Source: Methanobrevibacter olleyae (lineage in GTDB: Archaea > Methanobacteriota > Methanobacteria > Methanobacteriales > Methanobacteriaceae). Taken from it: DNA of 40,523 nt. The translations under genes and the position numbers were made by a program. The notes beneath the pieces are model-generated. The model worked only from the letters and a program-made list of their open reading frames with translations. It had not been told where the DNA came from and made no database searches. Location of the stretch: positions 1 to 40,523 of the forward strand of contig SUTG01000013.1 of assembly GCA_015063035.1 (NCBI GenBank), read 5' to 3'. Positions 1-40,523 of this stretch are shown one piece after another (position 1 is the stretch's first letter; each line of letters starts with the position of its first letter).

Positions 1-1
1 G

Positions 2-2131
2 TTCTCATTCAACTCAAGGAATCTCCTAATTGATGGAAACTCCATTAAAACAATTGGCCCTGGTGAAACTTACCTTTGCAACAATAGAAGCTGTTTGAAT
101 ATTTTGGTTCAAGGCGTGACAATCTGCCCTGATGGAACCGTTATCTGTCCTGATGGAACCACATATAGCCCTGATGATTATGAGGTATGTGCAGATGGTA
201 CAATAATCTGTCCTGATGGAACAACTATCTGTGCAGACGGCACTACAATATGCGCTGATGGAACTCAAATATGCTCAGACGGAACAATGATTTGCACCGA
301 TGGAACAACTGTCTGTGCTGATGGAACCATTATCTGTGCAGATGGAACACAATATGTTCCTGGAAACTATACTACTTGTGCAGACGGTTCTATAATCTGT
401 CCTGATGGAAAAGTGATTTGTATAGATGGAACCATATATTCTCCGGAAGAATGCGAAAATCTCACAAACGGCGAAATCCGTTGTCCCGATGGCACTGTCC
501 TTTGTCCAGACGGAACTGTTTTATGCACTGATGGATCTACCATCTGTCCTGATGGCAGAACAATTTGTGCTGATGGAACCATTATATGTGCAGATGGATA
601 CAGTATCTGTCCAGATGGGTCTATAATCTGTCCTGATGGAAGCAATATCTCTTCTGTTGATTACACTAATGAAAGCGGTATAATTACCCTTCCAGACAAT
701 ACAACCATTTATGAAAATGGAACTGTTGTTTGTCCTGATGGCACTGTAATCTGTCCAGATGGCACTGGTGGCTTTGGATTATTAGATGGAGTTATTCCAG
801 GAACCCATATGATTTCTGGCCTATTTAGAACTTATGGTGCTTTATTTGTCCATTCATCTAATGTCAATTTCACTAACAACATTGTCAATGTAAGTTCAGC
901 ACTTGGTCCTTTCTATAAGTTAAATGAATCTTGCAATACTATTGCGGGAGTATTCATTCATTATGGAGGTTTCAACAACACCATTTCAGGCAACAACATA
1001 ACTCTTGATTCCAATGATCCAGTCATTTATGCTATCGGTATCATTGGAGCAAGTTCAAACAGCACTGCAGTAGGATCTAAAAACAATTCCTTTATTAACA
1101 ATAATGTTTTTGTCAAAGGTCCTTTCCATGGTGTGGGAATCTATTTGGGATACAAGGCAATCAATTCAACATTTGCAAATAATTTCATCATCAATGCAGT
1201 CAATCCACATGAAGTCGTTAATAGGACTCTTGTTGAAAATGATGAAAACAATCTTGATGGAAACAGCTTTGAAATAATTACTCCACATAATACTGCTATA
1301 ACCGTTTCAAATGCTTCATTCAAATGGAATAATGCAAACAAGAGCATAACCATCACTCTTAAAGACATTAATGGAACTCCAATAGCAAACAAAACTATTA
1401 TTTTCACTTTAGATGGCAAGAATTACACTGGCGTAAGCAATGCAAATGGTGTAGCAACTGTTAAAGTTACCATATCTAAACTTGGAACTTTCGATATTGT
1501 GGCATATTTCAATGGAATTGATAACTTTATTGCATCTACAAATACAGGAAAACTCACTTTAACCAAAGACAGCACAAGCTTGACTTCATCTGGCAAGACT
1601 TATGCAGTAACTGCAAGTTCAAAATCAATTACATTAACCTTGAAAGATGGAAACGGAAATGTAATTGCAAATAAAAAAGTCACAGCAACTGTAAATGGAA
1701 AGACCTACACTGCAACAACCAATTCCAAAGGCGTAGCTACTTTCAAATTGACTTTAAAAGCAGTGAAAACATTTACTGTATCACTTAAATTTGCAGGAGA
1801 CAGCTATTACACTGCAAGCAGCAAGTCCATAAAGGTTAAGGTGACTAAGACCAAAACCAAATTGACTGTACCTAAAAAGACTTATAAGAAAGCCAAAAAG
1901 GTTAAAAAATTAACTGCAACCTTAAAGGACCAATTTGGAAAAGTCATCAAATCCAAAAAGGTCACTTTTACTGTCAACGGCAAGAAATACACTGCAAGAA
2001 CCAATAAAAAAGGTGTAGCTACTGTAAAAGTTAAATTGTCTAAAAAGAAAACCTATAAGGTTACAGTTAAGTTTGCTGGTGACAAGACTTACTATGCAGT
2101 TAAAAAGACAGGTAAAGTTGTAATAAAATAG
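2..2131 (+). CDS. Adhesin-like surface protein with Cys heptad array (5' end outside window)
   Basis: The reading frame is open to the left edge, so the N-terminus and any signal peptide are missing; 709 residues are visible. A first stretch (NSRNLLIDGNSIKTIGPG) looks like parallel beta-helix. At about nt 122-769 it is followed by a heptad array of the form [IVL]C[PAST]DG[TS]x with 23 cysteine-bearing units. After that come beta-helix-like repeats rich in Asn (FTNNIVNV, NNTISGNNITL, FINNNVFV) and, from about nt 1290, three Ig-like (Big_1-type) domains of about 90 residues. The last Ig-like domain is extremely Lys-rich and ends the protein without a membrane anchor. This architecture is known from adhesin-like proteins of Methanobrevibacter, which are secreted and thought to attach to the pseudomurein wall, other microbes or host material. 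The function in adhesion is inferred from the family, not from a specific binding motif. Confidence 0.85.
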   Translation, partial: FSFNSRNLLIDGNSIKTIGPGETYLCNNRSCLNILVQGVTICPDGTVICPDGTTYSPDDYEVCADGTIICPDGTTICADGTTICADGTQICSDGTMICTDGTTVCADGTIICADGTQYVPGNYTTCADGSIICPDGKVICIDGTIYSPEECENLTNGEIRCPDGTVLCPDGTVLCTDGSTICPDGRTICADGTIICADGYSICPDGSIICPDGSNISSVDYTNESGIITLPDNTTIYENGTVVCPDGTVICPDGTGGFGLLDGVIPGTHMISGLFRTYGALFVHSSNVNFTNNIVNVSSALGPFYKLNESCNTIAGVFIHYGGFNNTISGNNITLDSNDPVIYAIGIIGASSNSTAVGSKNNSFINNNVFVKGPFHGVGIYLGYKAINSTFANNFIINAVNPHEVVNRTLVENDENNLDGNSFEIITPHNTAITVSNASFKWNNANKSITITLKDINGTPIANKTIIFTLDGKNYTGVSNANGVATVKVTISKLGTFDIVAYFNGIDNFIASTNTGKLTLTKDSTSLTSSGKTYAVTASSKSITLTLKDGNGNVIANKKVTATVNGKTYTATTNSKGVATFKLTLKAVKTFTVSLKFAGDSYYTASSKSIKVKVTKTKTKLTVPKKTYKKAKKVKKLTATLKDQFGKVIKSKKVTFTVNGKKYTARTNKKGVATVKVKLSKKKTYKVTVKFAGDKTYYAVKKTGKVVIK
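122..769 (+). repeat. In-frame 21-bp repeat coding Cys-x-Asp-Gly heptads
   Basis: About 30 consecutive seven-residue units, 23 of which carry Cys-[Pro/Ala/Ser/Thr/Ile]-Asp-Gly. Units without Cys still keep the length of seven (YSPDDYE, YVPGNYT), except for one six-residue slip between about nt 650 and 735. At DNA level the units are variants of tgtcctgatggaac, so the array probably grew by slippage or unequal recombination and then diverged. Confidence 0.9.
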
Positions 2132-2237
2132 ATTCAAATCATTGGAAAGGCATCTGTCTTTCTAAATGATTTTAATTTTCAATTTCAAATTTTTATTTTA
2201 ATTTATTAAATTTTATTTTATTTTTATGGTGACAAGA

Positions 2238-2978
2238 ATGATAAATATTGGAAATACTTTGATTTTTGCTGATGAGGCTGCCTTTCAGGGATCTAATGGC
2301 TTATTGTCAATGTTTTCAAATACCAATGGCACTGGCCTTCCAATATTGGATAGTTCTCTAACTGCTATCACACAAGCATTACAGATACCTGTAATCATAC
2401 TTTTGATAGCATTTTTAATCTTTGCAGTATATACTTTAGGAAAGCTATTGTCAGAACACTTCTCCCGTAAGAAAGTGCCTGTTAGATTAATCAAAGAAAT
2501 GATTTACTCAATCTATGATGCAGAGTCTGCTGAAGACATCAAGAATGTAGTCAATAGTGCAGACATTCAAAAGTCCCAAAAGAGGATTTTATCTGAACTG
2601 GCTGATTCTGAGCATCTTGGTAAAAAGTCAAGGGAAACATTGGCTCGTAGATTGATAGATAATGAAGAGGATAAGATTGCACAAAACCTCAACAAGACAG
2701 ATATTGTTACTAGAATCGGTCCGACCCTTGGATTGATGGGTACTTTAATCCCTATGGGTCCAGGTCTTGCAGCATTAGGTACAGGTGATGTTACCACACT
2801 TGCAAGTGCAATTACAATTGCATTCAACACAACAGTCATTGGTATTGGTGCTGGTGCTATTGCATACTTTGCATCTAAATTAAGACGCAGATGGTTTGGT
2901 GAATACCTTGCTAACCTGGATGCATTGATGGATGCGATTTTAGACAATATTGACAAGAGAGACGAGAGACTTAAATAG
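2238..2978 (+). CDS. MotA/TolQ/ExbB family proton channel protein
   Basis: 246 residues from the ATG at 2238, chosen because GGTGA at 2228-2232 lies five bases before it; an ATG at 2226 is possible. One hydrophobic segment near residues 45-70 (IPVIILLIAFLIFAVYTL) and two more in the C-terminal half around TRIGPTLGLMGTLIPMGPGL and ASAITIAFNTTVIGIGAGAI match the TolQ/ExbB/MotA fold with its conserved Gly/Pro and Thr-rich channel helices. Such proteins form pentameric cytoplasmic-membrane motors energised by ion flow. The next gene is a plausible ExbD-like partner and the gene before it a surface adhesin. A role in energising surface or transport functions is inferred from family and context only. 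Confidence 0.85.
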   Translation: MINIGNTLIFADEAAFQGSNGLLSMFSNTNGTGLPILDSSLTAITQALQIPVIILLIAFLIFAVYTLGKLLSEHFSRKKVPVRLIKEMIYSIYDAESAEDIKNVVNSADIQKSQKRILSELADSEHLGKKSRETLARRLIDNEEDKIAQNLNKTDIVTRIGPTLGLMGTLIPMGPGLAALGTGDVTTLASAITIAFNTTVIGIGAGAIAYFASKLRRRWFGEYLANLDALMDAILDNIDKRDERLK

Positions 2979-3010
2979 TCACTGAAGTGATTAATGATTA
3001 TACAATATAA

Positions 3011-3048
3011 TTTTCAAAACATTAATTTTAATTAATTGGTTTTGAAAA
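3011..3048. terminator. Long hairpin between the ExbB-like and DUF2149 genes
   Basis: Outer arms TTTTCAAAAC and GTTTTGAAAA pair perfectly and the inner arms ATTAATT/AATTAAT extend the stem, with a two-base bulge. It starts 32 bases after the ExbB-like stop. It could end that transcript or separate the two genes, but there is no clean T-run after it. Confidence 0.5.
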
Positions 3049-3058
3049 ATAAGCTCAG

Positions 3059-3074
3059 ATATTGTATACAATAT
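3059..3074. promoter_or_regulatory. 16-bp perfect palindrome upstream of the DUF2149 gene
   Basis: ATATTGTATACAATAT is a perfect palindrome, 86 bases before the start at 3161, and runs into a TATA-like TATATTTAAA. A half copy (ATACAATAT) occurs at about 3000-3008. It is a candidate operator; no regulator is identified. Confidence 0.4.
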
Positions 3075-3160
3075 ATTTAAAAAATTTTACAATAGATTAG
3101 AATTCATATGATTCAAGATTTGAAAATTTAATAAGGATTTCATATATTTTGGTGATTATT

Positions 3161-3511
3161 ATGGCTCGTCGTCGAGGAAAGGGACGTTTTGACAGTGAGG
3201 AAGAAGACCCTATGGCAGGAACAGCCAACCTTGTGGATGCAATGTTGGTTATAGCTGTAGGTTTGCTTGTATTCCTAGTGCTTGCTTGGAATATGCAAAG
3301 CGTTTTATTCAATGACCAATTGACCCAAGAACAAAAGGAAAAGGTCATGGAAGCCATGAATCAGGAAGTGACTGAGGTTCAGGAGGGTCAGGTATTGAAT
3401 GAAACTCCAGATACAAGCAATCAATCTGGACAAGGCTATACCGAGATGGGTAAGGTCTATAAGGATCCATCTACGGGTAAGCTGATCATGGTTCAGAATA
3501 AGACTAATTGA
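3161..3511 (+). CDS. DUF2149 family, ExbD-like membrane protein
   Basis: 116 residues from the ATG at 3161, which has GGTGAT four bases upstream; the longer TTG start at 3149 would swallow that site. A basic N-terminus (MARRRGKGR) is followed by one membrane helix, NLVDAMLVIAVGLLVFLVLA. The Asp at its start resembles the proton-conducting Asp of ExbD/TolR (IDVML-type). The C-terminal part is hydrophilic and would lie outside the membrane. Its position just after an ExbB-like gene supports a two-component membrane motor. The intergenic hairpin and palindrome suggest it may be transcribed separately. Confidence 0.8.
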   Translation: MARRRGKGRFDSEEEDPMAGTANLVDAMLVIAVGLLVFLVLAWNMQSVLFNDQLTQEQKEKVMEAMNQEVTEVQEGQVLNETPDTSNQSGQGYTEMGKVYKDPSTGKLIMVQNKTN

Positions 3512-3625
3512 TCTTTCTTCTTTTTTTATTTTTATTTTTTATTTTTTTAATTCTTATTTTAACTTTTTTTAATATTTTTACTATTTTTAAATTTTAATTA
3601 TTTATACTAGAAAATATAAATTATT

Positions 3626-3921
3626 GGTAATGGTAAGCCGAAGACAGCTGCTGGTTTTATAACTAGGGAAACTCCGCACATCATATAGACTGTAAAGTTG
3701 AAAGACTTATGCTGAGAAGTATGACTCTGGAGCAGAAACGACACGGCCTTTGATGGATGACAATGATGCTTGACTGATGGACATTAAAGGAATCGGTGAA
3801 ACGGCCAATCTACAGGATGCAAGAACAAATATGCTGATGACCTCTAAGGGAAGCAGAGTAGTTCGCTAAGATGAATGCTGTATAAAACAGAATGTGGGTT
3901 ACTCTCGGCATACCATTACAA
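3626..3921 (+). ncRNA. rnpB: RNase P RNA, archaeal type
   Basis: The ribozyme subunit of RNase P, which trims tRNA 5' ends. Helix P1 is clear: GGTAATGGTA followed by GCCGA at the 5' end pairs with TCGGC and TACCATTAC at the 3' end. Conserved blocks are the P4 5' strand with GGGAAACTCCGC, an internal GCAGAAACGACAC, and near the 3' end ACAGAATGTGGGTTAC. The length of about 296 nt suits archaeal type A RNA. A TATA-like TTTATACTAG at 3601-3610 sits about 25 bases before the proposed 5' end, which agrees with direct initiation there. Confidence 0.95.
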
Positions 3922-4019
3922 GTCTTGGATTTAGTCCATAGAACCTTGATCAAAATAGTTTAAATGCTAATTGGAATTCCATTTCTTTTTTTAATATCTC
4001 TTTTAATACTCTCTTTTTT

Positions 4020-4721
4020 TTACTTAGTTTCATAAGTTTCAAGAGGTTTTAAAATTAATGTTTTGCAGTTTGGGTTTTCATTTTTAACCAATTGCATAAA
4101 GTAATTTCCGTCCTGTTTAATTGAAGGAAATGTATTGTAATGCATAGGAATCACTATTTTTGGATTAATCCATTTTGCAGCTATTGAAGCTTCTTTTGGG
4201 TCCATTGTAAATAGGTTTCCTATTGGCAGCAATGCAATATCAGGTTTATATATTTCCCCAACTACAAATTTTAAATCAGAGAATAATCCAGTGTCCCCTG
4301 CATGAAAAATCTTAATGTCATTTTTGAAGTCAAATAGGAAACTTCCAGGATTTCCAGCATATTTAATATCCCCTTCAAAGTCGTAAGAGGATGTATGCCT
4401 TGCATCAAGCATTCTAATGCTCATATGATCTGTGGAAATTTCGCTGCCATAATTAATTCCTAATGAGCGAATTCCACTTTTTTGCAAATATTGGGATATT
4501 TCATAATTTGAGATAACCAATGCGTTTGTGTTTCTAGCTATTTCAATTGCATCCCCGAAATGGTCTCCATGTGCATGTGTAATGCATATGATGTCCGGAT
4601 TCAATTCATTAATTGAAATCGGGCAGCTTGGATTTCCTTGAATGAATGGGTCGACTAAAATGTTCAGCCCATCATTTCTTATCAATTCAAATGCAGAATG
4701 CCCTAACCATTTTAATTTCAT
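4020..4721 (-). CDS. UPF0173 family metal-dependent hydrolase (MBL fold)
   Basis: 233 residues beginning MKLKWLGHSAF, the typical start of UPF0173 proteins. The metallo-beta-lactamase metal site is visible as THAHGDHFGD (about residues 49-58), followed by GDTGLFSDL and the late MHYNTFP histidine. The physiological substrate of this family is not established. It is the second gene after the FrnE-like gene, with a 21-base gap, so the two probably share a transcript that starts in the divergent promoter near 5500. That links it to the redox island by position only. Confidence 0.9.
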   Translation of the reverse strand: MKLKWLGHSAFELIRNDGLNILVDPFIQGNPSCPISINELNPDIICITHAHGDHFGDAIEIARNTNALVISNYEISQYLQKSGIRSLGINYGSEISTDHMSIRMLDARHTSSYDFEGDIKYAGNPGSFLFDFKNDIKIFHAGDTGLFSDLKFVVGEIYKPDIALLPIGNLFTMDPKEASIAAKWINPKIVIPMHYNTFPSIKQDGNYFMQLVKNENPNCKTLILKPLETYETK

Positions 4722-4742
4722 TCAATTCACCTTATTTTTATC

Positions 4743-5471
4743 TTAAATCCTGCAAACTCCATCTTTACAGCTATCAACATCTTTATTTCCATCTTTTTTC
4801 TTTTCATTTTCTTTAATTGCATTTTCTTTATTTTCATCACTTATCTGTTTCAAAACTGTTTTAAAATCTTCATAGGATAATGCACCAGGGATAGAATACT
4901 TTTCATCTAATAAATAGAATGGTACTGCATGTATGCCGCCCATCAATGCTATTTCTTCATCTTTTTCAACTTCCTTATTATAAAGGTCTGTGTTTAAGAC
5001 TTCTTCACTTTCCTCTCTATTTAATCCTATTTCATCGCAGATGTTTAATAGCACATCTTTATCAGCTAATTTCAAATTTTTAGTAAAATATGCATCAAAT
5101 AATGAATTGCCTAATTTTTCAACAAGTTTTGCGTCTCCTTTGCTTTGTGCAAATTTCATCAACCTATGTGCATCACGAGTATTTGTATATAATGTGCTTG
5201 AATATTTAAAGTCTATTCCTTCTTCAATGCCTAATCTGGAAATATTGCTCACTTCTTTTTCCGCATCATTTAATGATAATCCATATTTAACTGCAAATCT
5301 TTCAACAGTTGTGGATTCAACATCTTTAGGCGCGTTTTGGTCTAATTCAAAAGCACGAGTATCAAATTCCACTTCATTTTCTAATCCTAAATCCTTAATG
5401 GTTTTTTTTAATCTTGTATTCCCAATGTAACAGTATGGACAAGCGAAATCGCTCCAGTATGTGATTTTCAT
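4743..5471 (-). CDS. DsbA-family FrnE-like thiol oxidoreductase
   Basis: 242 residues with a thioredoxin/DsbA fold. The active-site CPYC lies at residues 11-14 (WSDFACPYCYIG), and the cis-Pro region reads GGIHAVPFYL. No signal peptide, so it is cytoplasmic like FrnE. The C-terminus ends in CKDGVC (residues 235-240), a C-x4-C pair; a C-x2-C plus C-terminal C-x4-C arrangement has been described for Deinococcus FrnE, which acts in oxidative stress tolerance. GAGGCGAT about five bases upstream is the ribosome binding site. It is divergent from an HxlR regulator and followed by a UPF0173 gene. Confidence 0.88.
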   Translation of the reverse strand: MKITYWSDFACPYCYIGNTRLKKTIKDLGLENEVEFDTRAFELDQNAPKDVESTTVERFAVKYGLSLNDAEKEVSNISRLGIEEGIDFKYSSTLYTNTRDAHRLMKFAQSKGDAKLVEKLGNSLFDAYFTKNLKLADKDVLLNICDEIGLNREESEEVLNTDLYNKEVEKDEEIALMGGIHAVPFYLLDEKYSIPGALSYEDFKTVLKQISDENKENAIKENEKKKDGNKDVDSCKDGVCRI

Positions 5472-5532
5472 TTTATCGCCTCTTGAAAAATTATATAAAT
5501 GTATATATACAATATTTAATTAATAAACGAAT

Positions 5533-5552
5533 TAGTAATTTTAAAATTACTA
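5533..5552. promoter_or_regulatory. 20-bp perfect palindrome, predicted HxlR operator (site A)
   Basis: TAGTAATTTTAAAATTACTA is a perfect palindrome with the core GTAA-N8-TTAC, in the 123-base space between the frnE-like gene and hxlR. The same core stands in front of both downstream flavoprotein genes (sites at 6100 and 7200). Autoregulation of hxlR and control of the frnE-like operon are inferred. Confidence 0.65.
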
Positions 5553-5594
5553 TTTTAAAAATACTCATTGAAAATTAAATTTTGTTTTGATAAT

Positions 5595-5975
5595 ATGATT
5601 GAAAATAATATTTGCCCTATTGGATCTACTTTGGATTTTTTTAATAGAAAATGGATTTTTTGTATTTTATCTAATATTTTTAGAGGCATGAAACATTTTT
5701 CTGAATTTAAAAAAGCTAATCCTACAATCAGTAATCATATATTGGCCGAAACCTTAAAATATATGGAAGAAAACGATTTGATTATAAAAACAGTTATTGA
5801 TGATGGCCCTAAATTAAAAACAGAATATTCATTAACTGAAAAGGGCAAAAAAACCAATAGGATACTATATGAAATTACTTCTTATTATTTCAATGAATTG
5901 AATCTTGTTGGATATGATGATTCTCAAATTGAAAGCATTTTAAAAGAGTATAAAAACGCTTTTGAACTTGAATAG
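5595..5975 (+). CDS. HxlR-family winged-helix transcriptional regulator
   Basis: 126 residues from the ATG at 5595; a TTG at 5568 would add nine residues, and neither has a clear ribosome binding site. The N-terminus IENNICPIGSTLDFFNRKW is the hallmark of the HxlR/DUF24 family and is followed by a winged helix (FSEFKKANPTISNHILAETL, then LKTEYSLTEKGK). With the ATG start, the Cys before Pro is residue 7, about where YodB-type repressors of this family carry their redox-sensing Cys. Position and shared palindromes suggest it controls the divergent frnE-like operon, itself and the two following flavin oxidoreductases. Confidence 0.9.
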   Translation: MIENNICPIGSTLDFFNRKWIFCILSNIFRGMKHFSEFKKANPTISNHILAETLKYMEENDLIIKTVIDDGPKLKTEYSLTEKGKKTNRILYEITSYYFNELNLVGYDDSQIESILKEYKNAFELE

Positions 5976-6041
5976 TTGTCTTTTTAATTCTTTTTTCATT
6001 TATATTCCCAATTATCCATATATCAAGATTTCATCCTTATA

Positions 6042-6057
6042 ATAATTCTATAATTGT
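6042..6057. promoter_or_regulatory. Degenerate copy of the GTAA-N8-TTAC palindrome (site B)
   Basis: ATAATTCTATAATTGT matches the perfect site at 6100 in 13 of 16 positions and is, like it, followed by a run such as TTTTCTTTTTATA. It may be a decayed promoter/operator duplicate or a weak second site. Confidence 0.35.
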
Positions 6058-6099
6058 TGTTTTCTTTTTATATTTTTTTAAATAATCTGTTTTTTTATA

Positions 6100-6115
6100 G
6101 TAATTCTATAATTAC
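6100..6115. promoter_or_regulatory. GTAA-N8-TTAC operator of the first flavin oxidoreductase (site C)
   Basis: GTAATTCTATAATTAC has six-base arms and a four-base centre. A TATA box (CTTTTTATA, about 6121-6129) follows, and the ATG at 6153 is 37 bases after the palindrome. The distance from TATA box to ATG is about 25 bases, so the mRNA may be leaderless. Confidence 0.65.
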
Positions 6116-6152
6116 TGCTCTCTTTTTATATTCTTTTCAATAAACTAATTTT

Positions 6153-7139
6153 ATGAAAGACATATTTGATAATTGTAGATTGGGAGACTTGGAACTTAAC
6201 AGTCGAGTTATAAGGACAGGTCTTTGGCAAACCCAGACAATGGGTGAACTTTATGAAAAATATGAAAATATTGCTAAAAGTGGTGTCGGATTGATTATCA
6301 CTGAATTAATATCATTATACCCTAAGGATAAATTTTCAGAGTATTCAATTAAAAGTGGTCGTCCTTCTTTTATGATTGATGCTAAAAGACTAGCAGAGAT
6401 TAGCCATAGTCATGATGTTCCTATTTTAGGCCAGATTGAGTTCATAAAATATGATAGGGGTATCGATTTGGATATTGGTGTTAATGATTTGACTTTGGAA
6501 GATATTCGTCAGATTCAGCAAGACATAATCATAGCAAGTCAAAAGCTTAAGTTGGCAGGTTTTGATGGGATTCAATTGGCATTAGGTAATAACTTCTTCT
6601 TGTCTAAATTCATTAATCCATATTTTAATCAAAGGTCAGATGATTATGGGGGCAATACATTTAATCGTATGAGACTTGTATTGGAATTGATTAAAGTCAT
6701 GAAAAATAACTTAAGTTTTCATATAAGCTGTAAAGTAAATGCTTTTGATGGAAGGAAAGGTGGAATTGATGCAAAAGAGAGCATTGAAATTTGTAAACTT
6801 CTTGAAAAGGTTGGAGTGGATAGCATTCAAGTGACAAAGCCTTTATCTCCATTGTATTTCACAAAAGATGTTTCAGATGAAGATGAATTGATTGAATTTA
6901 GTCAAAATTTGATTGAGAGCACTAATGTTCCGGTTATTTTAGGTGGAGGATTCAATAGCATGGAACATATGAATGAAACATTAAATAAGACAGATATTGA
7001 TTTTCTATCTATGTATAGGCCTTTTGTTGCTGAAGAAGACTTCTTAGAAAAATGGAAAATGGACGGTGAAGGCACATCAAGATGTAAAATGTGCAATAAC
7101 TGTTATAGAACAAAAACAAGTACCTGTTACCATTATTGA
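6153..7139 (+). CDS. NADH:flavin oxidoreductase / old yellow enzyme-like FMN protein, copy 1
   Basis: 328 residues, only the FMN-binding TIM barrel of the OYE/2,4-dienoyl-CoA reductase family, without the C-terminal FAD/NAD half. The typical NQRSDDYGGNTFNRMR segment follows the barrel's active-site strand. The place of the usual HGAHGYLL motif reads LALGNNFFL, so the substrate-activating His is absent. The C-terminus carries C-x2-C-x2-C-x7-C (CKMCNNC...C), similar but not identical to the Fe-S ligands of FadH-type enzymes. No ribosome binding site. Substrate unknown; reduction of enones, quinones or similar electrophiles is suggested by family and by the HxlR-type operator. Confidence 0.85.
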   Translation: MKDIFDNCRLGDLELNSRVIRTGLWQTQTMGELYEKYENIAKSGVGLIITELISLYPKDKFSEYSIKSGRPSFMIDAKRLAEISHSHDVPILGQIEFIKYDRGIDLDIGVNDLTLEDIRQIQQDIIIASQKLKLAGFDGIQLALGNNFFLSKFINPYFNQRSDDYGGNTFNRMRLVLELIKVMKNNLSFHISCKVNAFDGRKGGIDAKESIEICKLLEKVGVDSIQVTKPLSPLYFTKDVSDEDELIEFSQNLIESTNVPVILGGGFNSMEHMNETLNKTDIDFLSMYRPFVAEEDFLEKWKMDGEGTSRCKMCNNCYRTKTSTCYHY

Positions 7140-7199
7140 TTTTTTTAAAATAGGTGGATGGCTATTAAATTCTTGTCCCTTTTTAGAAATTATATTATG

Positions 7200-7215
7200 G
7201 TAATTGTTGAGTTAC
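7200..7215. promoter_or_regulatory. GTAA-N8-TTAC operator of the second flavin oxidoreductase (site D)
   Basis: GTAATTGTTGAGTTAC keeps the outer GTAA and TTAC and the total length of 16. A TATA box CTTTTTTATA follows, and the ATG at 7253 is again exactly 37 bases after the site. The promoter block was apparently duplicated together with the gene. Confidence 0.6.
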
Positions 7216-7252
7216 TCTCCCTTTTTTATAGTATTTAAAATAAACTAAATGC

Positions 7253-8245
7253 ATGAAAGACATATTCGATAATACAAAATTTGGCAGATTTAATCTTAAA
7301 AGCAGGATTATTAGAACTGGATTATGGGAATCACAAAATGAAGGTACACATGGCCTTTCTCAAGATATCTTTAACAGATATGAAAATTTAGCAAAAAACA
7401 ATGTGGGTCTGATTATCACTGAATTGATTTCATTATATTCTCATGATAGGTTTAGCGATTATTCAGATTACATCAATTATCCTTACTTCATCAAGGAATT
7501 CAAGGAATTGACTGAAATGGTCCATGAGCATTATATCCCTATTTTTGCACAGATTGGCTTCATCAACTGTAATGTCAATGGAAAGCAGATGATGGAAGTC
7601 AATGATTTGACTATTGAGGATATAAGAAAAATTCAAGCGGATTACCTTGTAGCTGCTAAAAAAATTGCATTTGCAGGATTTGATGGAATACAATTGAATA
7701 TTGGCAATAACTATTTCCTATCAAGGGTTATGGATCCATTTGAAAATCAAAGGGAAGACAATTATGGTGGAAATACATATAATAGAGTCAGAATGGTATT
7801 GGAGATAATCAAATTCATTAAGGATACAACTGATTTGCATGTTCACTGTCGTGTGAATTTGTATAAGGATCCTGAGGATTCACTTGAGATCTGCAGGATA
7901 CTTGCTGAAAATGGTGCAGATAGTTTGCAGATTACCAAGTTCCTTTCCCCACAATACTTTAGGAAAGCATTGTCAAATGAAAACATGTTGGTGGATTTTA
8001 CAGATAAAGTTGCAAGTGAGGTTTCAATCCCTGTTGTCTTAGGTGGAGGATTATCCAATATGAAGTCTATGAATGATTTAATGAACAGAACAAATATTGA
8101 ATTTTTCTCAATGCACAGGCCATTTGTGAGGAACCAATCCCTATTGAGCGAATGGAAAGAGAATGGGTATGGTGAATCAGATTGCAAAACATGTAATAAC
8201 TGCTATTGGAAAAAGGATAGCACTTGCCTTATCAAATCAGAATGA
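7253..8245 (+). CDS. NADH:flavin oxidoreductase / old yellow enzyme-like FMN protein, copy 2
   Basis: 330 residues, a clear paralogue of the preceding gene: both start MKDIFDN, share TGLW, GLIITELISLY, NQR-D-YGGNT-NR-R and LGGG, and end in the same Cys cluster (CKTCNNC...C). It too consists of the FMN barrel only and has LNIGNNYFL where the OYE catalytic His would be. It has its own copy of the palindrome-TATA-start block, so the two genes may be expressed as separate leaderless transcripts under one regulator. The proteins have diverged widely, which argues for distinct substrates or partners rather than a recent duplication. Confidence 0.85.
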   Translation: MKDIFDNTKFGRFNLKSRIIRTGLWESQNEGTHGLSQDIFNRYENLAKNNVGLIITELISLYSHDRFSDYSDYINYPYFIKEFKELTEMVHEHYIPIFAQIGFINCNVNGKQMMEVNDLTIEDIRKIQADYLVAAKKIAFAGFDGIQLNIGNNYFLSRVMDPFENQREDNYGGNTYNRVRMVLEIIKFIKDTTDLHVHCRVNLYKDPEDSLEICRILAENGADSLQITKFLSPQYFRKALSNENMLVDFTDKVASEVSIPVVLGGGLSNMKSMNDLMNRTNIEFFSMHRPFVRNQSLLSEWKENGYGESDCKTCNNCYWKKDSTCLIKSE

Positions 8246-8264
8246 ATGATATTCTATTTTTTTT

Positions 8265-8350
8265 AAGTTGTAGATGGTTTGATGTCCTCTTTTTATCTTT
8301 TTTATTTTATTTTTTTTTTAAGTTGTAGCTGGTTTGATGTCATCTTTTTA
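8265..8350. repeat. Two direct repeats of about 31 bp, period 55
   Basis: AAGTTGTAG(A/C)TGGTTTGATGTC(C/A)TCTTTTTA occurs at 8265-8295 and 8320-8350, each after a long T-run. The second copy reaches three bases into the bioF stop region. The T-runs could end transcription of the upstream gene. Confidence 0.8.
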
Positions 8351-9583
8351 CTCATTTCCTTTTTTAATATTTTTCCAAATTTTTATAATTGCTTTTGCAG
8401 TGAATTCTATTTCTTCTTTGGTATGGCTAGCCATTATTGTCAATCTTAATCTGCTCATATCTTTAGGCACTGATGGCGGTCTGATTGCTGAAACCAATAT
8501 CCCTTCTTCTTTTAGTTGATTAGAGAATCTATTTGCCAGGTCTGCAGGGCCTATGATTATTGGAATGATTGGTGTTTCTCCATCAATTACATTCAATCCT
8601 CCGTCTACAAGGAGTTTTCTCATAATTCTTGTATTTTTGTTTAGATTGTCCAGATACTCTTTGCTGTTTTCTTTAAGTAGGTTTAAGGCAGTATTAGCGC
8701 TAGCTATTGTAGATGGTGAAAGTGCTGTAGAAAATATGAATGGTCTTGATTTGTTTATAAGATAGTCTATATAGGCTTGTTTTCCACAAACAAATCCTCC
8801 TTCTGATGCAAGTGCCTTGCTTAAGGTTCCTATTTGCAAATCAACTGATTCTGTTAAGTCAATTCCAGTTTTATCCTTATAGTATTCAACTGTCCCCTTA
8901 CCTGTTTTTCCGATTACTCCAGTTGCATGTGCATCATCGATTATAAGAGTGCAGTTGTATTCATCAGCTATTTCGACAAGTTCTGGAAGTGGGGCAATGT
9001 CACCATCCATGCTGAAAACTCCATCGCTTATTATGAAAAAATTAGAATTATTGGCTTCGTTATTTTTAGGGGATTCTTCCAATTCAGTTTTGATTAACCT
9101 TTCCAAATCTTCTGTATCTTTGTGCTTATAAACTCTGACTTTTGCTTTAGAGATTCTAGTTCCATCTATAATGCTTGCATGATTCAATTGATCAGAGAAT
9201 ATGACATCATTTTCTTTTGTAAGAGCATAAATCACTCCTAAATTAGTCATATATCCTGTATTAAAAATAAGTGTGGATTCAACGTTTTTAAACTCTGAGA
9301 TATTGTTTTCAAGCTCTCTAGCCTCAAAAGAAGCTCCGGTAGTCATTCTTGAACCTGTTGAACCGGTTCCATATATGCTTGCTTCTTGGGCCGCTTTAAT
9401 TACATCACCATGATGTGTTAAGCCAAGGTAGTTATTGGTTCCAAAAACAAGAAACTCTTTGCCTTCCTTATCAATGGCCTTTGTAGAACTGATAAACCTT
9501 AAGTCATCTACTGTTCTCTCTAAATCATTGTTTTTGAGTTCCTCCAACTCTTCATTTAATTGGCTTTCAAGATTCGGATTCAT
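8348..9583 (-). CDS. bioF: 8-amino-7-oxononanoate synthase
   Basis: 411 residues of the PLP-dependent alpha-oxoamine synthase family. Visible are the substrate loop GSTGSRMTTG, the His of DQLNHASIIDG, the PLP-binding DDAHATG and the Schiff-base Lys in GTLSKALASEGG. BioF condenses pimeloyl-CoA with L-alanine in biotin synthesis. Glycine C-acetyltransferase is a close relative, but the gene lies 21 bases downstream of bioW, which makes the substrate pimeloyl-CoA and favours bioF. bioA, bioD and bioB are not in the window. Confidence 0.9.
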   Translation of the reverse strand: MNPNLESQLNEELEELKNNDLERTVDDLRFISSTKAIDKEGKEFLVFGTNNYLGLTHHGDVIKAAQEASIYGTGSTGSRMTTGASFEARELENNISEFKNVESTLIFNTGYMTNLGVIYALTKENDVIFSDQLNHASIIDGTRISKAKVRVYKHKDTEDLERLIKTELEESPKNNEANNSNFFIISDGVFSMDGDIAPLPELVEIADEYNCTLIIDDAHATGVIGKTGKGTVEYYKDKTGIDLTESVDLQIGTLSKALASEGGFVCGKQAYIDYLINKSRPFIFSTALSPSTIASANTALNLLKENSKEYLDNLNKNTRIMRKLLVDGGLNVIDGETPIIPIIIGPADLANRFSNQLKEEGILVSAIRPPSVPKDMSRLRLTIMASHTKEEIEFTAKAIIKIWKNIKKGNE

Positions 9584-9604
9584 AATATCATCAAATTTAA
9601 GATC

Positions 9605-10366
9605 TTATTCTATAAGCACTACTTGTTTTTCAAGGTAATCTATTAAATCATCTAAAGTGTAATCATCTTTCAATTGTTTGGTATCAACAAAGAATACCCT
9701 TCCTCCAATCGGATTTCCCTCTTCTTTTAGAATAGGGATACGTTCATAATTGTCTTTTGTTCCAACATATCCTATGACATAGCTTGGGTCATCTGACCAG
9801 CATAATTCTGCCACTATTCCTTTGCAGCTTGCTGTTTTGGATGCAAGAATCAATGCCTCTTCAAGATGAAGCCCTTCTCTTCCATCATTTTTCAGCGATT
9901 CCTTATAATTTTCTATGTCTGCACTAGCTATTCCTGTGACCCGGACTCCCTTAATCCCTTTGTTGTCTATTCTCTCTCCAGTATCCTTATCAATAAGCAT
10001 AGCTCCATGCATGCTTTCTTTGAGGTCTTGTAAGGTTTGGATAGCTATTTCTGCAGATTCTTCACTCACTGCATTTTCCATTAACAATTCCTTTGCAAGA
10101 TCCAATCCTTTCTCTTTGGAATCTACATGATGCTGGTTGATGCTTAACCTTTTTTTATAGATGATTGCATCGTCATCTATTTTCTCAATTTTAAGATTGA
10201 TAAAGTCAGGCTTTCCTCTTTCATGAGTGATTGCCCTTCTGTAAACATTGATCAATTCCTCTTCAATTTCATCTTCCCTTAAAATGCGTTCTGCTCCAGA
10301 GATATGCTTTCCCCCTTCTTCATGAGGACCTCCCTTTGAGCATCGCATTTTTATACTGTACATCAT
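9605..10366 (-). CDS. bioW: 6-carboxyhexanoate-CoA ligase (pimeloyl-CoA synthetase)
   Basis: 253 residues starting MMYSIKMRCSKGGPHEEGG; the family normally begins MYSIKMR, so the second Met (10363) may be the true start. The segment GKHISGAERI and the late VRVTGIASAD region are characteristic of BioW, which activates pimelate with ATP and CoA to feed BioF. It forms an operon with bioF (21-base gap). Four copies of a TTTGRCAT motif lie upstream and may mark its control region. Confidence 0.92.
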   Translation of the reverse strand: MMYSIKMRCSKGGPHEEGGKHISGAERILREDEIEEELINVYRRAITHERGKPDFINLKIEKIDDDAIIYKKRLSINQHHVDSKEKGLDLAKELLMENAVSEESAEIAIQTLQDLKESMHGAMLIDKDTGERIDNKGIKGVRVTGIASADIENYKESLKNDGREGLHLEEALILASKTASCKGIVAELCWSDDPSYVIGYVGTKDNYERIPILKEEGNPIGGRVFFVDTKQLKDDYTLDDLIDYLEKQVVLIE

Positions 10367-10421
10367 AAAATCTTGCCTATTAATTTTTACTATAATCTAT
10401 ATGTTTTTTATAATTATTAAT

Positions 10422-10542
10422 ATTTGACATGAATTTTGCTTGATTTTGGCATAAAAATTAAAATTTTGGCATGATGATTTTTTCTAAAAATTTTCATTTA
10501 ACTTAATTGATTTAAGGTAATTTTAAAATGATGGTTTGACAT
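10422..10542. promoter_or_regulatory. Four direct repeats TTTGRCAT upstream of bioW
   Basis: ATTTGACAT (10422-10430), TTTTGGCAT (10444-10452), TTTTGGCAT (10464-10472) and GTTTGACAT (10534-10542). The first three are spaced 22 and 20 bases, about two helical turns, so a protein could bind them on one face. They are 56 to 176 bases before the bioW start. The rest of the 430-base gap is AT-rich and shows no gene. The operator role is inferred. Confidence 0.4.
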
Positions 10543-10757
10543 GTAAACTATATTTTAATTATGCATAACTATTATTAAATTGAATTATTTTACAAATTAT
10601 ATATTTTAAATTGACAGTATCTACATAACAAGTTATAAATTTTTAATTTTAGTAAAATTTTATAAAAAACAGGGTCGAAAAATAAGATAATAAATATAGA
10701 ATAAAAATAGAAAATTGATAAAATTTGAAAAGTTAAAATTTAAAAAATAAGAAAATT

Positions 10758-10778
10758 AGATGTTTGAATTAAACATCT
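10758..10778 (-). terminator. Hairpin terminator after dnaJ
   Basis: AGATGTTT and AAACATCT form an eight-base stem around a five-base loop, 19 bases after the dnaJ stop. Read on the minus strand, it is followed by T-rich sequence (TAATTTTCTTATTTTTT). Confidence 0.65.
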
Positions 10779-10796
10779 ATTGATTAGTAAAATTGT

Positions 10797-11957
10797 TTAG
10801 TTATTGATGGCATCTTTAACCTTGTCAAAGAGTCCCTTTTTGTAGACTTTTATTTCGTCTCCACTGATTTCCCCAAATTGGATCAAGAGTTTTTTCTGTT
10901 CTTTGGAGAGTTTTTGAGGAACTACTACTGTAATGTTTACATAGAGATTACCTTTTCCCGCACGTCTCATGTAAGGCATACCTTGGTCCCTTAATCTGAA
11001 TGTGGTTCCGCTTTGGGTTCCAGGTGGAATCTTAAGCTCGACTTCCCCATTGATTGTTGGAATGTCTACAGTGTCACCTAAACTTGCTTGGACGAAACTG
11101 ATTTGCTTTTCGTAGTAGAGGTTTGCACCATCCCTTTCAAAGTATTCATGCCTTTTAATGTAAATCTCAACATAAAGGTCTCCGTTTCCACCGCCAACAT
11201 CTCCAACATTACCTTCACCAGAGACTCTTAAGCGGTTTCCGCTTTCAACACCTGCTGGAATTTTGATGTTGAGGGTTTTGCTTTCCTTAACGGTTCCTCT
11301 ACCTTTACAGTTGTGGCATGGCTCCTTGATGATCTTACCGGTACCATTACATTCGCCACATTGAACAACATTCATCACTTGTCCAAATAGGCTTTGTCTG
11401 ATTTGTTTTCTTTGACCGGTACCTCCACATACAGGACAGGTTTCCACTTCACTTCCAGGTTCCGCCTTGGAACCTTCACAAACTGGGCAGAATACATCGT
11501 GTCTTACAGTGACTTCCTTATCAGCACCATTAGCCGCTTCCTCTAAGGTGATTTCGACTTCGGTGTAAATGTCGCTTCCTCTTCTTGGTCCAGAACTGCG
11601 TGATCTTGATTTGCCAGTGCCGAAACCGAATAAATCGAAGATGTCTTCTATTCCACCTCCTCCAAATCCTTGGAAGATGTCTTCAAAGTTTACGTTTCTA
11701 AAGATATCCTCGTTAGAGAAGCCTTCCATACCTGCATGACCGAATTGGTCATATCTTTGTCTTTTCTCTTCATCAGATAAGACAGCATAAGCTTCACTGA
11801 TTTCCTTGAACTTTTCAGTAGCTTCCTCTTTCTTATCCTCTTCCACAACGTCAGGATGGTATTTTCTAGCTAATTTACGATAAGCCTTTTTAATCTCTTT
11901 CTCATCAGCGGTTTTGTCCACTCCGAGAACTTCATAATAGTCACGCTTCTCTGCCAT
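10797..11957 (-). CDS. dnaJ: Chaperone DnaJ
   Basis: 386 residues from the ATG at 11957, which has AGGTGAC four bases upstream; a start at 11975 would remove this site. Full type I DnaJ: J domain with KYHPD at residues 30-40, a short Gly/Phe-rich stretch ([17 protein letters not shown]), four CxxCxGxG-type zinc motifs ([31 protein letters not shown]) and the C-terminal substrate-binding domains. It stimulates the DnaK ATPase and delivers substrates. It lies downstream of dnaK on the same strand, but 554 bases away, so it probably has its own promoter. DnaJ in methanogens is considered of bacterial origin. Confidence 0.97.
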
Positions 11958-12060
11958 TTCGTCACCTATAAACATTAATTGATAATTGCTTATTTAATAA
12001 TTCATGATTTTTTTAATGATAAATATTAATTTTTAAAAATAGTATTGAACTATTAATTAA

Positions 12061-12146
12061 AATTTAATTAAATTACCTGATAGCAATTTTTCTTAAATAA
12101 AATAATTTAATTAAATCACTTGATAGTAATTTTTCTTAAATAAAAT
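12061..12146. repeat. 43-bp tandem duplication, two copies
   Basis: The two copies differ at a few positions (CCTGATAGCAATTTTTC against ACTTGATAGTAATTTTTC) and share the tail TTAAATAAAATAATTTAA. A third partial copy follows. Confidence 0.8.
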
Positions 12147-12232
12147 AATTTAATTAAATTTTAACTAATGATAAGTTACTAAATTAATTATTAGTTAATT
12201 TTAATATTTAAACTTAATTTTATTTAATATTG

Positions 12233-12324
12233 AATTTTGATTGTTTCTCTTAAATTTTCAATAATAATTTATTAATAAAATTTTGATTGTTTCTCTTAAA
12301 TTTTCAATAATAATTTATTAATAA
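12233..12324. repeat. 46-bp perfect tandem duplication
   Basis: Two identical 46-bp units, each beginning AATTTTGATTGTTTCTCTTA and ending TTTATTAATAA. Identity implies a recent duplication. Confidence 0.9.
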
Positions 12325-12327
12325 AAA

Positions 12328-12394
12328 GAATTCTTTAGACATTAAAAGGTTGTAAGTGGCTAAGAAAAATCAAGGAGGAATGTCTAAAGAATTC
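12328..12394. terminator. 16-bp perfect inverted repeat with 35-base loop, downstream of dnaK
   Basis: GAATTCTTTAGACATT at 12328-12343 pairs perfectly with AATGTCTAAAGAATTC at 12379-12394. On the minus strand the stem is followed by CTTTTTATT, so it may end the dnaK transcript 118 bases after the stop. The large loop and perfect stem are unusual for a simple terminator. Confidence 0.5.
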
Positions 12395-12511
12395 AATTCA
12401 TGTTTTTTGAGAGGTTATAAGTAAATATGACATATCAAAAAAATAAATAGATTAAAAATTATTATTAAAATCTCATAATAATTATTTTAATCTACTGATT
12501 TTGATTCAAGT

Positions 12512-14410
12512 CTATTTTTTCTCTTCGAATTCAGCATCGATAGTGCCGTCATCGTCATCTTGTGGTCCTGCTCCTGCGTTAGGGTCAGCACCTGCTCCTC
12601 CAGCTGCATCTTGTGCTGCTTGTTGAGCTGCTGCAGCTTCTTGGTAGATTCTAGCACCGATGTCTTGAACCACTTTGGTAAGTTCATCGGTTTTCTCTTT
12701 GATTGCTGCAATGTCATCGCCGCTGATTAATTCTCTAAGTTCTGCAACTAATCTTTCAATGTTGGATCTTTCATCGTCAGAGACTTTGTCTTTGATTTCC
12801 TCTTCATTGATGGTTTTTTCTGCAGTGTAGATCATGGAGTCAGCATTGTTTCTAACTTCAATTTCTTCTTGTTTCTTCTTGTCTGCTTCAGCGTTCATTT
12901 CAGCTTCTTTAACTGCTTTTTCGATTTCTTCATCAGTCAATTTAGTTGAAGAGGTGATGGTAATGGATTGTTCCTTACCGGTTCCTTTGTCTTGAGCAGT
13001 TACATTGATAATACCGTTTGCGTCAATATCGAAGGTTACTTCAATTTGAGGCATTCCTCTTGGTGCAGGAGGTATTCCCACTAATTGGAATCTTCCAAGA
13101 GTGGTGTTGTCTGCTGCCATTTTTCTTTCTCCTTGAACTACATGAATGTCTACAGAAGGTTGGTTGTCAGCTGCAGTTGAGAAGATTTGAGATTTTTTAG
13201 CAGGAATTGTAGTGTTTCTTTCAATAAGGGTAGTTGATACTCCACCTAAGGTTTCAATACCTAAGGATAATGGGGTAACGTCTAAGAGAACTAAGTCTTT
13301 AATTTCTCCAGCGAGCACTCCACCTTGAATAGCTGCACCCATTGCTACACATTCCATTGGGTCAATTCCTCTTTCTACAGGCTTGCCAATGAAGTTTTCC
13401 ACGAATTTTTGCACGATTGGCATTCTGGTAGGTCCACCAACAAGGATGATTTTATCAATATCATTTTTGGTCATTTTTGCATCATCTAATGCTTGTTTGA
13501 TAGGTTGACCACATTTGTTTACGATAGGATCTACTAATTCTTCTAATTTTGCTCTACTTAAATTGTTAATTAAGTTGTGAGGTTTGCCGTCATTTCCCAT
13601 ACAGATGAATGGTAAGTTTACTTCACTTGTTAAGGTAGTGGACAATTCGATTTTTGCCTTTTCAGCTGCTTCTCTTAATCTTTGAACTGCTTGGTCATCG
13701 TTCATTAAGTCGATGCCGGTTTCAGCTTTGAATTCACTTGCTAAGTAGTTCATTAAAGCGTTGTCCATGTCGGTACCACCGAGTTGGGTGTCACCGCTGG
13801 TTGATTGTACTTCGAATACTCCTCCACCAAATTCCATAATGGTTACGTCTAAGGTACCTCCACCTAAATCGAATACTAAAATGTTAACGTCATCATCGTC
13901 ATCTTGCTTGTCGATACCATAAGCTAAACTTGCTGCAGTTGGTTCGTTTACAAGTCTTACTACATCAAGGCCTGCAATGGTTCCTGCGTCTTTGGTTGCA
14001 GTCCTTTGGTTGTCGTCAAAGTAAGCAGGTACGGTAATAACTGCCTTTTCAATTGGTTCTCCTAAGAAGGATTCTGCGTCTTTTTTGATCTTTTGCAAGA
14101 TTTTTGCAGAGATTTCTTGTGGAGTGTATTGTTTGCCTTGGATAGTTACTTTGTAATCGGTACCCATTTTTCTTTTGATTGCACTGATGGTGTTTTCTGG
14201 GTTGGTAACAGCTTGTCTTCTTGCTGGTTCACCAACTAATTGTTGACCGTCTTCAGTGAATGCAACATAACTTGGGAATGCTTTACCGTATTGGCTTGCA
14301 CCTTCTGCACTTGGAATAACGGTAGGTTTACCACCGACGAGTACAGATGCTGCAGAGTTACTAGTACCTAAGTCAATTCCAATAATTTTTTCTTTTTTAG
14401 TATCAGACAT
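12512..14410 (-). CDS. dnaK: Molecular chaperone DnaK (Hsp70)
   Basis: 632 residues from the ATG at 14410 ([19 protein letters not shown]), with AAGGTGA about five bases upstream. The ATPase domain shows [10 protein letters not shown], the phosphate loop [22 protein letters not shown] and LVGGPTRMP. The linker [16 protein letters not shown] leads to the substrate-binding domain, and the tail is Ala/Gly-rich and ends in acidic residues ([15 protein letters not shown]). It refolds and protects proteins with DnaJ and GrpE. It follows grpE after 203 bases on the same strand and is probably controlled with it as part of the heat-shock set. Confidence 0.98.
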
Positions 14411-14613
14411 AGTTTTCACCTTTACATTTTGTTTTTAATAAAAGTTATTTTGATTTTTTAATTTTTTAATTTTCAAATATTTCAAATTTAAGATATTTTT
14501 TAGTTTTAAAATATTTGATTAAAGAAATTATTTTAATTTTAATTTTTATTTAATTTTAAAATAATCTATAAATATGAATTTTAATTTTTTTAATTATTTT
14601 TTTGTCATTGTTT

Positions 14614-15249
14614 TTATTCTTCTTTTTTTGCTTTTTTGCAAACTCTAACTTTAGAGTATTTGATTACCTTATCCTTTAAGGTGTATCCTTTCATAAGTTC
14701 ATCAACGATTTCGTTGTTTTCATGATCTGGACTGTCTACAGTAAGCAAAGCTTCATGCTTGAATGGGTCGAACTTTTCTCCTACTGCAGGAATCTCTTCA
14801 ACACCTTCCTTTTCTAAAGTATTTTTCATTTTAGAATAAATTAATTCCAAACCTTCTCTAAGTTCCTCTTCATTGCTTGAGTTTTCAAGAGCCCTTTCCA
14901 TATCCTCATAGATATCAAGGAATTTTACAATAAGGCCTTCATTTGCATATCTTATTAGGTCTTGCTTTTGTTTTTCTCCTTGTTTTCTAAAGTTATCAAA
15001 GTCTGCTTGAAGTCTTTGAATATGGGATTTAAGTTCTATGATTTCTTCATCTTTCCTCTCAAGGTCTTTGGTTAATTTATCTAATTCGCTGTCTTCACTT
15101 TCATCTTCTTTTGATGGTTCATCTTCACCATCTTCATCTTGTGAAGACTCTTCTTTAGATTCAGAAGGGCTTTCTTCTTTATCCTGAAGTTTGGATTGAT
15201 CTTTCTCATCAATTTCTTCTTCAGATTTAGTTTTATTTTTCTTAGCCAT
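14614..15249 (-). CDS. grpE: Nucleotide exchange factor GrpE
   Basis: 211 residues, AAGGTGAATAAATG at the start. The first 75 residues are a highly charged, probably disordered tail of Glu, Lys, Ser and Asp. Then comes a long coiled-coil helix ([19 protein letters not shown]) and the C-terminal beta domain with [12 protein letters not shown]. GrpE releases ADP from DnaK. It is the first gene of the minus-strand heat-shock series grpE-dnaK-dnaJ. Upstream lie about 400 bases of structured leader and then three palindromes shared with the divergent regulator gene. Confidence 0.95.
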
Positions 15250-15640
15250 TTATTCACCTTTAATGAATTTATCATAAAGTATTATAATAAGAGAAAGAGA
15301 GCGATAAGCTCCTTTAATATTTTGACTTTAATCAAAGAATTTAGATTTGGGATTTTCTATTATATGGGTTAATAGAAAAGTGTTTATGATTTTTAGATTT
15401 AAGGTGTGTATTAAATCTAAGAAAATCTTTGTTTATAGTGTGATTTTTTTAAGAGGATTTTGAAATGTTCTTTGATTTGTGTTTATCCAGTTTGTTATTA
15501 TTTGTTAGAATTTTATAGGTTTCTTATAATAACTTTTTGAGTTTAAGCTATTTATTATCAAGGCTTTGATTTTTTGATTTGTTTAAGCTTTGTTTTTAAT
15601 AAATAACTATCGGATTTAGATTTTATTTTGTCAATTTATA
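15250..15640. other. Long gap upstream of grpE with successive hairpins
   Basis: No gene seen. Two 10-bp perfect stems follow each other: TTTTCTATTA/TAATAGAAAA with a seven-base loop (15353-15379) and TTAGATTTAA/TTAAATCTAA with an eight-base loop (15393-15420). A weaker AAAATC/GATTTT pair lies at 15422-15447. If the grpE promoter is at the palindromes near 15690, this stretch is its 5' leader. Alternatively it is a small RNA. Confidence 0.5.
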
Positions 15641-15645
15641 TTAAA

Positions 15646-15728
15646 GTAACAAAATGTTATCTTTCTCTATACTTATTATAGTAACAAAATGTTATATAAA
15701 GATTTCGGTTTTTAGTAACAAAAAGTTA
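15646..15728. promoter_or_regulatory. Three TAAC-N5-GTTA operators in the grpE/regulator divergent promoter
   Basis: TAACAAAATGTTA at about 15647-15659 and at 15682-15694, and TAACAAAAAGTTA at 15716-15728, spaced about 35 bases. The middle site overlaps TTATATAA (15692-15699), a palindromic TATA box that can serve both strands. A plus-strand start about 25 bases on would fall in the third site, and a minus-strand start would lie between sites one and two. The layout is that of a bidirectional, repressible promoter. The core equals the CTAAC-N5-GTTAG palindrome reported for the Archaeoglobus heat-shock regulator HSR1. Confidence 0.7.
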
Positions 15729-15865
15729 ATATAATACTTATGTCCATATTTTAGTATAGAGATATTAATATGAAAATATTAATTCAAATCTTGTATAGGA
15801 ATATCAATTAAATAAATTATAAATATTAATATTATTTACTTTTTTAAAATTATGGAGGTCAAATT

Positions 15866-16372
15866 ATGGAACATAACCAAAATCAACAGGATGTTGATAT
15901 GGAAGCGATTCTTGATGTTATGGGATGTAAAACTAGACGTGATATCATGGATCTCTTAAGGGAAGAGCCAAGATTTGTTAGTGAAATATCTCAAGAGCTC
16001 CAAATAGGTCAGAAAGCTATCATTGAGCATTTAAGGGCTATGGAAGATGTCGGTATTTTAACATCTTCAACAAAAAAAGTGGTTAGAGGCCGTCCACGTA
16101 AGTATTATGATATGCCAAATGATGTGAATGTGCATATTACAATTACTAAAAACTCATTCAATGTATCTTTTTCTGAAGATTTATTAAATCCTCATAATGA
16201 TATCAAACAATTGCCTTCTGGTGATGAGTGGTCTAAGTTATTGGATATTGAAAAGAGAATTGACCAAGGTCATACAGAAGCTATTGAGGAATTGAAAGCC
16301 CAAATACGTTTATATGACAACTTAAAGGAAAGAGCAGAATACATTTTAGAAAGAACTTATAATAGATATTAG
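15866..16372 (+). CDS. ArsR-type winged-helix regulator, probable heat-shock regulator (HSR1-like)
   Basis: 168 residues; the ATG at 15866 has a strong GGAGGTC site. The N-terminal half is a winged helix: MGCKTRRDIMDLLREEPRFV, then SEISQELQIGQKAIIEHLRA as recognition helices and a basic wing VVRGRPRKYY. The C-terminal half contains a beta-rich segment and a helical, probably coiled-coil end (EELKAQIRLYDNLKERAEYI) that may dimerise. It stands divergently from grpE across three TAAC-N5-GTTA palindromes, the arrangement expected of an autoregulated heat-shock repressor. The family call is firm; the heat-shock role is inferred from context and operator. Confidence 0.8.
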   Translation: MEHNQNQQDVDMEAILDVMGCKTRRDIMDLLREEPRFVSEISQELQIGQKAIIEHLRAMEDVGILTSSTKKVVRGRPRKYYDMPNDVNVHITITKNSFNVSFSEDLLNPHNDIKQLPSGDEWSKLLDIEKRIDQGHTEAIEELKAQIRLYDNLKERAEYILERTYNRY

Positions 16373-16631
16373 ATTATTTTAAAAATATTGATAAAAAATA
16401 AGTATTATAATATCATATTATAATAATTTTTATAAAGATATTTTAATAATATAATGTTTATTATGTTTTAATTATCTTTCTCATCTCACTCTTTTTTACT
16501 CTTTTTATAAAAAATAGAATTATAATAAAAAATAGAATTAATAATAAAGAATAGAATAATAATAAAAATAGAATTATAAATAATAATATTATTTTATATT
16601 TTATTTTATAATATTTTCAATCAGCTTATTT

Positions 16632-19031
16632 TCAAAGATTCTTTAAATTTACTCCAGCAACTATTGCTTGTCCTAAGGATACTGATCCATCTCCTGGACA
16701 GGAGTTGATGTGTTGGATAAATTCAAATCCTTCTTTTTCTATTGCATCCTTGATATGTGATGTGATTGCCTCGTTATAGAACACTCCACCAGTTGCACCA
16801 ATTGTTTTGATTCCTTTTTCTCTAGCAGATTCTACAGCAAGCTTTGCAAGTCCAATGCTTACTGCCTTTTGCCCTGCAACTGCTATCTTATTAAGGTTTT
16901 CTCCCTCTTCAATCTTGTCTACAATATATCTCATTATTGCTGTAGTGTCAAGAATCATCCTTTTTCCATTTTCATCTTCGTATTCCTTGATGATTATTGG
17001 GAAATCCTCGAGGGTGTCCTCTTCCTTGTAATCATATGCATATGATTCCAATTTCATGGAAGCTTCACCTTCATAGCTACGTTTGTCACATATGTGAAGT
17101 GCAGTAGAAACTGAGTCAAGAACTCTTCCTGTACTTGTATTAATTCCAACATTGAGATTGGTTTCCAATTGCCTGAACAAGCTTTTTATTTCAATTGCCC
17201 CATGCTGGAATGAGTCTATGTAATTATTGTTCAATAGTTCCTTTACATAGTCTTCAGTGTACTTTTCACTTTCGTAGTCACTGTTATGATTAGACAATAT
17301 GGCTGCCATCATTCTCACAGGATATTTGGTACATAAGTCTCCACCAGGCATCTTTTGAGGCATTAAGGAAGCTGTTCTTTCATATTCCCTAATGTTTGTG
17401 TATAGTATTTCCCCTCCCCAAGAGTTGCCGTCTCCACCATATCCTACTCCATCAGCAGCTATTATGATTATTTCACCATTTGTGCTGTCTTTATTATGAT
17501 GGTCATTCAATAGTGAAATTCCATGAGCATGATGATGTTGTACAGGTATCAATGGGCAATCGTATTTTTCAGCATATTCCTTTGCAAGTCTTGTAGTGAA
17601 GAATTGTGGATGCAAATCGCATGCTATTGCATCGAAACTGTCTGTTTTTGTAATTCTCATCATATGCTTGATTGCTTCTTGCAGGAATTCATAGGTTCTG
17701 TACTTGTTTGTATTTCCAATATGCTGTGATACATATGCTTTTGAGTTCTTGAGGATTGTAAATGTAACATCAAGTTCAGGACCAAGTGCAAGAATGTTGA
17801 GATTGTCAAATTCAGGATTAAGATTTGTGTATTTTCCCTTCAAGTCATAAGGTTCCGGAGTGTATCCTCTGGAACGTCTAATGAATGCTAACTCATTGTT
17901 TCTGAATCTTGCTACAGAATCATCGCATCTGTTCAATATCCTTCTGTTGTGAATGAGGTAATAGTCAGCTATTGTGTCAAGATTTTTGAGTATTTCCTCA
18001 TTTGTAATCATCATTGGCTCTCCAGGAACATTTGCTGAAGTCATGATGTAAGCGGGAGTTTCTGTATGATTGAATAAAAGATGATGCAATGGAGCATATG
18101 GCAACATCACTCCAATGTTATGCAATCCGGGTGAAACTGACTGTGCAAAATCATAGTTTTCATTCTTTTTTAAGATTACAATAGGCCTTTCTTTTGATAA
18201 TAATGTCTCTTCTTCTGCATCGGATACAATTGCATACCCTTTAACCGTTTCAATGTCTGGACTCATTACTGCAAATGCTTGGTTTTCCCTACCTAACCTT
18301 TCCCTTAAAAGGCTTACAGTATCCTCAAGCATTACATTTGCCACTAAATGAGTTCCACCAATTCCCTTGATTGCAAATATTTTTCCTTCATCAAGGAGTC
18401 TTGCAGTCTCTTCCAATGGGTCTTCACAATCAACCTTAACTGGAGTTTGGTTATCATTCTTATATAATTCCAATGATGGTCCGCAGACTTCACAGCAACT
18501 TGCTTCTGCATGATAACGTCTATCCAATGGGTTTTTGTATTCCACTTCACATTCATTGCATAATGGGAAGTCATCCATAGTGGTCTTATCCCTATCATAT
18601 GGAACGTTTTCAATTACAGTAAAACGAGGTCCGCAATCGGTACATGCATTGAATGGATAATTGTATCTTCTGTTGTTTGGATCGTTTATCTCTTCCAAAC
18701 ACTTATCGCAGATTGCCAAATCAGGTGGAATGACAGATGTTCCTGAGAAACTGTCTGAACTTTCCTTAATTGTAAAATCAGCATATTTTTCCTCATTTGC
18801 AAGCTCTTCAGTTTCCAGATTGTTTATTTTAGCTATTGGAGGAAGCTCATTTTGGAGTTTGAATATGAAATCAGCTATTTTCTCAGCGGAACCTTGGATA
18901 ATTATCTCTACAACATTTCCCAAGTTTCTGACATAACCTGTTAATTCCAATTCAGTAGCTATCCTATATACGAAGGGTCTGAATCCTACTCCTTGCACAA
19001 TCCCTTCAACCAATACCTTTTCTGTTTTCAT
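16632..19031 (-). CDS. hypF: Carbamoyltransferase HypF
   Basis: 799 residues from [10 protein letters not shown] (19031); an ATG three codons earlier (19040) is possible, and GGTGA sits only two bases before the chosen start. Domains in order: acylphosphatase ([14 protein letters not shown], residues about 10-90); two zinc-binding segments with CDKC...CTDCGPRF and CNEC...CCEVCGPS (about 105-185); a YrdC-like domain (about 200-385); and a Kae1-like domain with VQHHHAHG near residue 480. HypF makes the thiocarbamoyl group on HypE that becomes the CN ligands of [NiFe]-hydrogenases, which hydrogenotrophic methanogens need. The other hyp genes are not here. It is divergent from larB. Confidence 0.97.
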
Positions 19032-19191
19032 GGTCACCATCTAAAATAAAATCATAAATAAAAATTAATAATAATAAAAAATATCATAATTAATAATCAA
19101 TATAATAATTATATATTATAGTAATTATAAATCTTTTTAATATAATATTTTCTATTTACTGATAAATTTATTTTATAATGTTTGTGATAAA

Positions 19192-20022
19192 ATGAAAGAA
19201 ATTCTTAAAAGTCTTGCTGAAGGTAAAATATCAATTGAAGAATGTGAGACTCTTTTAAAGGCTGAAAGCATTCGCCAATTAGATGATGTGGCTCAAATTG
19301 ACACTTCCCGTAAGGATAGGACTGGATTTCCAGAAGCTATTTTAGCTGATAGCAAGGATTATGATGATCTCTTGACCATTATAAAACGATTTTTTGAAAA
19401 ACAGGAATCTGATAGTGATTCAATTGAATTAAAAAACAATATCATAATTACAAGATTATCTGGGGAAAGATATGGGGCATTGGAAAAGGATTTGGATTAT
19501 CTTTTTGAAAAGGGAATCAGGTTTGATTACAATAAGAGAGCTAAGATTCTGATAATCTATAAGGATTCTTTAGTTGACTTCAATTCTGAATATGGCAAGG
19601 TAGGACTTTTGACTGCAGGAACCTCTGACATTCCAATCGCTGAGGAAGCGAAAGTTATCGTTGAACAGGGAGGATGTGAAGTCATTAGTTCCTATGATAT
19701 CGGTGTTGCAGGAATCCATAGGCTATTCCCACAGATTGCACATATGGTTGAAGAGGATGTCTGCGCATTCATTGTCTGTGCAGGAATGGAGGGGGCATTG
19801 CCTTCTGTAGTTGCAGGATTGGTGGATGTTCCTGTAATTGCTGTTCCAACATCTGTAGGATATGGAATCGGTGCAGATGGAAAGGCGGCATTGTATTCAA
19901 TGTTGCAGTCCTGTGCTCCCGGATTGTCAGTTGTCAATATTGACAATGGGTTCGGTGCAGGAGTTTGCGCTTTGACCATTGCTAAGAATATTGCTAAAAA
20001 GGTAAGAATGTCTAAAGAATAG
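19192..20022 (+). CDS. larB: LarB-like nickel pincer cofactor biosynthesis protein
   Basis: 276 residues. The C-terminal half is related to PurE (GLLTAGTSDIPIAEEA, YDIGVAGIHRL, VCAGMEGALPSVVAGL, PTSVGYG), as in LarB, which carboxylates and hydrolyses nicotinic acid adenine dinucleotide in making the nickel pincer cofactor of lactate racemase-type enzymes. The N-terminal segment starting MKEILKSLAEGKIS is also typical. larC and larE are not in the window. It lies divergently from hypF, another nickel-enzyme maturation gene. A weak GTGAT precedes the ATG. Confidence 0.9.
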   Translation: MKEILKSLAEGKISIEECETLLKAESIRQLDDVAQIDTSRKDRTGFPEAILADSKDYDDLLTIIKRFFEKQESDSDSIELKNNIIITRLSGERYGALEKDLDYLFEKGIRFDYNKRAKILIIYKDSLVDFNSEYGKVGLLTAGTSDIPIAEEAKVIVEQGGCEVISSYDIGVAGIHRLFPQIAHMVEEDVCAFIVCAGMEGALPSVVAGLVDVPVIAVPTSVGYGIGADGKAALYSMLQSCAPGLSVVNIDNGFGAGVCALTIAKNIAKKVRMSKE

Positions 20023-20141
20023 GTATTTTTATTTTATATTACTTTATATTATTTTATATTATTTTTTATCAATTTTGATTATTTTCAATTGTATTATTTT
20101 AATATTTTAATTAAATTAATTTTTTTATATTGGTGTTTATA

Positions 20142-20774
20142 TTGATTTTTAGAGATTTCAATCCGGAAATTCATGATGTTTATAAAGTGGCTGAATTAAT
20201 CTATGATGTTGATTATAGAACATTCAAGCATGTTTTCAAATCAAAGGAAGAAGGTGTGGAAGCCATTAAAAACAGATTGCTTCTGATTGATTTTGCGGAA
20301 GATGCTGAAGCGGATGAAAATGACTTGTTCTATGTCTTCTTTGATGATGAAGATACTGAGGAAAAGGAAATCATTGGAATGTTCAATGGTGGAAAAGGAG
20401 TCCAGCATTCTCTTTTTGGAGATATAAAAAATCAATTCAAAACCCTTAAGTTCTCTGAAGCATTAGGTCTTTCCAAGGTCTCTTTCATGGATAATTTCGT
20501 TTTGGTTGATGTTGAGGATGATGACTTTTACATTTGTGAATTGGCAATCTGCTCAAATCAAAGGGGGAAAGGTTATGGAACAGAAGCTTTAGACCAATTG
20601 ATTCAGCTTGCAAAGGATTTGGATTGCAAAAGAGTGGTTTTGGATGCAGACTTTAGAAATGATGGTGCATTCAGATTATACAGCTCTAAAGGATTCAAGA
20701 TCTTCAATAGGAAATCATTTGGTGTTCCAGGTAAAAAAAGAGGGATGCGTAATATGGAACTAATTCTCAAATAG
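20142..20774 (+). CDS. GNAT-family N-acetyltransferase
   Basis: 210 residues if it starts at the TTG at 20142, which has GGTG eight bases upstream; TTG 20130 and GTG 20133 are alternatives. The acetyl-CoA binding motif A is ELAICSNQRGKGYGTEALDQ (about residues 134-153), followed by a GNAT motif B with LYSSKGFKIFNR. Acceptor substrate unknown. The long acidic N-terminal segment before the motif (DAEADENDLFYVFFDDEDTE) is unusual. It stands alone, about 120 bases after larB on the same strand. Confidence 0.8.
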   Translation: MIFRDFNPEIHDVYKVAELIYDVDYRTFKHVFKSKEEGVEAIKNRLLLIDFAEDAEADENDLFYVFFDDEDTEEKEIIGMFNGGKGVQHSLFGDIKNQFKTLKFSEALGLSKVSFMDNFVLVDVEDDDFYICELAICSNQRGKGYGTEALDQLIQLAKDLDCKRVVLDADFRNDGAFRLYSSKGFKIFNRKSFGVPGKKRGMRNMELILK

Positions 20775-20868
20775 CTATTTTCGCTATTATTTTTTATCAC
20801 TTAAATTTATTCGTAAGCCATAAAACTAATTATTCTTTCATAAAAAAAGAAGATGGTTTTTGAAAGAG

Positions 20869-21159
20869 TTATTTTCTTCTTCTTTCAAATTCTTCTAGAA
20901 TTTCATCAAATTCCACTCCTTTGTATGCTAAAAGGAGCAATGTATGAAATATCAAGTCAACAGATTCATAAACCAAATTCTCATCATTTTTAGAAGCGAT
21001 GAGAGTTTCTCCACATTCTTCAGCTATTTTTTCAAGAATCTTATCCTCTGCCTTCTTGTCGCTGTCTTTCATAATGTTGGAGGTGTATGAGTCTATTGGG
21101 CAGTCTCTGCGACTTTCCAATACTTCATAAACATCTCTTAAAATCTTGTCATCTACCAT
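20869..21159 (-). CDS. hisE: Phosphoribosyl-ATP diphosphatase
   Basis: 96 residues from the ATG at 21159 ([14 protein letters not shown]), with GGAAGTGA upstream; a longer frame would overlap the preceding gene. The MazG-like helical fold shows [19 protein letters not shown] and the late [18 protein letters not shown]. HisE hydrolyses PR-ATP to PR-AMP, the second step of histidine synthesis. It follows the CBS-ParB-like gene after 19 bases, so they probably share a transcript; hisI is not here. Confidence 0.95.
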
Positions 21160-21178
21160 CAATTCACTTCCAATATGC

Positions 21179-21985
21179 TTAGTGTTTTTGTTGCGCATTT
21201 TTAATAGTTTCAGTTATTGCAATCAATGGATGTTGATCATCATCAATGATGGTTATGTCATTAAATGAATTCAATCCTTGTTTTTCAGCGGTTTTTTCCA
21301 TACCTAACTTAATGTCCTTATGGAAATCCACAACATAGGAATCAATCTTATCCAATCCTAATTTTACAGAAGCAACTGCTCTGTGGTGCCCATCCACTAA
21401 AATGTATCTTTCACCACTTTTAACAATGATGGTTGGTTCTGCCAATCCTTTTTCAAGTTCATAGGTTCTTCCTTGCAATTCATCAGCGTAAACCCTATCC
21501 TGTGTAGGTCTGATTTTATTTACAGGAACTTCCTCTCTTGTTAATGTGGTTTTAATGTCATAGAGCTTTTCCATGGTTTCCTTAAATGCATTGACTTTAG
21601 TTGGAGTTGACCTTTCAATATGTGATCTTACAATATCTGTGTTGGTCATAATTCCTTTCACATGTCTTTCCTTATCAACAACTGGAAGTCTTGAAATGCC
21701 ATGTCTGAACATCACTCTTGATGCATCGTTAATGTGCATATCCTCTCTTGCAACGATTACATCTGTAGACATTATTCCGCTTACTTGGTCAGTTACCCAA
21801 TCCTTTAGCAATAAGTCGTAAGCAGTGATTATTCCAACGATTTGTCCTTCTTCATCAACAACAGGATAACCGTCGTGCTTTGTTTGTTTCATTAATTTAA
21901 TAACATCATTGTTGAGAGTATCATATTTCACTGTAAATACATCTTTTGTCATGTAGTCTCTTACTGTTGCCTTTTCTGTATCCAT
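21179..21985 (-). CDS. CBS-domain protein with ParB-like C-terminal domain
   Basis: 268 residues from the ATG at 21985, preceded by GGAGGGTGA. Two CBS motifs occupy residues about 1-130 ([37 protein letters not shown]) and would bind an adenine nucleotide. The C-terminal part, from [20 protein letters not shown] to [15 protein letters not shown], is the ParB/sulfiredoxin-like nucleotide-binding fold. This fusion occurs in methanogens, but its function is not known. It could be a nucleotide-sensing enzyme or regulator. It precedes hisE. Confidence 0.85.
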
Positions 21986-22041
21986 ATTCACCCTCCCTTG
22001 TATTAAATTTTTGATATTTTAAAAGAAATATTGAAGAAGGT

Positions 22042-23397
22042 TTATTCTTCAAGCAATTCCTTTAATATTTTTACAGTTTCTCTTGGGTCCGCTTTTCCTT
22101 TGGTTAATCTCATTACTTGACCCATCAGGAAGTTCAATGCACCTTTTTCCCCATTGTGGTAATCATCTACAGCTTTAGGGTTTTCTTCAACCGCTTGTTT
22201 AGCAGCAGCTTGAACTTCATCATCTTTAACTACACCAATTAATCCTAACTCTTCAGCTATTTGCTTTGGAGTTTGCTTGTTGTTCGGCATTTGTTCAATG
22301 ATTCTTTGACCTGCCTTGGTGGTTATTTCCTTATTGAGAAGCATATTAAGGAATTCAATCAAGTCATCTGCCAAGATTCCGCTTTCTGCAAAGTCAAGCT
22401 TATTGTAAGTCAACACCCTTTTAAGTTCATCTCTCATCCATTTAGCTGCGAATTTAGGGTCAACTTCTTTAGCCACTTCTTCGTAGCATTGAGCCAAATC
22501 AAGTTCTGAGGTAAGAACTTTTGCAGATTCCTCATCGATTCCATACTCTTCAACAAACCTTTTAACCTTGTTGTGTGGCGCTTCAGGCATCACATCAAGA
22601 ACCTTGTTGATTTGGTCATCGCTGATTTTCATTGGTGGCAAATCAGGGTCTGGGATGAATCTGTAGTCATCTGCATTTTCCTTATCCCTCATTGAAACGG
22701 TAATCATTTGTGATTCTAAGAAAGCTCTTGTTTCCTGTTTGACTTCACGGCCTCTTTTCAAGAGGTTTTTCTGTCTGATAACTTCGAAGTTCAATGCCTT
22801 GTATGCACCTTTAATGGAGTTGATGTTTTTCATTTCCACCCTGTTTCCACCATTGATGGAAACGTTTACATCCGCTCTCATGGTACCTTCTCCACGAGCT
22901 CCTCCACTGTATTCCAATACTCTGATAAGCTCTTTCAAGAAGTTACGTGCCTCTTCCGGTGAGTGCATATCAGGTTCAGTAACGATCTCGATAAGTGGAA
23001 TTCCAGAACGATTGAAGTCTACAATACCTCTATCAGGTTTGAATTGTCCCGGATCCTCTTCCATGTGAATTTCTCTGATTCTCACACCATTCAATTCACC
23101 TTCGTAACCTATTGGGACAGAGGTTTTCTGATATCCGCAAGGCAAGTCAGGATAATCATAGTGTTTTCTCATGAAATAAGTAAAGTTTTTATCAATTTTA
23201 CAGTTAAGCATCAATGAAATCATTAAAGCGTTTTCAATAGCTTTTTCATTGGTTGGAAATGGTTTTGCACCTGGTTGGTTTAAACATACTGGGCAAACGT
23301 TTGTGTTTGCTGGTGCTTCTTGATAGTTTGTTGGACAGTTACAGAATAACTTTGAGTCGGTTTCAAGCTGTACGTGAATCTCAAGTCCACACATCAT
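22042..23397 (-). CDS. gatB: Asp-tRNA(Asn)/Glu-tRNA(Gln) amidotransferase subunit B
   Basis: 451 residues. The start MMCGLEIHVQLETDSKLFCN and NTNVCPVCLNQPGA are signature sequences of GatB, including Cys pairs that can bind zinc, followed by the DYPDLPCGYQ segment and a C-terminal helical YqeY-like tail. It binds misacylated tRNA, on which GatCAB amidates the amino acid. gatA and gatC are not in the window. The clearest GGAGG lies about 22 bases upstream, too far for a usual site, so the exact start is slightly uncertain. Confidence 0.95.
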   Translation of the reverse strand: MMCGLEIHVQLETDSKLFCNCPTNYQEAPANTNVCPVCLNQPGAKPFPTNEKAIENALMISLMLNCKIDKNFTYFMRKHYDYPDLPCGYQKTSVPIGYEGELNGVRIREIHMEEDPGQFKPDRGIVDFNRSGIPLIEIVTEPDMHSPEEARNFLKELIRVLEYSGGARGEGTMRADVNVSINGGNRVEMKNINSIKGAYKALNFEVIRQKNLLKRGREVKQETRAFLESQMITVSMRDKENADDYRFIPDPDLPPMKISDDQINKVLDVMPEAPHNKVKRFVEEYGIDEESAKVLTSELDLAQCYEEVAKEVDPKFAAKWMRDELKRVLTYNKLDFAESGILADDLIEFLNMLLNKEITTKAGQRIIEQMPNNKQTPKQIAEELGLIGVVKDDEVQAAAKQAVEENPKAVDDYHNGEKGALNFLMGQVMRLTKGKADPRETVKILKELLEE

Positions 23398-23630
23398 ATT
23401 TACGTCTATATCAATCCCTCCAAGGATTTTAATTATTATATTATTGTTTTTTTTAATTAAATAAGAATAAGTAGTTAATAGAAATAAGCAGTAACTTATG
23501 AAAAGTTATTTAAAAAGTTATGTTAATTAACTATAAATTCATATTATGTTACTTTATGTTCTATTATATTTATAAAGATTTTCTTTATATAAAATATTAG
23601 ATATTAAAAGTATTAAAAAAATAAGATTAA

Positions 23631-24626
23631 TTACTTATATTTGTTTTTCATGGAATCCTTAATGTATCTTTTGATGTATTGATCTAATTCTGGGCTGATT
23701 TCGCTTTTTTCAGGACCTAATTTGCTTTTGTCTGTAAATGTTCCCTTAAGTGTTCTTCCAGTCCATTTAACCTCTTCTTCAACTCTTTTTCCATATTTGG
23801 TACCAAACATTTTAAAGAGTGGGAATTTAGTGATTCCATTAGCTCCGCTTAAGATAAGAATTCCTATATTTGCCAAGTTGTCAGTCCATGTTCCACAAAT
23901 GATTTCCAAATCTGGGAATTCAAGCCTTATTGTAGACACTACCTTGGCATAGTATAATGATGCTGGCTGGGAGCTGTTTACATATTCGGTTTCCGGATGA
24001 GGATTTAAGGAATAAAAGATTACTCTATCTATTTTATGTTCTCTTATGTAATCTTTCAGGTATCCCACATCTTCAAAGCTTTCCCCAAGACCTAATATTA
24101 TTGTAATTGCTTTTTTAAATCCTAAATCTCCTGCAGTATCTAGCATATCGCTGATTTGGTCCAATGGCTTGCTTGGGCAAACAGTCTTTTGGAACTCTGG
24201 ATTTGCCGCTTCAACTGCTCCTGTGATTCCTTTTATTTCAGAGCCATATTCATCCAATTCAGAAGTGATTCCAGTGTTTAGCCAAACTCCATCGCCTGTG
24301 ATTGATTGAATGCTTTCAGCTATTGACTTGATTTCTGCAGTGGTGAATGATTTATATCCTCCGGATAGGAATTCTATATTCCATCCAAGTCTGTTGCACA
24401 TTTCAGCTTCTGCCAATATATTGTTCACTCGGCGTTTTGCTTTAGTCGGATCCTTGATTTTGTTTTTTTGAGTGCTCATATAGCAGAATTTGCAGTCTCC
24501 CTTATCACACCACCATGATAAAAAAACAGCTCGTTCCAAGCTTATTTCAGTATATCCCTTCTTTAAGCTAAGATTGTTTGCCTTGGTGACCAATTCAAGT
24601 GTTTCAATGCTGTTTATGTCATTCAT
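23631..24626 (-). CDS. Radical SAM protein with unusual CX4CX2C cluster motif
   Basis: 331 residues with AAGGCGA upstream of the ATG. The Fe-S motif is CDKGDCKFC (about residues 40-48), spacing C-x4-C-x2-C instead of the usual C-x3-C-x2-C. The rest fits a BioB/HydE-like radical SAM barrel: FLSGGYKSFT, LNTGITSEL, AVEAANPEFQKTV, ITIILGLGESFEDV, VIFYSLNPHPETEY. HmdB, of Hmd hydrogenase cofactor synthesis, is a possible relative; it is known for a C-x5-C-x2-C motif. Biotin synthase is less likely, because its usual motifs are absent. Function open. Confidence 0.8.
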   Translation of the reverse strand: MNDINSIETLELVTKANNLSLKKGYTEISLERAVFLSWWCDKGDCKFCYMSTQKNKIKDPTKAKRRVNNILAEAEMCNRLGWNIEFLSGGYKSFTTAEIKSIAESIQSITGDGVWLNTGITSELDEYGSEIKGITGAVEAANPEFQKTVCPSKPLDQISDMLDTAGDLGFKKAITIILGLGESFEDVGYLKDYIREHKIDRVIFYSLNPHPETEYVNSSQPASLYYAKVVSTIRLEFPDLEIICGTWTDNLANIGILILSGANGITKFPLFKMFGTKYGKRVEEEVKWTGRTLKGTFTDKSKLGPEKSEISPELDQYIKRYIKDSMKNKYK

Positions 24627-24773
24627 GGTTTCGCCTTTTTTACCTTTCTTTTTCTTAGATTTTTCTTAGATTTCTTTAATAATTTATATTCATTCTCATA
24701 TATTAAATTTTTATATTAAATTTTACAAAATATTTGGAATATGATATTTTTTCAAAATGTTTTGATAGAAACA

Positions 24774-24811
24774 TTTATATACTATGTAAATCAACATAAT
24801 ATTACTGTATT
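24774..24811 (+). promoter_or_regulatory. Promoter of the tRNA Asn-Met-Glu-Leu-His cluster
   Basis: TATA box TTTATATA (24774-24781), 22 bases, then ACTGTATT (24804-24811). The same pair with the same spacing stands before tRNA-Cys at 26024. The second element falls about where transcription would start. Confidence 0.6.
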
Positions 24812-24860
24812 ATTCAGTATGTATTTTTTAAAACTATGATTTGCAAGCATGGGTTGTTTT

Positions 24861-24933
<73 letters not shown>

Positions 24934-24938
24934 CTTTT

Positions 24939-25012
24939 GGGCCCATAGCTTAGCCAGGTAGAGCGCTCGGCTCATAACCGGGATGTCATGGGTTCGAATC
25001 CCATTGGGCCCA
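24939..25012 (+). tRNA. tRNA-Met (CAT)
   Basis: Acceptor GGGCCCA pairs with TGGGCCC; anticodon loop CTCATAA with CAT; T-loop GGTTCGAATCC; discriminator A. A CAT anticodon can also mean the initiator or an Ile2 tRNA with modified C34. Elongator Met is the default reading, and Ile2 cannot be excluded. Confidence 0.9.
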
Positions 25013-25044
25013 TTGTATAATCTAGTTTTACTGCATTCGTATTT

Positions 25045-25122
<78 letters not shown>

Positions 25123-25170
25123 TTTTTTATATTAGAAAGATATTTGGGAATCTCCTTCCCTCTCTTTTTA

Positions 25171-25253
25171 GCGGGGGTGTCCGAGCGGCCAAAGGAGACA
25201 GGCTTAGGACCTGTTGACGCAGGTCTACCAGGGTTCGAATCCCTGCTCCCGCA
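25171..25253 (+). tRNA. tRNA-Leu (TAG)
   Basis: Class II tRNA of 83 bases with a long variable arm (TTGACGCAGGTCTACCA region). Acceptor GCGGGGG with CTCCCGC, anticodon loop CTTAGGA, discriminator A. Confidence 0.96.
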
Positions 25254-25298
25254 TATTCTTTAATTTTTTTAGTTTTTATTCCTAGATGGTATTCGTTT

Positions 25299-25374
25299 GC
25301 CGGGGTAGGGTAGGCGGTCATCCTACGGGACTGTGGATCCTGTGACTCGGGTTCAAATCTCGGCCCCGGCCCCA
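25299..25374 (+). tRNA. tRNA-His (GTG), with encoded CCA
   Basis: Acceptor GCCGGGG with CCCCGGC, anticodon loop CTGTGGA, discriminator C (25371) followed by CCA at 25372-25374. The base before position 1 is T, so the G-1 needed for histidylation must be added after transcription. It is the only tRNA of the cluster with encoded CCA. Confidence 0.95.
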
Positions 25375-25575
25375 TTTTTAAACTCTTTTTATTATTTTAA
25401 CTCTTTTAAACTACTTTTTAATTGATCTTTCACATTCTAAAAAAGTTTATTTGTTCCAATTTATTTTTCATATTACTTTTCAAATGCTCTAACTGCTTTT
25501 ATTTATATGTAAAGAAATAAACTAATTATAATTAGGTTACATTTTTAATAGGTTACATTTTATGTGGGTTTTAAT

Positions 25576-25983
25576 ATGGCTAAAAAAGGTTCAGCTGAAG
25601 AAAGAGATTTAGTTCACAAATTATGGGATAGAGGTTTTGCAGCTATGAGAGCTCCAGCATCTGGAGGAGCTACTAAAAAGCCATTGCCTGATGTTATAGC
25701 GGGAAATGGCAAGACATACTTAGCTATTGAAGTAAAGACAACCACTAAAGACAAGATTTATATTGATTATCCTCAAATAGATGCTTTGATAGAGTTTTCA
25801 GAGACTTTTGGTGCAGATCCTTATCTTGGTGTTAAATTCAAATACACAAAATGGTTCTTCCTATCTCCAGATTTAATTGAGAAAACCAGAAATGGAAATT
25901 ATAAGGTGGAGAAGAACTATTGTTTGGAGAAGGCATATGAGATTGATGAAATCTGTGGCTTTGACAAGCAAGTCAAATTCTAG
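25576..25983 (+). CDS. hjc: Holliday junction resolvase Hjc
   Basis: 135 residues from the ATG at 25576 (MAKKGSAEERDLVHKLW); a GTG at 25564 would add four residues. The archaeal Hjc nuclease core is present: the early acidic residue in AEERDL, GFAAMRAPASGGA, PLPDVIAG, and AIEVKTT, which supply the catalytic E-D-E-K set. It cuts four-way DNA junctions during recombination and repair. It lies between tRNA-His and tRNA-Cys on the same strand, with no obvious partner gene. Confidence 0.95.
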   Translation: MAKKGSAEERDLVHKLWDRGFAAMRAPASGGATKKPLPDVIAGNGKTYLAIEVKTTTKDKIYIDYPQIDALIEFSETFGADPYLGVKFKYTKWFFLSPDLIEKTRNGNYKVEKNYCLEKAYEIDEICGFDKQVKF

Positions 25984-26023
25984 TCATCGAATTTTATTTT
26001 ATTTCTTCATTTTTATCAATAAG

Positions 26024-26061
26024 TTTATATATTATTAAAACATACTTTATAATACTGTATT
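26024..26061 (+). promoter_or_regulatory. Promoter of tRNA-Cys
   Basis: TTTATATA (26024-26031), 22 bases, then ACTGTATT (26054-26061), the same elements and spacing as upstream of the tRNA-Asn cluster. The mature tRNA starts ten bases later. Confidence 0.6.
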
Positions 26062-26070
26062 CTTATTTAT

Positions 26071-26142
26071 GCCAAGATAGCTTAGAGGCGAAGCGGTTGG
26101 CTGCAGACCAATTACACGGGAGTTCAAATCTCTCTCTTGGCT
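26071..26142 (+). tRNA. tRNA-Cys (GCA)
   Basis: Acceptor GCCAAGA with TCTTGGC, anticodon loop CTGCAGA, discriminator T as usual for Cys. CCA not encoded. Confidence 0.95.
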
Positions 26143-26180
26143 TTAGGTTAACATATTTAATATGTTAATCTATTAAGTAT

Positions 26181-26336
26181 GGGGTTATGGTGTAACCTGG
26201 CATCATCTGGGACTCCAGTTGTCTTTGAAGAAATACGCGTAGTCTGATGATCAGTATACATTGGTTATGTGATGACCAATTGGAGTACTGAGGCAAGAGA
26301 AATCCCAGGATCGGGGTTCAAATCCCTGTGACCCCA
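26181..26336 (+). tRNA. tRNA-Trp (CCA) with intron carrying a box C/D guide
   Basis: Acceptor GGGGTTA pairs with TGACCCC, discriminator A. The anticodon CCA is at 26215-26217. An intron of about 83 bases (26219-26301) lies after position 37, and the exons rejoin to the loop CTCCAGA between TGGGA and TCCCA. At the splice ends CTC pairs with GAG, and TTGTCT with AGGCAA, in the manner of the bulge-helix-bulge motif recognised by the archaeal splicing endonuclease. Confidence 0.95.
26219..26301 (+). ncRNA. Box C/D methylation guide RNA within the tRNA-Trp intron
   Basis: Box C TGATGA (26245-26250), box C' TGATGA (26270-26275) and box D CTGA (26288-26291). The ten bases before D, CAATTGGAGT (26277-26286), are complementary (one G-U) to ACTCCAGTTG (26212-26221). 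The fifth base upstream of D pairs with C34, so the guide should direct 2'-O-methylation of C34. A clear D' box is not seen. Confidence 0.85.
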
Positions 26337-26362
26337 TTTTTACTTAATTTTTTACTATTTTT

Positions 26363-26525
26363 TTTAGATATTTTCAGTTTTACATTTTTATGGCTTATTT
26401 TAGGGTAAGTTTATTTATTTTTATTTAGATTTTTTCAGTTTTACATTTTTATGGATTATTTCAGGTAAGTTTATTTATTTTTCAATTATCAAATATTTTA
26501 TAGTCTTTTTAGGTAAGTTTATTTA
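26363..26525. repeat. 61-bp tandem duplication plus partial third copy
   Basis: TTCAGTTTTACATTTTTATGG occurs twice 61 bases apart, each followed by (G/A)GGTAAGTTTATTTATTTT; the last part recurs around 26510. It fills the gap between tRNA-Trp and the MBL gene. Confidence 0.8.
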
Positions 26526-26577
26526 CTATTTATTAAAGAGTATTTAATAGATTTTAATTAATTTTTTAAGTGATATT

Positions 26578-27225
26578 ATGGAAAAAATCAATAATGTTTA
26601 TTGTATTGAAGGAATAATGGCTGATTCCAATTCATATTTGATTGACAATACTGATTCAGATTCTGAATATGATTACATTTTAGTGGATACTGGAACTGGT
26701 CAGAGCAATTCAAACTTATTTTCTAAAATCAAGGAGATAGGCATTGAGCCAGATGATATAGACTTGATTGTAAACACTCATTGTCACTTTGACCATGTTG
26801 GTGGAAATGACTTTTTTCCAAATGCAAAAATAGCTATCCATAAGATTGATGCTATTGCACTCAGGGATCCTGACAGTGAATTGACCGTTTCCTCTTTATT
26901 CGGTTCAATTGTCAGAAGGCATGATGTTGATATTGAACTTGAGGAAGGAGATAAAATAGCTAATTTTGAAGTTTTAAACACTCCAGGCCACACTAAAGGA
27001 GGAATATCCTTATATGATGGGGAGATTCTCATTAGCGGTGATACCATTTTTTCCAATGGTGGAGTGGGCCGTATGGATATTGGTGGAGACCCAAATGATA
27101 TGAAGGCATCCTTAATGCGTTTAAAGGACTTGGATGTCGAATATTTGCTTCCGGGTCATGGCCCTTGGGTGAATAATGGCAATCAGCATATTGATATGTC
27201 TTGCATGATGATGGGAATAAGATAG
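26578..27225 (+). CDS. MBL-fold metallo-hydrolase (glyoxalase II-like)
   Basis: 215 residues; AAGTGAT precedes the ATG. Metal-binding motifs: THCHFDHVGG (about residues 67-76), PGHTKGG (about 137), the bridging Asp in GDTIF and the final PGHG near 196, so both metal sites are complete. The size and motif order match short glyoxalase II-like hydrolases of archaea. The substrate is unknown. It is not adjacent to a partner gene; the next gene, trkA, is convergent. Confidence 0.9.
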   Translation: MEKINNVYCIEGIMADSNSYLIDNTDSDSEYDYILVDTGTGQSNSNLFSKIKEIGIEPDDIDLIVNTHCHFDHVGGNDFFPNAKIAIHKIDAIALRDPDSELTVSSLFGSIVRRHDVDIELEEGDKIANFEVLNTPGHTKGGISLYDGEILISGDTIFSNGGVGRMDIGGDPNDMKASLMRLKDLDVEYLLPGHGPWVNNGNQHIDMSCMMMGIR

Positions 27226-27316
27226 TTTTATCCCCTCCTATTTTTTTATTAATAAAAATTAGTTTTACTCTTTACGAATGAATATTTCATTCATAAAAAA
27301 ATAGGGGGATTGGGAT

Positions 27317-27991
27317 TTAAAATCCGAATAATCCTCCAGCACCCATAAATTTCTTTTCAGCTTTTTCAAAGGCATTCCTTTTAACAAGAATGGAGATCTT
27401 ATCGCCATTGCTTAATATGTCATCAGGTTGAGGAATTTCCAATTCGTGATTATCATTATTCTTAGAGATGATAATGTAATCCTTGGTTGGAGAGAATTCA
27501 GAAACTTTCTTTCCAAATACCTTTGGATTTTTAATGGTCATATCTAAAATTTCGGCATTACCGGCACCAAATGCCATTAAGTCTGCTACATTTGGTCTTG
27601 TAATTACTTTTTCGAGGAATCCTGCTGCAGTTCTTTCAGGACTGATTACCTTGTCTATTCCTACTTTTTTAAATGCCTCTTCGTGGTCAGGGTTGCTTAC
27701 TCTTGCAATGATCTTTCCGTCAGTGTATTCCTTAACAAGAATACAGGACAAAAGGTTAGATTCATCATTACCGGTGGTTGCTACAAAAACATCCGCCTCT
27801 TCAATATTCGCTTCTTCCAATGTTTTTGTATCGGTTCCATTACCGCAAATTACCATTGCATCCAATTCCTCTGAAGCATGATCACATAAGTCCTCATTGC
27901 TTTCAATAATTGTTACATCATAACCATGAATGATTAAACGGTCTGCAAGGGAAAGCCCTACACGACCTCCGCCCATAATCACAATATACAT
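27317..27991 (-). CDS. trkA: TrkA-type K+ uptake regulatory subunit
   Basis: 224 residues from the ATG at 27991, which has AGGTG seven bases upstream. The N-terminal Rossmann fold starts [17 protein letters not shown] and continues with an Asp/Glu-rich nucleotide-binding stretch (TIIESNEDL); the C-terminal TrkA-C domain spans about residues 140-224. It gates TrkH in response to NAD(H) or ATP/ADP. trkH is 300 bases upstream on the same strand. The gap suggests a separate promoter or a long leader. Confidence 0.93.
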
Positions 27992-28000
27992 TACAAACAC

Positions 28001-28303
28001 CTAAAAACTTTTTTTTTTTTAATGAAAAAAATTCTACAATCTTAAATCATTAATCTTATAATTATTTCATTCTAATATTAATCCTATAATTATTAATTCA
28101 ATAATTCTTAATCTTTATAATCCTTAATGTTTATAATCATTAATTTTGTTGTAATTTTCAAAATTTTTTATGAAAATTAACATATTGTTTTAATATCTTA
28201 ATTTATATTAATAAATCTTTCGTAATTTTAGTTTTTATCTATTAAAACAATAATAAAAGGAGTATTCTTAATTGATTATTAATCGGGGGAAGATGCGGGT
28301 TTT
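28001..28303. other. AT-rich gap between trkH and trkA
   Basis: No gene seen. It holds several similar stretches of the type TTATAATTATT. At 28229-28250, TAGTTT-N10-AAACAA resembles the paired TAGTTT-N10-AAACTA sites upstream of trkH, with one mismatch. The trkA promoter must lie in its left part. Confidence 0.4.
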
Positions 28304-29782
28304 TTATTCACCGGAACCGTTTTTCTTCATGTTTTTAATTCTTCTTTTCGGGTTGATCAATCCACTGATTGATCTAAAGACCACTAATACTGGTATGATT
28401 TCCAATCTTCCAATCCACATTAGGAAAATCAATGTTAATTTTAGAGGTATTGGCAATCCGCCAAATACGATTCCAGTGCTTAAACCATTATTGCTTTGTA
28501 TGGAGATAACGTCAAATAATGCGGTAAATGGGTCATAGCCATAGAGGGTCATTACAATCCATCCGCATACTAAAAACATTAGGAATATCACTATATATGC
28601 AGATGCCTCCTTTATCTCCCTTTCATTGATTTTCTTTCCACCAATTTTTGTGCTGACTACCCTTCCTTCAGGTGAGACAAGGTTGGTGACAGTCAAGTTC
28701 ATTCCTTTAAGCACAGTAATTATCCTAATAAGCTTCAGGCCCCCTCCAGTGGATCCAGAAGAACCACCAATGAGCATTAGGACCATTAAAACAATAAGTG
28801 AAGCGCTGCTCCAAGTTGCAAGTTCATATGGTGGAACCACATTTGCACCGGTAGTTGTGATTGCAGAAACAATGGTGAACAATTCCTCGATAGGCACAGT
28901 ATTATTTGCAAGTAAAATGAATGCACTAGCTATTGCAATCAAACAAATCATCAATTGGAATTGGACATCCTTAAAGACAGATTTTCCTTTTGTTTTGACA
29001 ATCTTATAATGTATGGAAAAACTTGTTGCACCTAAAATCATTAGAGACATAGTGATTAGGTAAACCAAACTGTCTTGATAGAATCCTACATTTGCATTTT
29101 TAATTGACATTCCTCCAGTGGAAATGCTGGTAAATGTAAGATTTATCGCATCAAAGATTGGAAGTCCCGCTAAAATATAAAGAACTATTCCTGCAGCGGT
29201 GTAAATCAAGTAAATTTCCAAAGCCTTTCTTAATGTATTGGCAATGTTTGGCTTGATTTTTTCTTCTCTGGCCTCTGATTTATATAATCTTGATGCAGCA
29301 GTACCTGACCTGATTAGAATTCCGATAAATATAATTACAATTCCCAATCCACCTATCCATTGTTCCAAGCTTCTCAAGAATAAGATAGATTTAGGCAAGA
29401 TTTCAACGTTTACAAAAAAAGTCATTCCACTACCTGTCCATGCAGACATGTTTTCAAAAAGTGCATCAACGAAGTGGATATCTAATGAAAGAGTCATGAT
29501 TGAAGCTCCAATCATTGAAGCCCATAGCCATGCAAAGGAAGATATCAACATTCCATGTTTCAGTCTAAGCTTGTTGTAATTCTTGAATTTCTTAGTGAAA
29601 AGAGTTCCTAAAAGGAATGAAATAAAACAAGGAATTAAAAAAGCGCTAACTTTTATGTACTCTCCATAGATTAATGCAACTAGGATAGGGATTAATAAAA
29701 TGACACCTAACCCTTGCATTATGTATCCTAAATAGTGGAGCACAACCAATAAATCCGCTTTAGAGATATATTTCCTTTTCAT
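28304..29782 (-). CDS. trkH: TrkH-family K+ transporter membrane subunit
   Basis: 492 residues, strongly hydrophobic with 10 or more membrane segments. Four selectivity-filter-like loops are visible: SAWTGSGMTF, TFTSISTGGMS, AITTTGANV and SIQSNNGLSTG, as in SKT-family K+ transporters. It works with the TrkA-type subunit encoded downstream. There is no ribosome binding site, and an AT-rich TATA-like block lies about 25-35 bases before the ATG, so the mRNA may be leaderless. Two palindromes upstream are candidate operators. Confidence 0.95.
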   Translation of the reverse strand: MKRKYISKADLLVVLHYLGYIMQGLGVILLIPILVALIYGEYIKVSAFLIPCFISFLLGTLFTKKFKNYNKLRLKHGMLISSFAWLWASMIGASIMTLSLDIHFVDALFENMSAWTGSGMTFFVNVEILPKSILFLRSLEQWIGGLGIVIIFIGILIRSGTAASRLYKSEAREEKIKPNIANTLRKALEIYLIYTAAGIVLYILAGLPIFDAINLTFTSISTGGMSIKNANVGFYQDSLVYLITMSLMILGATSFSIHYKIVKTKGKSVFKDVQFQLMICLIAIASAFILLANNTVPIEELFTIVSAITTTGANVVPPYELATWSSASLIVLMVLMLIGGSSGSTGGGLKLIRIITVLKGMNLTVTNLVSPEGRVVSTKIGGKKINEREIKEASAYIVIFLMFLVCGWIVMTLYGYDPFTALFDVISIQSNNGLSTGIVFGGLPIPLKLTLIFLMWIGRLEIIPVLVVFRSISGLINPKRRIKNMKKNGSGE

Positions 29783-29827
29783 ACAAATATTGATTATACT
29801 TTTGAATATTTAAATATTATTATAGTT

Positions 29828-29900
29828 TAGTTTTTATATCTACAAACTATTCTCGGTTAAGGTGCTGTTTTCATTCTTTAGTTTTTATATCTGCAAACTA
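29828..29900. promoter_or_regulatory. Paired TAGTTT-N10-AAACTA palindromes upstream of trkH
   Basis: TAGTTTTTATATCTACAAAC-TA at 29828-29849 and the same with G for A at 29879-29900, spaced 51 bases. They stand 45-118 bases before the trkH start and on the other side about 130 bases before the YbhN-like gene. Likely binding sites for a regulator of K+ uptake; inferred. Confidence 0.5.
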
Positions 29901-30030
29901 TATTAAGTTAAATATATAATTTTAAATAAATGATTTATTAAATATTCTATTGATGAGATTATTTTTTAATTTTATCTAAGATTTTTTTTCATCATCATTC
30001 CAATAATTAAATGTAACAGTAGTTGAAAAC

Positions 30031-31248
30031 ATGAAAAACAAGAAAGTAATCATATTCCTATTTGTTGGGTTGGCAATAATGGCGGTTATGCTATACTTGA
30101 TTGGTATAGAAGAGGTCATTGAAACACTTAAACTATCTAATTTATGGCTTGTTTTCTTAGCTATTGTTATACAGTTCTTCACTTATTTTTTATACACATG
30201 GAGATGGAACATCATCAACAAGACAGCGGATATGGATCTGGGAATAAAAAAATCACTTCCTATGGTTTTAGTTAGCTTGGCTGTAAACAACATCACTCCA
30301 AGTGGTCGTGGTGGCGGTGAACCTGTAAGGGCTTATCTTTTGGCAAAAGAGGGCCATTTTAAATTTGAAGACACTTTTGCCACTGTAATTGCAGATAGGG
30401 CTTTAGATACATTTCCTTTTGTTATACTTGCAATCTTGACAATCATTGGAATAATGTTTAGTTTTTCATTGGACATCACTTTGCTTGCCTTCTTGGTTAT
30501 TTGTGTCTGTATGATTACTGCAGCAGTTATTTTATTGATTTATGTATGTATCAATGAATCTTTTGGCGTAAAGCTAACTTCATGGATTATTAAAATCGTT
30601 CGCAGGTTCTATAAGAAATTCGATGAAAGCACTGAAAAAAGAATTATTGAGGCGGTTAAAACTTTCCAATCTAGAATGAATGCGTTGCTTAGAGATAAAA
30701 ACATATTATATTATGCCCTCCCATTATCCTTTGTCATTTGGATTTTTGAAATATTAAGGGTTTATGTAGTGTTTTTAGCATTTGGAGCTAATGTCAATCC
30801 AGTCATTATTGGTGAAGTCTTTATTTTAGCATCATTTGTTGGTATGGTGCCACTCCTTCCTGGTGGTCTCGGTGCTGTAGATGGTATAATGATTCTCTTC
30901 TATGCAAGTGCAGGAATTACGGCTTCAATCAGTGCGGCGGCAACTGTTGTTGAAAGATTGATTTCATTCTGGATGACAACATTTATTGGTTTGATATGCC
31001 TAATGATGTTTGGAACCAGTGTTTTGGACAAGGCATTCGCACTTTCCGAATCGAATGAAAACGATAAGGAAGATATCAAATCCATTGAACAGTTGTCTAA
31101 AGAAGATGTAGCAACCGAGTATACTGATTCTAATGAAGAGGAAGCTTCACTTGAGGTCTTGGAAGATGAAAAGTTAGATGAAGATCCACTTGAAGTCTTG
31201 GATGAGAGTGAAGAAAAAGAATCTTTAGAAAAAAAAGTTCAAAACTAA
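30031..31248 (+). CDS. YbhN/UPF0104-type flippase-like membrane protein
   Basis: 405 residues. About eight membrane helices make up residues 5-335, with the family signatures NNITPSGRGGGEPVRAYLL and LLPGGLGAVDGIMI. The family is related to the membrane half of lysylphosphatidylglycerol synthase and is thought to move or modify lipids; the substrate is unknown. The last 65 residues form an acidic, probably disordered cytoplasmic tail (EEEASLEVLEDEKLDEDPLE) with a repeated LEVL(E/D)-type unit that is not part of the family core. No ribosome binding site is visible. Divergent from trkH. Confidence 0.85.
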   Translation: MKNKKVIIFLFVGLAIMAVMLYLIGIEEVIETLKLSNLWLVFLAIVIQFFTYFLYTWRWNIINKTADMDLGIKKSLPMVLVSLAVNNITPSGRGGGEPVRAYLLAKEGHFKFEDTFATVIADRALDTFPFVILAILTIIGIMFSFSLDITLLAFLVICVCMITAAVILLIYVCINESFGVKLTSWIIKIVRRFYKKFDESTEKRIIEAVKTFQSRMNALLRDKNILYYALPLSFVIWIFEILRVYVVFLAFGANVNPVIIGEVFILASFVGMVPLLPGGLGAVDGIMILFYASAGITASISAAATVVERLISFWMTTFIGLICLMMFGTSVLDKAFALSESNENDKEDIKSIEQLSKEDVATEYTDSNEEEASLEVLEDEKLDEDPLEVLDESEEKESLEKKVQN

Positions 31249-31272
31249 AAATAAATCTGATAAAATAAGTTT

Positions 31273-31297
31273 TAGAGCCAGATGGCCCTATTTTTTT
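31273..31297 (+). terminator. Hairpin terminator 1 after the YbhN-like gene
   Basis: TAGAGCC and GGCCCTA form a stem with one mismatch around AGAT, followed by seven T. It starts 25 bases after the stop codon. Confidence 0.7.
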
Positions 31298-31322
31298 AAT
31301 TTTTCTATTTTTAAATGGGTTT

Positions 31323-31350
31323 TAGAGCTAAATTAATAGCTCTATTTTTT
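31323..31350 (+). terminator. Hairpin terminator 2 after the YbhN-like gene
   Basis: TAGAGCT and AGCTCTA form a perfect seven-base stem with an eight-base loop, followed by six T. It resembles terminator 1 and lies 50 bases after it, so the two may derive from a duplication. Confidence 0.75.
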
Positions 31351-31356
31351 TAAAAA

Positions 31357-31746
31357 TTAATTTGGTATTACGGTTACATTTCCTGTATATGTGCATCCTT
31401 GATACTTATCGTCACCTGCAAAGGTGAAATCACCATAATAATTATCTTTACCTGCATCTTCCAGGTATTGGGCATTTTCTATAAAGAATTCACCGTTTTC
31501 ATCCGTTTGCGTAGTCACTAATGTTCCCATTTTGTATCCTGGCTTGTGGTATGTAATTGTTTTATTAGCCACAGACATTCCATAGGCATCAATCAATGCC
31601 CCCTTGAATGTATCTCCTTCTTGAACTTCAGTATTGTTGATTATCATAAAGGTAGCCACATCATTGTTGAACTGGAACCAAAAGACTCCAATGCATATTG
31701 CAAATGCAATCAGCAGAAGTAAAAAATAATAGCTTTCTCTTTCCAT
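31357..31746 (-). CDS. Small membrane-anchored Ig-like protein
   Basis: 129 residues; AAGGTGTC lies upstream of the ATG. One membrane helix near the N-terminus (YYFLLLLIAFAICIGVFWF, about residues 6-25) is followed by an external domain with an Ig-like/carboxypeptidase-regulatory pattern: GALIDAYGMSVANKTITYH, then TTQTDENGEFFIEN and a final FAGDDKYQGCTYTGNVTV. The last motif resembles the YxGDxxY ends of the Ig-like domains in the adhesin at the start of this window. A small surface-exposed protein is likely; function unknown. Confidence 0.75.
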   Translation of the reverse strand: MERESYYFLLLLIAFAICIGVFWFQFNNDVATFMIINNTEVQEGDTFKGALIDAYGMSVANKTITYHKPGYKMGTLVTTQTDENGEFFIENAQYLEDAGKDNYYGDFTFAGDDKYQGCTYTGNVTVIPN

Positions 31747-31933
31747 TTAGACACCTTAATTTTAGTTTTAAATTATAATTGCATTATAATATTTATTATA
31801 TTAGGAAATATTTTAAATAAAGTTTACTTTTTATCTAAAGAAATGTTTGCAATCAAATAGGAAACTTTATTTTAATGAATTAATATATAATTAATTATTA
31901 GTATAAATTAGATAATTTTAATTTTTTTAAATT

Positions 31934-31947
31934 AAATCTCGAGATTT
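31934..31947. promoter_or_regulatory. 14-bp palindrome in the ftr promoter region
   Basis: AAATCTCGAGATTT is a perfect palindrome in otherwise GC-free surroundings. A TATA box (TATAAATTA, 31902-31910) lies 25-30 bases before it, so transcription of ftr should start at or just before the palindrome. That would put it at the start site or at the head of a 45-60 base leader. Confidence 0.45.
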
Positions 31948-31991
31948 TAATTTATTCTAATTCAATATTTAAATATTTAAATGGTGAAAAA

Positions 31992-32885
31992 ATGGAAATT
32001 AACGGTGTAGAAATTAAAGATACTTTCGCAGAAGGTTTCGGAATTAAAGTAACTAGAATCTTAGTAACTGCAGCAACTCCAAGACTCGCAAAAATCGCAG
32101 CAACTGAAGCAACTGGTTACGGAACTTCTGTAATCGGATGTCCTGCTGAAGCAGGTATTGACTGTTTTGTACCAGCTGAATGTACTCCTGATGGAAGACC
32201 TGGTTACGCAATCATGATCTGTCAAGGTGGTAAAAAAGCACTCGATCACGAATTAATGGAAAGAATCGGTATGTGTGTATTAACCGCTCCTACCGCAGCT
32301 GCATTCAACTTACTTGAATCTGAAGAAACCTTAAAAACCGGTAACAAACTCAAATTCTTCGGTGACGGTTACGAAAAAGAATGCTGCATTGACGGCAGAA
32401 AAGTACACTCCATTCCTATCATGTCTGGTGACTTCTTAGTGGAATCCGAATTCGGTTACAAAGATGGTGTAGCTGGAGGAAACTTCTTCATTTTAGCTAA
32501 AGATGTAATGGCTGGAGTAAAAGCAGCTCAATTAGCTGTAAAAGCAATTTCCCACGTACCTGGTACCATTACTCCATTCCCTGGTGGTATGGTTGCTTCC
32601 GGTTCCAAAGTAGGATCCAACAAATATTCCAAATTCTTAAACGCATCCACTAACGAAAAAATGTGTGTAACCTTAAAAGACCAAGTAGACTCTGACATCA
32701 GACCAGATGCAGACGGTGTATTTGAAATCGTTATTGACGGTGTAGACGAAGAATCTGTAAAAGCAGCTATGAAAGCAGGTATTATGGCAGCTTGTACCGT
32801 TGACGGTGTACTTGAAATCAGTGCAGGTAACTTCGATGGTAAATTAGGTTCTTACATCATGAAATTACACGAATTATTCGAATAA
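31992..32885 (+). CDS. ftr: Formylmethanofuran:tetrahydromethanopterin formyltransferase
   Basis: 297 residues, the full length for Ftr. Typical sequence: [40 protein letters not shown] and [20 protein letters not shown]. It moves the formyl group from formylmethanofuran to H4MPT, the second step of methanogenesis from CO2, in the cytoplasm. GGTGA stands before the ATG. Codon choice is strongly biased (GGT, TAC, AAC, TTC) and unlike its neighbours, as expected for a highly expressed gene. A strong terminator follows, so it is a single-gene unit. Confidence 0.98.
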
Positions 32886-32947
32886 TTCTGTAATTCATTA
32901 AAATTTAATTAAATTAGTACATTAGCTTAAGATGGTGTATTAATATT

Positions 32948-32985
32948 TTGAGATAATTTTATTATCTCAACTCTTTTTCTTTTTT
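32948..32985 (+). terminator. Strong intrinsic terminator after ftr
   Basis: TTGAGATAA and TTATCTCAA form a perfect nine-base stem with the loop TTTTA, followed by CTCTTTTTCTTTTTTT. It starts 63 bases after the stop codon. Confidence 0.85.
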
Positions 32986-33059
32986 TATTATATTTATTTT
33001 ATCATTTTTTAACAAATTTTTTGAAATTGCATTACATTATTGGTAGAGGAATGGTCCGA

Positions 33060-33632
33060 ATGAAAGAATATTTGCTAGAGACAAAAAGCATTGATTATAT
33101 GAATCCACACATTCAAGAGAAGGTTCAGAAATTAAAAGATCAATCCTGTGATGATGCAAATTATATTAAAAGAGTTTATATCTTTGTCAGAGATGAAATT
33201 CCACACTCATGGGATATACAAACAGATATAGTTTCAAGGACAGCCAGTGATACATTAATAAACAAGACAGGGATATGCTGGACAAAATCATGTCTTCTTG
33301 CAGCACTTCTTAGAGCAAATGGAATTCCATCAGGAATAAGCTATCAACTCCTTACAATAGCTGAGGATGATAGTTTAGGCCATATTGTCCATGCATTGAA
33401 TACGGTTTATATTGAAGATTCAAATAAGTGGATTAGGCTTGATGCCCGTGGAAATGTCGGAAATGATGGCGATGAGTTTAGTTTAGAAAAAGATTACTTG
33501 GCTTTCTCACCTAGAAGCGAATTTGGAGAAATCGATTATAACGACAACAATCCTGATTTGGATGAAAGGCTGGTTAATAAACTTGAAGAAACTGAAAATT
33601 TAATGGAAATGAAAATAGATTTTGAGTTTTAA
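33060..33632 (+). CDS. Transglutaminase-like cysteine protease-fold protein
   Basis: 190 residues if the ATG at 33060 is used; GAGGA upstream fits it, and 33051 or 33021 are alternatives. The catalytic triad is visible as Cys in KTGICWTKSCLLAALLRANG, His in LGHIVHALNTVY and Asp in WIRLDARGN, the order of the transglutaminase-like superfamily. No signal peptide or membrane helix, so it is likely cytoplasmic. Proteins of this kind in archaea have few known substrates; a peptidase role is possible. It stands alone between ftr and the convergent K+ channel gene. Confidence 0.85.
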   Translation: MKEYLLETKSIDYMNPHIQEKVQKLKDQSCDDANYIKRVYIFVRDEIPHSWDIQTDIVSRTASDTLINKTGICWTKSCLLAALLRANGIPSGISYQLLTIAEDDSLGHIVHALNTVYIEDSNKWIRLDARGNVGNDGDEFSLEKDYLAFSPRSEFGEIDYNDNNPDLDERLVNKLEETENLMEMKIDFEF

Positions 33633-33663
33633 TTAGTTGGGATTATAAAAAAGAGTTAAGAGT

Positions 33664-34794
33664 TTACTCTTTAAATTGTTTAGTAAACTCATTTATTTCA
33701 TCAAAGCTTAAATTAACTCCCAAAACGATTCCCTCATTTTCAAGTTCTTTAATGGCCATATTTAAAAAGAATTGATCAGGGCCGGATACCCAATGGGAAT
33801 GAACTTCATTTACAGTGCCGTAAATGGTTTCTAAAGACTCTCTAACATTCTTATTGGAATTGATTTTCTCAATGAAAGCATCTTCTTCACTTTCGTCCAA
33901 AACACCAATGGTTCTTGAAACAGGAGTCCTGATTCCATGGAAATGGTATTCTATGTTTTCAAGATGGCAATTGTATTTTCTAAGAATTTCCAATTCCTTT
34001 CCAATGAAATCCACACCATGTTTTTCGGTTAAATGAATTAGATTAGGTTGTACAGAAGCGAAGTAAATGTCAGTTCCACCGCTTGCTTCAGGAGAGATGA
34101 CCTTGTTTGCTCCAGCATGCTTTAGTCTTTTTATGCTTTCCTTTTTGCTCGCCCTTGAAACAATCCATGCATCATTATATAACTCCCTTGTTGTAAGGAC
34201 GATAAAAAGATTGTCAACATCACTTCCAGTTGTAACTATTACACCTAAGGATTTATCAATATTAAGTTTCTTAATGGTCTTGTCTTCAGTAGCATTTGCA
34301 TTAAGCAGAATCACGTTTTCGTTTTCTTCAATATCCTCTAGTTTTTTCTCATTCTTTTCAATAATAATTACTTTCTGATTCCTTTTCATCAATTCCTCAT
34401 AGACTGCGATACCTACCCTTCCAAAACCGCATAAAATATAATGATTTTCCATTTCAGCTAATTTTCTTTCCATAATCCTTCCACTCCTTATATCATGTAG
34501 GTTTTGTGTAACTGAACTAATTATAAATGTTACGATGTAAGCTAGAATCCCTACTCCTGATAGGGCTAATGTTACACTGAAAATCTTTTGCAATGGAGTA
34601 ATCGGTATGATATCTCCATACCCTACTGTAGCAATGGTTATTATAGTATAATACAATGAATCATAAAGGTTTAGTTTCATAATTAGAATAGAGCCTATTA
34701 TTCCATATAACAAAATAAGGACAACAATAAGGATTCCATAGATGCCTTCTTTGTCTTTTTTAATATGGTCTAATATAAGATTTAGCCTATTCAT
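33664..34794 (-). CDS. MthK-like K+ channel with RCK domain
   Basis: 376 residues from the ATG at 34794, with GTGAGGA six bases upstream; an ATG at 34800 is possible. Two membrane helices flank a pore with the K+ filter TIATVGYGDIIP (about residues 50-61). The cytoplasmic RCK part begins HYILCGFGRVGIAVYEEL (TrkA-N) and is followed by a TrkA-C-type domain (about 225 onward). This is the MthK-type plan, in which ligand binding opens the pore. The C-terminal extension of about 70 residues (SHWVSGPDQFFLNMAI) resembles no motif I can name. Confidence 0.93.
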   Translation of the reverse strand: MNRLNLILDHIKKDKEGIYGILIVVLILLYGIIGSILIMKLNLYDSLYYTIITIATVGYGDIIPITPLQKIFSVTLALSGVGILAYIVTFIISSVTQNLHDIRSGRIMERKLAEMENHYILCGFGRVGIAVYEELMKRNQKVIIIEKNEKKLEDIEENENVILLNANATEDKTIKKLNIDKSLGVIVTTGSDVDNLFIVLTTRELYNDAWIVSRASKKESIKRLKHAGANKVISPEASGGTDIYFASVQPNLIHLTEKHGVDFIGKELEILRKYNCHLENIEYHFHGIRTPVSRTIGVLDESEEDAFIEKINSNKNVRESLETIYGTVNEVHSHWVSGPDQFFLNMAIKELENEGIVLGVNLSFDEINEFTKQFKE

Positions 34795-34847
34795 TTTCAT
34801 TCCTCACTAAGTTTAATTTTTAAGACTTTAGTTATTCATGGTTTTTT

Positions 34848-35004
34848 AGTTTTTATTTTCTTATTTTAAGGTTTTTTTAATCTTTTTATCATTAATTTTA
34901 GTTTTTATTTTTTTATTTTAAGATTTTTTAATTTTTTAATCATTTATTTTTAGTTTTTATTTTTTTATTTTAAGATTTTTTAATTTTTTAATCATTTATT
35001 TTTA
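34848..35004. repeat. 52-bp tandem repeat, three copies
   Basis: TAGTTTTTATTTT starts units at 34848, 34900 and 34952, and a partial fourth unit at 35004, with the period exactly 52. Units two and three are nearly identical and unit one has diverged. The array fills the divergent gap between the K+ channel gene and nnrD, so both promoters are next to it. Confidence 0.85.
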
Positions 35005-35110
35005 GTTTTTCAATCATGTCCTTATATTTAATTATTAGTATGATTATATATTATAATGTTTATTATTTTTTTAATCGATTTTTTATTCAAAAGTTAACGA
35101 AGGTGTAATA

Positions 35111-36682
35111 ATGGATCCAATAGACATGATGACAACAGATTATAATTGTGAATATTTAGGTCTTTCCCGCTTGTGCTTGATGGAAAATGCAGGAAAATCC
35201 TTATCTGATGAGGTTGCTACCCTTTCAACCTTTAAATTTTCAAAGCCTGTAAAGATTTTAATCTTCACAGGGTCTGGAGGAAACGGTGGAGACGGTTTTG
35301 TAGCTGCTAGGCATTTGTTGAACAGGGGCTTTGAAGTGGAGGTTTACTGCCTAAATGGTCTCGATGAGATCAAGTCTGCTGATGCATTGGCCAATCTTGA
35401 AATACTCATGAATATGGAGCCGAGAATTTCACGCTTGTCTGTTGACTTCATTAAAGACTCTTCCGATTTGGATAGGTTGGATTTTGGTTCCAACACTGAA
35501 TATATCGTACTTGACTGTTTGCTTGGAACAGGAATCAAGAGAAAATTAAGAACTAAGGTAAGAAAAACCGTTGAACTGATTAATGAGTTGGAAGGCATAA
35601 AAATAGCAGTGGATGCTCCTTCAGGTTTGGATCCATTAACTGGGGAAATAAATGACATTGCTGTAGATGCAGATTATACTGTAAGCTTCCATAAAATCAA
35701 GACGGGAGTAAAATTGGCAGGTGAGGAAAAGACCGGTGGAGTGATCACTTGTGACATTGGAATTCCTATTGAAGCGGAATTATTCGTTGAAGGAGGAGAC
35801 TTATTAAGATTGAAGAATAGGTCTGATGATTCACATAAGGGAAACAATGGTAAGGTCTTGATTGTAGGGGGAAGCAAGGATTATTACGGAGCACCTGCAA
35901 TCTCAGCTAAGGCAGCCATTGCAACTGGCGTTGACTTGACTTACATTTACACTCCAAGGAATGCAGCTATTCCTATCAAATCATTCTCTGAAGATTTCAT
36001 AGTAAAGGAAGCAAAAGGAGATTATTTGTCTCTTGAAGACTTAGAGGATATTTTAGATATGGCTTCAAAAGTCGATGCTGTTTTACTAGGACCAGGTTCA
36101 AGTCAAGAAGAAGAAACTGCTAAGTTATTCAATGTATTGGCTATGAAAATCGATAAGCCATTGGTCTTGGATGCAGATGCATTGAAATTAGTTGATTTAT
36201 CTATAGTTTCCAAAAGAGATGATTTGATTATCACACCACATTTATCCGAGTTCAAGTCTTTCTTTAAAAACATTCCAAAAGAGGATATGGACAAACTTGA
36301 AAAAGCAGTTAAAATGGACGATAAAGACAATTTGGACTTTGTTAAAGTGAATAATAAGATTGACAGTTTGCATAAGATCACAAGGAACATCAATGGCTCA
36401 GTTATTCTAAAAGGAAAATATGATTTTATCTTTAATGGAAATAGGTTAAAAATCAATAGAACTGGAAATCCTGGAATGACTGTTGGCGGAACTGGAGATG
36501 CTTTGGCAGGGATCTGTCTTAGTCTATTGTCTCAAGGTCTGAATAGTTTTGATGCAGCATTATTGGCACCATATCTCAATGGAAAGGCAGGGGATTTAGC
36601 TTATGAAGCTCAAGGATATGGATTTGGAGCACAAGACCTGACTCAGTACTTAGGCGCTGTGATGAGTGATTTAATTGAATGA
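35111..36682 (+). CDS. nnrD: Bifunctional NAD(P)HX epimerase / ADP-dependent dehydratase
   Basis: 523 residues, AAGGTG upstream of the ATG. The N-terminal epimerase domain (about 1-215) shows GSGGNGGDGFVAARHLL and AVDAPSGLDPLTG. The C-terminal ribokinase-like dehydratase domain (about 230-523) shows KVLIVGGSKDYYGAPAISA, LDADALKL and the nucleotide-binding NPGMTVGGTGDALAGI. The protein repairs hydrated NADH and NADPH. The usual prokaryotic NnrE-NnrD fusion is complete here. The coding end lies inside a 53-bp tandem repeat that reaches to sfsA. Confidence 0.96.
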   Translation: MDPIDMMTTDYNCEYLGLSRLCLMENAGKSLSDEVATLSTFKFSKPVKILIFTGSGGNGGDGFVAARHLLNRGFEVEVYCLNGLDEIKSADALANLEILMNMEPRISRLSVDFIKDSSDLDRLDFGSNTEYIVLDCLLGTGIKRKLRTKVRKTVELINELEGIKIAVDAPSGLDPLTGEINDIAVDADYTVSFHKIKTGVKLAGEEKTGGVITCDIGIPIEAELFVEGGDLLRLKNRSDDSHKGNNGKVLIVGGSKDYYGAPAISAKAAIATGVDLTYIYTPRNAAIPIKSFSEDFIVKEAKGDYLSLEDLEDILDMASKVDAVLLGPGSSQEEETAKLFNVLAMKIDKPLVLDADALKLVDLSIVSKRDDLIITPHLSEFKSFFKNIPKEDMDKLEKAVKMDDKDNLDFVKVNNKIDSLHKITRNINGSVILKGKYDFIFNGNRLKINRTGNPGMTVGGTGDALAGICLSLLSQGLNSFDAALLAPYLNGKAGDLAYEAQGYGFGAQDLTQYLGAVMSDLIE

Positions 36683-36836
36683 ATTGATTTTTAATTTTAT
36701 TTTTTATCTTTTTGTTGAGTGATTTAATTGGATGAATTGATTTTTAATTTTATTTTTTATCTTTTTGTTGAGTGATTTAATTGGATGAATTGATTTTTAA
36801 TTTTATTTTTTATCTTTTTGTTGAGTGATTTAATTG
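36664..36836. repeat. 53-bp tandem repeat running from the nnrD stop to the sfsA start
   Basis: Units start GAGTGATTTAATTG at 36664, 36717 and 36770, with the period exactly 53, and a 14-base fourth start at 36823. Unit one contains the last nnrD codons and stop. The partial unit four ends in the TTG start of sfsA and supplies GAGTGAT as its ribosome binding site. Confidence 0.92.
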
Positions 36837-37538
36837 ACTGATTTAGTAAAAGCCATTTTTAGGAATAGGGCCAATCGTTTTATCGTGGAAGTGGAACTTG
36901 ATGGAGAAATAGTCAAAGCACACTTGCCAAATACTGGAAGATGCAAGGAGCTATTGATTAATGGTGCCACCGTTTACCTTAAGCCAAGTGATAATCCTAA
37001 TAGAAAGACCAAGTATTCCTTGTATTTTGTTGAAAATAATGGGGCTCTTGTTGCCATGTTTTCTCAGGAGGCTAATAAAATAGTCTTTGATGCAATCAAG
37101 AGGGGGAAAATTAAGGAATTATCATCTTATTCTATTCTAGAATCTGAAAAGTCAATTGGAAATTCAAGAATTGACATTTATTTGGCTAATGAGGATTCAA
37201 ACAATATAGTTGATGAAACTTACATTGAAGTAAAGTCAGTCACTTTAATAAAGGATGGAGTTGCACAATTTCCAGATGCCCCTACTGAAAGAGGCAGAAA
37301 ACACTTGGAAGAACTTATTTCACTTAAAAAAGAAGGAATTAGGTCAGTTGTATTCTTCTTGGTGGAGCATCCTAATGGAAATAGCTTCAGGCCTAATTGG
37401 GAAAATGATCCCAAATTCAGTGAAACTTTAAACAAGGCATACGATGAAGGTGTAGAGATTCTTGTTTATAAGACAGAAAATACATTGGACAGTATTGAAT
37501 TAGTTGAAGAATCATTAGATTTTGATTTAAGAAAATAA
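36834..37538 (+). CDS. sfsA: SfsA family DNA/RNA nuclease-like protein
   Basis: 234 residues from a TTG start at 36834; no ATG lies near it, and GAGTGAT is four bases upstream. The SfsA pattern is clear: ANRFIVEVELDGEIVKAHLP, NTGRCKELLI, and a PD-(D/E)xK-like core SRIDIYLANE...YIEVKSVTL followed by FPDAPTERGRKHLEEL. SfsA was first named for sugar fermentation stimulation in E. coli; a nuclease fold is predicted, and the role in archaea is unknown. Probably co-transcribed with nnrD through the tandem repeat. Confidence 0.9.
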   Translation: MTDLVKAIFRNRANRFIVEVELDGEIVKAHLPNTGRCKELLINGATVYLKPSDNPNRKTKYSLYFVENNGALVAMFSQEANKIVFDAIKRGKIKELSSYSILESEKSIGNSRIDIYLANEDSNNIVDETYIEVKSVTLIKDGVAQFPDAPTERGRKHLEELISLKKEGIRSVVFFLVEHPNGNSFRPNWENDPKFSETLNKAYDEGVEILVYKTENTLDSIELVEESLDFDLRK

Positions 37539-37573
37539 TCTTTCTTTTTTAATATTTATTTAAATTTTTTTCT

Positions 37574-37800
37574 AACAGATAATTTAAAGTCTTTTTTAGA
37601 AATAATTTATAGTTTTTTTAACAGATAATTTAAAGTCTTTTTTAGAAATAATTTATAGTTTTTTTAACAGACAATTTAAGTCTTTTTCATAGATAATTTA
37701 TAATTTTTTTTCAATGGATTATTTAAAGTCTTTTTACAAAAAATTTATATTTTTTTAACGATAACTTAAAGTTTTTTCACAATAATTTTAAGTTTTTTTA
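37574..37800. repeat. 46-bp tandem repeat, five progressively degenerate copies
   Basis: Units start AACAGATAATTTAAAGTCTT at 37574, 37620 and 37666 (period 46) and continue as degenerate copies at about 37713 and 37757. Each has the pattern AATTTAAAGTCTTTTT...AATTTATA. Copies one and two are almost identical. The rest of the gap up to 38187 is AT-rich and contains the small candidate gene at 37934. Confidence 0.85.
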
Positions 37801-37872
37801 AAAAATTAGATGAAAAAGTTAAGTATAGTCTTTATTAATTAAAAAAAAGTGAAAAATAGTATAATAAAAGGC

Positions 37873-37952
37873 GAGAATAATATGCAAAGGTTTAATTTTT
37901 AAAAAAAACATATGTAAAGGGGGTGATATGTAATTGAGTACATATTATTCTC
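37873..37952. promoter_or_regulatory. 12-bp inverted repeat flanking a strong ribosome binding site
   Basis: GAGAATAATATG (37873-37884) and CATATTATTCTC (37941-37952) are perfect inverted copies separated by 56 bases. A TATA-like GTATAATAAAA lies at 37859-37869. The enclosed stretch contains GGGGGTGAT. It may be an operator pair or an RNA stem. Confidence 0.45.
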
Positions 37953-37996
37953 TGTTTATATTATTATTTTTTCATGTTTATAAAGTTTTTGCATAG
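37934..37996 (+). CDS. Candidate 20-residue hydrophobic peptide
   Basis: TTG start at 37934 with the near-perfect ribosome binding site GGGGGTGAT (37919-37927) six bases upstream. The product would be 20 residues, MSTYYSLFILLFFHVYKVFA, long enough for a short membrane helix. An ATG directly after the ribosome binding site is followed at once by TAA. The ribosome binding site is stronger than those of most genes here, in a gap with no other gene. Without homologues it stays a candidate, and a small RNA is an alternative. Confidence 0.35.
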   Translation: MSTYYSLFILLFFHVYKVFA

Positions 37997-38187
37997 TGCA
38001 TGATTTTCAATTGTCTAATTTACATTTAAAAAATTATAAATAATGCATTGTTTTACAAATTTATTAAATTTATTTTAATATTTTAAAAAAATAGATTATC
38101 TTTGTTTATTAATAGGAAATATCACTTTTATAGGTTAACTCTTAAAAAAATTTGTAAAAAAAAGAAAATAAAAATAGATAAAATCAA

Positions 38188-39363
38188 TTATCTATTTAAT
38201 TTTTGATAGTTAGCAGCTTGGAGACCGTGGTATTTGATCATGCCTTCGATTTCTCTTTGGTCGGTTTCCTTGTCTTCAAAGGTGATTTGTTCAATGCTGT
38301 GTAAGCTGAAAGGTGATTTTCTGCTTAATGGCTGAATGGAACCTTTGAATAATTTCATTACAACTTCTCCGCTAACTCTTCTTTGCATGTGGTCGAAAGC
38401 TTGATCGAGGTCTTCTCTTAAAGGCTCTTGCCATAATGCTTCGTAAACTAAATCAGCATATAATGTGCTCATGTAATCTGCAAATCTTAACTCATCTACA
38501 GTCAAGACCAATTGCTCTAAAGCCTTGTGAGCAGCGATCAACAATTTGGCTCCTGGAACTTCATAGGTTTCTCTACTTTTAAGACCAATCATTCTGTTTT
38601 CGATTATGTCAACTCTACCTACACCGTTTTCACCAGCAATTTCATTTGCCTTGTTGATTAGGTCTACAAGTCCCATCATTTCTCCATTGATAGCTACAGG
38701 AACCCCTTCTTCAAATTCAATGCTCACTTTGGTTGGGGTGTCTTTAGCATCTTCTGCAGATTTGGTCCATTCATAGATTTCTTCAGGTGGCTCGTTTGCA
38801 GGGTCTTCAAGCACATCCCCTTCAATAGCTCTTCCCCAAAGGTTTTCATCAATACTGTAGATTTTATCATAGGATAAGTTTAATCCATGCTCTTTTGCAT
38901 AAGCCACTTCTTCAGTTCTTGTTAAGTTCATTTCTCTAATTGGAGCAATGATCTTAAAGTCAGACATGGATCTGATGATGGCTTCGAATCTGAATTGGTC
39001 ATTTCCTTTACCGGTACATCCATGTGCAATTGCAGTTGCACCTTCCTTTTCAGCAATTTCAATGATTTTCATTGCAATTAAAGGTCTTGCAAGTGCAGTG
39101 CTTAATGGGTATCCTTCGTATTCTGCATTTGCCTTGATTCCTCTTGCAATGTATTCATTTGCAAATTCATCTTTTGCATCAATGATATAATGTTTGCCTG
39201 TATTGATTTTGTCTGCAGAATTTTGTGATTTTTGCAATTCTTCTGCAGGTTGTCCAACATCAACACATGCAGTCACTACTTCATAATTATATTCCTCTTC
39301 CAATAATTTAACACATACAGTGGTGTCTAATCCTCCACTGAATGCAAGAACGACTTTTTCCAT
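38188..39363 (-). CDS. argG: Argininosuccinate synthase
   Basis: 391 residues from the ATG at 39363, with AAAAGTGAT upstream; the longer frame adds seven residues without support. Signature sequences: the ATP loop [32 protein letters not shown], the LARPLIA segment and [15 protein letters not shown]. It joins citrulline and aspartate in arginine synthesis, in the cytoplasm. It stands alone on the minus strand, convergent with sfsA across a 650-base gap; argH is not in the window. Confidence 0.97.
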
Positions 39364-39615
39364 ATTATCACTTTTATTTAGCAATTAATTAATTTTAATT
39401 TTTAAAATTAGTAATTAATATTAATTCATTATAATTTAAGTTTAAATTATAATTTAACTTTTGTTTTTTATAATATATAGTTTTTAAGTTTAAATAAAAT
39501 AAAAAATAAATAAATTATTGATTTCAATACTTATTTTTAAGATAAAATAAAGATAAAATAAAGATAAAATAAATGTAAAATTAATTATAAAATACTTTTT
39601 TAAAAAGGCGATTTG

Positions 39616-40365
39616 ATGAATGATTTAAATAAAAACAATTTGGATTTAGAGGTCATTTCCTTTGAAAGCGGAGGATTCATATCTGCAAACAGGAATATTT
39701 TCAATAGGATTAAATTATCCTGTAATTCTAAATTTATTTTAAATCAGGCCATTAAGGGAACCCCTATGATTAGGATTGGAGAGGGATCTCCTAAAGTCAT
39801 GCTTGTTTCAGGGGTTCATGGAAATGAATTGGCACCGCAAATTGCCGCTTTGAACCTAATTGATTATATATGTGATTTGGATTTAATCGGAAAGCTAAAT
39901 GGAACTGTTTATGTCATACCATTCGCATCTCCAAGGAGCACTATGGAAAATTCAAGATATCTTGATGGGATTGACTTAAACAGGTCTGCACATTTGCCAC
40001 ATACCGTTACAAATCTCATTCTAAAAAAGGCTAAGGATTTGGAAGTTTCTGCTATAGGTGATTTCCATTCATCTGCACCTAATTCCAATCCTGGAAAAGA
40101 AGGGATCTTCTGCACAAAAGTCCCTTGCTCCAAAAGCTATTTCATAGCAGAGCATATTTCTGAAAAGGTGGGCTCTGAAAAGATATTATACCCAAGTGCT
40201 GGAGTTCCATTTAAGGGTGCTCTTGAAGATGAGGCTAATCTGATTCAGATTCCAGCTGTTACCTGTGAGGTCTTATCTGCTATTGGATATTCAAATGAGA
40301 AAATCTGCAAAAGGTCCTATTTGCAGATGAAGGCATTTTTAGAATACTTTGATATAATCGATTGA
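39616..40365 (+). CDS. Succinylglutamate desuccinylase/aspartoacylase family protein
   Basis: 249 residues from the ATG at 39616, AGGCGAT upstream. The zinc carboxypeptidase-like fold of the AspA/AstE family is indicated by VSGVHGNELAPQIAALNLID (zinc His and Glu), a conserved IDLNRSAHLPHT, and GDFHSSAPNS with the third zinc ligand. Such enzymes cleave N-acyl amino acids or related amides. The physiological substrate in methanogens is unknown, and arginine catabolism by the Ast pathway is not expected. It is preceded by a short repeat of the unit AAGATAAAATA and has no operon partner in view. Confidence 0.87.
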   Translation: MNDLNKNNLDLEVISFESGGFISANRNIFNRIKLSCNSKFILNQAIKGTPMIRIGEGSPKVMLVSGVHGNELAPQIAALNLIDYICDLDLIGKLNGTVYVIPFASPRSTMENSRYLDGIDLNRSAHLPHTVTNLILKKAKDLEVSAIGDFHSSAPNSNPGKEGIFCTKVPCSKSYFIAEHISEKVGSEKILYPSAGVPFKGALEDEANLIQIPAVTCEVLSAIGYSNEKICKRSYLQMKAFLEYFDIID

Positions 40366-40380
40366 TTCATTAGAATAATC

Positions 40381-40523
40381 TCATTTTTAATAATTTTTAT
40401 TTATTTTCTATTTGCATTGCAATATTTTTTTTATTTTTAATAATTTTTTTTATTTATTTTCTATTTGCATTGCAATATTTTTTTTTTTTAATAATTTTTT
40501 TTTTTTTTTTTTTTTTTTTCTTT
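40381..40523. repeat. 53-bp duplication and long T-run at the right edge
   Basis: TTATTTTCTATTTGCATTGCAATATTTTTT occurs twice, 53 bases apart (TTTGCATTGC at 40411 and 40464). The window ends with about 25 consecutive T (40495-40519). The T-run may be a real terminator tract or an assembly edge. Confidence 0.75.

Follow-up and report, generated by a model that had tools for sequence, protein, structure and literature searches.

A conserved palindromic operator family and its probable HxlR/DUF24 regulator at a thiol and flavin oxidoreductase locus of Methanobrevibacter olleyae

We found that a locus of Methanobrevibacter olleyae encoding an HxlR/DUF24 regulator, a frnE-like thiol oxidoreductase and two OYE-family flavin oxidoreductases carries a real and conserved regulon, which is marked by copies of one palindromic sequence and is probably autoregulated. 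It is reasonably likely, in our judgement, that these sites are the HxlR protein's own operators and that they define an autoregulated frnE/OYE regulon with a redox trigger. The binding of HxlR, the redox role and signal, the direction of control and the substrates of the enzymes are predictions made from sequence.

The open-access literature, to which our search was confined, yielded no archaeal HxlR/DUF24 operator or regulon, and the regulon looks like one so far undescribed. HxlR paralogs abound in these gut methanogens, where few redox regulators are known. An operator at fixed spacing from the TATA box, together with a likely cognate regulator and a short list of targets, makes redox or electrophile sensing in a strict anaerobe directly testable. 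Moreover, with so rigid a geometry one could test cleanly if the position of an operator decides between activation and repression in archaea.

The locus and its operator sites

The window (the whole stretch of DNA analysed, 40,523 nucleotides) contains the following features of the locus:

4020-4721, minus strand: gene for a UPF0173-type metal-dependent hydrolase of the MBL fold (NCBIfam PRK00685, 1.6e-82)
4743-5471, minus strand: frnE-like gene for a DsbA-family thiol oxidoreductase (Pfam DSBA, 1.5e-31), divergent from hxlR
5520-5527, minus strand: predicted frnE TATA element, TTTATTAA, 7 bp from operator A
5533-5552 (core 5535-5550), no strand: operator A, in the frnE/hxlR intergenic region
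5595-5975, plus strand: hxlR, HxlR/DUF24 regulator of 126 aa (Pfam HxlR, 8.3e-17; AlphaFold model and Foldseek)
6042-6057, no strand: degenerate operator copy
6100-6115, no strand: operator B, preceding OYE1
6125-6130, plus strand: predicted OYE1 TATA box, TTTATA
6153-7139, plus strand: OYE1, OYE-family flavin oxidoreductase of 328 aa (Pfam Oxidored_FMN, 6.5e-27) with a C-terminal CxxCxxCx7C motif
7200-7215, no strand: operator C, preceding OYE2
7225-7230, plus strand: predicted OYE2 TATA box, TTTATA, spaced as for OYE1
7253-8245, plus strand: OYE2, OYE-family flavin oxidoreductase of 330 aa (Pfam Oxidored_FMN, 6.8e-26)

The most likely start of hxlR is the ATG at 5595. The MBL hydrolase gene lies directly downstream of frnE on the same strand, adjoins it in most relatives and is its probable operon partner. 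OYE2 is 50% identical to OYE1, and both score far above the Oxidored_FMN threshold of 27 bits (95.1 bits for OYE1 and 91.8 for OYE2). The CxxCxxCx7C motif is invariant in 8 OYE sequences and presumably binds an Fe-S cluster. The His pair of the OYE substrate site (HGAHGY-type) is absent: OYE1 has QLALGNNFF where 8pun has ELHGAHGYL, and the paralogs also carry GNN. At 95-2131 (plus strand) lies an adhesin-like ORF, the first third of which is made up of ICPDGT/ICADGT repeats.

The initial annotation of this DNA had reported GTAA-N8-TTAC between the frnE-like gene and hxlR and again before each flavin gene, and exact matches were indeed present at 5535, 6100 and 7200, the only three in the window. 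Shuffled windows contained 0.51 such sites on average, and three or more in 1 of 100 shuffles. Operator A is, as first noted, a perfect 20-bp palindrome, whereas the other two are imperfect, with 16/20 positions matching their own reverse complement at 6098-6117 and 10/20 at 7198-7217. The 7200 site is credible through its position and conservation rather than its sequence alone, because GTAATTN4AATTAC with one mismatch is not enriched genome-wide.

The degenerate copy noted earlier at 6042 also proved to be present, with 3 mismatches. It belongs to a stretch duplicated in tandem, which comprises the operator and TATA box of OYE1; 48-mers are 39/48 identical at a 58-bp lag, the window maximum for that lag. 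In one close relative (G005) the counterpart of this upstream copy is a perfect site.

Conservation of the locus in relatives

Three genera, with more than 20 genomes between them, have orthologous loci, and records from a separate scan were named Methanobrevibacter and Methanosphaera. The compared genomes are related, so that the conservation counts do not represent independent events. The order MBL-frnE-[site]-hxlR-[site]-OYE1 was retained in most of them, often followed by [site]-OYE2, and in some an OYE gene was lost or displaced from the cluster. Operator A had 0-1 mismatches in nearly every orthologous locus, and even the exception at the hxlR site (L103) retained GTAA-N8-TTAC. The arms of the site carry about 1.8 bits per base and the central four positions 0.6-0.9.

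The spacing to the promoter elements is fixed. In this window the site lies 37 bp from the ATG of both OYE1 and OYE2, as had been noticed at first reading together with a TATA box past the site; TTTATA stands 9 bp past it. Across the orthologous loci, the ATG followed the site by 37-39 bp in 25/25 OYE promoters, with TTTATA or TTAAATA starting 8-9 bp past it; in the frnE promoters a TATA-like element stood exactly 7 bp past the site in 23/23 cases (background about 0.03 per position). The hxlR operator lies 11-17 bp before its own ATG in most relatives and 44 bp before it in the window. In many relatives (L101, L102, L105-L107 and others) hxlR ends within the OYE1 operator, its stop codon being the TAA of GTAA.

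OYE1 is not under such control in every genome, because among OYE1-like genes in genomes without hxlR1 some carry the motif, some a GTTAGTT variant and some neither. The published lauric-acid transcriptome of M. ruminantium, a species in which our search found no close hxlR1, does not mention these genes.

Rarity of the motif and its link to an HxlR subclass

Genome-wide, the 8-base core GTAAN8TTAC gave 49 matches versus 100 for the reversed-pattern control, and GTAATTN4AATTAC at one mismatch gave 21 versus 22; neither is enriched, and the core was dropped as a genome-wide search motif. The longer form GTAAYTN4ARTTAC is rare and yet enriched: 6 sites versus 0 for the control in the 2.28 Mb genome to which the window belongs, and 7 versus 0 in G005. 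Three of the six sites belong to this locus, one lies between the paralog hxlR2 and a divergent gene for a lumazine-binding domain (37 bp from each start codon), one in a glnA-glxB repeat and one on contig C61. The expectation that sites would be restricted to redox genes did not hold for every match, the exceptions being the glnA-glxB repeat and, in relatives, a histone/L7Ae-linked palindrome.

Several further sites were rejected as targets. One-mismatch sites elsewhere in the genome are mostly intragenic, and only the one on C61 stands at the 37-bp spacing to a redox gene. There the site precedes a macrodomain-sirtuin-GPx operon, at first sight a further target; the contig (G000:C61, L234), however, shares 6 kb at 100% identity with a Methanosphaera genome (G143), which makes misbinning probable, and the orthologous promoters carry different motifs. 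The glnA-glxB site was not counted, as it is part of a 31-bp tandem repeat that also occurs in genomes without close hxlR1/2. In G057 and G070, sites of the same sequence fall within large ORFs resembling adhesin genes and are probably due to chance.

The 31-bp repeat itself (about GGCATATTGTAATTTTAGAATTATTTTTTTAA, containing the same palindrome) lies between glnA and a glutamate-synthase-like gene at L041:3020-3318 (G000:C44) and also occurs in L083 and L086-L089; it is perhaps a nitrogen-control element. In several relatives TAGTAATTTTTTAATTACTA recurs a few hundred bases 5' of the gene region for ribosomal protein L7Ae (L238:5837, L239:1771, L240:2024 and L241:83), a location not linked to redox functions.

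The connection between the sites and the regulator emerged from the 44 HxlR genes for which sufficient sequence lay upstream, a site being scored with at most one mismatch. Where the N-terminal Cys of the product is followed by W-x-x-C, 28/29 genes had the site, against 0/15 of the others (p 7e-11, among related genomes). Members of this subclass carry the same site beside the lumazine-binding-domain gene and beside genes for an FMN reductase and a nitroreductase. Because site and regulator co-travel through different neighbourhoods, there is good indirect evidence that the W-x-x-C HxlR proteins are the binders of the sites. We find it very unlikely that some other regulator recognises the palindromes and that HxlR is a mere neighbour: the glnA-glxB repeat does contain the same 16-mer, even where a genome has no close hxlR1/2, but the sites track the W-x-x-C subclass across three gene neighbourhoods, and every W-x-x-C-linked site falls within the promoter of the regulator itself. 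The original reading of the sites as an operator family tied to HxlR, forming a compact regulon, is thus strongly supported by their rarity, their conservation in more than 20 genomes, their spacing and this co-segregation.

Predicted mode of control and signal

The HxlR protein would bind GTAATT-N4-AATTAC and presumably do so as a dimer. From a site immediately 5' of BRE/TATA it would probably activate frnE and the OYE genes, and from an operator over the core promoter it would repress its own gene; the output would be the FrnE-like thiol oxidoreductase and two OYE-type flavoenzymes. Leaderless OYE transcripts are predicted because the distance from the TATA centre to the ATG is about 25 bp, which would put the operator roughly between -53 and -38. 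Autorepression fits the position of the hxlR operator in most relatives, where it would cover the core promoter so close to the ATG; it is less clear for hxlR of the window with its greater distance.

A position upstream of the predicted TATA box at fixed distance also puts the sites outside the predicted OYE transcripts. This, and the conservation of the arms in sequence beyond mere pairing, argues against the idea that the palindromes act in RNA as hairpins or terminators, which we consider extremely unlikely even though the sites have the form of inverted repeats and the one at OYE1 in many relatives includes the stop codon of hxlR.

The sign of control might also be the opposite, reduced HxlR blocking TFB at the BRE next to each operator, with oxidation or alkylation leading to derepression, as for YodB, QsrR and, as proposed, MsvR; we give this version of the same regulon a substantial chance, if somewhat below even. 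YodB-type relatives leave their DNA upon oxidation or quinone binding, and in Methanosarcina acetivorans the boxes of msvR, just 5' of BRE/TATA of a leaderless promoter, are proposed to mediate repression. On the other hand, OxsR and TrmBL1 activate from upstream of BRE/TATA (and repress from downstream of it), the CopR motif of Pyrococcus stands directly 5' of the BRE at up-regulated genes, and the rigid operator-TATA spacing suits recruitment at least equally well. Activation of frnE/OYE combined with autorepression is therefore only modestly favoured over general repression, the similarly placed MsvR boxes counting against it. A point against the regulon model as a whole is the exact glnA-glxB site, which is not redox-linked.

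Among the archaeal systems, MsvR resembles the present one as an autoregulated methanogen redox regulator with boxes near BRE/TATA and a leaderless promoter, but it has a C-terminal V4R domain and a TTCGTAN4TACGAA operator, in contrast to the single 126-aa HxlR domain and other operator described here. OxsR of Haloferax volcanii is likewise small, archaeal and of winged-helix type, a thiol regulator whose Cys is conserved; it differs in belonging to the TrmB family, in its CG-rich motif and in its aerobic host.

The family assignment of the window HxlR is firm (61.3 bits versus a Pfam gathering score of 20.8). Its best sequence match in the PDB is YodB, and its AlphaFold model (pLDDT 88) matched YodB, HypR, QsrR and HxlR in Foldseek, all with the DUF24 winged-helix fold. 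It has two cysteines only, Cys7 and Cys23; C7 and P8, the N-terminal CP cysteine, are invariant in 17 HxlR sequences. The trigger would probably be oxidation or alkylation of Cys7, and the likewise conserved Cys23 could take part in a disulfide between the two subunits. The sensing region of B. subtilis HxlR abuts helix 2 of the other subunit, and Met26' fills the space there; since Cys23 aligns (in our alignment) one residue beyond Met26', a Cys7-Cys23' inter-subunit disulfide is plausible.

The cysteine arrangements of YodB, HypR and B. subtilis HxlR do not recur in full. YodB of B. subtilis and QsrR of Staphylococcus, which sense quinones and diamide, share with the window HxlR the family, predicted fold and N-terminal CP cysteine, as well as palindromic operators and control over flavin oxidoreductases. 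Yet the C-terminal partner Cys101 of YodB is absent from the window HxlR, and the YodB operator is TACT[7]AGTA, as opposed to GTAATT-N4-AATTAC in an archaeal promoter. HypR of B. subtilis, also a DUF24 protein of like predicted fold, is described as activated by thiol oxidation and as controlling a flavin disulfide reductase and itself. The redox pair of HypR is Cys14-Cys49'. Its Cys49 has no counterpart here, where no second cysteine occurs near position 42 and the only other one is at 23, in W-x-x-C. B. subtilis HxlR, a formaldehyde-responsive activator, is alike in family, predicted fold and N-terminal Cys; its Cys-x-Lys site (C-E-K, Cys11-Lys13) is replaced by C7-P8-I9, and without a Lys two residues past C7 its crosslink chemistry is impossible in the window HxlR. 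For the suggestion made at first reading that the protein senses quinones, aldehydes or disulfide stress, the N-terminal Cys is thus in place, but neither the pairs seen in YodB and HypR nor the Cys-x-Lys site of B. subtilis HxlR; thiol or electrophile stress sensing is plausible and no more.

The signal might also be a substrate rather than a stress, HxlR sensing a substrate of OYE reduction, either an electrophile or an enoate, that comes from plants or the rumen. We regard this as rather doubtful. The OYE-family targets, the rumen and gut origin of the relatives' public records and the reactivity of the DUF24 N-terminal Cys with quinones and aldehydes agree with it, but frnE and the FMN reductase and nitroreductase partners in relatives also suit general redox stress, and the catalytic His pair of the OYE enzymes is replaced.

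On a more speculative reading, Methanobrevibacter and Methanosphaera could share a lineage-specific DUF24 class with Cys7-Cys23' oxidant sensing, acting as position-dependent dual regulators (activation through rigid operator-TATA spacing, repression at their own promoters), the paralogs of which run parallel OYE, nitroreductase and macrodomain regulons through operators of GTTAGTT-N2-AACTAAC and GTTAC-N6-GTAAC types. The HxlR3/nitroreductase and OYE3 promoters contain a GTTAGTTN2AACTAAC-like motif, and OYE1b, on the same contig, has a variant of the motif in the corresponding position ahead of its TATA box (L042:1220-1508 and 3802-3945; L317:2695-2760). In many genomes a macrodomain gene is divergent from an HxlR gene (e.g. 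G068:C7:89120-90383), with GTTAC-N6-GTAAC type palindromes in some of the promoters. Several regulons may thus run side by side, the HxlR paralogs having diverged in their operator codes.
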